From Oscillatoria sp. FACHB-1407 (GTDB taxonomy: Bacteria > Cyanobacteriota > Cyanobacteriia > Elainellales > Elainellaceae): a stretch of DNA of 64,000 bases. Below, in pieces: positions 1 through 64,000 of the stretch; the first letter of the stretch is position 1; each line of letters opens with the position of its first letter. The notes beneath the pieces were generated by a model that ran no database searches, was not told where the DNA came from, and saw only the letters and a program-made list of their open reading frames with translations. Where the stretch lies: the NCBI RefSeq assembly GCF_014697545.1, contig NZ_JACJSA010000021.1:1-64000 (forward strand), given 5' to 3'. Position numbers and translations under genes: made by a program.

Positions 1-222
1 GCCATACATGAGAGAACCAGATACAGGCTCACGGATACCATCGATGTCTACAGGAGGTGCAGCAACGAAGGCAATGATGAAGCAGATGGTTGCAGCCAGC
101 AATGTGGGGATCATCAACACGCCGAACCAGCCTACATACAGGCGGTTGTCAGTGCTAGTAACCCACTGACAGAACTGCTCCCACAGATTTGCGCTCTCGC
201 GCTTCTGAAGTACGGTCGTCAT
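1..222 (-). CDS. psbA: Photosystem II D1 protein, N-terminal part (gene runs off left edge)
   Basis: The reverse strand encodes 74 residues starting [17 protein letters not shown], the well-known N-terminus of D1, through the first membrane helix ([21 protein letters not shown]) to SGSLMYG. D1 is the thylakoid reaction-centre subunit that carries the P680 and manganese-cluster ligands; those residues lie beyond the window edge. The start codon is the ATG on the reverse strand at 222-220. The copy seen is intact as far as it goes. Which psbA isoform it is cannot be told, because the diagnostic residues are further downstream. Confidence 0.97.
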
Positions 223-555
223 AGGTAATGAGTGCTTGTTATGTGTACAAAAATTTACAGTCGTTTATACGACTATATATGAAGCTTACGGGATTTATTT
301 CAGTTTGTAAAGGAGATTGTGAGTAAATACTTCTGAATTATTAATTTTCGTTCAGAAATTTATGACGCAACCAAATAATGCGTAAAACCCATCAATTAAA
401 GCTCTTTACCAGCAAGCTTGCATTCCACCCAACATCCCTGGATCTTCTGTAGACCTACCCTGGCCATTCCTAGAGCTAGTTTTCAGGCTCAGGCTCAATA
501 TTCTGTTTCATAATTAGAAACATTACTTGTTTAAGAAATATTTTTCATTTCAACC
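223..555. promoter_or_regulatory. Divergent psbA/cofG upstream region
   Basis: This 333-bp gap separates divergent psbA and cofG and so must hold both promoters. On the psbA strand a TTTACA hexamer (306-311) is followed after 17 nt by TAAGCT (283-288), and a TATATA lies further on near 274-279; which pair is used is unclear. Nearer the gene, a small hairpin in the presumed psbA leader (259-274, AGTCGT-TTAT-ACGACT) could affect message stability or translation. Nothing else is recognised. Confidence 0.4.
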
Positions 556-1524
556 GTGTTACCTGTCATTACCTACAGTCCCGCTTACACGGTGGTTCCC
601 ACCTATGAGTGTTTTAATGCCTGCACTTATTGCAATTTTCGGGTACAACCAGGAACGGATGAGTGGCTGAGTTTGACCCATGCTGAAGCTGAGTTACAGC
701 AGTTGCAAGCATGCGGAGTCATTGAGATTTTGATCTTGAGCGGTGAGGTGCATCCCCTCCATCCTCAGCGATCGGAGTGGTTTCAACGGATTTATGCGTT
801 GTGTGAGTTAGCCTTACGGCTTGGCTTTCTGCCTCACACCAATGTGGGACCCCTGAGTTTTGAGGAGATGGCCGCTTTGAAACAGGTGAATGTATCGATG
901 GGGTTGATGGTGGAGCAGGTAACCCCAAAATTGTTACAAACCGTTCACAAATATGCTCCCAGTAAAGTTCCAGAGGTGCGGCTACAACAGTTGGCATGGG
1001 CAGGGGAACTGAGAATTCCCTATACGACAGGATTGCTGTTGGGTATTGGGGAGACGCAAGCTGATTGGCGGGATACGTTGCAGGCGATCGCCCATCTACA
1101 CTCCAAATGGGGTCACATCCAGGAGGTCATCCTGCAACCTCACAGTCCGGGGCAATCACAAGCCGAGCAGGGCAACCCATTTCCCGCTGAGAAATTAGTT
1201 GAAGTCGTGGCGATCGCCCGTGAAATTCTCCCTGAGGACATCACCTTACAAATTCCTCCCAATCTAATTCCAGAGCCATCAATCCTGCTGGCCTGTATTG
1301 CAGCAGGTGCCAGAGATTTGGGGGGCATTGGTCCCACCGATGAGGTCAACCCTGACTATCCGCATCCCCATGATGAGGCGATCGCGATAGTCCTTAATCA
1401 AGCAGGTTGGCAATTAGTACCCCGTTTACCGATTTATCCCAAATATGACAAATGGTTGCCCCCACAATTACAGGAGGCAACCCAACGATGGCGTGAAAAA
1501 TTGAAGACGCAACAAAAAACGTAG
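556..1524 (+). CDS. cofG: FO synthase subunit 1, radical SAM enzyme CofG
   Basis: A 322-residue radical SAM protein. The N-terminus YSPAYTVVPTYECFNACTYC carries the CX3CX2C cluster motif (C19, C23, C26) in the sequence context typical of CofG. With CofH, CofG builds 7,8-didemethyl-8-hydroxy-5-deazariboflavin, which cyanobacteria use as a photolyase antenna chromophore. No cofH is present in the window, which is common because the two genes are often unlinked. The start is GTG; no in-frame ATG precedes it and the conserved N-terminus begins at once. The stop codon overlaps a strong hairpin. The length matches the family. Confidence 0.93.
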   Translation: MLPVITYSPAYTVVPTYECFNACTYCNFRVQPGTDEWLSLTHAEAELQQLQACGVIEILILSGEVHPLHPQRSEWFQRIYALCELALRLGFLPHTNVGPLSFEEMAALKQVNVSMGLMVEQVTPKLLQTVHKYAPSKVPEVRLQQLAWAGELRIPYTTGLLLGIGETQADWRDTLQAIAHLHSKWGHIQEVILQPHSPGQSQAEQGNPFPAEKLVEVVAIAREILPEDITLQIPPNLIPEPSILLACIAAGARDLGGIGPTDEVNPDYPHPHDEAIAIVLNQAGWQLVPRLPIYPKYDKWLPPQLQEATQRWREKLKTQQKT

Positions 1525-1553
1525 CAGGGGTTTGGCAATGCCAAACCCCTGCT
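1523..1553. terminator. Perfect hairpin between convergent cofG and folE
   Basis: Two 15-nt arms (AGCAGGGGTTTGGCA and its complement) flank a single base. The hairpin overlaps the cofG stop codon. It has no T-run, so it may act as a processing or bidirectional termination hairpin. The same GGGGxTTGGCA-type stem recurs in the leaders of the TIR-WD40 genes, so it is also a dispersed palindromic repeat. Confidence 0.6.
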
Positions 1554-1564
1554 AAACCCTTGGG

Positions 1565-1628
1565 TTAGGACGGAGTGCAGGGGTTTCATCCCTGGCTGGG
1601 GACACAGTCCCACACCCCCATGTCCTAA
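1565..1628. repeat. 64-bp palindromic element, family C copy 1
   Basis: The element is bounded by perfect inverted ends TTAGGAC/GTCCTAA. Its reverse complement aligns along its whole length with 61980-62044, sharing blocks such as TTAGGACAT, GGGTGTGGG and ACCCCTGCAC. It lies between the convergent cofG and folE genes and contains no ORF. It is probably a very small non-autonomous mobile element. Confidence 0.6.
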
Positions 1629-1656
1629 ATAAAGTGGCGGTCGCCATAAATCGGCA

Positions 1657-2379
1657 TTAGAAGAACGCAGGCTGATGACGAATCAGGCTCAAGAACTCTT
1701 CGCGAGTCTTTGAATCGTCCTGGAAAACACCCAGCATGGCACTCGTGACCGTCCAGGAACCTGGTTTTTGCACACCACGCATGACCATGCACATGTGAGT
1801 TGCTTCCATTACAACCGCAACACCTCTCGGCTCCAGGATTGCCTGGACTGCTTCAGCAATCTGGCGAGTCAACCGTTCTTGCACTTGCAGACGACGAGAA
1901 TACATTTCAACAATGCGGGCTAACTTGCTCAACCCCACCACTTTCTGGTTAGGGATGTAGGCAACGTGAGCTTTACCCATGAAGGGCAGCATGTGATGTT
2001 CACACAAGCTGAAAACGTTGATGTCTCGCACCAACACCATCTCGTTGTGTCCCTCGTCAAAGATGGCGTTATTGACCAATTCTTCCAACGACTGATTGTA
2101 GCCACTGGTCAAAAACTGCATTGCCTCAGCAACCCGTTTGGGGGTTTTGAGCAGACCTTCCCGATCGGGATCTTCACCCACCCCAATTAACATGGTACGC
2201 ACCGCTTCCATCATTTCTTCGGTAGAAACTTCTACCGTTGCCTCACGATTGATAGTTTGCCCGCTGGGCGTCGTGCGGTCAGGACGGACAGAAACATGGA
2301 TGGGTTCAGGAGTTTCTGAGGATTGGGGCTTTGAGGTCTGTTGGTTAGAACCGTTGTGGCCGTTAGAAGCAATAGTCAT
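1657..2379 (-). CDS. folE: GTP cyclohydrolase I
   Basis: This 240-residue protein is a type IA GTP cyclohydrolase, which converts GTP to 7,8-dihydroneopterin triphosphate for folate and biopterin-type cofactors. The catalytic core begins near residue 50 after a hydrophilic, Ser/Asn/Thr-rich extension. The zinc ligands are visible as C126 and H129 in LCEHHMLPF and C197 in THMCMVM. An SDR gene ends 55 bp upstream on the same strand, so the two may form an operon. A pterin dehydratase homologue lies at 61455 in the same window. Confidence 0.95.
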
Positions 2380-2434
2380 AATGATCTAAGTCAAGTCTCC
2401 GAGAGTGATTGGACAAACGTAAACACACGAAACT

Positions 2435-3157
2435 TTAGAGCGCGCCACCGCTGGGCATTACGGTCAATTCTTGGATCACGGCATGAGAAGGCAGTGAGGC
2501 AGCATGAAGAATTGACTGAGCCACAACGTCAGGAGTCAGCATTTTGGAGCGATCAAAATCAGCCTGTACCGTATCGGTATCCCAAATGGGAGTATTCACC
2601 GAACCGGGGCTAATAACGACAACCCGAACGCCATGGGGACGTTCTTCTGCCGCCAGGATTTTAGAGAGGCTGATCAGTCCTGCTTTGCTGACGCTATATG
2701 CCCCCCAATCTGGAAAGGAGGCATATCCCGCGATCGACGCAATATTGATAATGGTGCCCTGCTGGCGATCGCGCATCCCCGGCAGAACCGCCTGAATACA
2801 CAGCAAAACACTGGTCAGATTGAGGTTGAGTACGGCTTGCCAATCTGCCAGAGGCATCTCTGCCAGAGCACCTGTATATCCCATACCAGCGTTATTGACG
2901 AGGATATCAATGGGATGACGAGCCGCAATCTGGGCGATCGCCTCCCGCACCTGCTCGACCTGAGCTAAATCGAGGGAGTAGGTATTGACCTCGACCCCCT
3001 GCTGGCGGGCTTTGGTGGCGACCTCCTCAAGGCGATCGGCTGAGCGACCAATCAGCACTAAATTTGCCCCTGCCTCCGCAAAAGCCAGGGCAGTTTCTCT
3101 GCCAATTCCACTACTTGCTCCCGTAATGAGGGTGCAACGATTGGTTAAAAGCGTCAT
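2435..3157 (-). CDS. Short-chain dehydrogenase/reductase (YdfG-like)
   Basis: A 240-residue classical SDR with Rossmann motif TGASSGIG (residues 12-19), the NNAG motif and a YSVSK catalytic Tyr/Lys pair. The reading frame extends 20 residues upstream, but the extension (MTNAKNFFHLPL...) is not SDR-like, so I place the start at the ATG before LLTNRCTLITG. It lies 55 bp upstream of folE on the same strand, which makes a pteridine substrate (sepiapterin-reductase-like) conceivable. The family is too broad for that to be more than a guess. Confidence 0.85.
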   Translation of the reverse strand: MTLLTNRCTLITGASSGIGRETALAFAEAGANLVLIGRSADRLEEVATKARQQGVEVNTYSLDLAQVEQVREAIAQIAARHPIDILVNNAGMGYTGALAEMPLADWQAVLNLNLTSVLLCIQAVLPGMRDRQQGTIINIASIAGYASFPDWGAYSVSKAGLISLSKILAAEERPHGVRVVVISPGSVNTPIWDTDTVQADFDRSKMLTPDVVAQSILHAASLPSHAVIQELTVMPSGGAL

Positions 3158-3579
3158 AAAGAATGAAGGTTGAGCAAAGGTTAGGGGCAAATGGAAAAAA
3201 TTCTTGGCGTTAGTCAACTGGAGCCTGTGGCGAGGGCAAGCCGTACATGTTGACTCAAAAGGCAGTTTTAATGATTGAGAGAAGGATTTAAGCTAAGCAT
3301 GAGGCAGTTTCCACCCTTAGTTGGGGACGAACCTGGAAGGGGTTGCTCGCTCTATCTTGGCGGCTGAGTTGCATCTAGAGAACTAGCAAGCGAGTGAGCG
3401 AGGGAGCTAGCAAGAGGTCGTAACCCAGGAGTGATCGGCGGAAACAAGAGTGAACCTCAGCGACATCGCAACATGAACAAATTTGTAAAGAATTGTATCT
3501 TACAACATTATAACATCGTCGCTTACCGAATCCATGTTGCTCAAATAACGTTGTTCAAACCACTAATTTTTCGGCTAAC
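3158..3579. other. Intergenic region between accA 3' end and the SDR gene
   Basis: A 422-bp stretch with no convincing ORF. It must carry the promoter of the SDR/folE unit on the reverse strand. A segment near 3375-3410 contains related CTAGCAAG copies (GAACTAGCAAGCGAG, GGAGCTAGCAAGAGG). I do not recognise an RNA family or mobile element here. Confidence 0.3.
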
Positions 3580-4563
3580 TTACGCTGGTACTTCTGTGAA
3601 CATGCCGATCGCCCGGAATTTTTGATAGCGCAGTTCCCGTCGCTGAGCGTGGGTCATTTGAGTTAGCTCATCTAGGTTTTGAACGAGTGCCGCTTTCAGC
3701 ACCTCTGCGGCTTTGATGGGGTTGGAATGAGCACCTCCAATTGGCTCAGTCAAGATTTGATCGAGGATACCCAAATTCTTCAAGTCTTGTGACGTGATTT
3801 TCAAGACTTCTGCTGCCTGGGGTGCTTTGCCTGCATCTTTCCAGAGAATTGCCGCACAGGCTTCGGGGCTAGCCACGTAGTAAACAGAGTGTTCAAACAT
3901 CAGGAAGCGATCGCCCACCCCAATGCCCAACGCCCCACCGGAGCCACCTTCGCCAATCACCGTACAGATAATTGGCACCTCTAAGCGAAACATTTCTCGC
4001 AGGTTGTAGGCGATCGCCTCTCCCTGCCCTAACCGCTCCGCCTCCACTCCAGGGTATGCACCAGGAGTATCAATGAAAGTGAGAATCGGCATTCCAAAGC
4101 GGTTGGCGTGTTCCATCAATCGCATGGCTTTGCGATAGCCACCGGGGGATGCCATACCAAAATTGCGGGTGACATTATCTTTGGTATCGCGTCCTTTCTG
4201 GTGTCCCAACATTACGACCGGACGACCGGCTAACCGAGCCACTCCACCCACCATTGCAGGGTCATCTGTGCCAGTGGAGCGATCGCCATGCAACTCCAAC
4301 CATTCATCCGTCATCGCCTGGATGTAGTCGAGGGTGCTGGGACGACGGGGATGACGCGCCACCTGCAAGCGTTGCGACGGGGAGAGATTGCTAAAAATTT
4401 CTTGCCGAAGCTGGGCGGCTCGCATCTCCAGATTTTGAATCTGGTCAGACACATCGACATCATTTTCCTCCGCCAATTCGCGAATTTGAGTGATGCGTGC
4501 CTCTAACTCCATCAGAGGCTTTTCAAAATCAAGCAGAATCGGTCGGCGATCGGAGTTACTCAT
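3580..4563 (-). CDS. accA: Acetyl-CoA carboxylase carboxyltransferase subunit alpha
   Basis: A 327-residue protein matching AccA over its full length. The N-terminus ([19 protein letters not shown]) is the typical coiled AccA start, followed by the carboxyltransferase core with [41 protein letters not shown] and [15 protein letters not shown]. With AccD it transfers the carboxyl group from biotin-AccB to acetyl-CoA in the first step of fatty-acid synthesis. It is a single gene, divergent from bciB across a 444-bp region. Confidence 0.97.
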
Positions 4564-5007
4564 GGGGCTACTGGAGATAGATTCAAGGGAGCGTTACAGG
4601 GTTAACGCTGTGCCGTTTGTTCATCACAACTATGTTTGTTCATCACAACTATGCATCACAACGGTTATGCGTTACCCATAACGACACCTCGAATGAAGTG
4701 CAATACTTCAGAATTCTAACAAAGTGTGTCGCGTCATCGGGCAATGGTCAACAGTCAGTCATGGGTATTTGAGCGCGATCGTCTGAGAGGCTAAGCTGCA
4801 TAGCCCACACCCCTTTGCTCTCGCCCCCTGCCACACTAGGTTCTTTGCCTGACCATCAGTAAATCTCTATGCACTATTCTCAAGGACGCTGATAATCAAA
4901 TCCTTGATCTTTCAGTAGCTCTGGGTCTGGCTCTACGGTATTGTGGGAAGAGGGTATTGACCTATTGATCACACATTTTTTCCCTACTTAACAAGATTTA
5001 GTTTTAC
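4564..5007. promoter_or_regulatory. Divergent accA/bciB upstream region with a tandem repeat
   Basis: A 444-bp region shared by the promoters of accA and bciB. Close to accA there are two perfect tandem copies of GTTTGTTCATCACAACTAT (4615-4633 and 4634-4652), followed by a partial third (GCATCACAACGGTTATG). Their position, 50-90 bp upstream of the accA start, suits a regulator site, but no known motif is matched. The rest holds no ORF of note. Confidence 0.5.
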
Positions 5008-6252
5008 ATGACTTCTACCCATCCTCCTCTCTCAGCGAGTGATTTTCCCGCTGACTCTCATCCGTCCTCTGCAAGCCATCGCAAAGCGAAAGCACTAAAG
5101 ACCGGAAGCCGTCGCCCTGCAAAGGAATTGTGTAGCGAATGTGGGTTGTGTGACACCTATTACATTCACTACGTGAAAGAGGCTTGTGCCTTTCTCAATC
5201 AGCAGGTGGCGGATCTAGAGGAACAGACTCACGGACGGAGCCGTGATCTGCGAAATCCAGAGGATCTGTATTTTGGGGTAAATCAAACCATGATGGCAGC
5301 CCGCCGGATTGAGCCGATCGATGGGGCACAGTGGACGGGCATTGTTAGCTCGATCGCCATTGAGATGTTGAATCGCGGTCTGGTCGAAGGCGTCGTGTGT
5401 GTACAAAACACCAAAGAAGACCGTTTTCAACCGATGCCTGTGATTGCTCGTACTCCAGAAGAAATTTTGGCAGCACGGGTGAACAAGCCAACCCTATCGC
5501 CGAACCTCTCGGTTTTAGAACAGATTGAGCAGTCAGGCATGAAACGACTGCTAGTGATTGGGGTAGGATGCCAGATTCAGGCTTTGCGGGCGGTTGAGAA
5601 GAAGTTGGGTCTGGAAAAGCTGTATGTATTGGGCACGCCTTGTGTCGATAATGTGACTCGTGAGGGATTGCAAAAGTTCTTAGAAACCACCAGTCGATCG
5701 CCCCAAACGGTGGTTCACTATGAATTTATGCAAGACTATCGGGTTCACTTCAAACACGAAGATGGTTCCGTTGAAACCGTTCCCTTTTTTGGGCTGAAAA
5801 CCAATCAACTCAAAGATGTGTTTGCCCCATCCTGCATGAGTTGTTTTGACTACGTCAATTCCTTAGCCGATCTCGTGGTGGGTTACATGGGTGCCCCTTA
5901 TGGATGGCAATGGATCGTCGTTCGCAATGATTTGGGTCAGACCATGTTGGATTTGGTGTGGAATCAGATTGAAACCCAACCCGTGATGTCGCAGGGCGAT
6001 CGCCATCAGGCTGTGCAGCAGAGTATTCCAGCGTATGACAAAGGCGTAACTCTGCCGATGTGGGCCGCCAAACTCATGGGCGTAGTGATCGACAAAATCG
6101 GTCCCAAAGGGTTGGAGTATGCCCGGTTCTCGATCGACTCCCACTTCACCCGCAACTATTTGTATCTGAAGCGCAACCACCCCGAAAAGCTAGAGGCACA
6201 CGTCCCCGACTACGCCAAGCGCATTGTGGAACAATACGAGTTACCCGATTAA
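5008..6252 (+). CDS. bciB: 3,8-divinyl (proto)chlorophyllide 8-vinyl reductase, BciB type
   Basis: A 414-residue protein of the F420-hydrogenase beta-subunit/HCAR family. Cyanobacterial members (Slr1923 of Synechocystis) reduce the 8-vinyl group during chlorophyll synthesis, using ferredoxin, Fe-S clusters and FAD. Cysteines for a cluster are seen at C42, C45, C48 and C60 (CSECGLCDTYYIHY...C), with more in GVGCQIQALRAV, GTPCVDN and PSCMSCFDYVN. The first 30 residues are a Ser/Pro-rich tail. The related 7-hydroxymethyl chlorophyll reductase is the main alternative, but cyanobacterial members of this length are BciB. Confidence 0.88.
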   Translation: MTSTHPPLSASDFPADSHPSSASHRKAKALKTGSRRPAKELCSECGLCDTYYIHYVKEACAFLNQQVADLEEQTHGRSRDLRNPEDLYFGVNQTMMAARRIEPIDGAQWTGIVSSIAIEMLNRGLVEGVVCVQNTKEDRFQPMPVIARTPEEILAARVNKPTLSPNLSVLEQIEQSGMKRLLVIGVGCQIQALRAVEKKLGLEKLYVLGTPCVDNVTREGLQKFLETTSRSPQTVVHYEFMQDYRVHFKHEDGSVETVPFFGLKTNQLKDVFAPSCMSCFDYVNSLADLVVGYMGAPYGWQWIVVRNDLGQTMLDLVWNQIETQPVMSQGDRHQAVQQSIPAYDKGVTLPMWAAKLMGVVIDKIGPKGLEYARFSIDSHFTRNYLYLKRNHPEKLEAHVPDYAKRIVEQYELPD

Positions 6253-6443
6253 AGGATGCTTAGATAAATTGCTCCTTCTCGAATAAAAATGCTATTCTCA
6301 AGCGGAAAACTTGAGGCAATTAGCCTAATCCAGCTTTGATGCTGGAGCGGAGGAACCAGTTATTGGGGCGTATCTCTGGCACCAGAGAAGGAGATTTCTC
6401 ACTTCTAGCCCGCCAGCTAACTTCGTCGGCTTTGAGGAAAAAC

Positions 6444-7787
6444 ATGGACAATTGGCAGGCTGTTACCGCACTGGTTACGTTTGCAACAGTTATCGCGCTG
6501 ATCATGACTGAATGGCTGCATCTAATGATTGCGGCTATGTTGGGGGCGTTGTTGCTGATCTTCCTCAACATCATGACCCTGGATGAGGCGATCGCCTACA
6601 TCAGCAAAAGCCACGCTACTTTAGGCTTATTTTTTGGTGTCATGGTGATGGTGCGTGCCTTTGAACCCACCAAGATTTTTGAGTATTTGGCAACTCAGAT
6701 CGTGATTCTCGCAAAAGGCGAGGGGAAACGGTTGCTGTTGGGCGTCGTAGCGATTACTACACCCATTTGTGCAGTGCTACCGAACGCCACAACGGTTATG
6801 CTGCTGGCTCCACTCATTCCACCGATGGCGGAGGAACTGGGCGTGAACTTTGTACCACTGCTGATTCTGATGGTGTTTGTCGCCAACAGTGCTGGATTGC
6901 TGACGCTAGTCGGTGATCCCGCTACCTTCATCGTAGGAGACGCCATCAACATCAGTTTTACCGATTATCTGGGACGCATGAGTTTGGGTGGGGCGATCGC
7001 CATTCTGGTTGTGGTCGTCCTGTTACCCATCCTCTTCCCCAAGATCTGGCGTAAAAAACTTGACAACTTAAATCAACTGCCTCACCCCCAGATCAACCAT
7101 CCGCGCATCCTGGCAGTTGGTGGGGTTATTGTTGCGCTGGTGCTGATCTTCTTTGTCATTGGCGAAACGTTACCTGTTCCAATTTCACCTGCTACGGTTG
7201 CTCTTTTTGGGGCAGCCTTGTGCCTCCTACTCACCCATCACAGCAAGATCGACTCAGTCCACAATATTCTGCGAGATGTGGATTGGAGCACGCTGATCTT
7301 TTTCATGAGCACGTTTGTGCTGATTGGCGGATTAGAAAAAACAGGTGTGATCGGTGCCGCATCAGGCGTTTTGGCGTTTGTGTTGGGTAAAAATATTGTC
7401 ATCGGGTCATTAGTATTAATCTTTCTAATTGGTTTGTTGTCCAGTGTGGTGCCTAATATTCCCCTGGTTGTAGCGATGGTGCCCCTGTTAAAGCAATATG
7501 TAGTAACGGTTGGGTTAGCTCCACCAGAGGTGCTCAGCCCCGATTTTGCAGGACAATTTCCGGTGGAAACGCTGCCACTGTTCTATGCCATGATGTACGG
7601 TGCAACCTTGGGAGGCAACGGTACACTGGTCGGCGCATCATCCAATATCGTCGCTGCCGGGATTGCAGAACAGCACGGCAAACGAATTTCCTTCAAACGG
7701 TTTTTGCGCTATAGCATCCCAGTCACAGTTGCACAGCTTGTGGCGGTTAGCCTCTTCGTTCTAGTCCGTTTTTTATTGTTGAGATGA
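6444..7787 (+). CDS. ArsB/NhaD/SLC13-type ion permease
   Basis: A 447-residue integral membrane protein of the ion-transporter superfamily, with about eleven hydrophobic helices. Family hallmarks include the repeated pore loops AVLPNATTVMLLAP and VPNIPLVVAMVPL, GDPATFIVGD, and GNGTLVGASSNIV near the end. The frame is open upstream to 6336, but the ATG at 6444 has a good AGGAA ribosome site and starts just before the first helix, so I use it. The substrate could be Na+/H+, arsenite, sulfate or a dicarboxylate. The arsenic island is 38 kb away, so arsenite is not implied by context. Confidence 0.8.
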   Translation: MDNWQAVTALVTFATVIALIMTEWLHLMIAAMLGALLLIFLNIMTLDEAIAYISKSHATLGLFFGVMVMVRAFEPTKIFEYLATQIVILAKGEGKRLLLGVVAITTPICAVLPNATTVMLLAPLIPPMAEELGVNFVPLLILMVFVANSAGLLTLVGDPATFIVGDAINISFTDYLGRMSLGGAIAILVVVVLLPILFPKIWRKKLDNLNQLPHPQINHPRILAVGGVIVALVLIFFVIGETLPVPISPATVALFGAALCLLLTHHSKIDSVHNILRDVDWSTLIFFMSTFVLIGGLEKTGVIGAASGVLAFVLGKNIVIGSLVLIFLIGLLSSVVPNIPLVVAMVPLLKQYVVTVGLAPPEVLSPDFAGQFPVETLPLFYAMMYGATLGGNGTLVGASSNIVAAGIAEQHGKRISFKRFLRYSIPVTVAQLVAVSLFVLVRFLLLR

Positions 7788-7911
7788 TTGCGCTATAGCA
7801 ATCCTGTTTGATTTGTGAAGAAGCTGGAACAGGACAGAGCAATTTCCACCATTTGTTTAGAAATGCTGTCGATCATCAGCGTTAAAAAATATCAAGACCT
7901 GCTTTCCACTC

Positions 7912-8067
7912 GCGTAAAACTCACCCGATCGGGTGAAGAGTTATCATAGCCCCCTCACAACCTAATACCGATAAGCGGTGTTTAGGGACATGACATTTAG
8001 AAGGGGATTGGCACTGCCAGTCCTCTTCTGAGGTCTATCAAGTGTTCAACTCAAGTGGAACATCTTC
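7912..8067 (+). promoter_or_regulatory. Conserved leader of TIR-WD40 gene 1 (copy A)
   Basis: This 156-bp leader is closely matched by 11568-11723 and in part by 15206-15265, each directly upstream of a TIR-WD40 start codon. It contains the 16-bp perfect palindrome TCACCCGATCGGGTGA (7921-7936), then AGAGTTATCATAGCCCCCTC, then a hairpin near 7999-8022 (GGGGATTGGCA...TGCCAGTCCTC) about 45 nt before the start. The palindrome is a candidate operator. Promoter hexamers are not assigned. Confidence 0.65.
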
Positions 8068-11000
8068 ATGAGTGATGTTTTTATCTCGTATTCCCGTAAG
8101 GACAAGGACTTTGTCAAAGTCTTGCATCAAGCTTTGACTGAGAGTCAATACAACGCTTGGGTTGACTGGGAGGACATTCCCCTAACCGCTGACTGGTGGG
8201 AAGAGATCAAAAGCGGTATTGAGCAAGCCGACACGTTTGTGTTTGTGATCAGCCCAGATTCGGTTCGCTCTAAAGTCTGTGGGCAAGAATTAGATCACGC
8301 CATTCTGCATCACAAACGGCTAGTTCCGATCGTGCAACGGGATGGGTTTGACTCCGAGTTGATTCGTCCAGGGTTGAGAAAACACAACTGGCTATTTTTT
8401 CGAGATGAAGATGAGTTTGATCAAGCCTTTCAAGCACTTGTTAGAGCACTTGATACCGATTTGGATCATGTCAAGCGTCACACTCGATTGTTAGTCAAGG
8501 CGATCGAGTGGGAGCATCAACACCGCAATCCTGATTTGTTGATCCGAGGTAGTGAGTTAGAACACACAATCCAATGGTTAACGCAAAGTTCTACAAAGGA
8601 ACCGCGATCAACTGAGTTACAACTGGAATACGTTAACGAAAGTCGCAAAGCAGAGCTAGCTCAACGGGATGCCGAAATTAAGCGACAAAAGAAAGCCCGA
8701 AAGGCGATCGCCACCGCTCTGGTTGGGGCTGTTTTCAGTTTGATTATTGCGATCGGGTTAGGGCTTGTTGCCTTCAGCAAATATCAAGAAGCCGTGGTGA
8801 ATGAAGTTAATGCCATTAGCACGTCCTCTGATGCACTGTATATCTCCAATCGTGGATTAAGTGCTCTGATCGAAGCGATTAAAGGAGTCAATCAATTAAA
8901 ATCTGCGCCTTGGACAGATAGCAGTACTCAAAACCAAGTTAGGCTTGCACTTCAGCAAGCCGTATATGACGTGCGAGAAAAGAACCAATTAGAAGGGCAT
9001 ACAAATTTTGTCCGCAGCGTTAGTTTTAGTCCAGATGGTCAAACCATTGCCTCTGCTAGCCAAGATGGCACTGTGAGGCTGTGGAACAGCGATGGTCAAT
9101 TGCTCAAACTCTTAAAGGATAACGGCACCCCTATCCGAACACTGAGTTTTAGCCCAGATGGGAAGCTAATTGCGTTTGGAGGCGACGATACAACCGTTAA
9201 CCTGTGGGATAAAAATGGTCCAATTCTCAAAATTAATACTGGTTATTACAGCATAATTAACCGTGTTCGCTTTAGCCCCGATGGCAAAACAATCGCAGCA
9301 GTTACTGAAGACGGTATTATCATGCTTTGGGATTTGCAGGGAAAGCAACTTCAGCGCTTTGGGGGAAATAGCGATTACATTTTTGATTTGCGGTTTAGCC
9401 CAGACGGTAGCTTTCTAGTCACGGGTGGAACTAGCAATGACCATGAAACTATTACACTTTGGACGCTCAACGGACAGCAGCTTAAAACATTGACTGGAGT
9501 TGAAGGAGAAATTCGCAACATCAGCATTAGCCCCGATGGAAAGACAATCGTCTTTGGTGGCACTAGTGAAACACTAACCCTTTGGAATCTCAGTGATCAG
9601 AAATTCAAAACGTTTAGTGGTCACACTGATTGGGTGAATAGTGTCAGTTTCAGTCCTAATGGCCAGATGATTGCCTCCGGTAGCTCCGATAAGACCATTA
9701 AACTTTGGGATTTAAACGGACAGGAATTGACAACTTTAGAGGGTCACAGTGGTTGGGTGCGAAGTGTGAGCTTTAGTCCAGACGGTCAAACCATCATCTC
9801 TGGAAGTGATGATGGCACCATTAAACTCTGGAGCATGACCAGTCAAGCCCTGAAGACATTGGAAGGGCACGATGGTCGGGTTCGTAGCGTGAGCTTTAGT
9901 CCTGATAGTCAAATGATTGCCTCGGGTAGCGAAGATAAAACTATTAAGCTCTGGAGCATAACTGGACAACTACTCAAGACGCTACGTGGTCATCAAAGCC
10001 GAGTTTACAGTGTGAGCTTTAGCCCTGATGGCAAAACGATCGCATCTGCCAGTGGCGACTCTACGATTCGTCTTTGGAATATAAACGGTCAACTGATTAA
10101 AACGCTTAATGGACATGTCAATTCGGTATTCAAGGTTCAGTTCAGCCCAAATGGCAAGTTTTTGGCATCTGCTAGTGAGGATAAGACCGTCAACCTGTGG
10201 AGTGCAGAAGGTCATCTTCTCAAAACTTTTGAGGGGCACAGTCTTTTAGTGAATAGCGTGAGCTTTAGCCCCGATAGTAAAACGATCGCATCCGCAAGCG
10301 ATGACAGAACTATTAAGCTTTGGAGCTTAGAGGGCCAAGAACTGAAGACTTTAAGAGGGCACCAAGACCGGGTGAATAGTGTAAGTTTCAGTCCCGATGG
10401 TAGAACCTTGGTGTCCGGTAGTAGAGATAAGACGATTAAGCTTTGGAATGTAGAGGGTCACTTACTCAAGACACTTCAAGGGCATCATAGTGCTGTCAGA
10501 AGTGTCAGTTTTAGCCCAGATGGTCAAATCATTCTCTCCAGCGGTGAGGATCACGTCTTCAAGCTGTGGAGCATTGACGGATACGAGCTTAAAACCTTGA
10601 GAGGACATCGTAATTCAGTCTTTAGTACCACTTTTAGCCCCGATGGCAAAACCATTGTTTCGGGTAGTGATGATAAAACCATCAAACTTTGGAACGCTGA
10701 AACGCTCAATTTTGACCAGCTTGTTACGCGAGGGTGTGATTGGCTTGGCTCCTATCTCATTACCCATCCACAAACTCTAAAAGATATGACTCTTTGCCAA
10801 ACCGAAACTATCTTGGCAAAAGCCGCTTCCTCGCTCGTGACTCAAGGTGAAACGTTAGCCCAGCAAGGCAACCAGCAGGAAGCAATTCAACTTTTTCAAA
10901 TGGCTTTGAAATGGAACCCTGCTTTAGAACTTAATCCCAACGAAAAAGCTGACCAATTTGTGGCGAAAGGACAGGCTGAAACTCTCGTCAGTGAAGCCGA

Positions 11001-11520
11001 AGAATTAGCCAGAAAAGATCAAATTTCAGCGGCGATCGCCAAATACCAACAGGCTCAAACCCTTGACCCTGGCTTAAATATTGATGCTCGCTCAAGAGTT
11101 CTGCAATCCTCTGCTAACGCTTCATTAGAAAGAGGGATTCGATTGCTTTATCAAGACAAAACTCCAGAAGCGATCGCCGCTTACAACACAGCAGAGCAGC
11201 GAGATCCAACCACCGTCTCTGCTAGTTTCTGGAACACCCTCTGCTGGCAGGGCAGCTTAAATGGATATGCGGCTGATGTTATGCCTGCTTGTGAAAAAGC
11301 GGTTGCGCTTGATCCGAATGACACATCGATTCGAGATAGCCGTGGCTTAGCCAGAGCACTGACAAGAGATACCCAAGGGGCGATCGCAGACTTTCAATTC
11401 TTTGTCGATAAAACCAATGATGAGGAACTGAAAGCACAACGACAGTGGTGGATTGCAGCCCTACAGCAAGGTGAGAATCCATTTACTACAGAAGAAATTC
11501 AACGTTTACTCGGTCAGTAA
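8068..11520 (+). CDS. TIR - transmembrane - 14xWD40 - TPR protein 1
   Basis: A 1150-residue protein. Residues 1-135 form a TIR domain (DVFISYSRKDKDFVKVL; C71 and E74 in SKVCGQEL, the usual position of the NADase glutamate). A charged linker leads to one membrane helix (about 212-236, IATALVGAVFSLIIAIGLGL). A short helical segment (ALIEAIKGVNQLKS) follows, then fourteen WD40 repeats (about 309-880, FSPDGKTIASAS...TIKLW), enough for two seven-bladed propellers. The tail is a conserved RGCDWLGSYLITHP block plus TPR-like repeats to the end. No NACHT or NB-ARC ATPase separates sensor and effector. TIR domains of this kind often cleave NAD+ in immunity; whether this one does is inference. It is the first of three tandem paralogues. 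Confidence 0.9.
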   Translation: MSDVFISYSRKDKDFVKVLHQALTESQYNAWVDWEDIPLTADWWEEIKSGIEQADTFVFVISPDSVRSKVCGQELDHAILHHKRLVPIVQRDGFDSELIRPGLRKHNWLFFRDEDEFDQAFQALVRALDTDLDHVKRHTRLLVKAIEWEHQHRNPDLLIRGSELEHTIQWLTQSSTKEPRSTELQLEYVNESRKAELAQRDAEIKRQKKARKAIATALVGAVFSLIIAIGLGLVAFSKYQEAVVNEVNAISTSSDALYISNRGLSALIEAIKGVNQLKSAPWTDSSTQNQVRLALQQAVYDVREKNQLEGHTNFVRSVSFSPDGQTIASASQDGTVRLWNSDGQLLKLLKDNGTPIRTLSFSPDGKLIAFGGDDTTVNLWDKNGPILKINTGYYSIINRVRFSPDGKTIAAVTEDGIIMLWDLQGKQLQRFGGNSDYIFDLRFSPDGSFLVTGGTSNDHETITLWTLNGQQLKTLTGVEGEIRNISISPDGKTIVFGGTSETLTLWNLSDQKFKTFSGHTDWVNSVSFSPNGQMIASGSSDKTIKLWDLNGQELTTLEGHSGWVRSVSFSPDGQTIISGSDDGTIKLWSMTSQALKTLEGHDGRVRSVSFSPDSQMIASGSEDKTIKLWSITGQLLKTLRGHQSRVYSVSFSPDGKTIASASGDSTIRLWNINGQLIKTLNGHVNSVFKVQFSPNGKFLASASEDKTVNLWSAEGHLLKTFEGHSLLVNSVSFSPDSKTIASASDDRTIKLWSLEGQELKTLRGHQDRVNSVSFSPDGRTLVSGSRDKTIKLWNVEGHLLKTLQGHHSAVRSVSFSPDGQIILSSGEDHVFKLWSIDGYELKTLRGHRNSVFSTTFSPDGKTIVSGSDDKTIKLWNAETLNFDQLVTRGCDWLGSYLITHPQTLKDMTLCQTETILAKAASSLVTQGETLAQQGNQQEAIQLFQMALKWNPALELNPNEKADQFVAKGQAETLVSEAEELARKDQISAAIAKYQQAQTLDPGLNIDARSRVLQSSANASLERGIRLLYQDKTPEAIAAYNTAEQRDPTTVSASFWNTLCWQGSLNGYAADVMPACEKAVALDPNDTSIRDSRGLARALTRDTQGAIADFQFFVDKTNDEELKAQRQWWIAALQQGENPFTTEEIQRLLGQ

Positions 11521-11567
11521 TGCCGAGGTTCAATTGACCAATCTTACTCACAATCACCCTCATCGTT

Positions 11568-11723
11568 GCGTAAAACTCACCCAATCGGGTGAAGAGTTAA
11601 TATAGCCGCCTCACAACCTAATACTAATGAGCGGTATTTAGGGACATGACGTTTAGCAGGGGATTGGCAATGCCAGTCCCCTTCCAAGGTCTGTCAAGTG
11701 TTTAACTCACATGGAACATCCTC
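11568..11723 (+). promoter_or_regulatory. Conserved leader of TIR-WD40 gene 2 (copy B)
   Basis: The same 156-bp length and order as the leader of gene 1. The palindrome carries one change (TCACCCAATCGGGTGA). The downstream hairpin is cleaner here: GGGGATTGGCA at 11659-11669 pairs with TGCCAGTCCCC at 11671-11681. Conservation of a non-coding stretch between paralogues whose coding parts have diverged more argues for a regulatory role or a recent duplication unit. Confidence 0.65.
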
Positions 11724-14700
11724 ATGAGCGATGTCTTCATCTCTTACTCTCGCAAAGACAAAGACTTCGTTAAAATACTTTATGAAGCCTTAAATGCCTG
11801 CGACCGCACAACCTGGGTAGATTGGAGCAACATTCCCTTAACAGCAGACTGGTGGAACGAAATTGAAGCAGGCATTGAGGCAGCAGATACCTTTGTGTTT
11901 GTCTTAAGTCCAGATGCGATCGCCTCTCCTATTTGCACTAAAGAAATTGATCATGCTGTTTTTCATCACAAGCGGTTAGTGCCTGTAGTGCGACGAGATG
12001 AGTTTGATACGAAGCAGGTACACGAGGCACTCAGAAAACTCAACTGGTTGTTCTTTCGAGAACAAGACAATTTTGAGCAAGCATTTCAAGCATTGCTAGA
12101 GGCGATCGATACTGACTTAAACCATGTCCGGCAGCATACTCAACTTCTGATGCGGGCGATCGAGTGGGAGCACAAAAAATATAGTCCTGATGTGTTGCTG
12201 CGGGGTCGAGAGTTAGAGTCAATTATTCACTGGCTTACACAAGATGCAGATAAAGAGCCGCGATCGACTCAACTGCAACGTGAGTATGTCAATGAAAGCC
12301 GCAAAGCAGAAGTAACTTATCGTGAAGCCGAAATTAAACGTCAAAAGAAAGTTCGCAAAACAATCACAATCGCCTTGATTGGGGCTATTATCAGCCTGAT
12401 AATTGCGATCGGGTTGGGACTATTCTCACTGAGTCAATATCAAACCGCAGAGACGCAGCGCAAGGAAGCCAAAATTAGTGAAATTCAAGCTTTAAGCACT
12501 TCGTCTAACGCCCTATTCACCTCAAACCCTCAAGAACTTAATGCATTAATAGATGCACTCAAGGCAACGAGCCAATTAAAGTTAGCACCTTGGTCAGATG
12601 CCTCTACTCAAAGCCAGGTGAGATTAGTTTTGCAGCAGGCGGTATATGACGTGAAAGAACGTAACCGTCTGAACAGCCAGGGGAATATGTTGGGATCTGC
12701 TAGTTTTAGCCCAGATGGCAGAATGATTGCCTCGGTCGGTCCCAATAACTCAATCAACCTTTGGAACCGCAATGGTCAACTTCTAAAAACCTTGAAGGGA
12801 CATACAGACTGGATTATTAGCATCAGCTTTAGCCCGGATGGCAAGACCATTGCCTCTGCGGGACGTGACGGCATGATTAAACTGTGGAGCGTCGAGGGAC
12901 AAGCGCAAAAAACAATAAAAGGACACAATCACTTTATCTACCGCGTTCACTTTAGCCCCGACAGCACGATGCTGGTTTCAGCTAGTTTAGACAAAACAGT
13001 CAAACTCTGGAGCGTCAGTGGTCAGGCAATTAAAACACTCCAAGGGCATACCGATGGAGTGATGGATGCCAGTTTTAGCCCAGATGGCAAGACGATTGCC
13101 TCTGCCAGCATGGATGCAACAATCAAACTCTGGACATTAGCAGGGCAGGAAATTAGGACTCTTAAAGGAGATCAAGGTGGATTAACCAGCCTCAGTTTTA
13201 GCCCAGATGGCAAGCTGATTGCGGCGGCTGGTGGGGATAAAACTATTCAATTGTGGACACTAGAAGGCGAAGAACTGAAAACGCTTCAAGGACATGATGA
13301 GTGGATTAATAGCGTTGAATTTAGCCCTGATAACACGCTCCTTGCTTCATCTGATGCGACAGGAACAGTCAAACTTTGGAACCAGGAAGGGCAGGAGCTT
13401 ATGGCTCTTAAAGGCAATGGTGATGCAATTTATAACGTTACCTTTAGCCCTGATAGCCAAGCGATCGCCACGTCTCACTCTGGTGGTTTAGTTAAAATTT
13501 GGAGCATTGTTGGGCAAGAACTCAAAACGTTAAGAGGTCATCAGGGTGAACTCAGTGCTGCTAGCTTGAGTCCTGATGGCCAGATCATTGCGTCAGCAGG
13601 CGAAGATGGCACGATCGCACTCTGGAACAAGGATGGTTTGCAGCTCAAAACATTAACAGGACATACAGGTGGCATTACTGATTTATGTTTTAGCCCTGAC
13701 GGCAAAATTCTTGCTTCGGCAGGCGGAGATGGCTTCGTGAAGCTTTGGAATCTGGATGGGCAAGAGGTCAATCGCTTTAAAGCACATGGCTACGGAGTCA
13801 CAACCATTCGCTTCAGCCCAGATAGTCATACGATCGCTTCTGCTGGTACAGATGGTGCTATTAAACTTTGGAATCTACAGGGGCAAAAAATCCAGGTCAT
13901 CCTAGCCCATGACTATACGGTGGCCAATCTTGATTTCAGCCCCGATGGCAAGATCATCGCATCGGGCAGCTATGACAATTTGATTAAACTTTGGAACCTG
14001 GAGGGCAAGGAGCTAAAACGATTCCAAGGTCATCAGGGTGGGGTCAGAGATCTTAAATTCAGTCCCGATGGTCAAGCGATCGCATCTGCCAGTGCTGACA
14101 AAACCATTAAGCTGTGGAATCTAGACGGGCAATTGCTCCAATCCTTTGAAGGGCATCGGGCGATCGTCATGAGCGTCAGATTTAGTCCAGATGGCAAAAC
14201 AATTGTGTCTGGCAGTGCTGACAAGACAATGAAACTGTGGAACCTGGAAGGACAAGAATTAAAAACTCTAAACGGGCACAGTGGCTATGTGAGTAGTGCA
14301 AGTTTTAGCCCTGATGGCAAAACTATTATCTCTGCCAGTGCTGACCAAACTGTTAAACTGTGGGACGCTGAGGTTCTCAATCTAGATGGGTTAACCGCAC
14401 GAGGCTGCCACCTGCTCACTGATTATCTGGTCAGTCATCCTGATGTTTTACAGGATGTCGCAGTCTGTCAAAACCCTGACATTTTGGCTCAAGCGTCTCC
14501 TGTTTTAATGGCTTATGGAGAAGACTTAGCCAAAGCAGGTGATATCGAAGGGGCGATCGCCCAATTTCAAATCGCGTTGACATGGAATCCTCAGTTCAAT
14601 TTTGACCCTGACAAAACAGCACAACAGTTTGCAGCCAAGGGGCAGGCTGAACGGCTAATAGCAGAGGGTGAAGAGTTGGCCAGTGCTGACAATATTCGCA

Positions 14701-15188
14701 GCGCAATTGCAAAATTTCAACAGGCACAACACCTTGATCCTGATCTGAGATTTGATCCCACAGCCAAAGCACGACAGCTTGCCGCAACTGCCCTCATCAA
14801 CCAGGGTCAAGCGTTGGCCTATCAAGGCAAAATTAAAGAGGCAATTCTGCTTTATACACGAGCGCAACACCTTTCCCCTCAAACCATGTCTGTTCTTGCC
14901 TGGGATAGGTTGTGTTGGAGTGGAAGCTTATACGGATTCCCTAAAGAGGTTGGCTTTGCTTGTGAGAAAACTGTCGCTCTTGCCTCCACAGAAGCGTATC
15001 CCTATGAAAGCCGAGGGCTGAATCGAGCACTGAGGCAAAATTTTGGGGGAGCTATTAAAGACTTTGAGATGGCTAGCAACCTCACCGTAAATGCAGGAAT
15101 CAAAGTAAGACTAGAGCGATGGCTTGTTGCTCTTCGGGCTAACAAAAATCCATTTACTCCTGAAGAAATTCAAGCATTGTTGAATTAA
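11724..15188 (+). CDS. TIR - transmembrane - 14xWD40 - TPR protein 2
   Basis: A 1154-residue paralogue with the same order: TIR (C71 and E74 in SPICTKEI), linker, membrane helix (IALIGAIISLIIAIGLGLF), fourteen WD40 repeats and a TPR tail. It is the most divergent of the three in the TIR region and in repeat surfaces, while 1 and 3 are nearly alike there. This fits copies with different recognition surfaces attached to a conserved effector and anchor. The start follows a 156-bp leader shared with gene 1. The WD40 repeats make long antisense frames that are not genes. Confidence 0.9.
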   Translation: MSDVFISYSRKDKDFVKILYEALNACDRTTWVDWSNIPLTADWWNEIEAGIEAADTFVFVLSPDAIASPICTKEIDHAVFHHKRLVPVVRRDEFDTKQVHEALRKLNWLFFREQDNFEQAFQALLEAIDTDLNHVRQHTQLLMRAIEWEHKKYSPDVLLRGRELESIIHWLTQDADKEPRSTQLQREYVNESRKAEVTYREAEIKRQKKVRKTITIALIGAIISLIIAIGLGLFSLSQYQTAETQRKEAKISEIQALSTSSNALFTSNPQELNALIDALKATSQLKLAPWSDASTQSQVRLVLQQAVYDVKERNRLNSQGNMLGSASFSPDGRMIASVGPNNSINLWNRNGQLLKTLKGHTDWIISISFSPDGKTIASAGRDGMIKLWSVEGQAQKTIKGHNHFIYRVHFSPDSTMLVSASLDKTVKLWSVSGQAIKTLQGHTDGVMDASFSPDGKTIASASMDATIKLWTLAGQEIRTLKGDQGGLTSLSFSPDGKLIAAAGGDKTIQLWTLEGEELKTLQGHDEWINSVEFSPDNTLLASSDATGTVKLWNQEGQELMALKGNGDAIYNVTFSPDSQAIATSHSGGLVKIWSIVGQELKTLRGHQGELSAASLSPDGQIIASAGEDGTIALWNKDGLQLKTLTGHTGGITDLCFSPDGKILASAGGDGFVKLWNLDGQEVNRFKAHGYGVTTIRFSPDSHTIASAGTDGAIKLWNLQGQKIQVILAHDYTVANLDFSPDGKIIASGSYDNLIKLWNLEGKELKRFQGHQGGVRDLKFSPDGQAIASASADKTIKLWNLDGQLLQSFEGHRAIVMSVRFSPDGKTIVSGSADKTMKLWNLEGQELKTLNGHSGYVSSASFSPDGKTIISASADQTVKLWDAEVLNLDGLTARGCHLLTDYLVSHPDVLQDVAVCQNPDILAQASPVLMAYGEDLAKAGDIEGAIAQFQIALTWNPQFNFDPDKTAQQFAAKGQAERLIAEGEELASADNIRSAIAKFQQAQHLDPDLRFDPTAKARQLAATALINQGQALAYQGKIKEAILLYTRAQHLSPQTMSVLAWDRLCWSGSLYGFPKEVGFACEKTVALASTEAYPYESRGLNRALRQNFGGAIKDFEMASNLTVNAGIKVRLERWLVALRANKNPFTPEEIQALLN

Positions 15189-15205
15189 AGCATCGTAAAC
15201 TCCTT

Positions 15206-15265
15206 GCGTAAAACTCACCCGATCGGGTGAAGAGTATTCATAGCCCCCTCACAACCAACATCCTT
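15206..15265 (+). promoter_or_regulatory. Shortened leader of TIR-WD40 gene 3 (copy C)
   Basis: It keeps the first part of the shared leader, with the exact palindrome TCACCCGATCGGGTGA and the following AGAGT...CATAGCCCCCTCACAACC block. It lacks the roughly 95-bp middle part with the second hairpin, and the gene starts a few bases later. Retention of the palindrome when the rest is lost points to it as the functional element. Confidence 0.6.
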
Positions 15266-18200
15266 ATGAGCGATGTTTTCATCTCTTATTCTCGCAAGGA
15301 TAAGGACTTTGTCAAAGTTTTGCATCAGGCACTCACTGCCAGCCAGTACAACGCCTGGGTCGATTGGGAAGACATTCCCCTGACGGCAGACTGGTGGGTA
15401 GAAATTAGAAGTGGCATTGAGCAGTCAGATACTTTTGTGTTTGTCATTAGCCCTGATTCCATCAACTCCAAAGTGTGTGGGCAGGAGCTAGATCACGCTG
15501 TTCTCCACAACAAACGCCTAATGCCCATTGTCCGCCGAGATGGCTTTGACTCATCACTCATCCGTCCAACATTAGGCAAACACAACTGGCTGTTTTTTCG
15601 GGAGGAGGATGATTTTGATTCAGCATTTCGATCGCTAGTAACCGCCCTCGACACCGATTTAGATCACGTCAAACGCCACACTCGCTTGTTAGTCAAAGCG
15701 ATCGAGTGGGAGCATCAACACCATAATCCTGATTTGTTGATACGAGGTAGTGAGTTAGAACACACAATTCAATGGTTAACGCAGGGCCGCGACAAAGAAC
15801 CGCGATCGACCGAATTACAACTGGAATATGTCAACGAAAGCCGTAAAGCAGAGTTAGCCCAACGCGATGCCGAAATTAAGCGACAAAAGAAGGCACGAAA
15901 GGCGATCGCCACTGCTTTAGTTGGTGTCCTGGTCTGTTTGATGATTGCGATCGGATTAGGACTATTTTCATTCGGTCAATATCAAACGGCTGAAACTCAA
16001 CGGCGAGAAGCCACCACTAATGAAATTAGTGCTCTCAGCAGTTCCTCAAAAGCTTTGTTACTTTCAAATCAAGAGCTTAATGCATTGTTGGATGCTCTTA
16101 AGGCAGCGAGTCGATTGAAATCTGCGCCTTGGGCAACTGCTAATGTACAAGATCAAGTCAGACTGGCATTGCAGCAAGCGGTATATGACGTGAGAGAACG
16201 CAACCGTTTAGAAGGACACTACGCTCTCGTATTCAGTGTCAGCTTCAATCCGAATGGTCAAACTATTGCGACAGGCAGTGGTGACAATACAATCAAATTA
16301 TGGGATGTGAACGGAAAAGAGCTCAGAACTCTCAATGGCCATGAGGATTACGTTATCAGCGTGAGCTTTAGCCCAGACGGTAAGATGCTTGCTTCTGCGA
16401 GCCGAGATGGCACCATTAAGCTGTGGAATGCAGATGGGCAGGGACTCAGAACACTAGTAAGTAGCAATGCTGTTGTGAGCGTCAGTTTTAGCCCAGATGG
16501 AACGATCGTTGCTGCTGCCACGTCGGGAGGCGGCAATAACACCGTAAAACTTTGGCGTAGTGATACTGGAGAGGAACTTAGAACACTCAGAGGGCACAGT
16601 GGCATTGTTGAAAGTGTTACTTTTAGCCCAGATGGCAAGATGATTGCTTCGGCTAGCAGAGACAATACAATTAAACTGTGGAGCATTACTGGAGAAGAAC
16701 TGAAAACACTGCAAGGACATACTGACACAGTAAACAAAGTAAGCTTTAGTCCAAGTAGTCAAACCATTGTTTCTGCTAGTAACGACAACACCATCAAGTT
16801 GTGGAACCGTGATGGGCAAGAAATCAGAACCATGAGGGGACATAGCAATTATGTCAGTGCTGTGAGCTTTAGCCCAGACGGTCAAACAATTGTCTCTTCT
16901 AGCTTTGATGGTACGGCAAAACTGTGGAGCAGCATTGATGGTCAGGAGTTGAGAACATTTAGAGGCCACACAAATGGACTGACTGATGTTAGCTTTAGTT
17001 CCGATGGTAAAACGATCGCTACTGCCAGTCTTGATAACAGCGTCAGGCTTTGGAATTTAAATAATCAGGAACTCAAAACCCTCAAAGGGCATAGTCGCTC
17101 TGTCAAGGATGTCAGCTTTAGCCCCGATGGTAAGCTCCTTGCCTCTGCTAGTGAAGATAGCACGATTAAACTTTGGAGTACCGATAGCGGACTGCCTCCA
17201 AATCAATTTGGACAAGTACTCAAAACGTTGAACGGTCATACCTATTGGGTCAATGCCGTAAGCTTTAGTCCCGATGGTAAGCTCCTTGCCTCTGGAGGTA
17301 ACTTTCCAGATACGACGGTTAGACTTTGGAGTATTGATGGTCAGGAACTCAAAATTCTCAAAGGCCATCGTGCTGGAGTGAATAGTATAAGTTTTAGCCC
17401 AGATGGCAAGACCATTGCTTCTGCAAGTTGGGATGGCACTGCTAAACTTTGGAACTTAAATGGACAAGTGTTAAAAACGCTCGTAGGACATGATGACTTT
17501 GTTTTAAGCGTCAGTTTTAGTCCGGATGGTAAGACCATTGCGACTGGTAGTAACGATAGCACCATTAAGTTGTGGAACTTACAGGGCAAAGACCTGAAAA
17601 CCTTTACAGGGCATGGTGGTGCGATCAGCAGCATTGCTTTTAGCCCAGATAGTAAGACGATCGCGTCGGCTAGCTATGACAAAACGATTAAACTTTGGAA
17701 CTTACAGGGACAGGAACTTAAAACCTTTGCGGGACATGAGGCTTCTGTAATCGGTGTGAGTTTTAGTCCCGATGGCAGAACCATTGCCTCTAGTAGCAGT
17801 GACAAAACGATTAAACTTTGGAATCTGGATGGTCAAGAATTAAAAACTTTGAAAGGTCATGCAGACCAAGTTTCAAATATCAGATTTAGTCCAGATGGTA
17901 AGACGATCGCGTCTGCCAGCTCTGACAAAACGATTAAACTCTGGAATGCTGAAACTCTTAACTCTGACCAACTAGTGGTAAGAGGTTGCAATTGGGTAGA
18001 AGGCTATCTGATTACCCATCCTGATGTGCTGCAAAGCATTGAAATATGTCAAGCTAGTGATCTGTTTGCCCAATCTGCACCTATATTAGTCGCTCAAGCA
18101 GAAGCTTTAGCACGAAAAGGCGACACACAAGGGGCGATCGCCAAACTCCAAATGGCTTTGACATGGAATCCTCAGTTACAAATCGATCCTGAAAGAACTG

Positions 18201-18640
18201 CTCAACAGTTTGCCGCCAAGGGTCAAGCAGAACACTTGTTGACTGAAGCTCTCGGATTAGGACGGCAAGGTAAAATCATAGAGGCAATCACCTCCTACAC
18301 TCAAGCTCAACAGCTTGATCCAGATTTACAAATTCCGGCTAGTTCTTGGGATAGCCTTTGCTGGCATGGAAGTCTGCGCGATTTTGTTCAAGATGTCGCG
18401 TTTGCTTGCGATCGCGCTGTTAACTTAGCTCCTGGCAATTGGTCACCCCTCGAAAGTCGTGCTGCGAATCGAGCCTTGCGAGGGGACTTTAAGGGAGCGA
18501 TCGCAGATCTGGAAAAAGCAATCGCTAACGGTGTACCCGACGAGGAATCTGGGACAAGGTGGCAGCGGTGGATTGCAACTCTACAAGCTGGTAAAAACCC
18601 AATCACTCCTGACGAAATTAAATCACTTTTGAACGAGTAA
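15266..18640 (+). CDS. TIR - transmembrane - 14xWD40 - TPR protein 3
   Basis: A 1124-residue paralogue starting MSDVFISYSRKDKDFVKVLH, as in the other two. The frame is open 13 codons further upstream, but that part lies in the shared leader, so the ATG at 15266 is chosen. The TIR domain and membrane anchor are nearly the same as in protein 1 (C71 and E74 in SKVCGQEL). The WD40 section again has fourteen repeats, two of them with insertions (SGGGNNTV and TDSGLPPNQFGQV). The TPR tail is shorter than in the other two. It lies 77 bp downstream of gene 2 and may be partly co-transcribed with it. Confidence 0.9.
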   Translation: MSDVFISYSRKDKDFVKVLHQALTASQYNAWVDWEDIPLTADWWVEIRSGIEQSDTFVFVISPDSINSKVCGQELDHAVLHNKRLMPIVRRDGFDSSLIRPTLGKHNWLFFREEDDFDSAFRSLVTALDTDLDHVKRHTRLLVKAIEWEHQHHNPDLLIRGSELEHTIQWLTQGRDKEPRSTELQLEYVNESRKAELAQRDAEIKRQKKARKAIATALVGVLVCLMIAIGLGLFSFGQYQTAETQRREATTNEISALSSSSKALLLSNQELNALLDALKAASRLKSAPWATANVQDQVRLALQQAVYDVRERNRLEGHYALVFSVSFNPNGQTIATGSGDNTIKLWDVNGKELRTLNGHEDYVISVSFSPDGKMLASASRDGTIKLWNADGQGLRTLVSSNAVVSVSFSPDGTIVAAATSGGGNNTVKLWRSDTGEELRTLRGHSGIVESVTFSPDGKMIASASRDNTIKLWSITGEELKTLQGHTDTVNKVSFSPSSQTIVSASNDNTIKLWNRDGQEIRTMRGHSNYVSAVSFSPDGQTIVSSSFDGTAKLWSSIDGQELRTFRGHTNGLTDVSFSSDGKTIATASLDNSVRLWNLNNQELKTLKGHSRSVKDVSFSPDGKLLASASEDSTIKLWSTDSGLPPNQFGQVLKTLNGHTYWVNAVSFSPDGKLLASGGNFPDTTVRLWSIDGQELKILKGHRAGVNSISFSPDGKTIASASWDGTAKLWNLNGQVLKTLVGHDDFVLSVSFSPDGKTIATGSNDSTIKLWNLQGKDLKTFTGHGGAISSIAFSPDSKTIASASYDKTIKLWNLQGQELKTFAGHEASVIGVSFSPDGRTIASSSSDKTIKLWNLDGQELKTLKGHADQVSNIRFSPDGKTIASASSDKTIKLWNAETLNSDQLVVRGCNWVEGYLITHPDVLQSIEICQASDLFAQSAPILVAQAEALARKGDTQGAIAKLQMALTWNPQLQIDPERTAQQFAAKGQAEHLLTEALGLGRQGKIIEAITSYTQAQQLDPDLQIPASSWDSLCWHGSLRDFVQDVAFACDRAVNLAPGNWSPLESRAANRALRGDFKGAIADLEKAIANGVPDEESGTRWQRWIATLQAGKNPITPDEIKSLLNE

Positions 18641-18730
18641 TTGCTATTCAGCGGAATCTTTACTATCAAGTCCAAGATAAGCAAAATCTGCCCTTGGGTA
18701 TACTCGAATTAGTCGCTTGCCGTGCAATCT

Positions 18731-20047
18731 ATGGCTCTCTTTAAGCTGCCCCGACTCAAGTTCTGGCAACCATCTGCGTCTAGTTCTTCTGGCGTAGTTC
18801 CAGCACAATCCATGCAACCATCTACGCCACCACCCCCAGCAATTGTGCCCCAGGTCAAAACGCTCACTCAACTAGAGCGTGAGATGGAAGTAGAAGCCAA
18901 GCGGTTAAAGATACAGTCTCCTGATCCGGTTACCAGACATAGCCCCAGAGTGTTGAATAAGCTGATCTGGTTAACAATTCTAGTCGGCATTCCCGTTGGG
19001 GCGTTGTGGGTGGTGAACTTGCCCTATCCCCCGATTCGTTATCCAGTCGCACGGACAGCCCCAATTCTGCTGCTGCCAACCTATATCAGCATCGACAACA
19101 ACTATCGTGAGGCGATCGCCGCTGTAGAGCAAGCCAGGCAATTCATCGATAATCCAACCAGTGCGGTAGATCTGGATCTGGGGCAACAGAAGGTACAAGA
19201 GGCTCAGGCTCGACTCGATGCCCTGCCCATTGACTTACTCAATACCTTTCCACAATCTCGCTATTGGTGGTATGACTGGCGGTTTAGCGTGAGCGGATTT
19301 AACGCGGCTCGCTCAGAGGTCGGTCGGTTGCAAGCCAAGGTCGTTCAGGAGCAAAACGCTCAAACCCGATTCGTTGATGCAGAACAAACCCTCACCACTG
19401 CAAAGCAGCAGTATCAACAAGCAACGACCCCGTTGGACAAGCAGATGGCGATCGCTAATTGGCGTTCTGCGTTAGACCAATTTACTGAAATTCCGGGTCA
19501 AACCCTGGCAGGGCGCACGGCTCAGCAAAAACTCCAGGCCTACCAGCGCGATTTTCAGGAAACGGTGGGCTTAGCCGCAGGTAATGAACGGGCAAACATC
19601 GTGATTGAAGCAGCCCGACAGTTCGCGTGGCAAGCTGCCCAGTACAGCCAAAATCCACCCCACTCGGTCAGTGAGTGGCAACGAGTCGAAAATTTGTGGC
19701 AGGATGCGATTCAGCGATTGGAGCAAATTCCACCAACTGATTTAGCTGGCTATGCAGAAGCCCAAAAGTTATTAGCCACCTACACTGCCAATCGGGAGCA
19801 AATTAAAGTGCGGCGACAGGCTGAAGCCAATTCAGTCGTGGCATTTCAACAGGCTCAACAGGACATTGAATCATTGCTGGCTACGATTCCTGATGGTGGG
19901 GATGTCACCAACCTGAATCAAACCATCAGTCGGCTTCAGGGCATTATCAATCAACTAGAACGGGTTCAGGAAGGAACGACCGTCTATCTGCAAGCGCAGG
20001 AACTCCTTCTCTCGGCTCAAAATAAGTTAAGTCAACTGCAACCCTGA
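18731..20047 (+). CDS. Conserved cyanobacterial membrane-anchored coiled-coil protein
   Basis: About 438 residues, with no enzyme motif that I recognise. The N-terminus is proline-rich and cytoplasmic (MALFKLPRLKFWQP..., TPPPPAIVP). One membrane helix follows (about 77-95, LIWLTILVGIPVGALWVV), then a long helical region full of Ala/Gln/Leu with repeated QAQQ, TLTTAKQQYQQA and similar segments. That region includes a Trp/Tyr-rich stretch (SRYWWYDWRFS). The architecture suggests an anchored periplasmic or lumenal helical-repeat protein. A GTG at 18722 is an alternative start. It follows the TIR-WD40 cluster by 90 bp on the same strand, but a functional link is not shown. Confidence 0.7.
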   Translation: MALFKLPRLKFWQPSASSSSGVVPAQSMQPSTPPPPAIVPQVKTLTQLEREMEVEAKRLKIQSPDPVTRHSPRVLNKLIWLTILVGIPVGALWVVNLPYPPIRYPVARTAPILLLPTYISIDNNYREAIAAVEQARQFIDNPTSAVDLDLGQQKVQEAQARLDALPIDLLNTFPQSRYWWYDWRFSVSGFNAARSEVGRLQAKVVQEQNAQTRFVDAEQTLTTAKQQYQQATTPLDKQMAIANWRSALDQFTEIPGQTLAGRTAQQKLQAYQRDFQETVGLAAGNERANIVIEAARQFAWQAAQYSQNPPHSVSEWQRVENLWQDAIQRLEQIPPTDLAGYAEAQKLLATYTANREQIKVRRQAEANSVVAFQQAQQDIESLLATIPDGGDVTNLNQTISRLQGIINQLERVQEGTTVYLQAQELLLSAQNKLSQLQP

Positions 20048-20101
20048 CTCCGTCTGTAACCAGCTCTCAAGCCACAATAACAAGGGCTTCAGCCCCTTGC
20101 C

Positions 20102-20230
20102 TCTAAGTACTGTGATTCACAGATAGGGTTTGGAAATAAAACCAGGGGGGTATGGGAGCTTCGCCCCCAGTCAGGGGTTCCACCCCTGCACCCCGAATTC
20201 CCACCCCTATTTACGACGAGTTGTACTAAG
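20102..20230. repeat. 129-bp MITE-like element, family B copy 1
   Basis: Nearly the same sequence is found inverted at 58787-58914. The ends CTAAGTAC and GTACTAAG/GTACTTAG form short imperfect inverted termini. The core is a set of GC-rich palindromes (GGGGGCGAAGCTCCC type, GGGGTTCCACCCC). No ORF is carried. It separates the anchored coiled-coil gene from the YcxB-like gene and may act as a transcription barrier. Confidence 0.65.
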
Positions 20231-20239
20231 GATGATTCA

Positions 20240-20758
20240 ATGAAAATTCGCTTTACCCTGCTACCCAGAGACTACTGGGAATTTCACAAATTTGGCATGT
20301 TGCATGTGCCCCGATTGCAACTCGCGACCTTCACCCACTGCTGTGTGTTGACGTTGACGAGTTTTTCGCTGTGTTGGCTTTATGCCTCCATGACGGGACG
20401 ACGTGATCTAGAGGTTGTGTTATTCAATCCGTTAATTTTGAGTGGTGCGGTTATAGCTTGGTATTTCTGGCAACTCAAATTGCGCTACCAACGCCTAGTT
20501 GAGAAGACCCCCGGATTGGTCGGTGAACATCTGTTGAGTGTCGCCACTGAGGGAGTTCACAAGGTTAATCCAGTGGGTGAAAAGTTTATCACCTGGTTGC
20601 AAATTGAGAAGATTGTGGAGCAACCTCACTATATTTTTCTGTTGTTTCAGGATCATTGGGCGTATTTAGTACCCAAGCGAGCATTTGCCAATTCAGAGGA
20701 GGCAACTGAATTTTTGATGACGCTTGTGACGTATTGGAAACAGGCAAAAATTAACTAG
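20240..20758 (+). CDS. YcxB-like membrane protein
   Basis: A 172-residue protein. Two hydrophobic helices (about 28-50 and 60-78) are followed by a C-terminal soluble domain with the YcxB pattern: a beta-rich segment (VGEHLLSVATEGVHKVNPVGEKFITWLQIEKIVEQ), YIFLLFQDHWAYLVPKRAF and a closing helix. The function of the family is unknown. The start is ATG after the family B element. No operon partner is evident. Confidence 0.65.
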   Translation: MKIRFTLLPRDYWEFHKFGMLHVPRLQLATFTHCCVLTLTSFSLCWLYASMTGRRDLEVVLFNPLILSGAVIAWYFWQLKLRYQRLVEKTPGLVGEHLLSVATEGVHKVNPVGEKFITWLQIEKIVEQPHYIFLLFQDHWAYLVPKRAFANSEEATEFLMTLVTYWKQAKIN

Positions 20759-20862
20759 GAAAGGATGAATTTGGGCAATAAGTTCAAAAATACTAAAGTT
20801 CAGCTGTATTAAAGTGCGTCTGTACTGCTAATTTAGAATCAAGTGTGATGCGCTTGATCGGC

Positions 20863-23800
20863 ATGATTCCGCTACAACTGACGCTTAAAAACTTTTTGAG
20901 TTATCGCGCGGCGACGTTAGACTTTCGTGGCTTACATGTGGCTTGCATTTGTGGAGCCAATGGAGCAGGCAAATCGTCGTTGTTGGAGGCGATCGCCTGG
21001 GCAGTGTGGGGTCAAAGCCGGGTGATGGCAGAGGATGATGTGATCCACCTGGGCGAAACCGAAACGCAAGTCGATTTTTTGTTTCAGTGTCACCAACAAA
21101 CCTATCGCATCATTCGATCGCGTTATCGCCAGCAGAGTAGTTCTCTAGAGTTTCAGGTGCAAACGCCAAATGGGTTTCGATCGCTGACCGAACGCAACAT
21201 GCGATCGACCCAGCACCTGATTCTGCAACATCTAAAGCTGGATTATGAGACGTTCATCAACTCGGCTTATCTGCGACAGGGACGGGCTGATGAGTTCATG
21301 CTGAAGCGTCCGGGGGAACGCAAACAAATTCTGGCAGACTTGCTGAAGTTGCGGCAATACGACGACCTGGCAGAGCAGGCGAAGGAGCGATCGCGCCAAC
21401 TCAAAGCCGAGGTCACCTTACTGGAACGAAACCTGGAGGTAATCACCACGCAACTGGAACAACGGCAGGCACTCGCGACCGAGCAGGAAGCCCTGGCAAC
21501 CACCCTGGCAAACTGGCAGCAGCAACAGGAACAGGATGCCGACACGTTGCGCCAACTGCAAGCCATCCAACAACAATGTTTGACCTGGCAGCAACAGTTA
21601 AACCTGCATCAACAACAGCAACAACACTTGACTCAGGATTGTCAACGGTTGCAACAGGAAATTGCCGCTACTCAGCAGCAACAACGCCAGTTAGAGGCGA
21701 TCTTGCAGCAAGCAGAGGCGATCGCCACAGGCTACACCCAATTTCAACAACTGCAAGCAGAAGAAGAAAGTCAGAACCGCAAATTTCAAGCCCACCAAAC
21801 AGCAGTCCAGCAGTATCAACAACTCCAACAACAACAAGCAGAAGCGGTCAACACCTTAAAAGATCAACTGCGACAGGCACAGGCGCAACTGGAAGCCCTG
21901 TATCAGCAACGAGATGAAATCGCTGCCATGCTTGTCAAGGCTCCCGATATTGAGGCAGCACTGGAACAGTTGAAACTGGCGCGATCGCACCTGGCAGACC
22001 TGGATCAATTGCAACTCAAGGTGGCTCCTCTGCTGCAACGTCGCCAACAGGTGCAAAGTACGCTCGATCGCCACCAGGCTCGACTCACGGTGCGTCTGGA
22101 GGAATTGCAAGCTACAGCAAAACTATTGGAAGCCCAACAACACCGCCAACCACAAATTCAACGAGCGGTGTTAGAAGTAACCGAACTGGTAGAGCATCTG
22201 GAGCAACGTCGCCTCTATCAACAACGGGTACGCGAAAAGGGATTGGAGCGGCGCAACTTTATGGAGCGGTTGCAAGCTCACCAACGCGACTATGAGTTAA
22301 AGCTGGCGGAACTCGACCATAAAATTGCCATGCTGAAACAGGGGCACGGTGAGGCTAGCTCTGAGGAAGCCATAGCCTTGCCATCTACCCCCCAAGCCGA
22401 TGCACCTTATCCTGCGATCGCCCAACTCTCGTCTCCTCTGGTGTCCACGTCAGAGTATCCCCCTTGTCCTTTGTGCGATCGCCCCCTGGATGAGCACCAT
22501 TGGACGCTAGTGCTGGAAAAACACCAGGCTGAACAGCAGGAAGTCCAGGATCAACTGTGGGTGATTCGGGAACAACTGGTGGTTTCGGAGCGCGAGATTC
22601 AAGTTTTGCGGCAAGAGTACCGTGACCTGGAAAAGGAACTGTCTGCCTATGGCTCCATTCTGGAGCGACGGGGACAATTGCAGGAACAGTTGCAGGGGGT
22701 TAGCGATGAGCAGACCCGACTCCAGCACATTGCGGCAGAACAAGCCGAATTGGAGCGATCGCTGCACAGCGGCAACTACGCCCCCGAACTCCAGGAGGAA
22801 CTGCGGTTGCTCGATCAAACACTGCAACAACTCAACTACGACGACAAAAACCACGCGATCGCCAGAGGGGAGGTCGATCGCTGGCGGTGGGCTGAGATTA
22901 AACAGGCAGAAATCAAGCAAGCCCAACGTCGCGCTGCCCAAATTGCGGCTCGTCAACCAGAGCTAGAGGCAACCATTGCCGACCTGGAGCTACGCCTGGA
23001 GACAATCCACCATACCTCACCCCTACAACAACAGATTCACCAGTTAGAACAGCATATTGCTGACATTGGTTACGACTTACAGCGACACACCGCTATTCGA
23101 TCGGCGTTGCGTCAAGCGCAAGCGTGGCAATTACGCCAACAAGAACTGACCCAGGCACAACAACACTATCCCCAACTGCAACAGCGACTGCATGAGTTAG
23201 GGGACGTATTCGCTGCACGCACTCAAGCATTGCAGTCTGTCATGGCTCAGGTGGAAGAACTGAACCAACAGTTACAGCAGATAGGCGAGCACTCTGGAGG
23301 GAAAACGGCTGCACAACGCACGGCCACTATTCACCAGCTAGAGCAGCAGATGCTGCAACGCCGCACCCAGCTTGATGAACAGTTGGCTCGACTGGGACGC
23401 TTACAACAACAACAGCAACAACTCGACCTGTTACAGCAGCAATCGGAGACGCAGCAGCAGCAGTTGCAAACCCTGCGGCGACAAGCCCGAATTCATCAAG
23501 AACTGGCGCAAGCTTTCGGCAAGAACGGCATTCAAGCCTTGATGATCGAGAACGTGTTGCCCCAACTGGAAACCGAAGCTAACCGCATTTTGGGGCAACT
23601 CAGCAACCACCAACTGCACGTCCAATTTGTGACGCAACGAGCCGGACGACGACGCAGCAACGCCCAGGCGACCAAACTGATTGACACCCTCGACATCCTC
23701 ATTGCCGATGCTCAGGGCACCCGCCCCTACGAAACCTATTCGGGAGGAGAGGCATTTCGCGTTAACTTCGCCATCCGCCTGGCACTGGCACGCCTGCTAG

Positions 23801-24024
23801 CCCAGCGATCGGGCACGGCTCTACAAATGCTGATCGTCGATGAGGGCTTCGGTACGCAGGACACGGAGGGGTGCGATCGCCTCATTTCTGCGATCAACGC
23901 GATCGCCTCTGACTTCGCCTGCATTCTCACGGTGACCCACATGCCCCACTTTAAGGAAGCCTTTCAAGCCCGCATCGAAGTGTGCAAAACGCCTGATGGT
24001 TCTCGATTACAGTTTTCGATTTAA
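20863..24024 (+). CDS. sbcC: SbcC/Rad50-type exonuclease subunit
   Basis: About 1053 residues. Walker A (GANGAGKSSLLEAI) is near the N-terminus. Long glutamine-rich coiled coils flank a zinc hook (CPLCDRPL), and the C-terminus carries the ABC signature (YSGGEAFRVNFAI) and Walker B (LIVDEGFGTQD). With SbcD it processes DNA ends and hairpins; no sbcD lies nearby. I chose the third possible start (MIPLQLTLKNFLSYR), which gives the standard N-terminus; GTG 20845 and ATG 20848 are also open. Palindromic repeats, the known substrates of SbcCD, are common in this window. Confidence 0.93.
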   Translation: MIPLQLTLKNFLSYRAATLDFRGLHVACICGANGAGKSSLLEAIAWAVWGQSRVMAEDDVIHLGETETQVDFLFQCHQQTYRIIRSRYRQQSSSLEFQVQTPNGFRSLTERNMRSTQHLILQHLKLDYETFINSAYLRQGRADEFMLKRPGERKQILADLLKLRQYDDLAEQAKERSRQLKAEVTLLERNLEVITTQLEQRQALATEQEALATTLANWQQQQEQDADTLRQLQAIQQQCLTWQQQLNLHQQQQQHLTQDCQRLQQEIAATQQQQRQLEAILQQAEAIATGYTQFQQLQAEEESQNRKFQAHQTAVQQYQQLQQQQAEAVNTLKDQLRQAQAQLEALYQQRDEIAAMLVKAPDIEAALEQLKLARSHLADLDQLQLKVAPLLQRRQQVQSTLDRHQARLTVRLEELQATAKLLEAQQHRQPQIQRAVLEVTELVEHLEQRRLYQQRVREKGLERRNFMERLQAHQRDYELKLAELDHKIAMLKQGHGEASSEEAIALPSTPQADAPYPAIAQLSSPLVSTSEYPPCPLCDRPLDEHHWTLVLEKHQAEQQEVQDQLWVIREQLVVSEREIQVLRQEYRDLEKELSAYGSILERRGQLQEQLQGVSDEQTRLQHIAAEQAELERSLHSGNYAPELQEELRLLDQTLQQLNYDDKNHAIARGEVDRWRWAEIKQAEIKQAQRRAAQIAARQPELEATIADLELRLETIHHTSPLQQQIHQLEQHIADIGYDLQRHTAIRSALRQAQAWQLRQQELTQAQQHYPQLQQRLHELGDVFAARTQALQSVMAQVEELNQQLQQIGEHSGGKTAAQRTATIHQLEQQMLQRRTQLDEQLARLGRLQQQQQQLDLLQQQSETQQQQLQTLRRQARIHQELAQAFGKNGIQALMIENVLPQLETEANRILGQLSNHQLHVQFVTQRAGRRRSNAQATKLIDTLDILIADAQGTRPYETYSGGEAFRVNFAIRLALARLLAQRSGTALQMLIVDEGFGTQDTEGCDRLISAINAIASDFACILTVTHMPHFKEAFQARIEVCKTPDGSRLQFSI

Positions 24025-24082
24025 GGGGAATGACCAAATCCATGTACAATACTCTACGAACTGAGCCAATCAGGTTGTGCCA

Positions 24083-25588
24083 ATGCAGTTTTGTAAAGTT
24101 GCAGATTTCGTTGATTGGAATAACCCCGACTTTCAAGCGATCGCTGACCTACTGAACCTGGAGGGAAAAAGCCGCAAAGTTTGGGAATTTATTCAGGTCT
24201 ATCGCGGACTCAAAGAACTGGGGTTGCTCAACGGTGAAAGCAGGGGTCTGGGTCTGGGTGTGGGGCATGAGTGCTTAATTTACGCCTTTACCAATGTTTG
24301 CGGAGAAATCGTCGCCACAGATTTATACGACTCCCAAAACTGGTCAACCGCTTCCATGGCAGTCAATGAGGTCTACGAGCGCAGCCCCTATCCCTATCGG
24401 CGCGATCGCCTCAAGGTGCAACACATGGATATGACCCAGATTGAATATCCAGACGCCAGTTTTGACTTTGTTTGGAGTTGTTGCTCCATCGAACACGTCA
24501 GCAGCTTTGAAGATTTGCATCAGGTCTACGCCGAGATTCACCGGGTATTGAAACCGGGGGGAATTGCTGCCCTCACGACCGAATACAACCCTACCGATCG
24601 CCACAGCTATGAACCGCACATGCTGTTTACCGATCGCCACTGGATTGAGCATTGGATGACTGGAACTAATCCTCTGGTACAGGGGTTTGACCTGTTAGGG
24701 TCTGTCGATTTATCCCTTACTCCAATTCCTGAAAATGAGCCTGTACCCCGACGCGATCGCCGCAGCCCGATTCAGGTTCTCTCTAAAGACATCATTTTGA
24801 ATAGTGTGTCGTTTTTCCTTCGCAAAGCTGGGGCGTTTTCCCAGCCCTATAACGATACGTGGCTACCGGAGGATCTGCGCGTTTATCTAGCCGCTTGCTC
24901 CAAACAAAAAGCGGCTCAACCGGAAGCCGCTCAAGCTCTATTTCGACAGTTATTAGAACGTCAAACATTGGAGCCACGACTACGAATTGCTACCTCCCGA
25001 CAACTGCTTGCATCTCTCCTGGAGCAAAGCAATTTAGAGGCGGCAAAAGTAGCTTGCCAACAAGTTTTTCCTGTGGCTCAAACCGCCGAAGATGAGGATC
25101 ACTTATTGCCAATTGCCCATGGCTGTCGGCGAGTTGGCTTATTCGATGAAGCTCACACTCTCTACAAACGGGTGGAGCAATTACCGGGTGCCCACATTAA
25201 TCAGGTCGTCCGCAGCATCATTTGTCAGGCAGAATATTTCGATCGCCAGGGTGATGTCGAGAAGGCATTGGAACTCACTCAAAAAGCCTATCAGGAAACC
25301 TCATCTCATACGACCGATGAGGCTCATAAGGTCTACTTCCATTTGGGATTCTACAACGAAAAATTGGGACGTTTAGATGAAGCGATCGCCCATTACCAAT
25401 CGGCAATTTCTACTTCAGAACCCGGCACGAAATTCCAAAACAATTGCCATCTACGGCTCAATCTTTGCCTAAAACGACAGAGTGACATGAAGGCATATCC
25501 TACAGGAGAGCAACCTTCTAAACTGCAATCGTTCGTCACTGCAACCAAGCAACTCATTCAGCAAACGATCGGGTCAAAGAAAGGGTGA
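24083..25588 (+). CDS. SAM-dependent methyltransferase with TPR-like C-terminus
   Basis: About 501 residues. The first 270 form a class I methyltransferase domain: a motif-I-like GLGLGVGHECLIYAF, motif IV-like FDFVWSCCSIEHV, and EIHRVLKPGGIAALTTEYNP. The rest is a TPR-like superhelix (HTLYKRVEQLPGAH, ALELTQKAYQET, KLGRLDEAIAHYQSA). Such fusions are found among glycan- or lipid-modifying enzymes, but the substrate is unknown. GTG 24077 is an alternative start. It is convergent with the SRPBCC gene across a heptamer-repeat hairpin. Confidence 0.75.
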   Translation: MQFCKVADFVDWNNPDFQAIADLLNLEGKSRKVWEFIQVYRGLKELGLLNGESRGLGLGVGHECLIYAFTNVCGEIVATDLYDSQNWSTASMAVNEVYERSPYPYRRDRLKVQHMDMTQIEYPDASFDFVWSCCSIEHVSSFEDLHQVYAEIHRVLKPGGIAALTTEYNPTDRHSYEPHMLFTDRHWIEHWMTGTNPLVQGFDLLGSVDLSLTPIPENEPVPRRDRRSPIQVLSKDIILNSVSFFLRKAGAFSQPYNDTWLPEDLRVYLAACSKQKAAQPEAAQALFRQLLERQTLEPRLRIATSRQLLASLLEQSNLEAAKVACQQVFPVAQTAEDEDHLLPIAHGCRRVGLFDEAHTLYKRVEQLPGAHINQVVRSIICQAEYFDRQGDVEKALELTQKAYQETSSHTTDEAHKVYFHLGFYNEKLGRLDEAIAHYQSAISTSEPGTKFQNNCHLRLNLCLKRQSDMKAYPTGEQPSKLQSFVTATKQLIQQTIGSKKG

Positions 25589-25594
25589 GGAGGG

Positions 25595-25705
25595 AAAGGA
25601 TAAGTGATAAAGGATGAAGGATGAAGGATAAAGGATAAAGGATAAAAAACTGTCTTGTTCCTTATCCTTCATTTTTCATCTTTCATCCTTCATTTTTCCT
25701 CCTTC
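25595..25705. repeat. Heptamer tract forming a long imperfect hairpin
   Basis: Tandem AAGGATA/AAGGATG units (about 25597-25648) are followed by the complementary CTTATCC/TTCATCC units (about 25658-25702), so the transcript can fold back. It lies between two convergent genes, where it probably acts as a terminator. Similar tracts occur near 27760-27880, 38350-38400, 47640-47870 and 56985-57079, resembling the short tandemly repeated heptamers known from cyanobacteria. Confidence 0.6.
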
Positions 25706-25714
25706 TTTTCCCCA

Positions 25715-26179
25715 TCACCCCTTCTCCGTTTTTCGATACACCTCTTCGGCAACTCGCTTGAGACGTTGTAGTTGCGATCGCATGTCTTGCTGTGTCCAGG
25801 AGGCAGCAACGGTGTTGAACCCATAGCGGACGATGGGACTGGGAATCGTGAATTCAAAGCGGTTCAGCAGAGTGGTTCCAGTCTGGTTGGGCTGACACTC
25901 CCAGCGATCGCGCCCCTTAAAAAAGCCGTTAAACTCCCATACGATCAGTCCCGGTTCACGGGCAACTACGACACTTTTAAGTGAGGGCTCCAACAGCGGA
26001 ACCCGAATCACAAACCGACTTTTGCTACCCAGGTCAGTGCTCCACTCGCCAATAGGTTCACATCGCAGAGCAGGGTTGAGCCAGCGATGCATCAACTCCA
26101 AATCCGTTAAACATCGCTCAACGGCAGTCGCGCTGGCGTTGATCTGAATGGATTGTTCAAAAACTTGTTGAGCGGTCAT
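25715..26179 (-). CDS. SRPBCC-fold protein
   Basis: A 154-residue protein of the START/polyketide-cyclase-like fold. It has the N-terminal FEQSIQINASATAVERCLTDLELMHRWLNP, a central beta sheet (GSKSRFVIRVPLLEP, LIVWEFNGFFKGRDRWECQP) and a long C-terminal helix. The fold binds hydrophobic ligands; no ligand can be inferred. The MarR-type regulator starts upstream on the same strand and ends 53 bp before this start, so the two may be co-transcribed. Confidence 0.7.
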   Translation of the reverse strand: MTAQQVFEQSIQINASATAVERCLTDLELMHRWLNPALRCEPIGEWSTDLGSKSRFVIRVPLLEPSLKSVVVAREPGLIVWEFNGFFKGRDRWECQPNQTGTTLLNRFEFTIPSPIVRYGFNTVAASWTQQDMRSQLQRLKRVAEEVYRKTEKG

Positions 26180-26232
26180 TCCAACTCGTAGCCGACGTAA
26201 TGAGACATAAAAACAGCCTAGCGAATTCTCGG

Positions 26233-26727
26233 CTATTCAAATAAGCCTCTCAATTTCTTCAAGAGGGACTGCAACTGCTGCATCTCATCGGGGGTTAGTT
26301 GCTCAAATCGCTCCTTGAGATGGGCGATATGCGTCGGGAAGACCTCCTCAAACACCTGCTCCCCCTCTGGCGTGAGAATCAGCATAAAGCAGCGACGGTT
26401 GCCTTCGGGGACTTCACGCCGTACCAGATTCTTTTGCTCCAGGCGATCGATAATCCCCGTGAGGGTGCCCTTGGTCACCAGCGTCTTGTCGGCGACTTCT
26501 CCCATGGTCATGCCGTCTGTGTTGCCCAGAGTGGCGATCACGTCAAATTGAGCCGGAGTTAAGCCCAGTTCTCGAATGTGGGTTTGGGAGTAGACCGCGT
26601 ATGCCTGATAAGCTCTGACTAATTCTCGCATCACTGGTATAAACGCCTCCCGCGCAGCAGCTTTGGCGACTCCAACCTCTGATTCTTTTTCTGACTCTTT
26701 GGATTGTTTTGATTTCACACGTGTCAA
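26233..26727 (-). CDS. MarR-family transcription regulator
   Basis: A 164-residue winged-helix regulator. The MarR core is clear: LTPAQFDVIATLGNTDGMTMGEVADKTLVTKGTLTGIIDRLEQKNLVRR, then the wing EGNRRCFMLILTPEG. A 25-residue Lys/Glu-rich tail precedes it. It is divergent from parA. In the gap, two AAACAGTAC direct copies (near 26738-26762, read on the + strand) lie close to its start and could be its operator. The ligand is unknown. Confidence 0.85.
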   Translation of the reverse strand: MTRVKSKQSKESEKESEVGVAKAAAREAFIPVMRELVRAYQAYAVYSQTHIRELGLTPAQFDVIATLGNTDGMTMGEVADKTLVTKGTLTGIIDRLEQKNLVRREVPEGNRRCFMLILTPEGEQVFEEVFPTHIAHLKERFEQLTPDEMQQLQSLLKKLRGLFE

Positions 26728-26974
26728 GCTTCACCTCAAACAGTACGATAGTAAACAGTACTAATTCAAACAATAATCTCAGTATAGCATCAGGCTAATC
26801 GATTGAATCAACCCTAACTGTAAATCTCTAAACCAGAAATTAAAGTGCGCTCTGCTCATATTCAGTTCTATATTTAATTACACCCATCTGTTTACAATGA
26901 TTAATCTAGTGGAGTATATGGAAGCATTTGCCATAATTCTGCTACCTTAACTCCCTAAAGTCTCTATCGACTGT

Positions 26975-27754
26975 ATGATTACTGCGATCGCCAATCAAAA
27001 AGGTGGAGTTGCCAAAACAACCTCTACTATCGCCCTAGCCGGACTACTGGCACACCAAGGAAGTTCCTGTCTTGCCGTTGACCTGGACCCCCAGGGCAAC
27101 TTAACCACCGGGCTGGGAGTAGAAGTCTCAGAGGGGCAACTGACCACCTACGAGGTCTTTACTGAGCAGGCTTTGGTCTTAGATGCAGTCGTAGAGACGC
27201 GATATGACATTAGCCTTCTACCTACTGACATTTCCCTGGCAAAGGTCGAAAAGGAATTAATTAACCAGGAGGGTCGATTTTATACACTACGGCAACAACT
27301 GGAAACGGTTAAGGACAAGTTTGAATACATTCTCATTGATTGTCCCCCCAGCATGGGGCTTTTGACCATCAACGCGCTGGCAGCAGCAGATAGCCTACTT
27401 GTACCCGTGCAATGCCAGTTTTTTGCCCTCAAGGGATTGGAGGCTGTGCTGCAAACGATTCAGACCGTCAAAGAAAAGCTCAATCCCGATCTAAAGGTTT
27501 TAGGCGTTCTGCCGACCATGGCAGAGAAAAATACTGTGATTACCCAAGACATCCTCAAAACCTTGAGAAATCAACTGGATGGCATCAAAGTCTTTGATCC
27601 CGTGCCAAAATCGGTGAAATTTGCCGAGTCAAACCTGGCAGGCGAACCGATTCACGTCTATGCCGGGGAGTGGCGTTTGGTACAACCCTATCGCGAAGTC
27701 ATCCGCGAGATCCTCCTACTTGAGGAAGCAATGGAGGAAGAAGAGGAAGATTGA
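26975..27754 (+). CDS. parA: ParA-family ATPase (orphan)
   Basis: A 259-residue ParA/Soj protein with the deviant Walker A KGGVAKTT (residues 9-16), DLDPQGNLTTGLG, and Walker B YILIDCPPSMGLLTINAL. Such ATPases position chromosomes, plasmids or protein cargoes on the nucleoid. No parB or parS-like palindrome is adjacent, so it is not an obvious partition operon. The C-terminus ends in an acidic tail (EEAMEEEEED). It is convergent with the DAHP synthase gene. Confidence 0.9.
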   Translation: MITAIANQKGGVAKTTSTIALAGLLAHQGSSCLAVDLDPQGNLTTGLGVEVSEGQLTTYEVFTEQALVLDAVVETRYDISLLPTDISLAKVEKELINQEGRFYTLRQQLETVKDKFEYILIDCPPSMGLLTINALAAADSLLVPVQCQFFALKGLEAVLQTIQTVKEKLNPDLKVLGVLPTMAEKNTVITQDILKTLRNQLDGIKVFDPVPKSVKFAESNLAGEPIHVYAGEWRLVQPYREVIREILLLEEAMEEEEED

Positions 27755-27767
27755 AGAGAGAAGAAGA

Positions 27768-27880
27768 AAAGGATAAACGATGAAGGATAAAGGATAAAAA
27801 GTGAAGAGGACAAGGGTAAGTCTTAACCCAGAACCCCTCAATTCTTCAGCCTTCAGCCTTTATCGTTTATCTTTTCTGTC
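27768..27880. terminator. Heptamer-type inverted repeat between convergent parA and aroF/G
   Basis: GGATAAACGATGAAGG on the left pairs with CCTTTATCGTTTATC on the right, giving a long imperfect hairpin between two convergent genes. It is read as a bidirectional terminator derived from the AAGGATA repeat family. Confidence 0.5.
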
Positions 27881-27881
27881 T

Positions 27882-28946
27882 TTAGGCTGGTTGGAGCGAT
27901 CGCCCCTTAATTGAGCTTGCCAGTTCCCGCAGCAGGTCAACGGTCGTGGGGAAGTCTACACAGGCGTCGGTGATGCTCTGTCCGTACACAAGCTGACTGG
28001 CATCCTTGGGAAAGGGCTGTTTGCCCGCCACCAGGTGACTTTCGAGCATGACCCCCATGACGTGACGTGAGCCATTGGCGACCTGAGCCGCGATCTCTTG
28101 CAGGGCGATCGGTTGACGGGTGTGATCGCCACCAGAGTTACCGTGGCTACAATCAACCATCATCCGGGCGTTGAGGCTATGACGGGCTAGCTCATTTGCC
28201 GCCTGCTCGACATGCGCCGCATCAAAATTGGGTCCATGTTTGCCACCTCGCAGCACGATATGCCCATCCGGATTGCCCGTTGTGCTGACAATGCTGGCAA
28301 GTCCATCCAGGTTGATCCCCAGAAAACGGTGGGGTTGGCTGGCGGTCAGCATCGCGTTCACCGCCGTGTGTAAGCTGCCATCGGTGCCATTTTTGAAGCC
28401 CACAGGCATCGACAAACCAGATGCCATTTCGCGGTGAGTTTGGCTTTCGGTTGTGCGAGCACCAATTGCCGTCCAGGAGATCACATCGGCGATGTATTGG
28501 GGCGTGATGGGATCCAGCAATTCCGTCGCAGAGGGCAAGCCCAAATTTGCCAGGTCGAGCAACAACTTCCGCGCCAACCGCAAGCCAGCATTGATGTCGT
28601 AGCTGCCATCTAGATGGGGATCGTTGATTAACCCTTTCCAGCCCAAGGTCGTCCGGGGTTTCTCAAAATAAACCCGCATCACGATTTCCAGATCGTCTTC
28701 AAGTTCCTGCCGTAGTTTAATCAGCTTCTCACCATATTCAAAGGCAGCATTGACATCGTGAATCGAACAGGGACCGACAATCACAAGCAGTCGCTGATCT
28801 TCACCGCTGAGAATATTACGGATGCGATCGCGCGTTTCTCCGACGAGGGCAGCGGCTTTTTCGGTTATGGGCAATTCTGCATGGAGAGTGGCTGGAGCAA
28901 GCAAAGGGCGAGTTTCAACAACGTGCAGATCACTGGTTCTACGCAT
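27882..28946 (-). CDS. 3-deoxy-7-phosphoheptulonate (DAHP) synthase, class I
   Basis: About 354 residues of a class I alpha DAHP synthase, which joins phosphoenolpyruvate and erythrose 4-phosphate in the first step of aromatic amino-acid synthesis. Family landmarks are LLVIVGPCSIHD, VYFEKPRTTLGWKGLINDPHLDGSYDI, ATELLDPITPQYIADVISW, IGARTTESQTHREMASGLSMPVGFKN and MVDCSHGNSGGDHTRQ. The frame is open 32 codons further upstream, but the family N-terminus begins at MRRTSDLHVVETRPL, so I start there. Which amino acid feedback-inhibits it cannot be read with certainty. Confidence 0.94.
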   Translation of the reverse strand: MRRTSDLHVVETRPLLAPATLHAELPITEKAAALVGETRDRIRNILSGEDQRLLVIVGPCSIHDVNAAFEYGEKLIKLRQELEDDLEIVMRVYFEKPRTTLGWKGLINDPHLDGSYDINAGLRLARKLLLDLANLGLPSATELLDPITPQYIADVISWTAIGARTTESQTHREMASGLSMPVGFKNGTDGSLHTAVNAMLTASQPHRFLGINLDGLASIVSTTGNPDGHIVLRGGKHGPNFDAAHVEQAANELARHSLNARMMVDCSHGNSGGDHTRQPIALQEIAAQVANGSRHVMGVMLESHLVAGKQPFPKDASQLVYGQSITDACVDFPTTVDLLRELASSIKGRSLQPA

Positions 28947-29172
28947 GGGTTTGGAGCGAGTTAACACACAAATCCTAAAATCATTTACTAGGGTTGACAA
29001 TTGGGTTTGACGGTTAGACAGGTTCACACACGGGAACCCCACTGAATTGGCTGCAAAAAGTTGTCTTGATCGTCAACCAGGGTACAAACACCTGCCCCAA
29101 CCCATCATCTTACCCTAAGCAAAAAATGAAAATAGAAGAAAGAAACAGGAATGGCGATCGCCACTCTCCTTT

Positions 29173-29712
29173 TCATTCTTCCTTCTTCTCTCTTCGTTCT
29201 TCTAAATACCGTTGTACCCCTTCACTCATTTGCAACAGGTTCGGCTCAATTCGCTTACTCAAAACATCCTCCACCAATTGAGCTACCATGCCTGTCAACA
29301 TTGGCAACATACCTTTGATTTTTTTGGGGTCGATCGTTAGCTCTCCCAGGCTCTCAATTACCGTGCCACCATCCACTTCTAAAAAGCGATTTTTGCCAGC
29401 GCAAAACACCGCCTCGGTAAAAGCATGGGTTTCAATCTGCCAATTGGCTGTGAAGTTAGCATCATTCCAGGTGGCGCGATCGGTCCACGAGAGCAACTCT
29501 TCACTCAACAGCGCACGAGCCGCCTGGGGAATTTCACCGCCCCCGTGCCACTCATTCACAAACTTCGTGATATGCCCCTCCTGTTGTCGAGATTTAATCT
29601 CAATTCGCCGCACGTTGGGCATGTAGGGCATCAGGTCAAGTAGCTTGTCCCGATAGGTGGCGTATACGAGAGAACGTGGAAAAGAGACATGGGCTTTAGC
29701 GGAGATGAGCAT
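29173..29712 (-). CDS. SRPBCC/START-like protein
   Basis: A 179-residue protein with the SRPBCC pattern: an N-terminal strand (AKAHVSFPRSLVYATYRDKLLDLMPYMPNVRRIE), a curved sheet (GHITKFVNEWHGGGEIP, ANWQIETHAFTEAVFCAGKNRFLEVDGGTVIESLGELTI) and a long C-terminal helix ending in a charged ERREKKEE tail. The fold holds lipids or aromatic ligands in other proteins. No catalytic motif is seen and no operon partner is close. Confidence 0.65.
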   Translation of the reverse strand: MLISAKAHVSFPRSLVYATYRDKLLDLMPYMPNVRRIEIKSRQQEGHITKFVNEWHGGGEIPQAARALLSEELLSWTDRATWNDANFTANWQIETHAFTEAVFCAGKNRFLEVDGGTVIESLGELTIDPKKIKGMLPMLTGMVAQLVEDVLSKRIEPNLLQMSEGVQRYLEERREKKEE

Positions 29713-30111
29713 GTTGAGCTATTGCGAGAACGTGCAGGAACGGTCAATGGGGATTCCACAAACCGATATCTAGGTTACTGTTCCCATCCTCCCCTACTCT
29801 TTCGCATTTCGGGATCAATAGGAAAGTAAATTTAAGATTTTAGAAATCTCTGGAGATTCAGATCGCAGATAGGGGATGGCACCTCTACTCTCAAGCGAAA
29901 ATAGTCTGCACGCAATTTAATGTGTGATTAGATTTTGTCTTGTAGAAAGGAATAGTGAGGCGGGTGAAGAATCCGGTGATGGGGGCGATCGCCCACACCC
30001 GCCGTGACTCTCACACTAAAGTTATGGCAATCCGTGAAGTTTATACAATTGCCCCCTCTCCTTCCTTTCCTTGCTTCACCCTACTCCCCACTCCCCATTC
30101 CCCACTCCCAC
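29713..30111. other. Intergenic region between SRPBCC gene and ABC exporter
   Basis: A 399-bp gap holding the promoter of the SRPBCC gene on the reverse strand. It contains CACTAAAGTTATGGCAATC (30014-30032), which is identical for 19 bases to the 3' part of the peptidoglycan hydrolase gene at 36554-36572. A low-complexity CCCCATTCCCCACTCCC tract lies near 30085-30110. No gene is supported. Confidence 0.3.
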
Positions 30112-31887
30112 TTAACTGCTACCGAGTTGAAGGGCATAGAGATTGGCATAGATTCCTTGTTTCTCAATTAACTCGGTATGAGTGCCTCGCTCCACGATTT
30201 GCCCCTGTTGCACCACGAGCACCTGGTCTGCCTGGGTGACGGTACTGAGGCGATGAGCGATGACAAAACTGGTGCGATCGCTCAACAAACGGGCGATCGC
30301 CTCTTGTACCAGTGCTTCAGTGCGGGTATCGATGCTGCTGGTCGCCTCATCCAAAATCAGAATCCGGGGATTCACCAAAACGGCACGAGCAATGCTCATC
30401 AACTGCCGTTGTCCCTGACTCAGGTTGACCCCTCGTTCACCGATCAAGGTAGCGTAGCCCTGCGGTAGTTGCGTGATGAATTCATGCACGTTAGCGATCT
30501 GGGCAGCAGATTCAATCTCCGCTTGAGTGGCTTGTGGGCGACCAAAGGCGATGTTTTCTGCGACGGTGCCTGTGAATAGGATATTGTCTTGCAGCACCAG
30601 CCCAATCTGACGACGCAGGCTGCTTTGCGTCACCGTACGCAGATCGATCCCATCGATCAGGACTCTGCCCTCGCTGACATCATAAAACCGCAGGATCAGG
30701 TTAATGATGGTGCTCTTTCCGGCCCCAGTTGGACCGACCAGGGCAATCATCTGTCCCGGTTTGGCGTGTAGCGAAACAGACTTGAGCACGGGCTGATTAG
30801 GGTTGTAGCCAAAGGTGACCTGCTCAAATTGCACTTCACCTTGAATTGGGGGCATGGTGCGTGCCCCTTCTGCATCTTGCAATTGCGCTGGTTCGTCTAA
30901 CAGGCGAAAGATTCGCTCCGCCCCTGCCAAAGCAGATTGCGCCTGTGTGTAAAACTGGCTGAGAATCTGGATTGGGCGAAAGAACAACTGCACATACAGC
31001 AGGAATGCGGTCACGGTGCCGACGGTTGCGGCTCCAGTTACCGTGAGATAGCCACCATACGCCAGCACGCCTGCCGTTGCCAGGGTATTGAGAAAATCAA
31101 TGGAGGGCAAAAACGCGGCTGTAATCGCGACTGCCTGCACATTCGCCCCCCGGTTTGCCTCATTTAACTCGACAAACTCCTGAATATTCAGGGGAACGCG
31201 ATTAAATGCCTGTGCCTCTCGTACACTACCGATGTCTTCTTCGATTTTGGTCGAGAGTTCCCCAATGGTTTCACGGGTGACTCGAAAGCGTGCTCTTGCC
31301 CACCGAGCAAACAACCCTGTAGTGAAGATCATGACGGGCACAATCAGATTGCTGAGCAAGCCGAGTTGCAAATGAATCAGCAACATCGCGATGATGATGC
31401 CGACCAAGCTAAACAAGTTGCCCAACATCTGCGCGACGGTTTGCCCAAATGCCTGATTAATCACACTGACATCGTTGAGCAGACGGCTCATCAGATCGCC
31501 TGCCTCACTGCGATCGAAAAAACTGATGGGCAAGCTCTGCACTTTGACAAAAATATCCTGTCGCAACTGCGCCAGCACCCGTTGCACGATCGCCCCCACT
31601 CGGATGATCTGTTGTCGAATCGCTTGAATGCCGCTGATATAAATCACCGTCAGGAAGCCCATCATCAGCAACAAGCCGCGCAGATTACCCGCACTGATAA
31701 GATGGTCAATCGACCAGCCAATCAAAAATGGACCTACAGATTGCGTGGCCGCACCGATCGCCACCATGGATAGTGCGATGGGGATCTCTTTGCGGTGAGG
31801 TCGTAAATAGCTCAGCAGTCGCCGCAGTGTTGGGATCTGCTGGCTGGCTTTATGGTCTGGGGCAACGACGGGGGCAAACCCTCTCAT
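30112..31887 (-). CDS. ABC transporter, fused permease and ATPase (exporter type)
   Basis: About 591 residues. Six membrane helices (about 30-320; IALSMVAIGAATQSVGPFLIGW onward) precede a nucleotide-binding domain. The latter has Walker A GPTGAGKST, signature LSQGQRQL, Walker B ILILDEATSSID and the H-loop IAHRLSTV. It is a half-transporter of the MsbA/LmrA type that exports lipids, drugs or peptides as a homo- or heterodimer. The frame is open 71 codons upstream, but that part is unlike the family, so I start at MRGFAPVVAPDHKASQ. Confidence 0.9.
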   Translation of the reverse strand: MRGFAPVVAPDHKASQQIPTLRRLLSYLRPHRKEIPIALSMVAIGAATQSVGPFLIGWSIDHLISAGNLRGLLLMMGFLTVIYISGIQAIRQQIIRVGAIVQRVLAQLRQDIFVKVQSLPISFFDRSEAGDLMSRLLNDVSVINQAFGQTVAQMLGNLFSLVGIIIAMLLIHLQLGLLSNLIVPVMIFTTGLFARWARARFRVTRETIGELSTKIEEDIGSVREAQAFNRVPLNIQEFVELNEANRGANVQAVAITAAFLPSIDFLNTLATAGVLAYGGYLTVTGAATVGTVTAFLLYVQLFFRPIQILSQFYTQAQSALAGAERIFRLLDEPAQLQDAEGARTMPPIQGEVQFEQVTFGYNPNQPVLKSVSLHAKPGQMIALVGPTGAGKSTIINLILRFYDVSEGRVLIDGIDLRTVTQSSLRRQIGLVLQDNILFTGTVAENIAFGRPQATQAEIESAAQIANVHEFITQLPQGYATLIGERGVNLSQGQRQLMSIARAVLVNPRILILDEATSSIDTRTEALVQEAIARLLSDRTSFVIAHRLSTVTQADQVLVVQQGQIVERGTHTELIEKQGIYANLYALQLGSS

Positions 31888-32236
31888 GGCGATCGCTCTG
31901 CAACACTCCACCCATCGTATGCGACCAGGAGACAATTCGATTTTTCTACCAAAGTGTCCTAAGTCTTGTAGCGATCGCTGTAAACAACCATTACAATTTG
32001 CCCAGTTTTTAGTCACTTCGGGAGAAATTTTAAGACATGATTGGTCCCGTTCAGCCCGTTCCTGGCAGAAGTCACTCCGCGATCGCTCAGCTCTCACCAT
32101 AACAATCGCTAAAACGATTTAGACATAATGTTTCCTTGAGTTGAGATTGCTATTAAATCGGTTCGCTAAGCTAAAGATACGCTTGTTCGACAGCGAGCTA
32201 TGACCCCGTGATTGCTCAAGCAACCTTTCACCAGTG
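31888..32236. other. Divergent region between ABC exporter and a hypothetical gene
   Basis: A 349-bp region between divergent genes, so both promoters should lie here. It includes several GCGATCGC or near-HIP1 sites. No ORF, hairpin or repeat stands out. Confidence 0.3.
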
Positions 32237-32860
32237 ATGTTAGAACAACGCTCACAGAGCAACCGACAACGAGTGGATGAAGCCTATCTAGAGGCAGAAC
32301 GAATGCGTCAGGTTCGTATTCTGCTAGATCATCTTGTGAGCCACGAAGAGACAACCGTAAAGCTGATTCTGGGTTATTTGTACGACATTGGCTCCGTCAA
32401 TTTGATCAATCAAAAGTTTCGTCGTCGCCCGCTCAATCGGTTGATGAGAGGCGTTGCGAGCATGTCGAAACCCATCTTTAAAGTGTTTGCGTTGCGGTGG
32501 TTTAAGAAAAACTGCCCGCAGTTAATTGCTGATTGGCTGCATTCTCAAGTCAAGTTTGCCATTCCAGACGACCCAACAGGAGCCGCCACCATCGAACTGG
32601 TTGCTGCTGAAACCGTAGCCATGCAAAGCCTTCTCCCCGATGGGGTCGTCGCCGAACTTGAAACCCGCAACCAGGCTATTCGCCAGTTGCATCGCCAGGT
32701 ACGATGGCTCACCGGGGTGTTGGTCTTGACCACCGTCTCTCTGGGTAGTGCGGTTGTTTGGCTCAGCTATCAACCCCGGCTTGCCTCGGCTCAGGCAAAC
32801 CCCCTACAACCGTCTCCCATTGAGGCAGTGCGCGAGCGGGCAGAGGCATTGTGTCGTTGA
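32237..32860 (+). CDS. Conserved cyanobacterial protein with C-terminal membrane helix
   Basis: About 207 residues. I recognise no named domain. The N-terminal 140 residues are basic and helical (SHEETTVKLILGYLYDIGSVNLINQKF, RRPLNRLMRGVASMSKPIFKVFALRWFKKNCPQLIADWL), followed by a coiled stretch (AVAMQSLLPDGVVAELETRNQAIRQLHRQVRWL), one membrane helix (about 160-178, LTGVLVLTTVSLGSAVVWL) and a short tail. GTG 32234 is an alternative start three bases earlier. It is divergent from the exporter and convergent with dnaG. Confidence 0.7.
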   Translation: MLEQRSQSNRQRVDEAYLEAERMRQVRILLDHLVSHEETTVKLILGYLYDIGSVNLINQKFRRRPLNRLMRGVASMSKPIFKVFALRWFKKNCPQLIADWLHSQVKFAIPDDPTGAATIELVAAETVAMQSLLPDGVVAELETRNQAIRQLHRQVRWLTGVLVLTTVSLGSAVVWLSYQPRLASAQANPLQPSPIEAVRERAEALCR

Positions 32861-32920
32861 GGGGCATAGAACAGGAGAGACTGGACGAGGGAACTCCCCC
32901 TGTACTCCATACCCCACCCT

Positions 32921-34864
32921 TTACACCTGCACGGACTCAGTGAACTGATCCACATCGCCCACCCATGCCGTTTGAGTCAAATCCTCAAATGTGACCTGTC
33001 GCTGTTGCCGATCGAGGGCTTCAATACGCTGAGTTTCGGCATTAATTTGGTACTGTAGGCGTTGGCTCTCTTCGGGATCGGTGATGCAATCGGTCTGCTT
33101 CCAGAGTTCGATGAAGTGTCGCCGCCGTTTCTCGCACATCACCCGTTCCATGCTGGCGATCGCCGCCCGAATGACCAACGGTGCCCGCACAATATCTCGT
33201 CGAGTCTTTTCGTTGAGTTGAAACAACGCTTGGATCTCTGGATGATTGGTCACCTCCGTGTAGCGATCCTGCACTTGCTGAATCAGGGAATGCGCGTCAG
33301 AACCAATGGAAGTGCCTTCCTCTAGCTCCAAAATCTGCTGCCAGAGAAGCCGATGGTGAGAGATGCTGAAATCCAGATCCCGCTCCTCCAGGGCTTCAAT
33401 GATCGTGGGACGCTGCTCCGGAACGTGCAAATATAGCCGCAACAGTTGAGCTTCTGACTCCGCTAACAACGTCCGATCGCCCGCACTCTGCCAGCGTTGC
33501 GATCGCCCATGCCAGCGTTGCCCCCGCACCTGCGTTCGCAGGTCGGATTCCAGTTGCAGGGCTAAGCGGGCATTGCCCTGGCTCAGCAGTTCAGCACAGT
33601 GGTGAATGTAGTGCGTCCGCAGACTGGCATTGGGCAGGTTGCCTAATAACTTGGCGATCGCCTCCGTCCCCTGCTGAAACTGGTCAGCTTTATCGAGCTC
33701 CGTTCCCGCTAAAATCTGCTGGATCTGCCAGTCGATCCACAGCGGCGCATCGGTCAATAAATCGCGGTAATCAGCAGGACTGTGGGTCTTGAGAAACTCA
33801 TCCGGGTCTTTGCCATCCGGCAGGTTGAGCACCCGCAACTGCACCTCTCCCCGGTACGCCAGATCCGCCACCTCTCCGATCGCCCGTTCTGCCGCCCGTT
33901 GCCCTGCTGAGTCATCGTCGAAGTTGAACACGATCTGCTTGGACTCGGTGTAGCGCAAGAGTTGTTTCACCTGCACCAGACTGAGAGCCGTCCCCAGGGA
34001 AGCGACCGCATTGGTGATACCTGCCGCATGGAGGGCGATCGCATCAAAATAGCCCTCCACGACCACCGCCCGATCTTCCTTGGCGATCGCGGCTCTGGCA
34101 AGATCCAGCGCAAACAGCGTTTTGCCCTTGTCAAATAGCTCCGTTTCAGGGGAGTTGAGGTATTTCGGCTGTTCATCCGATAGCGTCCTACCCCCAAAGC
34201 CGATGGTGCGACCCTGCAAATCGTGAATCGGGATCATCAGGCGATCGCGAAACCGATCGTAGTAGCCCCCACCCCCCTGACGCGGCACAATCAGCCCTGC
34301 CTGCTCTACCAACTCCACAGGGAACCGCTTTTGCTCTACCAAATAGCCATAGAGCGTCTGCCACCCGCCTGGAGCATAGCCCAACTGAAACTGCTGGATC
34401 GTCTCCTCACCAAATTGTCGCGTTGTCAGGAGATAGGTCAATGCTTTTTCCCCGGTGGGCTGTCGCAGGGCGTGTTCATAAAACTTTGTTGTTAACGCCA
34501 AAATCTCATAGAGCTGTTCCCGCAGCGACAATTGCCGTTGTAGCTCCTGCCGTTGCTCTGGCTCCAGCGTTTTGATCGGCACTTGATATCGCCGTGCCAA
34601 CTCCAGCACCACATCCCCAAAGGACTGCTTGCCCAACTCCATCAAAAACTTGATGGCATTGCCCCCTGCCCCACAGCTAAAGCAGTAGTAGAACTGCTTA
34701 CCGGGACTAACACTAAAACTGGGCGACTTGTCATCGTGAAACGGACACAACCCCGTAAAATCCTTGCCCCGCTTGCGCAGCACGACATGCTCTGACACTA
34801 CGTCTACAATGTCAACGCGCTGCTTAACCTCTTCGATCGTGTCGGGGTGGAGACGGGGAGACAT
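32921..34864 (-). CDS. dnaG: DNA primase
   Basis: A 647-residue DnaG. The N-terminal CHC2 zinc finger has C40, H43, C61 and C64 (GLCPFHDDKSPSFSV...YYCFSCGAGG). The catalytic core shows RFRDRLMIPIHDLQGRTIGFGGR and the TOPRIM motifs VVEGYFDAIAL and FNFDDDSAGQRAAERA, with KDPDEFL. A C-terminal helicase-binding region follows. It makes RNA primers at the replication fork. It lies upstream of a long polypurine/polypyrimidine region. Confidence 0.96.
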   Translation of the reverse strand: MSPRLHPDTIEEVKQRVDIVDVVSEHVVLRKRGKDFTGLCPFHDDKSPSFSVSPGKQFYYCFSCGAGGNAIKFLMELGKQSFGDVVLELARRYQVPIKTLEPEQRQELQRQLSLREQLYEILALTTKFYEHALRQPTGEKALTYLLTTRQFGEETIQQFQLGYAPGGWQTLYGYLVEQKRFPVELVEQAGLIVPRQGGGGYYDRFRDRLMIPIHDLQGRTIGFGGRTLSDEQPKYLNSPETELFDKGKTLFALDLARAAIAKEDRAVVVEGYFDAIALHAAGITNAVASLGTALSLVQVKQLLRYTESKQIVFNFDDDSAGQRAAERAIGEVADLAYRGEVQLRVLNLPDGKDPDEFLKTHSPADYRDLLTDAPLWIDWQIQQILAGTELDKADQFQQGTEAIAKLLGNLPNASLRTHYIHHCAELLSQGNARLALQLESDLRTQVRGQRWHGRSQRWQSAGDRTLLAESEAQLLRLYLHVPEQRPTIIEALEERDLDFSISHHRLLWQQILELEEGTSIGSDAHSLIQQVQDRYTEVTNHPEIQALFQLNEKTRRDIVRAPLVIRAAIASMERVMCEKRRRHFIELWKQTDCITDPEESQRLQYQINAETQRIEALDRQQRQVTFEDLTQTAWVGDVDQFTESVQV

Positions 34865-35243
34865 GGGAAGGGGGAGAGGGAGTAGAGTTTGATCTTAAAG
34901 GATAAAGGATAAGAAAGAAGAGAGAAGAATGAAGAGAGAAAAAAGAAGAATGAAGAATCGGGCAGGGGTAAGGGGTAGAGGAGTGGAAGGTGAGGGATGG
35001 GATTGTTTGAGGGCGATGTCTGTCTAAATGACCATTAAATGCCCAAAGCCGACTACACAGCACCCGTCATTCTTTGATTGCTTTGCCTCCCCCTAGTACA
35101 AACGCTGCAATCGCGATATTCTCTCTTCATCTTTCCGTCTTCTTTCTTCATTTTTCTCTCTTCTCTTTTCTTTTTTCCCTCTTCTTTCTTCTCTTTTCCC
35201 CATTTCGGTTACCCTGGGTTAGTGATGAGGATGGAGAGAATTG
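34865..35243. repeat. Polypurine/polypyrimidine intergenic tract
   Basis: A 379-bp gap between divergent dnaG and the amidase gene. The left half is GA-rich (34900-34955, GAAGAGAGAAGAATGAAGAG type). The right half (35115-35200) is CT-rich (TCTTCTTTCTTCATTTTTC type). The two halves are roughly complementary, so a long imperfect cruciform or strand slippage is possible. Promoters of both genes should also be here but are not resolved. Confidence 0.45.
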
Positions 35244-36608
35244 ATGGGACGGATCTTTATCTCAGCCGGACATGGTGGATTTGAAGGCAGAACTCGTGAT
35301 CCAGGCTCAGTTGTGGGCAACACCACCGAAGCGCAGGAGATGATCTTAATTCGAGATTTGGTCGCTCCAGAGTTGCGATCGCGCGGGTTTGAAGTGCTCT
35401 CAGTACCAGATGACCTGAGTTCGATGCAAACGCTGGATTGGATTAACGCTCGTGCTCGCACTGGAGATGTAGCCCTGGAAATTCAAGCCAATGCCTTTTC
35501 CAATCCAGCTACACGCGGCACCAGTGTCTATTACATCTCTAATAATGATCAGCGCAAAGCCCATGCGGAGTTGTTGCTGTTAGCCCTGCTGCGGCGTGTG
35601 CCCCAACTGCAAAGCCGGGGAGCCAAAGCCGACACTACTGCTGCTCTGGGTAGCCTGGTCTTTTGCCGTCAGGTCGTGCCCCCATCTTTGTTGATGGAAA
35701 TCGGCTTCCTTTCTAATCCAGACGATCGCGCCATTATTCAGACGCGCCGCCGTGATGTGGCGTTGGGCATCGCCGATGGGTTGGCATCCTGGAGCCGAGC
35801 AGTGTCAGGGATCTCGCCGACCCCGACGCCGACCCCTACACCACCTGCCTACTCGACCGTCGATATCAATATCAACGGTGGTATCTACGACGAAAAAGGC
35901 ATCATCGTTAATGGCAATGCTTACATTCCCATTGATTTAGCCGATCAACTGGGGGTAAACCTGGCGCGATCGCCTGAAATTCGCCGTATCAGCTATCGAA
36001 ATGTGGTCTATATCAAAGCGATCGAGCTACGAGCTTTTAATATCTCGGTTAGTTGGGAATCCTCAACCCGTACCATTGTGTTGCGATCGGTGTCTGTTAT
36101 CTGCCCAGGGCTGATCGATCGCATCATGGGGCATGGCAACACCTCAGAAGTGCAACTGATGATGTTTCTTAAGAGCAACAATGAGGATGCTCTGGTGCGC
36201 TTTCCTGACCTGCCCAAGCTCTACCGCGAAGAATCGGCGATCGAAGGCGTCAACCACGACATCGCCTTTTGCCAGATGTGCGTCGAAACGGCATTTTTGC
36301 GGTTTGGTACGAGCATCAGCCCCGAACAAAATAATTTTGGGGGCATTGCAGCAGTGGGTGGCGATGAAGATGGAGCCACCTTTCCCAGTGCACGTATTGG
36401 GGTGAGGGCGCAGATTCAGCACCTCAAAGCCTACGCCAGCACTGCACCCCTCGTCCAGGAGTTGGTCGATCCTCGATTCCGATTTGTCACACGAGGAGTC
36501 GCCCCCCTGATTGACCAGCTAAGTGGACGGTGGGCAGCCGATCTGCAATATGGCACTAAAGTTATGGCAATCTTGCGGCGACTCTACGAATCCGCCGGAC
36601 TGCTGTAA
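35244..36608 (+). CDS. Two-domain peptidoglycan hydrolase: amidase_3 plus glucosaminidase
   Basis: About 454 residues. Residues 1-185 are an N-acetylmuramoyl-L-alanine amidase (Amidase_3): FISAGHGGFEGRTRDPG with the zinc histidine, EIQANAFSN, and the catalytic glutamate in LLMEIGFLSNPDD. A PTPTPTPTPP linker leads to a copper-amine-oxidase-like N domain (IIVNGNAYIPIDLADQLGVN...). Last comes a FlgJ/Bax-type glucosaminidase (FCQMCVETAFLRFGTSISPEQNNFGGIAAVGG...YGTKVMAILRRLY). It would cut both the glycan and the peptide links. No classical signal peptide is seen, so export must use another route or the start is further off. Confidence 0.85.
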   Translation: MGRIFISAGHGGFEGRTRDPGSVVGNTTEAQEMILIRDLVAPELRSRGFEVLSVPDDLSSMQTLDWINARARTGDVALEIQANAFSNPATRGTSVYYISNNDQRKAHAELLLLALLRRVPQLQSRGAKADTTAALGSLVFCRQVVPPSLLMEIGFLSNPDDRAIIQTRRRDVALGIADGLASWSRAVSGISPTPTPTPTPPAYSTVDININGGIYDEKGIIVNGNAYIPIDLADQLGVNLARSPEIRRISYRNVVYIKAIELRAFNISVSWESSTRTIVLRSVSVICPGLIDRIMGHGNTSEVQLMMFLKSNNEDALVRFPDLPKLYREESAIEGVNHDIAFCQMCVETAFLRFGTSISPEQNNFGGIAAVGGDEDGATFPSARIGVRAQIQHLKAYASTAPLVQELVDPRFRFVTRGVAPLIDQLSGRWAADLQYGTKVMAILRRLYESAGLL

Positions 36609-36614
36609 CCCGTG

Positions 36615-36647
36615 AAATCTCCGACTTCTTAAGGAAGTCGGAGATTT
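36615..36647. terminator. Bidirectional hairpin between the amidase gene and the YbaB gene
   Basis: Two perfect 14-nt arms, AAATCTCCGACTTC and GAAGTCGGAGATTT, with a 5-nt loop. It lies between convergent genes, 7 bp after the amidase stop and 10 bp before the YbaB stop. The T-run is weak on both strands. Confidence 0.8.
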
Positions 36648-36656
36648 GCTAAAAAA

Positions 36657-37007
36657 TTACATGCCAGGGAGGTTCAAACCGCCTGTCAATTCTTCCATCC
36701 GCTCCCGCATAGTGGCGGTGGATTTGTTGTAAGCGTCCTTAGTTGCTGCCAACACCAAATCCGAAAGGACTTCTGCCCCTTCACCCAAGACATCGGGGGA
36801 GATTTCCACTCGGCGGGGTTCCTGGTTGCCGCTCATCGTCACTTTGACTAGCCCACCACCGGCTTCGCCCACCAGTTCCATCGCTTCTAATTCTTCTTGC
36901 AGCTTTTTAGCACCTTCTTGCACCTGCTGCGCTTTCTTAAATGCTTCGGTCAGCTCTTTCATCTTGCCAAGACCAAAGCCAAATCCTTGTCCCTGTCCTT
37001 TTGTCAT
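36657..37007 (-). CDS. YbaB/EbfC nucleoid-associated protein
   Basis: A 116-residue protein of the YbaB/EbfC family, small dimeric DNA-binding proteins that coat the nucleoid. Typical features are the N-terminal helix ([31 protein letters not shown]), a central sheet ([21 protein letters not shown]) and a C-terminal helix ([27 protein letters not shown]). It stands alone with a hairpin terminator downstream. Confidence 0.92.
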
Positions 37008-37534
37008 AATGTCCTACTTAATCAATTGCAACGATAGGTGAGTCAGGGTGTGTTGACACCGACTGCGTGAGCAGTCTTACCATCTTATAGCTCACCTTAG
37101 ATGGCGACTCGCGAAAACTTCATTATCTTAACCTTCAATCGGGAGGTTTGTGTTTAGGGAAGGGAGTAGGGAGTGGGGAATAGGGAATGGGTGAAGAGGT
37201 AAAGGGGTGTAGGGTATAGGGTGTGGGGCTGAGAGCAGATGGCAGGGTGCTGTTAGCGACAGCGTAACGCACCGCCATAACTGTACCAATTCAACGATTA
37301 AATGCTACACATGTTGCACTGGGCGTTTACCCAAACGCCCCTACACGAATTTGATCTGTGACAACTGTTTTGAGAATTGGTATGACACAGACGTGAGCGA
37401 GACGCTCATACTCCTTTGAGGCAAATAAACCCGTGCAAGCATCTTGCTTGCGACTGATTCATCCTCAAGATCAGCAACGCCACATTTTTTATTTATTCCC
37501 CATTCCCTATTCCCTACTCCCCACCCCCCACTCT
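37008..37534. other. Intergenic region upstream of YbaB, holding the left inverted-repeat arm
   Basis: This 527-bp gap holds the YbaB promoter and the left arm of a large inverted repeat (37389-about 37520). It also contains several low-complexity AGGGAGTAGGGAGTGGGG tracts (37140-37190) and their complements (37497-37550). No ORF is supported. Confidence 0.4.
37389..37520 (+). repeat. Left arm of an inverted repeat around the HD-domain gene
   Basis: It runs from AGACGTGAGCGAGACGCTCA through CATCTTGCTTGCGACTGATT, CATCCTCAAGATCAGCAACG and CCCATTCCCTATTCCC. The reverse complement of 38141-38279 shows the same blocks in the same order. The arms are about 130-140 bp and enclose only the HD gene. 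Confidence 0.65.
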
Positions 37535-38131
37535 CTACTCCCCATTCCCTACCATCAAATATCCTGCTGCAACACACTCATCAATCACCGCCTGAACATA
37601 CACCCACAACTCTGGGGAACCTGTCTCGATCGCCTCTACTCGTTTCATGACGCGATCGCGTGTGACCCCGTGAATCCGCCAGGTTCCCCCCTGAGTCTGC
37701 TGATTGTGGAGCAGTGGTTGCAAACGATCAAGGGCTGCCGCAAAGCGAGCCTCAACGGTGGTTTGTGCTTCAAATTCCTCCCAGAGCGATCGCAACTCTA
37801 CCCCTTGCTCCGGTGGTAACAGCCCAAACAGGCGATCTGCCGCTTGCTGTTCCCGTTCGGCTTTGTCTAAGTTGCCCTGCACGTCATAACAGAAAGTATC
37901 ACCTGCGTCGATTTCCACCAAATCGTGAATCAGCAGCATTTTCATAACCCGCAGCACCTCTACTGGCTCTGGCGCATATTCCGCCAATAACATCGCCATC
38001 ATGGCCAGATGCCAGGAGTGTTCGGCACTGTTTTCGCGGCGCGATCCATCCGTTAAAAGGGTTTGACGCAAAACCAGTTTGAGTTTGTCGATTTCGAGGA
38101 TGAACTGAATTTGTTGGTGAAGCCGAGACAT
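37535..38131 (-). CDS. HD-domain hydrolase (YfbR/HDDC2-like 5'-nucleotidase)
   Basis: About 198 residues. The HD metal motif is visible: NSAEHSWHLAMMA, then LIHDLVEIDAGDTFCYD, followed by the helical core ADRLFGLLPPEQGVELRSLWEEFEAQTTVEARFAAALDRLQPLLHN. That is the layout of YfbR-type deoxynucleoside 5'-monophosphatases. The frame is open 48 codons upstream, but that part is the repeat arm (ISNAQPSTFCPHSLFPTP), so the start is MSRLHQQIQFI. It sits inside a pair of inverted repeats. Confidence 0.82.
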   Translation of the reverse strand: MSRLHQQIQFILEIDKLKLVLRQTLLTDGSRRENSAEHSWHLAMMAMLLAEYAPEPVEVLRVMKMLLIHDLVEIDAGDTFCYDVQGNLDKAEREQQAADRLFGLLPPEQGVELRSLWEEFEAQTTVEARFAAALDRLQPLLHNQQTQGGTWRIHGVTRDRVMKRVEAIETGSPELWVYVQAVIDECVAAGYLMVGNGE

Positions 38132-38140
38132 GGGAGGTAA

Positions 38141-38279
38141 GGGAGTGGGGAATAGGGAATGAGGGCAGAAGGTAGAGGGTTGGGCGTTGCTGATCTTGAG
38201 GATGAATGAGTCGCGAGCAAGATGCCCACACTGGTTAAAACGATTGCCTAAAGGGAGTGTGAACGTCTCGCTCACGTCT
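38141..38279 (-). repeat. Right arm of the inverted repeat around the HD-domain gene
   Basis: It mirrors 37389-37520: the reverse complement reads AGACGTGAGCGAGACGTTC, then GGCATCTTGCTCGCGACTC, CATCCTCAAGATCAGCAACG and CATTCCCTATTCCCC. It begins directly upstream of the HD gene start. Confidence 0.65.
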
Positions 38280-38398
38280 ACTTCAAGAAAATTATCTCTC
38301 TATTCAGCAACACCGAGGGGTGATAGGGCAGATTGACCGCTCAATTCTCTCTTTAATTTTTTATCCTTCAGCTTGCATTCTTTATCCTTCATTCCCTC

Positions 38399-38509
38399 AC
38401 TAGTAGAGCAAAAAACAAGTTTTGAAAGGGGTGAAGGGGTTCCACCCCTTCCTGGGGGCGAAGCCCCCAAACCCCCTACATTGCAGAACTTTGTGTTCAC
38501 AACACTAGT
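38399..38509. repeat. 111-bp MITE-like element, family D, overlapping the phzF 3' end
   Basis: The element is bounded by ACTAGT on both sides. The termini continue as imperfect inverted repeats of about 30 bp (AGAGCAAAAAACAAGTTTTG against the complement of CAGAACTTTGTGTTCACAAC). The centre is GC-rich palindromes (GGGGTTCCACCCC, GGGGGCGAAGCCCCC). The phzF stop codon (38497-38499) lies inside it. One end (33 bp, one mismatch) recurs at 56399-56431. Confidence 0.65.
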
Positions 38510-39309
38510 TCTCCTCGCATGACGGTGACGGCTTGCCCCGACAGACATACCCGACGTTGGTCGCGATCGCCAGTGCCATCATACCGCACGCGCAATACGC
38601 CTCCACGCTCAGAGGCTTGATAGGCAAGGAACTCAGATTTACCCAGGCGATCGCTCCAGTAGGTCGCGAGACAGCAGTGGGCGGCACCTGTCACGGGGTC
38701 TTCGTTAATGCCCAGATTGGGCGCAAAAAAGCGGGAGACAAAATCAAATCCGGGGGTGCTGGCGCGACTGGTGACAATCACCCCTTCGGCGGGTAGCGAT
38801 CGCAACAGCGCAAAATTGGGTTGGAGCGATCGCACGATTTCCTCGGACTCGACTTCAACCACATAGGCAAAGGGTTCGGTCAGGCTGACGCTGGTGAACG
38901 GCACCCCCAGAGCCTCAGCGATCGCCGCAGGGGCTTCAACGAGCTTGGCATATTTGGGCGGAAAGTTGAGTTCGATCCAATCACCCTGTTTTTTTGCAGT
39001 CAACACGCCACTTAAGGTATGAAAACGGGCTTCCTCTGTTGGGGCTAAGTAGCCTTCAGCCCAGAGTGCATGAGCACTTGCCAGCGTGGCATGACCACAC
39101 AAGGGCACTTCAACCGTAGGGGTAAACCAGCGTAGCTGAAAGCCATCGTCTTGACGAAGCAGAAACGCTGTTTCTGACAGGTTCATTTCACGGGCAACGT
39201 TTTGTAGCCAGGAGTCTGTTTGCGGTTCAGGCAAGATGACGACTGCGGCTGGATTTCCAGCAAAGGGTTGGTCAGTGAAGGCATCAACTTGAGTCAGGTG
39301 AAATCCCAT
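38497..39309 (-). CDS. PhzF-family epimerase/isomerase
   Basis: A 270-residue PhzF/YddE-type protein with a two-lobed diaminopimelate-epimerase-like fold. It has VDAFTDQPFAGNPAAVVILPE at the start with the conserved NPAAV, then LSETAFLLR with the catalytic glutamate, VPLCGHATLASAHAL, and DPVTGAAHCCLATYW. Cyanobacterial members have no settled substrate. The last few codons and the stop are supplied by the family D element, so the original C-terminus may have been slightly changed. Confidence 0.88.
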   Translation of the reverse strand: MGFHLTQVDAFTDQPFAGNPAAVVILPEPQTDSWLQNVAREMNLSETAFLLRQDDGFQLRWFTPTVEVPLCGHATLASAHALWAEGYLAPTEEARFHTLSGVLTAKKQGDWIELNFPPKYAKLVEAPAAIAEALGVPFTSVSLTEPFAYVVEVESEEIVRSLQPNFALLRSLPAEGVIVTSRASTPGFDFVSRFFAPNLGINEDPVTGAAHCCLATYWSDRLGKSEFLAYQASERGGVLRVRYDGTGDRDQRRVCLSGQAVTVMRGELVL

Positions 39310-39422
39310 GGTGATTCAGAGAGAGGAGAAATATCGCTCTAAATCATACTGATTTCTAACAAGGAGACAATACACCCAGTTGGGGGCGTTTGTAGGTTGG
39401 GCTTTGCCAACTCACGGTCTGT

Positions 39423-40067
39423 CTAGGGCGATCGCCACAAGAAGGAGATCAACCGTGGTGGTTTGTCTTGATCGCGTTCATGCCACCACTCCTGAAGATC
39501 TTCAAGGATAAAATGATGAGTTTTTGCTGCCTTTATAAAGTCAGAGATGTGATGTACAAATGCATGAATTTCAGTTGTCGAGTCATCCCGTTGAAAGTTT
39601 GCCTTGGTTCCTCGATATTGCCTGAAGGGGTGCAGTTCTGAGATGAAAAATCGTCCCCCACTGACTAACACACGAGCCGCCTCTGAGAAGATAAATGAGA
39701 GATCGTCGATGTGTTCTAAAACTAAATTGCAAGTAATGAGATCAGCAGATTGCTCCTCATAGTTCCATCGCTGTGTGAGATCTCCCAAAGCAAATGAAAC
39801 ATTGGCTAGAGTGACTTTTTCTTTGGCTTTTTCGAGCATGAATGCTGAGAAATCAATGGCATACACTTGATCTGCAATTTGGGACAGAAAAAGCGTATTC
39901 TTGCCCGTTCCACAGCCCAACTCAATCACAGAGCGGTAACGAGAACCAAACAGGGTTTCTTGAGTAACCTGTTGATCGAGATCGCGTGTCAGATTCACAT
40001 CAACATCGTAGGTACTTGACCAGGTGTTGTATGCTGTCTGGATGTTGTTTGCCGATTGAACGTCCAT
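39423..40067 (-). CDS. Class I SAM-dependent methyltransferase
   Basis: A 214-residue methyltransferase with motif I VIELGCGTGKNTLFLSQIA, the acidic motif II VYAIDFSAFMLEKAKEK, FALGDLTQ, and ADLITCNLVLEHIDDLSFIFSEAARVLVSGG. The layout is that of the UbiE/type-11 group. The C-terminal region (FISELHPFRQYRGTKANF, VHHISDFIKAAKTHHF) probably makes the substrate pocket. The substrate is unknown and the gene stands alone. Confidence 0.82.
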   Translation of the reverse strand: MDVQSANNIQTAYNTWSSTYDVDVNLTRDLDQQVTQETLFGSRYRSVIELGCGTGKNTLFLSQIADQVYAIDFSAFMLEKAKEKVTLANVSFALGDLTQRWNYEEQSADLITCNLVLEHIDDLSFIFSEAARVLVSGGRFFISELHPFRQYRGTKANFQRDDSTTEIHAFVHHISDFIKAAKTHHFILEDLQEWWHERDQDKPPRLISFLWRSP

Positions 40068-40391
40068 TACTACAGTCTATTCTCTATCCCAACTTAATCA
40101 GTCGAAAGAGTAGCCGCGCACAATCCGATATCTGGATTGAATCAAAAAAATCATCCTATGAGAGTCAGATGCGACGCTAGATCCAAATGGGTGAACTTGT
40201 ACACCATCCTTGAAACCATCGCATCACACTCTATCAACCATTCCTGTGTTCCCACAGTCACTATAAATTATTAATTGCGTCTTGAGATGGAGACAAAAGC
40301 CAATTCTAATGGCAGACAATCCTAACAAGTCTGCTCGATAGTATGAAGCTAACTATGAAGTTGCACCAGAACTATCGAGGAAACCTCTATC
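40068..40391. promoter_or_regulatory. Upstream region of the high-light-inducible protein gene
   Basis: A 324-bp region between divergent genes. Directly before the Hlip start, the ribosome site GAGG (40377-40380) is placed in a short hairpin with CCTC (40384-40387, loop AAA), which might lower basal translation. I cannot assign a stress-promoter motif (HLR1) with confidence. Confidence 0.35.
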
Positions 40392-40598
40392 ATGAAAACT
40401 TCAACCATTAACACCGATCAAGTCCCTACCGTTGCACCTACTTATAATGGGGCTGATCGTAACGCCTGGATCTTTGGCTGGAACCCCCAACAAGAGCTAT
40501 GGAATGGTCGTCTAGCTATGCTGGGTTTTGTCGCTTATTTACTCTGGGATTTGGCGGGTTACAGCGTTCTACGCGATGTGCTGCACCTGGTTGGCTAA
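40392..40598 (+). CDS. High-light-inducible / chlorophyll a/b-binding-like protein
   Basis: A 68-residue one-helix protein with the Hlip signature ELWNGRLAMLGFVAYLLWDL (ExxNGRxAMxGF), the chlorophyll-binding helix related to plant LHC proteins. Hlips are thylakoid proteins made under light or nutrient stress; they dissipate energy and help assemble photosystem II. The FGWNPQQE lead-in is typical of the family. A DUF4383 gene follows 218 bp downstream on the same strand. Confidence 0.93.
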   Translation: MKTSTINTDQVPTVAPTYNGADRNAWIFGWNPQQELWNGRLAMLGFVAYLLWDLAGYSVLRDVLHLVG

Positions 40599-40816
40599 TT
40601 CTCCGATTCGCTGCATCAAGACCATCCATTAAGGCGGAGCGATCGCCTTCATCTCCCGTCCGTACTTGATGGCGGGCTAGTCTCAACGGTTATTGAACTC
40701 CATTTCTTAACCTTCATTCGTTAGCAGACAAGAGATTCCTCAGATCCATCTTGTCTTGAGACATACTTTTTGAACATTTCTACTTGAAAATTTCTGCAAC
40801 CAACAACACTATCATT

Positions 40817-41269
40817 ATGCAATCATCAACATCTTCAAATCTATCTATCCGTTACACGGCTCTAAGCCTGGGTGTTCTATTTCTGCTGTTAGGCTTAGCT
40901 GGCTATGTACCCACTTTTGTAGCGACTTCTGGAAATCCAACCTATACACCGGGTTACGGTCATCTCTTCAGCATCTTCCCCACCAACTATTTTCACAATG
41001 CGATCGGCATTCTAGTGGGAACATGGGGAATTGCTGCCTTCACTAGCCTGACTGGCTCAATCGTATTCAACCGCATCTTTGCAATCCTGTATGGATCAGC
41101 CGTTATTTTAGGGCTATTTCCTTTAACCAATACATTGTTTGGGCTGACCCCACTGTATGGCAACAATATCTGGCTCAATGCGATTGTTGCTGCGATCGCC
41201 TTCTATTACGGCTTTATCAAGTCTGCTGAAATCGCTCCGGGGTCAACCACAGCCCAACCCAGCGTCTAA
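40817..41269 (+). CDS. DUF4383-type four-helix membrane protein
   Basis: About 150 residues with four hydrophobic helices (LSLGVLFLLLGLAGYVPTF, FHNAIGILVGTWGIAAFT, FNRIFAILYGSAVILGLF, NIWLNAIVAAIAFYYGFI). The pattern matches DUF4383, whose function is unknown. I use the ATG at 40817; TTG 40784 is an in-frame alternative. Its position after an Hlip gene suggests a stress-related role. A strong terminator follows. Confidence 0.75.
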   Translation: MQSSTSSNLSIRYTALSLGVLFLLLGLAGYVPTFVATSGNPTYTPGYGHLFSIFPTNYFHNAIGILVGTWGIAAFTSLTGSIVFNRIFAILYGSAVILGLFPLTNTLFGLTPLYGNNIWLNAIVAAIAFYYGFIKSAEIAPGSTTAQPSV

Positions 41270-41335
41270 ATACGATTCCAGAGGTGAGAGTCTTACTTCC
41301 GTGAAGTTAGACAACTTCAAGATTCAGTTTTTAGC

Positions 41336-41366
41336 AAAAAGTAGTCTGTTCAGGCTACTTTTTTTG
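41336..41366 (+). terminator. Rho-independent terminator after the DUF4383 gene
   Basis: The stem AAAAAGTAGTCTG/CAGGCTACTTTTT, with one G-T pair and a very small loop, runs into a T-run on the + strand. It ends the Hlip/DUF4383 region. Confidence 0.8.
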
Positions 41367-41371
41367 CTTTC

Positions 41372-41480
41372 GGTGGTGTTCCAAACCTGTTGATAACCTC
41401 TGTAAGACCCCCTGTAGTCCCCCTTGGTAAGGGGGACGGCGACAGCCGGGGGTTAGTAGCAACAGATCTGAAACACTACC
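41372..41480. mobile_element. 109-bp MITE, family A copy 1
   Basis: Identical over 109 bp to 51131-51239 except for one base. The ends are imperfect 21-bp inverted repeats: GGTGGTGTTCCAAACCTGTT on the left and, as complement of the right end, GGTAGTGTTTCAGATCTGTT. The direct repeat TTTTTGCTT occurs at 41361-41369 and 41481-41489, so a target duplication is likely, offset by 2 bp on the left. No coding capacity. Confidence 0.8.
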
Positions 41481-41804
41481 TTTTTGCTTGCTGTAGACTT
41501 CTGGTTGATTATAGCTTTGGTCAAAAAGCTTAGGGCAAAGCTAATGGCTCAGACCTTAATGCTGGGGAGGCTTTCTGGCTTGCCTTCGCTATCGAATGTG
41601 GCTATCGCTATCGCTAACGCCGATTTTTCAATCTCTACTCACTGCCCTCATATTCTGAACGAACCTTTCATCCTAATGAACGATAAACAACCTTTCAAAC
41701 AGCAGATGCCCGAACCGCCAACTGATAAGGATGATGGTGAGCAACAGCACAAAATTCTTAAGAGAGAAAGGTGCGATCGCATCCCGTAGATTGACAGGAG
41801 TTTT
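41481..41804. other. Upstream region of the GH13 gene
   Basis: It contains an open frame (41484-41789) with a skewed composition and no domain, which I do not accept as a gene. A tandem GCTATCGCTATCGCTAACG stretch lies near 41600. The GH13 promoter should be within it. Nothing else is recognised. Confidence 0.3.
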
Positions 41805-43478
41805 ATGGCGGGTTCCGTTCAGTTTCAGCTTTTTGCGCCCCGTAATACGGAAGTGGCACTCATAGGTTCCTTTTCCAATGGGCAAGTCATCCCAATGCAG
41901 AAAGAGAATGATGGCTACTTCCGGACTCAAGTTGACTTAGAGGATGGAGTTTATCAGTATCAGTTTCGGGTGAAAAGCAAAAGCTGGCATCTAGAGCCGG
42001 ATCAGTGGGTCGAGGTGAACGATCCCTATGCCACTGAGATTGATCAGGATAGCCAACAAGGAATCGTGCGGATCAAAGAGGGGCAGCGGATCCTTGATAC
42101 CTATGTATGGCAGCACGATGATCAACCCTTGCCTCCTGATACCGATGTGATCATTTACGAGATGCACATTGCCGATTTCTGTGGACGCGATCCAGATGCA
42201 ACGCTGGGCAACCGATTTTATCAGGCGATCGCCAAACTCGACTATCTGGCAGACCTGGGTGTCAATGCGGTGGAACTGATGCCTGTAACGGAATACGCCG
42301 GAAATTACCGCTGGGGCTATATGGTGCGCCACTTCTTTGCACCAGAGTCGAGTTATGGTCCACCGGAAGACTTGAAGCGATTTATCGATGAGTGCCATGC
42401 TCGCCAAATTCGGGTATTTATGGATGGCATCTACAACCATTCCGATGAGGAAAGTCCGCTGCTCTCCATTGATCGCGATTACTGGTACTACCACGGGGCA
42501 CATTATCCGGATGACCCTAACAACTACTGGGGTCCGGAATTCAACTACGACTATTATGATGAAACGCTAGACATCAAACCCGCCTGGAAATTCATTGGAG
42601 ATGCAGTTCGTCACTGGGTGCGGGAATATCACATCGACGGCATTCGGTTTGATGCCGTGCGCCAATTAGCCAATGCAGATTTTTTGCATTGGATCGTCGG
42701 AGAAGCCCGACAAACCGCCGGAAACAAGCCCTTCTACGCGATCGCCGAATATATTCCTGACACCGCTAGCATTACCTGTTGTAATAGTGGACCGATGGAT
42801 AGTTGTTGGCATGAGAGTTTCCGCTATTTCCTCATTCCCCATTTAGCAGGTGAAACATTTGAGTTAGACCAACTCAAGGAAGCCTTGGATGCAAAACGTC
42901 AGGGATATGGCGGCAGCATCCATGTGATCAATTACCTGGCAAGTCACGATCGCGAACGCTTGTTGAGAGAGTTGGGCGATCGCAGCATTTTTGGTGAACC
43001 TGCCTTTCAACGCGCAAAATTGGGAGCCGTCATCCAGATGACTGCAATGGGCATCCCCATGTTGTGGATGGGAGATGAATTTGGCGAATATACCGCTAAA
43101 ACCGAAACCACCCTGGAGTCCAACAAATTGCAGTGGAATCTGCTGAAACAAGCCCCTAATCAGGATCTACACAACTTTTACAAACGGTTGATCGCCCTGC
43201 GTCATCACTGTTCGGCACTGCGCTCGGACAACATTGAGTTTTTCCACGACAATCCGGGCGATCGCGTCTTTGCCTACGTTCGATGGAACGACGACGGTTC
43301 ACGAGCCGTTGTTGTGGCTAATTTTTCAGATCAGGACTTTACCCAATACACCGTCCCTAACTTCCCCGATCACTCCCGTTGGTATGACTGGTTAAGCGAT
43401 CGCCAGGTTGAAGCACAGGACAATTGCCTGGTAACAGAGCTAGGAGCCTATGAGGCAAAGGTATTTGTCTCCGTTTAA
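41805..43478 (+). CDS. GH13 alpha-amylase-family protein with N-terminal CBM48-like domain
   Basis: A 557-residue protein. Residues 1-100 are an isoamylase-like N domain (VQFQLFAPRNTEVALIGSF, YQYQFRVKSKSW). The rest is a GH13 barrel: VNAVELMPVTEYAG, MDGIYNHSDE, GIRFDAVRQL (nucleophile Asp), YAIAEYIPD (acid/base Glu) and NYLASHDRERLL. A C-terminal beta domain follows. It resembles branching and trehalohydrolase-type enzymes but is shorter than GlgB, so it probably acts on glycogen or maltodextrin. Its exact reaction is not settled by sequence. Confidence 0.85.
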   Translation: MAGSVQFQLFAPRNTEVALIGSFSNGQVIPMQKENDGYFRTQVDLEDGVYQYQFRVKSKSWHLEPDQWVEVNDPYATEIDQDSQQGIVRIKEGQRILDTYVWQHDDQPLPPDTDVIIYEMHIADFCGRDPDATLGNRFYQAIAKLDYLADLGVNAVELMPVTEYAGNYRWGYMVRHFFAPESSYGPPEDLKRFIDECHARQIRVFMDGIYNHSDEESPLLSIDRDYWYYHGAHYPDDPNNYWGPEFNYDYYDETLDIKPAWKFIGDAVRHWVREYHIDGIRFDAVRQLANADFLHWIVGEARQTAGNKPFYAIAEYIPDTASITCCNSGPMDSCWHESFRYFLIPHLAGETFELDQLKEALDAKRQGYGGSIHVINYLASHDRERLLRELGDRSIFGEPAFQRAKLGAVIQMTAMGIPMLWMGDEFGEYTAKTETTLESNKLQWNLLKQAPNQDLHNFYKRLIALRHHCSALRSDNIEFFHDNPGDRVFAYVRWNDDGSRAVVVANFSDQDFTQYTVPNFPDHSRWYDWLSDRQVEAQDNCLVTELGAYEAKVFVSV

Positions 43479-43501
43479 GGGAGATTAGGGGAGTAAGGGA
43501 G

Positions 43502-43521
43502 AGACGCGATTAATCGCGTCT
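43502..43521. terminator. Palindromic hairpin after the GH13 gene
   Basis: The 20-bp perfect palindrome AGACGCGATTAATCGCGTCT, followed by TTTA, 24 bp after the stop codon. It is probably a terminator. The same AATTAATCGCGTCT word recurs near 61897. Confidence 0.6.
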
Positions 43522-43607
43522 TTACGCGGTTCTATCACCCCATCACCCTGTCACCCCATCACCCATCACCCTTCCAGGTGACCTGTTGCGTAAGCTAATT
43601 TAGAACT

Positions 43608-44624
43608 ATGCAACAGGAATGGTACGAACAAGGCTTAACCAAAGCGCAAGCACAGGATTACCAGGGGGCGATCGCTGATTTTGATCAAGCCCTGGCAGAA
43701 TCGCCTGACCGTTCGGAGGTTTATTATCAACGGGGATTAGCTCACTTTAAACTGGGCAATACGGAACAGGCGATCGCTGATTACACTCAAGCTCTCGATC
43801 GAGGCTTGCAATATCACTCCATGTATTATGCCCGTGGCTTAGCGCATCTCATTCTGAACCATCTAGATGCAGCGGTTGCAGACACCAAACAAGCGATCTT
43901 ACTCAAACCAGACCAGGCAGCCAACTACGAGTTGTTGGGTCAGATTCGCCAGCGGCAGGGAGATACCGGGAAAGCGATCGCGAGTTACCGAAAAGCTGCC
44001 GAGTTGTATCTTGATAATCGCGATGTGTCCAACTGTCGCCGCTGTTTGGACAAGATTCAACAATTGCAACCGTCACCCCCGCCTCCACTCACACCTCCAA
44101 CCGTCGTGATTCAGCCATCGCTGACGGTCGAAGATTTTTTGCAGGAGGCAATCACAAAAGCAAAACAGGGCAATTATCGTGGCGCAATGGATGATCTGGA
44201 TTGGGTGATGCAGATCGACCCACAAGACGCACAAGTCTACGTTTGTCGAGGACAAGTCCACACTCAGATGGGCAACCTGGAGGCAGCGATCGCAGACTAT
44301 CAACAAGCGGCTCGTCTGTTTTTAGACAAAGCTGACAAATCGATGGCACAACAACTGCTCACTACAATCGGACAACTTAAAACCCAGTTAGCTCAACGTC
44401 AGTCCTTTGTGACCTCAGTTGATACCCGTTCGCGATCGCCCCGGCAAATCGTCCCCACTGGCAGACCCAGTCATGCCGTCCAACAAAAACTGTTGCGACT
44501 CGTTGGCAACGATCGCCGAATTGTTACGGGGTTGGTCGAACGCTTGAAAATCAAAAACCCAGGGATGCCAGAAGACTGGTATTGGGAGAAAGCGATTTAT
44601 GACCTGGAGCGCGATCGCCGATAA
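43608..44624 (+). CDS. TPR-repeat protein
   Basis: A 338-residue protein built of tetratricopeptide repeats. The N-terminal set (QGLTKAQAQDYQGAIADFDQALAESPD onward) has about four repeats. After a Pro-rich linker (PSPPPPLTPPT) there are two more (AITKAKQGNYRGAMDDLDWVMQIDPQDA). It closes with a C-terminal domain shared by cyanobacterial proteins (LLRLVGNDRRIVTGLVERLKIKNPGMPEDWYWEKAIYDLER). It is presumably a scaffold protein; the partner is unknown. Confidence 0.82.
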   Translation: MQQEWYEQGLTKAQAQDYQGAIADFDQALAESPDRSEVYYQRGLAHFKLGNTEQAIADYTQALDRGLQYHSMYYARGLAHLILNHLDAAVADTKQAILLKPDQAANYELLGQIRQRQGDTGKAIASYRKAAELYLDNRDVSNCRRCLDKIQQLQPSPPPPLTPPTVVIQPSLTVEDFLQEAITKAKQGNYRGAMDDLDWVMQIDPQDAQVYVCRGQVHTQMGNLEAAIADYQQAARLFLDKADKSMAQQLLTTIGQLKTQLAQRQSFVTSVDTRSRSPRQIVPTGRPSHAVQQKLLRLVGNDRRIVTGLVERLKIKNPGMPEDWYWEKAIYDLERDRR

Positions 44625-44968
44625 CCCGTAAGGATGAGTGAGGTGAGGTGCTGTATTAATTTTTTCATCAATACCGTTAAAAAACATGTCAATGCGATGT
44701 GTTCTAGTTGACTTGCAATGTCAACTCATTTTGACGGTGAGTTTTGAAGTAACGCAACAAATCTTGCCCGTCAGGAAGGGCTTACCGCTGTATAGCCCTC
44801 TTTAATTCCTGTAGATAGAAAGCTGTTTGCTGCCAAAATCCTGATCCCCAATTCAGGTCATCCAGAGTGGCCGTAGGGGGGTTGCTGTTAAACATTACTG
44901 CACTCAAGTGTTGTCTGCTAATCCCCCTCTATACAATGTCAAAATGATTGGTTCAAATTTGATATCAA

Positions 44969-44984
44969 ATCAATTTATCTTGAT
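44969..44984 (+). promoter_or_regulatory. Candidate ArsR operator ATCAA-N6-TTGAT
   Basis: The sequence is ATCAATTTATCTTGAT. It fits the ATCAA(N6)TTGAT inverted repeat described, as I recall, for the ArsR-type repressor of the Synechocystis arsBHC operon. It overlaps a second palindrome on its left. It is 361 bp from the first gene, with a repeat element in between, so its role depends on where transcription starts. Confidence 0.5.
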
Positions 44985-45060
44985 GGATTGATGATGTAGA
45001 TCTCGGTATGCAAATAGCAACTGTCCCTATTTAGCGGTGAGGGGCTTCAATCGCGTAACT

Positions 45061-45207
45061 CTACCTGGAATCAATACGAAGCACGCAGCAGGTTAACTGA
45101 AATACCTTTCACCAGGGGATTTGAGGGATATTTCTCTAATCTCTGGTTCTCAAGCTCATTGAAGCAACCGAGTGTCTCATTGACAACCTAGAGGGGTGTA
45201 TACACGG
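45061..45207 (+). repeat. Flanking element of the ars block, copy 1 (family E)
   Basis: 147 bp that align with 50901-51045 in the same orientation. Shared blocks in order are CTACCTGGAATCAATACGAA (GTACTTGGAACCGATGCGAA in the other copy), AGGGG with a hairpin, GGTTCTCAAGCTCATTGAAG, CAACCGAG and the end GTGTATACACGG. The differences are spread out, so the copies are old or under structural constraint. Confidence 0.6.
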
Positions 45208-45345
45208 CAACAAACTTTGGAAGGAGTCATTTCAGAATCACTTCCTTGACTTTTATGTCAATTTAATTTGAAATAATGGGGTGACTCTTTCAATGTCACA
45301 CATAGCCTTGAAAGCCATAAATGTTGATCAAGGGTAGGAGCAATC

Positions 45346-46356
45346 ATGACCATTCGAGTGGGAATCAACGGATTTGGCAGAATGGGACGGCTCACCCTGC
45401 GCGTTGCTTGGGGTTGGTCAGATCTGGAGTTTGTTCACATCAACGAAGTTAAAGGGGGAGCAAACGCCGCTGCCCATTTGCTGAAATTTGATTCGGTGCA
45501 TGGCCGTTGGGCACCAGAGGTTGAAGCCAAGGACGAACGAGTTTGGATTGACGATCAATCCCTCAGCTTTAGTGAATACGCTACACCGGGTGAGGTGCCC
45601 TGGGATGACCTGGGTGTTGATCTGGTGTTGGAGTGTTCTGGCAAGTTTAGAACTGCTGCGACCCTCGACCCCTATTTCAAGCGAGGGGTGCAAAAGGTGA
45701 TTGTGGCGGCTCCAGTCAAAGACGGTGCGCTCAACATTGTCATGGGCATTAATGACCACCTTTATGATCCACAGCAACATCACCTGTTAACCGCTGCATC
45801 CTGCACCACAAACTGTTTGGCTCCCGTGGTGAAGGTAATTCATGAGGGGTTGGGCATTCGTCATGGGGTGATCACCACGATTCATGACAACACCAATACG
45901 CAAACCATTGTGGATGCCCCCCATAAAGATTTGCGCCGAGCCAGAGCCACCAGTTTGTCACTGATTCCCACCACAACCGGGTCAGCCACAGCGATCGCCC
46001 TGATCTATCCAGAACTCAAGGGCAAGTTAAACGGCTTGGCCGTGCGAGTACCGTTGCTCAATGCCTCCCTCACCGACTGCGTGTTTGAAGTGGCACGACC
46101 CACGACTGTTGAAGAAGTTAACTCTCTCCTAAAATCCGCTGCACACGGGCCACTGAACGGCATTTTGGGTTATGAGGAACGTCCTCTAGTATCGATTGAT
46201 TACAAAGATGACCCCCGTTCCTCCATCATCGATGCCCTTTCTACGATGGTGGTCGATGAGACGCAGGTCAAAATTCTCGCCTGGTATGACAACGAGTGGG
46301 GGTACGTCAACCGCATGGCAGAACTGGCACGCAAGGTAGCCCTCAGTTTGCAGTAA
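45346..46356 (+). CDS. ArsJ-associated glyceraldehyde-3-phosphate dehydrogenase
   Basis: A 336-residue GAPDH with [20 protein letters not shown] at the NAD-binding start, the catalytic cysteine in [12 protein letters not shown], and [16 protein letters not shown] near the end. The N-terminal part ([23 protein letters not shown]) is of the type found next to arsJ rather than glycolytic Gap. Such enzymes use arsenate in place of phosphate to give unstable 1-arseno-3-phosphoglycerate for export. arsJ follows 21 bp later. The ATG has a good GTAGGAG ribosome site. Confidence 0.92.
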
Positions 46357-46377
46357 GCCTTATCTACGCATCCAATC

Positions 46378-47640
46378 ATGACCTCCACTACTGCCTCAAA
46401 TGCCAACCTCAAAAATTACAGTCTGGTAACGATCGCCTACTGGGGTTTCACACTCACCGATGGCGCACTGCGAATGCTGGTGCTGCTCTATTTCAACGAA
46501 ATTGGCTATAGCCCGTTGCAAATTGCCTTACTCTTCCTCTTTTATGAAGTGTTTGGAGTTGTTACCAACTTTTTGGGCGGGTGGATTGGCTCTCAACTGG
46601 GGCTAAAGCTGACACTCTATGCCGGAATTGGGTTACAGGTGTTTGCGCTGCTCATGCTGTCGTGGCTGAACCGGGAGTGGGCACAGGGAGTGGCGATCGC
46701 CTACGTGATGACAGCTCAAGCCTTTTCAGGAATTGCCAAAGACCTGACCAAGATGAGTTCCAAAAGCGCAATTCGCCTGGTAGTACCCCAAGATCAGCAG
46801 TCTTCCCTGTTTAAGTGGGTAGCAGTGCTGACGGGGTCTAAAAATGCTCTTAAAGGGGCTGGTTTCTTTATGGGAGCGGCTCTACTGGCAACGTTGGGCT
46901 TTGTCAATTCACTATGGGCAATGGCAGCAGGGCTATTTCTGGTGATGCTGACTGGGTTTTTCTTGCCAAAGGGCATGGGCAAGATCAAAGCGAAGGTCAA
47001 ATTCACACAGCTTTTCTCTAAAAGCTCTGAGATCAACATTCTTTCGGCAGCCCGATTCTTCCTGTTCGGCTCCAGGGATGTCTGGTTTGTCGTCGGGTTG
47101 CCTGTTTTCCTGCGGAGTGGGTTGGGCTGGTCATTCTTTGAGGCAGGGGGATTTTTAGCCTGTTGGGTGATTGGTTATGGGGTCGTGCAGTTTCTTGCGC
47201 CAATGTTGTTGAGTCAATTCAACGGAGGACAGGCTCCTAAAGCGAGTACGATTCAATTTTGGACATTTACCCTGACACTGGTACCTGCGGCGATCGCCAT
47301 TGCGCTTCAATCTGGGCTACCCGCCAATCAGGTGATTGTCGTTGGCTTAGCGGTGTTTGGGGTTGTGTTTGCCTTCAACTCTGCGGTTCACTCCTATCTG
47401 GTGCTGGCTTTTACCGACGATGACAAAGTTGCTCTGAATGTTGGCTTCTACTACATGGCAAACTCCGGCGGACGACTCATCGGCACGGTGCTCTCTGGGT
47501 TGGTCTATCAACTCACCGGACTGGTTGGCTGTTTATGGGTGTCTACGCTGTTTGTGCTAGCCGCAGGGGTAATTTCGCTGAAATTGCCCAATCCTCAACC
47601 GACTAAGGCGATCGCCTGGAAATCAGGGGATGGAGATTAG
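46378..47640 (+). CDS. arsJ: Organoarsenical efflux permease ArsJ (MFS)
   Basis: A 420-residue major-facilitator protein with about twelve helices. The N-terminus (KNYSLVTIAYWGFTLTDGALRMLVLLYFNEIGYSP) and FSGIAKDLTKMSSKSAIR are typical of ArsJ. It exports 1-arseno-3-phosphoglycerate made by the partner GAPDH; outside, the product breaks down to arsenate, so the pair acts as an arsenate pump. Tight coupling to GAPDH (21 bp) supports the call. A 231-bp gap with heptamer repeats separates it from acr3. Confidence 0.92.
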   Translation: MTSTTASNANLKNYSLVTIAYWGFTLTDGALRMLVLLYFNEIGYSPLQIALLFLFYEVFGVVTNFLGGWIGSQLGLKLTLYAGIGLQVFALLMLSWLNREWAQGVAIAYVMTAQAFSGIAKDLTKMSSKSAIRLVVPQDQQSSLFKWVAVLTGSKNALKGAGFFMGAALLATLGFVNSLWAMAAGLFLVMLTGFFLPKGMGKIKAKVKFTQLFSKSSEINILSAARFFLFGSRDVWFVVGLPVFLRSGLGWSFFEAGGFLACWVIGYGVVQFLAPMLLSQFNGGQAPKASTIQFWTFTLTLVPAAIAIALQSGLPANQVIVVGLAVFGVVFAFNSAVHSYLVLAFTDDDKVALNVGFYYMANSGGRLIGTVLSGLVYQLTGLVGCLWVSTLFVLAAGVISLKLPNPQPTKAIAWKSGDGD

Positions 47641-47871
47641 AAGCGGATGAAGGATAAAAGATAAAACCTATCGCATCCTGACCTCCTAAGGATTGTGAAT
47701 TTAATAAATTTGCAAACTGTACGGGCGGGTTTAGCAGACCTATCTGTACCCTGTTATAGATTTGACAGCAAACCCCGCCCCTACCCAATACCGAACTTAT
47801 TTAATTTCCATTCCTAAGCACTCGATCCCTCTGATCCCTCAGCCTTCATCCTTTTGCTTCATTCCCTTCAT

Positions 47872-49008
47872 ATGGACTCTTCAACGGTCAAAGCTGGCAA
47901 TCGTCTCAGTTTTTTTGAGCGGTATCTGACCCTCTGGGTCTTCCTCTGCATCATCACCGGAATCCTATTGGGACGGTTGTTTCCTCAGGTGGCGATCGCT
48001 CTCGATGCGATGAGTGTGTATCAGATTTCCATCCCGATCGCTATCTGTCTGTTTTTCATGATGTACCCCATCATGGTCAAAATTGATTTTTCCCAGGCAG
48101 CACAAGCGATTCGCACTCCCAAACCCGTGCTTTTGACTCTGGTGGTGAACTGGTTAATCAAGCCGTTCACGATGGTGGTATTTGCTCAGTTTTTTCTGGG
48201 TTGGTTATTTCGCCCTTTGATTGCCGGAACTGAAATGATTCGTGGCACCGAAGTTTCGTTAGCCAACTCTTACATTGCCGGAACAATTTTGTTAGGCATT
48301 GCACCCTGTACTGCCATGGTCTTGATGTGGGGATATCTCTCCTACGGCAATCAGGGGCATACGCTGGTCATGGTAGCTGTGAATTCTCTGGCGATGTTAT
48401 TTTTGTACGCCCCATTAGGGCGATGGCTGTTAGCTGCGAATGATCTGGCAGTTCCCTGGCAAACGATCGCCCTTTCGGTGTTGATTTATGTTGGTCTGCC
48501 ACTTGTTGCGGGAATGTATTCTCGTTACTGGATTTTGACTCACAAAGGACGAGATTGGTTTGAGCAAACGTTTCTCAAATACTTAACACCTGTGGCGATC
48601 GTAGCTCTCTTAGTAACACTCATTCTTTTGTTTGCATTTAAAGGTGAATTAATTGTCAACAATCCACTCCACATCCTGTTAATCGCCGCTCCCTTATTTC
48701 TGCAAACCAACTTTATTTTCTTGATTTCCTATGTTGCAGCCCTAAAACTGAAATTATCTTACGAAGATGCGGCTCCTGCTGCTTTAATTGGTGCGAGTAA
48801 TCACTTTGAAGTGGCGATCGCCACTGCGGTTGTTCTATTTGGTTTAAATTCCGGTGCTGCTCTAGCAACTGTTGTTGGTGTGCTCATCGAAGTTCCCGTT
48901 ATGCTCATGCTGGTTGAAGTATGTAAACGCACTGCCTTTTGGTTTCCTCGTGAACCTGCGAAAGCGACATTGCCCGACCCTCGCTGTATTCGCCCTTTAG
49001 GACCGTGA
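47872..49008 (+). CDS. acr3: Arsenite efflux permease Acr3
   Basis: A 378-residue membrane protein of the ACR3 family with ten helices. Landmarks are [60 protein letters not shown] (with the key cysteine) and [20 protein letters not shown]. It pumps arsenite out using the proton gradient. I start at the [12 protein letters not shown]; a TTG six codons earlier is open but lies in a heptamer tract. arsC follows after 40 bp. Confidence 0.95.
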
Positions 49009-49048
49009 CTCAACCTTTAGAAATGGCACTACTGCGTTATCTTTGGTT

Positions 49049-49456
49049 ATGCAACACGTCATGTTTGTCTGTAAACATAACTCTCGCCGTTCCCAAATGG
49101 CAGAAGGATTTGCTCGTGCACTGGGCGATGGAAGGATATCAGTAACCAGTTCTGGTCTAGAGACAAGTGCTGTTGATCCGTTGGCAGTTCAAGTGATGTC
49201 AGAAGTCGGCATTGATATCAGTCATCAAACCTCAAAACCCCTCAGTGACTTTAATCCAGGTGATTACAATGCGGTTATTTCACTGTGTGGGTGTGGTGTT
49301 CATCTACCAGTCGAATGGGTCTTGCGGAGTGTATTTGAAGATTGGCAATTGGATGATCCCTGTGGACAACCGATCGAAACATTTCGACGGATTCGAGATG
49401 AAATCAGAGAACAGGTGCTCCAGTTGTTAGAAAAGTTAAGCCATTGCTCCAGATAA
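49049..49456 (+). CDS. arsC: Arsenate reductase, LMW-phosphatase type (Synechocystis ArsC-like)
   Basis: A 135-residue protein with the phosphatase-type loop CKHNSRRS (CX5RS). C8, C80 and C82 (VISLCGCGV) match the three essential cysteines of Synechocystis ArsC, an unusual enzyme that has a phosphatase fold but works with glutathione and glutaredoxin. It turns arsenate into arsenite for Acr3. TTG 49043 is an alternative start two codons earlier. It is tightly linked to acr3 and arsH (21 bp to the latter). Confidence 0.93.
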   Translation: MQHVMFVCKHNSRRSQMAEGFARALGDGRISVTSSGLETSAVDPLAVQVMSEVGIDISHQTSKPLSDFNPGDYNAVISLCGCGVHLPVEWVLRSVFEDWQLDDPCGQPIETFRRIRDEIREQVLQLLEKLSHCSR

Positions 49457-49477
49457 AATCATCAGCACAACTGCATC

Positions 49478-50131
49478 ATGAGTGACCACAAACCCAGAAT
49501 CCTATTCCTCTACGGTTCCCTGAGAGAGCGATCTTACAGTCGGCTCCTGGCAGAAGAAGCCGCTCGCATTATTACCGGATTTGGTGCAGAGGTGCAGTTC
49601 TTTAATCCTCATGGCTTGCCGTTGCATGGCAGTGAGAGCGATCGCCATCCCAAAGTTCAGGAATTGCTGGAACTGGTGCAGTGGTCAGAGGGGCAGGTGT
49701 GGTCAAGTCCAGAGATGCACGGCAACATCAGCGGCTTAATGAAGATGCAGATTGACTGGATTCCGTTGAGTATCGGAGCGGTGCGACCCACCCAGGGCAA
49801 GACGTTAGCGGTGATGCAAGTCAGCGGTGGCTCCCAGTCCTTCAATGCGGTCAACACGATGCGCGTTCTCGGTCGCTGGATGCGGATGTTTACCATTCCC
49901 AATCAATCATCTGTTGCCAAAGCCTATGAGCAATTTAACGACGACGGCACGATGAAAGACTCGCCCTACCGCGATCGCGTCATTGACGTGATGGAAGAAC
50001 TCTACAAATTTACGCTGTTGCTGCGGCATCAGGTTGATTACCTCACCGATCGCTACAGTGAACGCAAAGAAAAAGGTATCCCCGATCCCATGAATAACCG
50101 TGTCAACGGGGTCAATCTCACACAAATGTAA
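49478..50131 (+). CDS. arsH: ArsH, NADPH-FMN organoarsenical oxidase
   Basis: A 217-residue flavodoxin-like protein. The FMN phosphate loop [18 protein letters not shown] and the segments [21 protein letters not shown] and [22 protein letters not shown] are typical of ArsH. It oxidises trivalent methyl- and aryl-arsenicals to the less toxic pentavalent form, and can also reduce quinones and metals. It is in an operon with arsC upstream and the transglutaminase-like gene 19 bp downstream. Confidence 0.95.
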
Positions 50132-50150
50132 TTCACCTGGAGGCTCTACG

Positions 50151-50771
50151 ATGCATCCCATCGACGTTTTACCCAATGCCATGATGCAGCAAGGTCTGGT
50201 ATCCGAACAGTTCCTCAAGCAAGGTATCACGACTTTTCAAGCCGCATGTCATTGGACAAAAGCCTTACCCTATGGGTCAAATTCTAATTCCGAAGACTCG
50301 TTGATCTTATTTGAGGAGGGGCATGGAACCTGCACGACTAAACACGGTGCGATCGCCCGTCTTGCTCAGGAACTCAACCTCCCGGTTTACAAAAATCTGG
50401 GCTTCTATCGTCTCAACGATGAGGTTGTGACTGGGGTCAATGCTCTGTTGCAACCCTATGGACTGAACTTCATTCCCCAAATTCACTGTTTTTTAGAATA
50501 CGAGCACTACCGAGTTGACTTGACCGAAGGCAACTGCAACGGCAAGAACAAAACCATTGAGGACTATGACTTCGTGGTACGAGTCACACCCGACATTACC
50601 CACGACGAAGAACGACGATATTACCTGGATTACTTGCAGCGATATGATGCGATCGCCCCAGAACTGTTGGAGATCAGTGAAACCACGCTCCTGGAAATCC
50701 TTGATGCCTGCAATCGCCAGGTTAAGTATCAGTGCTCGTTGATGGCAAGCCAACTCGTAACTCTCAGCTAA
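50151..50771 (+). CDS. Transglutaminase-fold protein of unknown role in the ars block
   Basis: A 206-residue protein that I cannot assign to a named ars family. It shows the transglutaminase-like triad layout: C61 in EEGHGTCTTKHGAIARLAQE followed by a helix and LNLPVY, H112 in PQIHCFLEYEHY, and D123 in RVDLTEGN. The C-terminus is helical and acidic (THDEERRYYLDYLQRYDAIAPELL). The ATG at 50151 has a good GGAGG site; earlier in-frame starts overlap arsH. With 19 bp spacing it should be co-transcribed with arsH, which makes an arsenic-linked hydrolase or transferase role plausible but unproven. Confidence 0.75.
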   Translation: MHPIDVLPNAMMQQGLVSEQFLKQGITTFQAACHWTKALPYGSNSNSEDSLILFEEGHGTCTTKHGAIARLAQELNLPVYKNLGFYRLNDEVVTGVNALLQPYGLNFIPQIHCFLEYEHYRVDLTEGNCNGKNKTIEDYDFVVRVTPDITHDEERRYYLDYLQRYDAIAPELLEISETTLLEILDACNRQVKYQCSLMASQLVTLS

Positions 50772-50900
50772 CATCCATCATCGGTGACCCAGTTGCCCTA
50801 TCGAGGGAACCTCAGGGGTCTTGTGTAGCGTGTAGAAAGTGATCCCAATTAAATAGTCTTAAGACCTATCGCTAGAGTCTTGACCCAACCGGAAACACCC

Positions 50901-51045
50901 GTACTTGGAACCGATGCGAAACGCGCCTTTGGGTGAATCGAAACACCTTCTGCTAGGGGGTTTGGGAGAGACTCCCCCAATGCCCGGTTTTCAAACTTAT
51001 TGAAGCAATCGAGCCTCATTAAAAAACAGAGATGTGTATACACGG
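50901..51045 (+). repeat. Flanking element of the ars block, copy 2 (family E)
   Basis: 145 bp, direct copy of 45061-45207. The internal hairpin GGGAG-AGA-CTCCC has different bases from copy 1 (CCAGGGGATT paired with AATCTCTGG there), which hints at a conserved fold. It ends in the palindromic word GTGTATACAC followed by GG, as in copy 1. Confidence 0.6.
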
Positions 51046-51130
51046 TTAGCCATTGAATTTGGGATGGACTGGAGTAACCAGGCATTTATAGCCGTAGCCA
51101 CTATTGTTAGGACAATTCAGAGCACATGAT

Positions 51131-51239
51131 GGTGGTGTTCCAAACCTGTTGATAACCTCTGTAAGACCCCCTGTAGTCCCCCTTGGTAAGGGGGACGGCG
51201 ACAGCCGGGGGTTAGTGGCAACAGATCTGAAACACTACC
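51131..51239. mobile_element. 109-bp MITE, family A copy 2, with 8-bp target duplication
   Basis: It differs by one base from 41372-41480 and has the same imperfect inverted ends. It is flanked by perfect direct repeats CACATGAT (51123-51130 and 51240-51247), the mark of transposition with an 8-bp staggered cut. No transposase with these ends is in the window, so mobilisation would be in trans. Confidence 0.85.
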
Positions 51240-51362
51240 CACATGATGAACAAAGGGCTTAAGCCCCTTGTCCTGACCGGGTTGAATATAGCTATACAAA
51301 TCGAAAGCTATCAATATTGACAAACTTCGATATGACCTGATAAAGTGTTTACTGTAGCATAA

Positions 51363-51755
51363 ATGCCAACCATGCCAGTTCAGCCAATGCCAGTTCAGCC
51401 ACCCACACTTGACCAGGCAGTCGAGCAGCCAAAACAGGGATGCTGTAGGGCGATCGCTTCTACAAGCCTCTCCGAAGCACAAGCTCAAAAATATGCTGAA
51501 TGGTTTAAGGTGCTAGCAGACCCCACTCGTTTACGAATTCTCAACCTGCTAGCGCAAAATAAGGAACCTTTGTGCGTCTGCGATATTGTGGATCAGTTTG
51601 ATCTGGGACAACCTACCATTTCTCATCACCTCAAGTTGTTGCGAAACACCTGCTTCGTCAAAACTGAGCGACGAGCTAACTTCATTTATTACAGCATCAA
51701 TCACGAGTGCATTCCTGCGCTCCCCCAAGCGGCTCAGCAGATTATGGGCATCTAA
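51363..51755 (+). CDS. arsR: ArsR/SmtB-family arsenic-responsive repressor
   Basis: A 130-residue winged-helix regulator: ADPTRLRILNLLAQ, LGQPTISHHLKLLRNTCFVKTERRANFIYYSINHE. The arsenite-binding cysteines are seen at C71 and C73 (EPLCVCDIVDQF), with an extra pair C27-C28 in the N-terminal tail. It would repress its own gene and the ars operon until As(III) binds. The start has a small internal duplication (MPVQP twice). arsI lies 117 bp downstream behind a palindrome. Confidence 0.93.
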   Translation: MPTMPVQPMPVQPPTLDQAVEQPKQGCCRAIASTSLSEAQAQKYAEWFKVLADPTRLRILNLLAQNKEPLCVCDIVDQFDLGQPTISHHLKLLRNTCFVKTERRANFIYYSINHECIPALPQAAQQIMGI

Positions 51756-51796
51756 CATTCGTCCCAAAAGCCCTTCTGACAACAGCCCACCTCAAA

Positions 51797-51821
51797 ATAT
51801 TGAATATCGTCAATATTCAAT
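51797..51821. promoter_or_regulatory. Palindrome between arsR and arsI
   Basis: Two perfect 10-nt arms, TATTGAATAT and ATATTCAATA, are separated by 5 nt. The site lies 51 bp before the arsI start and is a candidate ArsR operator giving arsI its own regulated promoter. Confidence 0.55.
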
Positions 51822-51872
51822 AAACCCCGTTCTCACATCCTACTCAAATCGTTCTAACTTAGGAGATTAGCC

Positions 51873-52328
51873 ATGACTACATTGAAGACCCACGTCGCAC
51901 TCAGAGTTGCCAATCTGGACAAGTCCATCGCCTTTTATCAGGCAATGTTTGGAGTGTCTCCGGTAAAGCATAAAGTTGACTATGCCAAGTTTGATCTGGA
52001 GAACCCTGCTCTCAACCTGACATTGAATACAGCCGAGACAATCCAACCGCAGGGAACACTCTCTCACCTGGGCATTCAGGTAGGCAGCACTGAAGACGTA
52101 CAGGCGGCGATCGCCCGTTTTGCGAAGGCAGGTCTGAATCTATTTGAAGAGAAGAACACCGACTGTTGTTATGCCCTGCAAGACAAAGTTTGGGTGACAG
52201 ACCCCGACGGCAACCGTTGGGAGGTCTTTGTTGTCAAAGTAAGCGACACAGCCCCGGAAGAAACGATTAGTTTGAATCCATCCCAGATGTCTGGTCAGCC
52301 TCAAGGGGTCAAATCCTGCTGCGCTTAG
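51873..52328 (+). CDS. arsI: ArsI, organoarsenical C-As lyase
   Basis: A 151-residue vicinal-oxygen-chelate (glyoxalase-fold) dioxygenase. The iron ligands would be H7, H65 and E117 (HVALRVANL, SHLGIQV, GNRWEVFVV). The vicinal cysteines that bind trivalent organoarsenicals are C98-C99 in NTDCCYALQDKVWVTDPDG. ArsI cleaves the carbon-arsenic bond of methyl- or aryl-As(III). The C-terminus ends in a further Cys pair (SCCA). A GGAGA ribosome site precedes the ATG. CadI is the nearest alternative. Confidence 0.9.
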   Translation: MTTLKTHVALRVANLDKSIAFYQAMFGVSPVKHKVDYAKFDLENPALNLTLNTAETIQPQGTLSHLGIQVGSTEDVQAAIARFAKAGLNLFEEKNTDCCYALQDKVWVTDPDGNRWEVFVVKVSDTAPEETISLNPSQMSGQPQGVKSCCA

Positions 52329-52654
52329 GCTTTGTTAAGAGCGGTTAGACCAAAGGATTGCATCATGGCAGTGTCTGTCATGATGCAATTCAATCGCCAT
52401 GTTTGTCAATTGGATGCGTGATTGGGGCGATCGCTAAGCAGAACCTGCTCTCCAGCATCATTGTCACCATCATCGGCATCGCAGCTGATCTCCATGGGGA
52501 AACTAAATGACCTCTGGTCAGTAAGCTATAGCAAACTCTTGCCCAAACGTTGATGGTAATCTTTCGAGTAATCAAAGTGTTGTTTGTAACAATCTGATTA
52601 GCTTAACAAAAGTTAATATAATACGAATGACTATAGTTCTATGAGAGATACATC
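52329..52654. other. Intergenic region after arsI
   Basis: A 326-bp stretch. A hairpin with perfect 11-nt arms (ATTGCATCATG at 52357-52367, CATGATGCAAT at 52379-52389) lies 28 bp after arsI and probably ends its transcript. The rest should hold the promoter of the next gene (AT-rich near 52600-52630). Nothing else is seen. Confidence 0.45.
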
Positions 52655-53089
52655 ATGGCAGGATTGTTTGGTTTTTTTGGCAAAAAGAAGACCGATGAGG
52701 GGCAAGCCACTCCACAAGATAATGGCAAGCCACAAGCTTACTTTTTAGACGCAGATGATGCCAAAACTCTGGGCAATATCGAATACATGAGAACTGCCAA
52801 GATGATTAAGCACACGTTTCCTAAGACTGCAAGCAGTAAGAGTGGCTTTGAATCTGTCGTGCAAGTGTCGTCAATGGGAATGACCTCCGGCGAGTTGCAA
52901 GCGGCAATTGAAACCGCTGAAGCAATCACACAAGCGATGGAAACAAATGGTGCTGCTATTAATGGTTTTACCAGCAATGGCGCAGCACCCAAAGCCGAGA
53001 GTAACGGTGCTGCTGAGCGTCGTCGCAGCGATAGCGATAGCAGCATGGACATGTTCCGCAACATGGCACGCGACATTCGGAAACGTTAA
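52655..53089 (+). CDS. Conserved cyanobacterial protein, MAGLFGFFGKKK type
   Basis: A 144-residue protein resembling a small family I associate with cyanobacteria. The conserved ends are MAGLFGFFGKKKTDEG with AYFLDADDAKTLGNIEYMR, and the closing SMDMFRNMARDIRKR. Between them is a low-complexity Asn/Gly/Ala segment (NGAAINGFTSNGAAPKAESNGAAE). The basic start and Phe-rich ends suggest membrane or protein contact; no function is known to me. A clean terminator follows. Confidence 0.75.
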   Translation: MAGLFGFFGKKKTDEGQATPQDNGKPQAYFLDADDAKTLGNIEYMRTAKMIKHTFPKTASSKSGFESVVQVSSMGMTSGELQAAIETAEAITQAMETNGAAINGFTSNGAAPKAESNGAAERRRSDSDSSMDMFRNMARDIRKR

Positions 53090-53120
53090 CAGTTATTCAA
53101 TCGTCTTCATCTAGCTTGCT

Positions 53121-53146
53121 GGGTACAGAGTACTGTGCCCTTTTTT
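53121..53146 (+). terminator. Rho-independent terminator
   Basis: The stem GGGTACAG/CTGTGCCC with one T-G pair and loop AGTA is followed directly by six T. It ends the transcript of the MAGLFGFFGKKK-type gene. Confidence 0.88.
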
Positions 53147-53216
53147 CGTGTCTAGAAAAATGCTAGGAGATTCAAGATGTCAAATCATGTCACGTCTCTA
53201 CCCATTGCCAGGTTGA

Positions 53217-55142
53217 ATGTGTTATGCAGGAGCCAAATATTATACTTACACTCTCAAAATCGGCTATTGTTCTATGGCTGTTTATCCATCTTGTCCAATC
53301 TATCGGATTCCCGACAAGCTATCGCTCTTTGGTCAGCGATTAGTAGATACAGGATGGCTAGAGTTTGAGCAGATGCTTCAGGTTGAGAGAGAATCGCGCC
53401 AATCAAATGAATCAGTTATCACCTCTGTTGAACGGCTTATTGGTCGCCCACTCTCGGCTGATGTAAAGCAAATGTATAAGCAACTCAGCTTATTTGAATT
53501 AAAACTTCTCCATTGTGTTGAACCATTTGTTTTCGAGAATTCAGGAATTACGATCAACCAAGTTTCTGAATTAATTGACACGTTAATTCCAATTGATATT
53601 TGTCGTCGCTATCGCTTAGTACCTCTCTTCAAAATAGAACATGGACCAACCTCACTCCTAGTGGCAATGGTTAATCCAAATGATTTGGCGGCTCAAGATG
53701 ATTTAAATAGAATTTTGCGGCCTCAAGGATTATTGCTTAAACGCCTGGTGATTCCTGTAGAAGATTATCAGCAAATTATTTCTCAATATCTAGATAACCA
53801 GTTTGATCAGCAGAAACAGCTTGATCTGCAATCTAAGTTTGACTCTAAAGCTGACCTCGACGAGCTAGAATATCTTGGTCTAGAAGAGATAATAGACGAT
53901 GCTAATGTAGACTTGAAAATCGCCTTGACCGATGGAGAAGCTGAACCAGTTGTTGCATTGGTTAACAAAATCCTGGTTCAAGCACTTCAAGAAGAGGTTT
54001 CAAACATTCACGTTGAGCCTCAGAAGGAATATCTTCGGATTCGATTTCGTAAATATGGGGTGTTGAGGGATGCGGTTGACCCCTTACCCAAGAAAATTAT
54101 CCCCGCGGTGACCGCTCGCCTCAAAGTAATTGCTGATCTGGATATTTTAGAGAAGTGCTCACCTCAAACTGGTAAAATCTATCGAATTTTCGATGGACGT
54201 AAAATTGAATTTGATGTCAGTACACTTCCCAGTCGATGCGGCGAAGGGATTGTCTTAACTCTGGTAAATCGGTCACTACCTCCTGTCTCATTAGAAAATA
54301 TCTTCCCTCACTCATCCAGTAGACAAAGCGTGCAAGAGATGATTGCACACTCGCATGGATTACTGTTAGTTGTAGGAGTACCTGGTTCTAGCAAAATAAC
54401 CACCCTCTACTCCTTACTTGCTCAACGAAATACTGTAGACAGTCGGATTATTACATTTGAAGAAGTAGTTCAATATTTTTTAGAAGGGATTACTCAAGTA
54501 CAACTGCCCATCGAGAACCGCAAAGACTATATCAACGCTTGTTTGCGACAAGATCCAGATATCGTTCTGATAGATGAGTTGTGCGATCGCCAAACTACTG
54601 AAATAGCCATCAACGCCGCTCGTTCAAAATGTCTCGTACTATCTACCATCAATGCATCTAATCCAGTGATGGCAGTTCAGCAACTGCTCGATATGGGAAT
54701 CGAACCTTATAGATTCAATCGAAGTTTGATTGGAGTGATTGGGCAACATCTTCTACGTAAATTGTGTGAGGAATGCCGCATTGCTTATACCCCCCTTTCT
54801 GAAGAACGAGTTCGATTTGGCATTTCTGAAACTAACCCAGAAGAAACATTCTATCGGGCGAATAGCTTACACCCTCAAGAAATCAAAACAACTAAAGCTG
54901 AAGGGACTTTGTGTCAAAACTGTTGTAGAGTGGGTTACAAAGGTCAGATTGCCGTTCATGAAATTCTGCGAATGAGTCCTGTTTTGCAACAACTTCTCAT
55001 TCAAAAACCGTCTGTTGAAGCTTTTCACGCAACTGCTCAAGCAGAGGGAATGCAAACTTATTTAGACAATGGCTTCGAGTTAGCACGACAAGGCTTGACT
55101 TCATTGGATGAACTTGAACAGTTGCTTAAGCATCAGTATTAA
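53217..55142 (+). CDS. PilB/GspE-family protein with degraded ATPase motifs
   Basis: A 641-residue relative of type IV pilus/type II secretion ATPases. An MshEN-like N domain (ESVITSVERLIGRPLS..., RYRLVPLFKIEHGPTSLLVAMVNPNDL) is followed by the motor (VNKILVQALQEEVSNIHVEPQ). Zinc cysteines are kept (LCEEC, LCQNCC). However Walker A is GVPGSSKITTL (387-397) instead of GPTGSGKTTTL. Walker B is DIVLIDELCD with D for G, and the His box STLHTND is STINASN. ATP hydrolysis is therefore doubtful. ATG 53274 is an alternative start. It may be a regulatory paralogue of the true PilB. Confidence 0.82.
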   Translation: MCYAGAKYYTYTLKIGYCSMAVYPSCPIYRIPDKLSLFGQRLVDTGWLEFEQMLQVERESRQSNESVITSVERLIGRPLSADVKQMYKQLSLFELKLLHCVEPFVFENSGITINQVSELIDTLIPIDICRRYRLVPLFKIEHGPTSLLVAMVNPNDLAAQDDLNRILRPQGLLLKRLVIPVEDYQQIISQYLDNQFDQQKQLDLQSKFDSKADLDELEYLGLEEIIDDANVDLKIALTDGEAEPVVALVNKILVQALQEEVSNIHVEPQKEYLRIRFRKYGVLRDAVDPLPKKIIPAVTARLKVIADLDILEKCSPQTGKIYRIFDGRKIEFDVSTLPSRCGEGIVLTLVNRSLPPVSLENIFPHSSSRQSVQEMIAHSHGLLLVVGVPGSSKITTLYSLLAQRNTVDSRIITFEEVVQYFLEGITQVQLPIENRKDYINACLRQDPDIVLIDELCDRQTTEIAINAARSKCLVLSTINASNPVMAVQQLLDMGIEPYRFNRSLIGVIGQHLLRKLCEECRIAYTPLSEERVRFGISETNPEETFYRANSLHPQEIKTTKAEGTLCQNCCRVGYKGQIAVHEILRMSPVLQQLLIQKPSVEAFHATAQAEGMQTYLDNGFELARQGLTSLDELEQLLKHQY

Positions 55143-55169
55143 AACCAATGAGTATATCCTTAACTGCAA

Positions 55170-55919
55170 TTACTTTCCTCCTGCAATGTCTATAAGCGAA
55201 CCAGTGGTGTACGACGCTTCATCCGATAACAGCCACAAAATCGCCTGTGCGACTTCGATCGCCTGTCCCCCTCGCCTCATAGGAACCGACTCTTTAACCC
55301 GCTCCACTCGATTTGGCTCACCTCCACTGGCGTGAATATCGGTGTAAATAAACCCTGGGCGCACGGCATTGACCCGAATTCCCTCATCTGCAACTTCCCT
55401 GGCTAAGCCGATGGTCATCGTATCGATCGCCCCTTTTGAAGCAGCATAATCTACATACTCACCCGGAGAACCGAGACGAGCCGCGGCTGATGAGACATTG
55501 ACGATCGCCCCGCCCGTGCCACCGTGTTTAGTAGACATACGTTTGATAGCTTCTCGCGCACACAAAAAGCTGCCGATCACGTTTGTTGCAAAAACCCGTT
55601 GCAAGCGAGCCGCATCCATCATTTCAACGCGCATTTGTTGTTCTAATATCCCTGCATTATTGACCAGTGCAGTTACTTTTCCGAGTTGATCATCAACGGT
55701 TTCAAATAATTTAATTACATCTGCTTCGATAGCCACATCGGCGGCAATGGCGATCGCTTTACCGCCCACCGATCGGATTGAGTCAACCACGCTTTGAGCC
55801 GCTTCTGAATGGTGGCGATAGTTGACGCAAACAGCATACCCTCGCTCAGCCGCAAGGTGAGCCGTAGCTGCACCAATGCCACGACTACCACCAGTAATCA
55901 CCATGACTTTGTTCATCAT
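55170..55919 (-). CDS. SDR-family oxidoreductase (FabG/YgfF-like)
   Basis: A 249-residue classical short-chain dehydrogenase: MVITGGSRGIGAATA (NADP-binding), ALVNNAGILEQQ, VNVSSAAARLGSPGEYVDYAASKGAIDTMTIGLARE with the Ser, YAASK catalytic set, and VRPGFIYTDIHASGGEP. The closing GSLIDIAGGK is typical of the glucose-1-dehydrogenase-like group. The substrate is unknown. It is convergent with the PilB-like gene, 27 bp away. Confidence 0.87.
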   Translation of the reverse strand: MMNKVMVITGGSRGIGAATAHLAAERGYAVCVNYRHHSEAAQSVVDSIRSVGGKAIAIAADVAIEADVIKLFETVDDQLGKVTALVNNAGILEQQMRVEMMDAARLQRVFATNVIGSFLCAREAIKRMSTKHGGTGGAIVNVSSAAARLGSPGEYVDYAASKGAIDTMTIGLAREVADEGIRVNAVRPGFIYTDIHASGGEPNRVERVKESVPMRRGGQAIEVAQAILWLLSDEASYTTGSLIDIAGGK

Positions 55920-56398
55920 TAAAGGGAGCTATAAACAGCCTCTCATCACCATAACAGGAGCTACTTTACCTCTAACTTAGGGTGCATCTGACGGTAGGGG
56001 AGTGGCAGTTAAAACCGCAGCTACCAGAGCAAAACTGCTCATGCAGGTTCAAAACCTCAGTCCGCGTAGCTTTGACTGCGAGGTTAAATCGGTGGCGACC
56101 TCTGCTATGCGACGGTCTTTTTGACCCAGGCGGAATCGGTCTGCCACCTTCTCTCAACATACAAGGCGGGCTTCCCACCTGGTGATGTGGAATGGGCAAT
56201 GGTGCCGCATCGAGCGAGTCGCGGCACAGTTGCGAAGCGAGCATCCCGAGAGCTTTGGTCATCTGCGCGTGCATTGCCGCAATGGGGAGGTCAAGGAGTG
56301 TGGGGCGTTTACCATTTTGCCGTAATTGCGATCGCCCCTTATTACGTTTGCCCTCCCTTCCCCGCATCCATCATTCCCAGCTAGAGTTGAATTGTAGT
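55920..56398. other. Unexplained region between the SDR gene and MNT remnant
   Basis: It holds the SDR promoter. A frame on the reverse strand (55972-56367) encodes a Pro/Ser/Arg-rich stretch (KALGMLASQLCRDSLDAAPLP, RFNLAVKATRTEVLNLHEQF) that looks like residue of a lost gene or a mobile-element end, but I cannot name it. It abuts the family D end at 56399. Confidence 0.3.
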
Positions 56399-56431
56399 AC
56401 TAGTGTTGCGAACACAAAGTTCTGCAATGTA
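56399..56431. repeat. Solo end of family D element
   Basis: ACTAGTGTTG, one variable base, then GAACACAAAGTTCTGCAATG and TA: 33 bp matching one terminus of the element at 38399-38509 with one mismatch. The other end is absent. The start codon of the MNT pseudogene (56427) lies inside it. Confidence 0.6.
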
Positions 56432-56739
56432 TGGCATTGACATTCCTCAACAAAAAATTGTCGAGTTTTGCCAGCGTTGGAAAGTGGTAGAATTCGCGCT
56501 GTTCGGCTCAATCCTACCAGAAGACTTCCGTCCCGATAGCGATGTAGATGTTTTGGTTACGTTTGCTCCTGATGCCACTTGGACGCTGTCTGATCATATT
56601 GATATGCCGGATGAACTAAAAAAACCTCTTTGGGCAGAAGGTCGAACTTGTGAGCCGTCGAGGGATTGAGCGAAGTCGTAATGTCCGTCGTCGTCAAGCC
56701 ATTCTAGAATCTGCCAAACCTATTTATGTCACCTCGTGA
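56427..56739 (+). pseudogene. MNT-type nucleotidyltransferase antitoxin, frameshifted
   Basis: MYGIDIPQQKIVEFCQRWKV followed by FALFGSILPEDFRPDSDVDVLVTF, the GS...DxD active site of minimal nucleotidyltransferases, which silence HEPN toxins by AMPylation. After DELKK the frame breaks. In the next frame it continues properly as LFGQKVELVSRRGIERSRN and ends RRRQAILESAKPIYVTS. The break is at a run of seven A (six would keep the frame), near 56610-56625. It may be a true mutation, slippage or a sequencing error. Confidence 0.75.
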
Positions 56740-56830
56740 TTTAGATTATGTGACTGATATTTTGGCAGCAGCCCATTTGATTGAAATAGTTCCATCATTG
56801 CTGGAACAGCTTGAATCATTGGTTTCATAA
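56726..56830 (+). pseudogene. HEPN (DUF86) toxin remnant with internal deletion
   Basis: 34 codons, overlapping the MNT remnant by 14 bp as in intact MNT-HEPN operons. It starts like DUF86 proteins (MSPRDLDYVTDILAAAHLIE) and then jumps to what looks like their C-terminus (VPSLLEQLESLVS). The RX4-6H catalytic core is missing. No ribonuclease activity is expected. Confidence 0.6.
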
Positions 56831-57079
56831 CAGAGCGATCGCCCTTTTATCCTCTAACTGCACTCTCCTTGAGATACCCGTAAGTGTTCGCCCCTACCCT
56901 CTACAATTGAGATAATTCTTTTCTCTCCTCAATTTTTCGAGGTGCGTTACGCCATCGCTAACGGCACCTACCCAATCCACTTTTATCCTTCATCCTCTCT
57001 TTCCTTACAGACGCGATAAATCGCTCCTCTCCTTTCTTCTTTTATCCTTCATCCTTTATCGTTTATCCTTTCTTCCTTC

Positions 57080-58438
57080 ATGTTTCAAGCAACTCGTCGG
57101 CGACTTGCGATTTGGTATACAACTGTCACAGCCGTTTTATTATTGTTGTTTGCCAGCGGCTTTTATTGGTATGTTCGTGGCACATTAATTGAGCGGATCG
57201 ACGATACCTTGAATCATGTCGTGGAAGTGGTGCAGCGATCGCTTGTAATTGAGTCTGCTATGGATGGAGGTGCTCCCCATGTCAATGTAGAAGCCAGTTT
57301 TAGCAACAACATAGGCTCGGTGGAGGACGACCACATTGATCTGGAGTGGTTTAGCCCAACAGGTGAATTGCTGTGGTCTACATTTTCGCAACCATTGAAA
57401 TTGCCATTGCATATTAGCAGTGGTGAAACGGTGCATCTTCCCAATCAGGACTTGCAAGATTCAAACACCGCTGATTCATCCTTCAGCCTCGATCCGTCGT
57501 CCCTGATTCTGCGGCAGGTGACACAACGAGTGCAGTTAGGGCGACAGGTGTTGGGGTATCTGCGAGCCAGTCATCCCTGGTTTGAGGTGACAAAGCCAAC
57601 TCGTCAGTTGATTATCGATCTGGGCTTGGGAACGGCAGTTATGGTCGGGGCGGTCGCGGCGATTGGTTGGGGGTTATCGGGGTTGGCGATCGCCCCCGTA
57701 CGCGACTCCTATCAACGGCTTAAGCAGTTCACAGCGGATGCATCGCACGAGTTACGCAATCCCATTGCGGTGATTCAAACCAACGTGCAGGTGGCATTGT
57801 CTGACCCCGATCCACAGTTTCAGGAAACGCAACTTAAAGTGGTGGAACGGTTGACCCGTCGTCTGGGTCGTCTGGTGGATGATTTGCTGTTTTTAGCCCG
57901 ACAGGACAGCGGCATGACTCCACTTCAAACCAGTCCCGTTGCTCTGAATGACTTACTGCAAGAGGTAACTGAGGAACAGGAGGCGATCGCCTCTGACAAA
58001 GCGATTACACTTTTGTTTGACGTGCAGGGAGAGGCAGAGCCTTACATTGTGGAGGGCGATCGCGATCAACTGACGCGCCTATTCACGAACCTGGTCAGCA
58101 ACGCGATTCAATACACTCCGCCTCAAGGGAAGGTTCACATCACCCTACAACCCGTCAAAAATCAGCATCCTCAACTTCAGGTGCTGGTGTGTGACACGGG
58201 CATTGGCATTCCTGAAGAAGCCATTCCTTACCTGTTCGATCGCTTCTATCGAGTTGATCCAGCACGCACCCATGCGGGTTCTCATGCTTCTCAAAAAGCA
58301 TCCGGAGGTTCAGGACTGGGGTTGGCGATCGCCAAGGTGATTGTCGAGAACCATCAGGGACACATTGCAGTGGACAGCAAACCCAATCAGGGAACAACCT
58401 TTACCGTCACGTTGCCCAGCCATACAACAAAGCCCTAA
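57080..58438 (+). CDS. Sensor histidine kinase (orphan)
   Basis: A 452-residue membrane sensor kinase. A first helix (10-32), a periplasmic sensor loop of about 145 residues and a second helix (180-203) precede the kinase. The phospho-acceptor is H223 in TADASHELRNPIAVIQ. The ATPase part shows NLVSNAIQYTPPQG (N box), DTGIGIPEEAIPYLFDRFYR (G1/F) and GGSGLGLAIAKVIVENHQG (G2). No response regulator is next to it. The upstream region is a heptamer tract (TTTATCCTTCATCC) with no clear ribosome site. Confidence 0.92.
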   Translation: MFQATRRRLAIWYTTVTAVLLLLFASGFYWYVRGTLIERIDDTLNHVVEVVQRSLVIESAMDGGAPHVNVEASFSNNIGSVEDDHIDLEWFSPTGELLWSTFSQPLKLPLHISSGETVHLPNQDLQDSNTADSSFSLDPSSLILRQVTQRVQLGRQVLGYLRASHPWFEVTKPTRQLIIDLGLGTAVMVGAVAAIGWGLSGLAIAPVRDSYQRLKQFTADASHELRNPIAVIQTNVQVALSDPDPQFQETQLKVVERLTRRLGRLVDDLLFLARQDSGMTPLQTSPVALNDLLQEVTEEQEAIASDKAITLLFDVQGEAEPYIVEGDRDQLTRLFTNLVSNAIQYTPPQGKVHITLQPVKNQHPQLQVLVCDTGIGIPEEAIPYLFDRFYRVDPARTHAGSHASQKASGGSGLGLAIAKVIVENHQGHIAVDSKPNQGTTFTVTLPSHTTKP

Positions 58439-59020
58439 CATTGATTCATATAGGTGAAGAGTGGAATTGAGGGTCTAAGATCCTGGCGAATGAATTCGCG
58501 TCTACTGGAGCCAGGTCTGCCTGCGCAGACTACCGAAAATCCAAGGTTATAGAAACCAATGCCAGTCGGCTTGGTTTCTATAACGGCGGTTTCAACCGCC
58601 AAAATCCTGATCCCGAATTCATGTCAACTCTGATGCTGCCAACGCTTCACCCTTTAACGAATACCACCCAGCAGTTGCAATGGTCTCTCTGCAATCCTCA
58701 ACCCCGATTATCTATCCCGATAGTGACGGCAACCCAATAGCAGACAATACAAAACAGTTCCGTTGGATTGTAGTAATTCAGCAGAACTTAGTACAACTCG
58801 TCATAAATAGGGGTGGGAATTCGGGGTGCAGGGGTGGAACCCCTGACGGGGGCGAAGCCCCCATACCCCCCTGGTTTTATTTCCAAACCCTATCTGTGAA
58901 TCACAGTACTTAGATTGGCTGTTTGCTGATGATCCAACCGTTTTTGTTGCTGGCGACTTGCTCTGGTATCCAGTTGAGAGCCGCTGGAATTGATCCCAAT
59001 GATATCTAAAGCGAAAACCC
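58439..59020. other. Region between the kinase and tlyA
   Basis: 582 bp without an accepted gene. A hairpin with perfect 14-nt arms (GTTATAGAAACCAA at 58546-58559 and TTGGTTTCTATAAC at 58571-58584) may end the kinase message. Family B copy 2 occupies 58787-58914. The GCCAAAATCCTGATCCC word near 58600 also occurs near 44836. Confidence 0.45.
58787..58914. repeat. MITE-like element, family B copy 2 (inverted)
   Basis: The reverse complement of 20102-20230 with a few changes (128 against 129 bp), including the GTAC-containing ends and the GGGGGCGAAGCCCCC core. A frame reads through it, but that is due to the repeat. Confidence 0.65.
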
Positions 59021-59839
59021 TTGAAACAACGCCTCGACACCCTTCTGGTAGACCTTAACCTCTGCTCCTCTCGACAACAGGCACAGAGCCTGATTCGGGC
59101 AGGGGAAGTCATGGTCAATCAACAGGTAGTTGATAAACCGGGCACGGAGATTGAGACGACTGCCCACATTCACATTAAGGAGCGATCGCCCTTTGTCTCC
59201 AGAGGCGGTGAAAAACTGGCAAAAGCCCTTACAGAATTCAAGGTCGCTGTGGCAGGACGGGTGTGCCTGGATGGGGGAATCTCGACAGGAGGCTTCACGG
59301 ACTGTCTACTGCAAGCGGGAGCCGATCGCGTCTATGGCATCGACGTAGGCTATGGGCAGGTCGCGTGGGAGTTGCGTCAAGACCCGCGTGTCATTCTTCG
59401 GGAACGGACCAATCTACGCCATCTCACTCCTGAAGATCTGTACACCGAAGACCAACCCCGTCCCGATCTGGGGGTTGTGGATGTGTCGTTTATCTCGCTG
59501 ACCAAAGTTCTGTCCGCGTTATGGCAGTTGCTCGAACCGCCCCACGAGGTCGTGTTACTCGTCAAACCGCAATTTGAAGTGGGACGAGAGAAAGTCGGTA
59601 AAAAGGGAGTTGTGCGAGATCCGCGTGATCAAGCAGGAGCGATCGCCCAGGTTCTAGAAGCCTCGCAGGGGCTAGGGTGGCACTATTGCGGGTTAACCTG
59701 GTCGCCGTTATTAGGTCCAGCAGGCAACATTGAATATTTGCTCTGGTTACAAGATCAGAGCTTCGTTAGCTCACCTTCCCTTGCCGATCTACAAACCCTG
59801 ACGGAAACGGCAAACCGGGTTTTGCACAACAGAGATTAA
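59021..59839 (+). CDS. tlyA: TlyA-family rRNA 2'-O-methyltransferase
   Basis: A 272-residue protein with an N-terminal S4 RNA-binding domain (KQRLDTLLVDLNLCSSRQQAQSLIRAGEVMVN) and an FtsJ-like methyltransferase (VCLDGGISTGGFTDCLLQAGADRVYGIDVGYGQ, then DVSFISLTKVL and LVKPQFEVGREKV). TlyA methylates ribose in 16S and 23S rRNA; some homologues are annotated as hemolysins. The start is TTG, directly before the conserved KQRLD; no ATG fits. Confidence 0.92.
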   Translation: MKQRLDTLLVDLNLCSSRQQAQSLIRAGEVMVNQQVVDKPGTEIETTAHIHIKERSPFVSRGGEKLAKALTEFKVAVAGRVCLDGGISTGGFTDCLLQAGADRVYGIDVGYGQVAWELRQDPRVILRERTNLRHLTPEDLYTEDQPRPDLGVVDVSFISLTKVLSALWQLLEPPHEVVLLVKPQFEVGREKVGKKGVVRDPRDQAGAIAQVLEASQGLGWHYCGLTWSPLLGPAGNIEYLLWLQDQSFVSSPSLADLQTLTETANRVLHNRD

Positions 59840-60344
59840 GGACACGATTAGAAGTAAATTTGGATTGGTAATGATATGGCGCGTCATGCCCTACAAGCTG
59901 CTTATACCATTTCTTTAAATCTAAGCTGTACATCCATACATCACGAGATGTGCAACTAATTTGCCCTCATCCCAACCCTTCTCCCACAGGAGAAGGGCTT
60001 CCACCCGTTCCGATTCCCTCTCCTGTGGGCTACGGTGTATACACAAGTCTTCTACTCAAGCTAATGCTGGGTTTGATCCTCCCTAACCCTCCTTAAAAAG
60101 GAGGGAACCGGAGCCAAAGTCCCTCTTTTTAAGGGGGATTTAGGGGGATCATGCAGAAGATTGGCATCTCAACCGAGATCTGTGTACACGGTAGTTCCTG
60201 TGGGAGAGGGTTAGGGTGAGGGTTAGAACGGGTGGAAGTTTCAGAAAAGTCGCACATGTGGTTACATCTGTAAGAGCGGTTCGCGAACCGCCCCTTCCAC
60301 ATCCATCGTTCTACTTTTGAAAACTGGTATTACCCAAATTGACT
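59840..60344. repeat. Nested inverted repeats between tlyA and psaK-like gene
   Basis: The outer arms are CCCTCATCCCAACCCTTCTC (59965 on) and the complementary AGAGGGTTAGGGTGAGGG (near 60207). Inside is an element of about 165 bp with imperfect ends GCTACGGTGTATACACA (60029) and TGTGTACACGGTAG (60181). It contains further hairpins (CCTCCTTAAAAAGGAGG). The GTGTATACAC word also ends the family E elements. No gene is present. Confidence 0.55.
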
Positions 60345-60623
60345 TTAATTTTGAATCAATCCAGATAAGGTCAGCGTTGCCAACACGCCCAAAATATGAC
60401 CAAAACTCATGGATGCAATGAAACCAGCCAAACTGATGTTATTAAATATCGGTCCCAGGGGTCCCAGAGGGGCTTTTGGTCCAACGTGGGGTTGTTCAAT
60501 CGTACGCGAGGCAATGAGTAACACTAACAAGGAAAAACCGATGATAAAAGGCGTTCCCTGCCAGGAAAACAGTGAAGTAGCGTTTTCGGTTTGCTGTGCA
60601 GCTAACAATAGAGCGTGAATCAA
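60345..60623 (-). CDS. PsaK-like photosystem I subunit
   Basis: A 92-residue protein with two membrane helices (GTPFIIGFSLLVLLIASRTI; ISLAGFIASMSFGHILGVLATLTL). The SFGHILG motif, the W before helix 1 and the loop VGPKAPLGPLGP fit PsaK, a peripheral photosystem I subunit that helps bind antenna and state-transition partners. It is more divergent than standard PsaK1, so it may be a stress-type PsaK2. It is divergent from the carotenoid-protein homologue. Confidence 0.72.
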   Translation of the reverse strand: MIHALLLAAQQTENATSLFSWQGTPFIIGFSLLVLLIASRTIEQPHVGPKAPLGPLGPIFNNISLAGFIASMSFGHILGVLATLTLSGLIQN

Positions 60624-60812
60624 GGTTTTTCTCCTATGACTGATTTCATAAATTGGTTGAACCGATCATCTTTTTTTTCACGTCAGTCTTCCTCTGGCTA
60701 TCGAATGATTTACAAAAACCCTATTTGAGACGTGATCTAGGTCTATCTATAGAAGTTATTGCGATCGCCAAAAAACTAGGATGATCGACAGTCTTTTATC
60801 GGATTTAGATCT

Positions 60813-61322
60813 ATGACATTTACAAATACGGATGCGATCGCCAAGTGCGTCCAGGCATTTAAAAAACTCGATTTGAATGGACAATTGAGTGCGTTAGCCG
60901 CTCTCTACAGTGAAGTTAAAACTTCTGTCACGAGCCATTCCACTGCAATGGCAGCTTCTTCTGAAGTAGATCAGTTGATCAAACACATCAACGAGATGCG
61001 GGAAGAGGATCGACTGCAATTTTTGCAGGATGTGTTGTCAGAGAAGGCAACCAAGTCAGATGAAACAGCCCTCGACCCCCATCCCAGCAAAGCTTTACTG
61101 GAATTAGTACCAGGGGGAGTCACTCCACCGATCGATCAATACAACGATATGAGCATCAACTCTCGTTTAACGGTCTGGTATCGGTTTGGTCAGATGATGG
61201 AGAACCAACTGTCTTCCATCATGGCTCAAAATCCACCCTCTCCTGAAGCGAACGAACTGATTAGCTCTTTGAAGCAATGCGACTTTGATCAACAAATTGC
61301 GTTTCTGAACAAAGTGATTTAA
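60813..61322 (+). CDS. OCP N-terminal-domain-like protein (helical carotenoid protein type)
   Basis: A 169-residue all-helical protein similar to the N-terminal domain of the orange carotenoid protein. The clearest match is NSRLTVWYRFGQMMENQLSSIM, aligned with the OCP helix that starts KLGFWYRLGELM, plus the flanking helices AFKKLDLNGQLSALAALYSEV and EDRLQFLQDVLSEKA. No C-terminal domain is attached. Helical carotenoid proteins quench singlet oxygen or phycobilisome energy. This one is divergent and carotenoid binding is not assured. It is divergent from the PsaK-like gene. Confidence 0.68.
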   Translation: MTFTNTDAIAKCVQAFKKLDLNGQLSALAALYSEVKTSVTSHSTAMAASSEVDQLIKHINEMREEDRLQFLQDVLSEKATKSDETALDPHPSKALLELVPGGVTPPIDQYNDMSINSRLTVWYRFGQMMENQLSSIMAQNPPSPEANELISSLKQCDFDQQIAFLNKVI

Positions 61323-61329
61323 CTTGCAT

Positions 61330-61364
61330 CAGGTCTGCGACTTTTTGAAAAAGTTGCAGACCTG
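61330..61364. terminator. Hairpin after the carotenoid-protein homologue
   Basis: A 35-bp near-perfect inverted repeat, CAGGTCTGCGACTTTTT paired with AAAAAGTTGCAGACCTG, starting 8 bp after the stop. It lacks a T-run. Confidence 0.7.
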
Positions 61365-61454
61365 ATTAAACATCCCCATCCATCCCAGGCATTCCGCCGT
61401 ATTATCAAAACAATTCTTGGTTCGGCTGATGTTTACAGGCTGGGAGGAAATCGG

Positions 61455-61820
61455 ATGCGGCAAGCGCGATGGAGTGTGGTGGTAGGAACAGCGATCGCCA
61501 GTTTAATGCTTCTCAGTGGAGCCGAGGCAGTTGCGAACCCAAATTTAGTGCGGCTAACCCAGGTTGAAGTCACGCAACAGTTGCGCCAATTACCAGGCTG
61601 GGAAACTGACGGGCAACGGCTTTACCGAACGTATCGGTTTGCTAATTTTGTGGAGGCGATTGCCTTTGTAAATCGATTAGTGGCTCCTGCGGAAGCTGCC
61701 GCCCACCATCCCGACCTCACCATCTCCTACAACGTCGTGACAGTCAGTCTGACAACCCATGATGCAGGTGGTTTGACCCAACAAGACTTCGACCTGGCAC
61801 GCCAAATCTCTGCGCTATAG
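61455..61820 (+). CDS. Exported pterin-4a-carbinolamine dehydratase homologue
   Basis: A 121-residue protein with a clear N-terminal signal peptide (MRQARWSVVVGTAIASLMLL, then SGAEAVANP with a likely cleavage after AEA). The mature part is a PCD/DCoH domain: LTQVEVTQQLRQLPGWETDGQRLYRTYRF, NFVEAIAFVNRLV, the active-site AAHHPDLTISYNVVTVSLTTH and GGLTQQDFDLA. Normal PCD recycles cytoplasmic 4a-hydroxy-tetrahydrobiopterin, so an exported form is unusual. The ATG follows a GGGAGGA site. Confidence 0.85.
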   Translation: MRQARWSVVVGTAIASLMLLSGAEAVANPNLVRLTQVEVTQQLRQLPGWETDGQRLYRTYRFANFVEAIAFVNRLVAPAEAAAHHPDLTISYNVVTVSLTTHDAGGLTQQDFDLARQISAL

Positions 61821-61979
61821 CTCTTGAATGTGGCTACGGCTAAAGCAACCATAGCCGTAGTCACCTCAGTTAAGACAAGGCACTCAACAGGACAAACCCA
61901 ATTAATCGCGTCTCTCTCGGCGGGACTCATCAATGTCCTAACGGTTTTGGCGATCGCTATATAGCCCTACGCCTATGCA

Positions 61980-62044
61980 TTAGGACATAAGGGTGTGGGG
62001 GCTGCGCCCCAAACCAGGTGTTCCACCCCTGCACCCCGTTCTAA
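61980..62044. repeat. 65-bp palindromic element, family C copy 2
   Basis: Aligns with the reverse complement of 1565-1628. The ends are TTAGGAC and GTTCTAA, the latter with one change from the perfect inverted terminus. Confidence 0.6.
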
Positions 62045-62064
62045 CCGTTAGTGAGTACTGCTAT

Positions 62065-62106
62065 AAAAGTAAAAAATCCCCAGTTTCTGCTTTGGAAACC
62101 GGGGAT
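62065..62106 (-). terminator. Terminator of the ABC exporter gene
   Basis: The stem ATCCCCAGTTTC/GAAACCGGGGAT has one mismatch (62076-62106). Read on the reverse strand it is followed by TTTTTTACTTTT. It lies 22 bp after the exporter stop. Confidence 0.85.
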
Positions 62107-62127
62107 CTGAGAAAAGCATCTGGAAAT

Positions 62128-64000
62128 CTACACCGAGAGTTGTTGCCGCTGATAGAGCGACCAATACAACCCCTTCTGCATCAACAGCGAATCATGAGTG
62201 CCCCGCTCGGCAATGACTCCTTTTTCCATTGCCAAAATTAAATCTGCTCGTTTGAGTGGAGCAAAGCGGTGCGCAATCAGGAAAACAGTCCGACCTCTAG
62301 AGATGCGTTGCAGGTTTTCTAACACTTGCTGTTCTGTCTCAGCATCGAGGTGGCTAGTCGCCTCATCCAGAATGATGATGGGCGCATCCGAGAGGAACAT
62401 GCGAGCCAACGTAATTCGTTGCCGCTGACCACCCGACAGGGCGGTGCCTCGTTCACCCACATTAGTGTCATACCCATGGGGCAAATCGCAGATGAAGTCA
62501 TGGGCGACTGCCAATCGAGCCGCTTCCACTACCTGTTCAGCGGTGACTTCTGGGTTGCCCAGGGTAATATTCTCCAGAATGGAACCGTTGAACAGGAAAT
62601 CCTCCTGCAACACGACGGCTATTTGGGGTCGCAGGGATGCCAGATCAGCACTCTTGATATCAAACCCATCAATCAGAATGCGTCCAGACTCCGACAGATA
62701 GAGCCGCTGAATCAGTTTAGACAGGGTACTCTTACCTGATCCGCTGCGTCCCACAATGCCGACAAACATTCCGGGTTCAACGGTGAAGGAGACTCCTCGC
62801 AGGATCGGTTCCTGGTTTGCTTGATAGCGGAAGAACACTTGATCAAACACAACATTGCCGTGCAGAGGAGGCAGCACCAAACCCGTTCCCGGTTCTGCTT
62901 CCGGGGCGACGTTGAGAATATCACCAATGCGATCGACCGCCAGCAGCACTTCCTGCAAGTTTTGCCAGAGTTGTACTAATCGCAATAGAGGTCCTGTCAC
63001 CCGACCCGACAACATTTGAAACGCCACTAACTGACCAATGGTGAGATCCTGGTTGATCACTAAACGTGCTCCAAACCAGAGGATCAGCATGGCGGAAAAG
63101 CTGGTCAGAAAATCACCCAGGTGATTACTGATATTCGCTGTAGTGCTGGCTTTGAAGCCTGTACGAATAAAGCGGGCGTACAGTCCTTCCCAGCGATCGC
63201 GCGATGCTTTTTCGGCGGCATGTGCCTTAACAGAGTGAATTCCGGTGACGGTTTCCACCAAAAAGGATTGGCTATCGGCACTGCGGTTAAAGGTTTCGTT
63301 CAACCAGTTCCGCAGAATGGGCGTGGCGAATAACGTCAAAAGAGCAAACAACGGCAACACCGCCAGTGCAACCCAGGTCAGCGTAACGTTGTAGTAAAAC
63401 ATCACCGCCAGGTAGACCACGGAGAAGATGCTATCGAGAATCACCGTCAGGGCAGTGCTGGTGAGGAACTGGCGGATTTCCTCCAATTCCTGAACTCGCG
63501 CCACCGTATCCCCTACCCGACGCGCCTCAAAATAGGACAGGGGCAACCGCAACAGATGGCGGAATACCTGTGCCGACAACGCCATATCCAGGCGATTTGT
63601 CGTGTGGGTAAAGATAAACATCCGCAGCGTGCCCAGCAGTGCCTCAAAGCACGCGACTGCCAGGAGAGCCACCGCCATTACGTCCAGCGTCGGGATGCTT
63701 TCTTGCACCATCACTTTGTCAATAATGACCTGCGTAATGATGGGAGTCGTCAAACCCAGAATTTGCAGCGTAAACGAGGCAGTCAAGACCTCGCCCAACA
63801 AGCCCCGAAACTTCCAGACCGCAGGCAAAAACCACATAAGGCTAAAGCGGTCTTGCTTTTGCGTTAGCTCGGCTTGCCAGAGTTGTCCATCCCAGGCTGT
63901 CTCAACAGCGGTTCGTGGCACACTCAGGGCAGTTTGCTCAGGGTTGAGCGGATCGGCAATCACCAGGCGATCGCCCCGAACCCCATACGCCACCACCCAT
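62128..64000 (-). CDS. Peptidase-type ABC exporter (type I secretion), 5' part beyond the edge
   Basis: About 624 residues seen, ending at the true stop; the N-terminus lies beyond the right edge. The first residues (VVAYGVRGDRLVIADPLNPEQ) are the end of a C39-type peptidase domain. Next is a six-helix permease (LLGEVLTASFTLQILGLTTPIITQVIIDKVM) and an ATPase with Walker A GRSGSGKST, signature ALSGGQRQR, Walker B IIILDEATSHLD and IAHRFAPL. It is of the HlyB/peptide-bacteriocin exporter type that works with a membrane-fusion protein and an outer-membrane channel, none of which is in view. Whether the peptidase has its catalytic Cys cannot be seen. Confidence 0.92.
   Translation of the reverse strand, partial: WVVAYGVRGDRLVIADPLNPEQTALSVPRTAVETAWDGQLWQAELTQKQDRFSLMWFLPAVWKFRGLLGEVLTASFTLQILGLTTPIITQVIIDKVMVQESIPTLDVMAVALLAVACFEALLGTLRMFIFTHTTNRLDMALSAQVFRHLLRLPLSYFEARRVGDTVARVQELEEIRQFLTSTALTVILDSIFSVVYLAVMFYYNVTLTWVALAVLPLFALLTLFATPILRNWLNETFNRSADSQSFLVETVTGIHSVKAHAAEKASRDRWEGLYARFIRTGFKASTTANISNHLGDFLTSFSAMLILWFGARLVINQDLTIGQLVAFQMLSGRVTGPLLRLVQLWQNLQEVLLAVDRIGDILNVAPEAEPGTGLVLPPLHGNVVFDQVFFRYQANQEPILRGVSFTVEPGMFVGIVGRSGSGKSTLSKLIQRLYLSESGRILIDGFDIKSADLASLRPQIAVVLQEDFLFNGSILENITLGNPEVTAEQVVEAARLAVAHDFICDLPHGYDTNVGERGTALSGGQRQRITLARMFLSDAPIIILDEATSHLDAETEQQVLENLQRISRGRTVFLIAHRFAPLKRADLILAMEKGVIAERGTHDSLLMQKGLYWSLYQRQQLSV

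Follow-up and report, generated by a model that had tools for sequence, protein, structure and literature searches.

The gene that follows arsH in the arsenic block of the window (the whole stretch of 64,000 nucleotides that was analysed) encodes a transglutaminase-like protein, hereafter TGL, which by its genomic context is a C-P lyase accessory gene: PhnJ is present in 16 of 16 TGL genomes of one cyanobacterial sample and in 7 of 8 of a second, and C-P lyase core genes lie nearby in 6 of 24. The protein is probably a variant within a known superfamily, and we tentatively propose that it is a transglutaminase-like Cys-His-Asp enzyme acting where phosphonate (C-P lyase) metabolism meets the detoxification of organoarsenicals.

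The TGL gene and its arsenic neighbours

The source genome amounts to 8.1 Mb across 66 contigs. Between positions 45346 and 52328 of the forward strand, every gene of the ars block except TGL is named by NCBIfam models. The features used below are as follows.

45346..46356, + strand: ArsJ-associated GAPDH (NF033735, 578 bits)
46378..47640, + strand: arsJ, MFS organoarsenical efflux (NF033734, 582 bits)
47854..49008, + strand: acr3, arsenite efflux (TIGR00832, 421 bits)
49043..49456, + strand: arsC, glutathione/glutaredoxin type (TIGR02689, 214 bits)
49478..50131, + strand: arsH (TIGR02690, 376 bits)
50139..50143, + strand: GGAGG, likely TGL ribosome-binding site (from the sequence)
50151..50771, + strand: TGL, 206-aa transglutaminase-like Cys-His-Asp protein (translation from ATG, homologues, alignments, model, structural neighbours)
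50331..50333, + strand: TGC codon of C61, putative nucleophile, residue 1 of helix 61-74 (invariant in 25 rows; model secondary structure)
50484..50486, + strand: CAC codon of H112, within strand 108-117 (invariant in 25 rows; model secondary structure)
50517..50519, + strand: GAC codon of D123, directly past strand 120-122 (invariant in 25 rows; model)
50532..50549, + strand: NCNGKN codons (residues 128-133), conserved loop with C129 and K132, beside D123 (alignment)
51363..51755, + strand: ArsR/SmtB-family regulator, 591 bp 3' of TGL (NF033788, 96 bits, cut-off 55)
51873..52328, + strand: ArsI/CadI-family VOC protein (NF041414, 178 bits)

The gap between the arsH stop (50131) and the TGL ATG is 19 bp, and since the next ars gene lies 591 bp further on, TGL is the apparent last gene of acr3-arsC-arsH-TGL. 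The first-pass annotation had placed the gene 19 bp past arsH in a block of known arsenic genes, and the gene, the spacing and the NCBIfam names of the neighbours all agree with this description. TGL is a real gene rather than a chance open reading frame, because it is matched at 63-74% identity over near-full length in 15 other genomes of a 388-genome class sample and its C61, H112 and D123 are invariant. A promoter/terminator scan gave 3 promoter matches (against a mean of 8.4 in shuffles) and no terminator-like site directly 3' of TGL; no signal peptide is visible by eye, and a search for a second copy in the same genome returned none at E up to 10.

A probable transglutaminase-like fold with invariant Cys, His and Asp

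TGL has no match among the NCBIfam models, the ars models included, at E up to 1, so the earlier statement that it fits no named ars family holds. In Pfam its only sub-threshold match is HI_0552 (PF10786); at 12.4 bits (E 0.12) this falls short of the cut-off of 25, and membership is rejected. Membership of Transglut_core (PF01841) is likewise rejected, as no member of the TGL family scores over the curated cut-off: 4 of 25 members match it, all below cut-off and at best with E 0.066, and the TGL of the window gives no match at E up to 1. Searching solved structures by sequence, with the window TGL and with a 17-row profile, returned nothing at E up to 10.

An AlphaFold2 model built from the 17-row alignment (pLDDT 87.3, pTM 0.84) places C61 at the start of helix 61-74, H112 in strand 108-117 and D123 right after strand 120-122; a Cys opening a helix, a His in a strand and an Asp past the next strand is the layout of the transglutaminase-like superfamily, so that the order of the three residues and their predicted secondary-structure setting are the same in both. 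The best structural neighbours of the model are largely members of this superfamily, namely the isopeptidase PeiW (Z 7.5), arylamine N-acetyltransferases (up to Z 6.6), TglA (5.6) and LapG (5.3), with factor XIII at Z about 4.5. These fold matches are middling, with VIA Z at most 7.5 (no row at Z 8) and a best Foldseek E of 0.013. Transglut_core PF01841, arylamine N-acetyltransferases, PeiW, LapG and vasohibins form one superfamily, to which TglA and factor XIII also belong. TGL is thus likely, on the strength of the model, a member of the transglutaminase-like superfamily at the level of fold and not of PF01841. The transglutaminase fold claimed in the first-pass annotation therefore stands as likely (pLDDT 87, with the neighbour scores above), and in the profile check it had suggested no Pfam match exceeded its cut-off.

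The Cys-His-Asp layout itself is borne out: the residues are where they were claimed to be, and C61, H112 and D123 occur in this order in 25 of 25 aligned TGL sequences (24 genomes, one of which supplies two contig-end pieces, fragments included). Further invariant columns among these rows are T62, C113, N128, C129, N130 and G131; K132 and N133, which complete the NCNGKN motif, are nearly invariant, and C33, C187 and C195 are conserved in at least 90% of rows. The NCNGKN loop after D123 is modelled with a confidence of only about pLDDT 72 and sets TGL apart within the transglutaminase-like superfamily, as does the Cys-His spacing, which is 51 residues in TGL and 37 in the compact Transglut_core protein of its own genome (L004). 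That genome holds six Transglut_core matches, all at places other than TGL. The TGL profile aligns only weakly with five of these own-genome proteins (probability 13%, E 0.0021; C61 and D123 fall on their counterparts, H112 does not), and weakly again with two of them (probability 1.1%, E 0.047).

Plasmid searches found one distant relative, on plasmid pAT1 of Aureibacter tunicatorum (L026:7971-8543), with 28% identity over 152 columns and E 1.2e-20 to the profile. It keeps C61, H112, C113 and D123 and lacks the NCNGKN loop; by annotation its neighbours include no ars or phn genes, and a heavy-metal P-type ATPase lies 3 kb away. Viral contigs gave no relative with either TGL query A1 or the Aureibacter protein, and phages searched with the latter gave no match.

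Homologues in cyanobacteria and their linkage to arsenic genes

TGL was found in 16 of 388 genomes of a class sample, searched with the single protein, and in 8 of 388 genomes of a sample from the order of Nostoc CHAB 5715 (G392), searched with a profile and scoring 8 first-look candidates per genome; weak relatives may be missed because of the single-protein query and the limit of 8 candidates. Together these make 24 TGL genomes, each with a different TGL place, and the named homologue contigs belong to Nostoc, Oculatellaceae and Phormidesmis, the Nostoc contig being among the 8 of the order sample. Within family f13 the gene is present in 13 of 63 genomes, and no further homologues appeared among these 63 or among 36 genomes of the window's own order. 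The stretch fetched around each homologue extends at most about 10 kb to either side of TGL, and less at contig ends. One homologue (G641, L118:7455-8048) carries an internal TAG near its C-terminus, and homology resumes past it.

An ars gene lies within the fetched stretch in 21 of the 24 genomes. The commonest arrangement, seen in 11 of 24, has arsP adjoining TGL, either as arsR-arsP-TGL (L027, L028, L031, L034, L038, L039, L040, L116) or as arsP-TGL with a cut contig or a different arsR (L033, L036, L008), and arsH follows 3' of TGL in 7 of these 11 loci; it does not do so in L027, L031 or L039, and in L028 the contig stops before any arsH. Three loci read arsR-arsI-TGL with arsI adjacent (L032, L035, L037), while acr3, arsJ and/or arsC are the partners in L118, L120, L121 and the window. 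L117 and L007 have arsR and arsI nearby, and in L029 a TGL-arsH pair ends a phn operon. Either arsP or arsI is present in the fetched stretch of 20 of the 21 ars-linked genomes, the exception being L029. In family f13, TGL adjoins arsP in 9 of 19 ArsP genomes (60 searched), and arsH is more widely spread than TGL (32 of 60 over cut-off against 13 of 63).

These partners point to organic arsenic. ArsP, ArsI and ArsH handle trivalent organoarsenicals; they are operon partners of TGL, and none of them is transglutaminase-like. What we call ArsP is a member of the Pfam ArsP_1 permease family (PF03773, 138 bits), and its substrate is taken from operon context because its NCBIfam matches (E up to 1e-10) are all below cut-off, the best being a Cu/Zn efflux model. 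The regulator 5' of arsP or arsI has two neighbouring cysteines close to its C-terminus (ECCTRN in the seven inspected), which we take to resemble that of the methylarsenite-selective ArsR of Shewanella and presumably goes with selectivity for organic arsenicals. A DSP/PTP-like phosphatase also recurs in many ars loci, often beside arsH or TGL and also where TGL is absent (L118:6956-7417, L007:188-613, L032, L035, L066, L073, L075, L078, L089, L092, L093).

Linkage to phosphonate genes

The remaining 3 of 24 genomes carry TGL in phn loci with no ars gene in the fetched stretch: phnFCDE followed by TGL (L030), phnHIJKLM-TGL-2H phosphoesterase-phnDCEE in Nodularia spumigena, apparently strain CCY9414 (L119), and phnHIJKL-TGL split between contigs (L122/L123). 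The first-pass annotation had proposed TGL as a possible new member of the arsenic island and had named homologues unlinked to ars genes as evidence against this. Both kinds of locus were found in the neighbourhood analysis, so that membership is upheld by the linkage in 21 of 24 genomes, and the part that finds no support is a purely arsenic gene, given these three loci and the presence of PhnJ in 16 of 16 and 7 of 8 TGL genomes.

Six of the 24 genomes (L029, L039, L116, L117, L119, L122/L123) have C-P lyase core genes inside the fetched stretch. Counting any phn gene, PhnD-like binding proteins included, raises this to 11 of 24 by adding L027, L028, L030, L118 and L120, a count that excludes weak generic-family matches such as a 31% phnF match in L036 and 'phnC' matches to other ABC proteins. 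In L029 and L116 phn and ars modules stand side by side, for example as phnHIJKLM-HD-TGL-arsH. The known C-P lyase accessory proteins (PhnO N-acetyltransferase, PhnP/2H phosphoesterase, Phn-HD) are unrelated to TGL in sequence. TGL sits among such genes in L119, L029 and L117, and it is present in only 16 of 37 PhnJ genomes. The gene 3' of TGL in the Nodularia cluster (L119:8470-9093) is related to DUF1045 below cut-off; we assume it to be probably a 2H phosphoesterase and a possible stand-in for PhnP. ArsN1/PhnO-type N-acetyltransferases show that one enzyme class can detoxify both amino-phosphonates and arsinothricin. These GNAT proteins lack a Cys-His-Asp triad and showed no kinship to TGL in any search run; a GNAT in L122 matches PhnO (E 4.7e-8) and ArsN1 (E 1.7e-6) weakly, below both cut-offs.

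In the CCY9414 phn cluster table, two hypothetical proteins, nsp7500 and nsp7490, are entered between phnM and phnD (PMC3610870). The phn cluster of Nodularia UHCC 0039 has two extra genes whose expression rises significantly on methylphosphonate, although the C-P lyase genes respond more strikingly (PMC5955973); by analogy with strain CCY9414 these two genes would include TGL.

Most phn loci have no arsenic genes beside them, which makes TGL the exceptional element: among 58 further PhnJ loci (taken with at most 10 kb to either side, less at contig ends) organoarsenical genes are close by in 1 only. These loci comprise 35 of 37 class hits (G012 and G287 had already been examined) and 23 of 42 order hits (of the others, 4 had already been examined, 3 repeated class hits and 12 were left out). 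The single case (L212, genome G141) has no TGL and carries an arsR-arsI-arsP cassette between phnCDE and phnF-phnHIJKLM. A second gene common to ars and phn modules encodes a class I SAM methyltransferase, UbiE-like and about 212 aa long, which occurs in ars clusters (L034, L089, and as a partial match in L074) and also beside C-P lyase clusters (G000, G099, G200), L117 having both modules (examples at L034:5854-6489, L184:19132-19743, L192 and L187). The phnI genes of the window's genome (G000:C18:11205-12518, equal to L184:8203-9516) and of G207 (L190) match in two pieces within one frame, with an extra middle stretch.

Co-occurrence of TGL with PhnJ

PhnJ (PF06007) is present in 37 of 388 class-sample genomes and in 16 of the 16 with TGL (hypergeometric P 1.4e-18), in 41 of 388 order-sample genomes over cut-off and in 7 of the 8 with TGL (6.7e-7), and within genera of family f13 in 13 of 13 TGL genomes (exact stratified P 8.5e-7), all figures that treat genomes as draws and are inflated because the genomes are related, kinship being partly handled by the within-genus test and the TGL tree. 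The base rates of the two samples are not independent since the samples partly overlap (G129/G503, G143/G534 and G347/G561 are the same places and sizes). For the second sample the presence of PhnJ in TGL genomes had been noted as a prediction before testing. With both samples pooled, 23 of 24 TGL genomes have C-P lyase, the exception being Nostoc CHAB 5715, which has neither PhnJ nor PhnI in a fragmented assembly with a TGL contig of 3.2 kb. In the window's genome phnJ lies on another contig (C18).

The tie to PhnJ is stronger than the tie to arsP, because the latter weakens once only PhnJ genomes are considered. Among 60 genomes of family f13, arsP occurs in 10 of 13 TGL genomes and in 9 of 47 without TGL, while among the 23 PhnJ genomes alone the figures are 10 of 13 and 4 of 10 (P 0.09). 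PhnJ is itself found in 14 of 19 arsP genomes against 9 of 41 without arsP, and in 16 of 32 arsH genomes against 7 of 28 without arsH, so that arsH has a much looser tie to PhnJ than TGL has.

Physical proximity does not seem to be the cause. TGL and phnJ lie 2.6-34 kb apart on one contig in ten genomes, and in three others (G328, G162 and G710) they share a contig at distances of 2.7, 5.4 and 4.0 Mb, at least 2.7 Mb even if the contigs are circular, so hitch-hiking explains the tie poorly. On the best TGL tree, where 5 of 22 inner branches have strong support, phn-linkage needs 6 changes. The simplest reading is functional dependence rather than one shared transfer. Conversely, 21 of the 37 PhnJ genomes of the class sample have no TGL, which means that it is not needed for C-P lyase and is an accessory rather than a core part; TGL as a member of the core set (PhnG-PhnP) is rejected on this count.

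Proposed function and alternatives

Our proposal that TGL serves where phosphonate metabolism and organoarsenical detoxification meet falls somewhat short of an even chance, and it is built on the invariant triad, on loci that are either of organoarsenical ars type or phn, and on the 23 of 24 C-P-lyase genomes, even where the loci are distant. A thioester-type intermediate is usual in the transglutaminase-like superfamily, and by analogy with its other enzymes C61 would form such a covalent intermediate. TGL might then hydrolyse or transfer an amide-type group of some organoarsenical or of its phosphonate analogue, a substrate that would enter by the phosphonate route or be met only by cells with C-P lyase, and the NCNGKN loop past D123, specific to the phn/ars proteins, is likely to be the substrate-binding loop. 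Induction would be by arsenicals through ArsR in ars operons and by phosphonate in phn operons. Against an amide-type group counts that methylphosphonate, which Nodularia uses well, has no amide bond.

A reason for an organic-arsenic gene to matter only in C-P lyase cells is offered by a marine study, in which phnD rises about two-fold with dimethylarsinic acid and phosphonate transport or C-P lyase is suggested to meet methylarsenicals in marine bacteria (PMC6426599). One could go further and suppose that cyanobacteria with C-P lyase possess an organoarsenical branch, in which methylarsonate or a related arsonate comes in by the phosphonate route and engages the pathway, and TGL is the dedicated enzyme for a product or by-product, common to phn and ars operons; this we regard as doubtful.

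TGL could instead act on proteins, cleaving, deamidating or protecting a protein of C-P lyase or of phosphonate uptake once methylarsenicals come in by the phosphonate route, the trigger being either import of methylarsonate by PhnCDE or poisoning of the PhnJ cysteines and Fe-S cluster by trivalent arsenicals. Such a switch or guard would account for an ars-operon gene that requires C-P lyase in its genome, and the best structural neighbours include peptidases, isopeptidases and protein transglutaminases, but the rise of Nodularia's two extra phn-cluster genes together with the C-P lyase genes on methylphosphonate (PMC5955973) is odd for an off-switch, and we consider this explanation unlikely.

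A thiol protein in place of an acyl enzyme, in which C61 with C113, C129 or another conserved Cys binds trivalent methylarsenicals or reduces pentavalent ones ahead of ArsP or ArsI, would fit the conservation of C61, C113 and C129 in 25 of 25 rows (with C33, C187 and C195 at 90% or above) and the arsP or arsI found in 20 of the 21 ars-linked genomes. A mere binding site has no need of H112 and D123, which are equally invariant, and the Aureibacter relative keeps C61, H112, C113 and D123 without the NCNGKN loop or annotated ars neighbours. Since this explanation also leaves the PhnJ tie unaccounted for, it appears rather improbable. To about the same degree we doubt the arsenic-only reading suggested in the first-pass annotation, an enzyme that acts on glutathione-arsenic conjugates and has no phosphonate role: the 21 of 24 loci in ars clusters speak for it, but the three phn-only loci and the near-strict co-occurrence with PhnJ have already weakened it. 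Least probable of all is an association that is only historical, in which the same gene transfers carried the cassettes for TGL, phn and ars. For it speak the patchy distribution of cyanobacterial C-P lyase clusters, which have been regarded as transferred (PMC5955973), and the closeness of TGL and phnJ in ten genomes. Against it, the two are megabases apart on one contig in three genomes, phn-linkage shifts several times over the tree, TGL and PhnJ go together even within genera, and no variation is seen in the active-site residues.

Significance

As far as our literature searches go, the joint ars and phn association of TGL is unreported: no paper was found that joins transglutaminase to ars operons or arsenic resistance, or to C-P lyase or phosphonate, none was found on methylarsonate together with methylphosphonate uptake, and among the papers listed by broader searches, judged by title and the start of the abstract, none named a TGL-like protein. 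Organic arsenic compounds and phosphonates are chemical analogues, and both are important in waters poor in phosphate: arsenic is methylated there by phytoplankton, and methylphosphonate is a source of methane for some cyanobacteria, which release the gas (PMC6426599, PMC5955973). The pattern of TGL hints at an unrecognised link between the handling of organic arsenic and the use of phosphonates. TGL offers a definite starting point for work on a hypothetical gene of Nodularia's phn cluster, and it would serve as a genetic handle on whether the organoarsenical and C-P lyase pathways meet.
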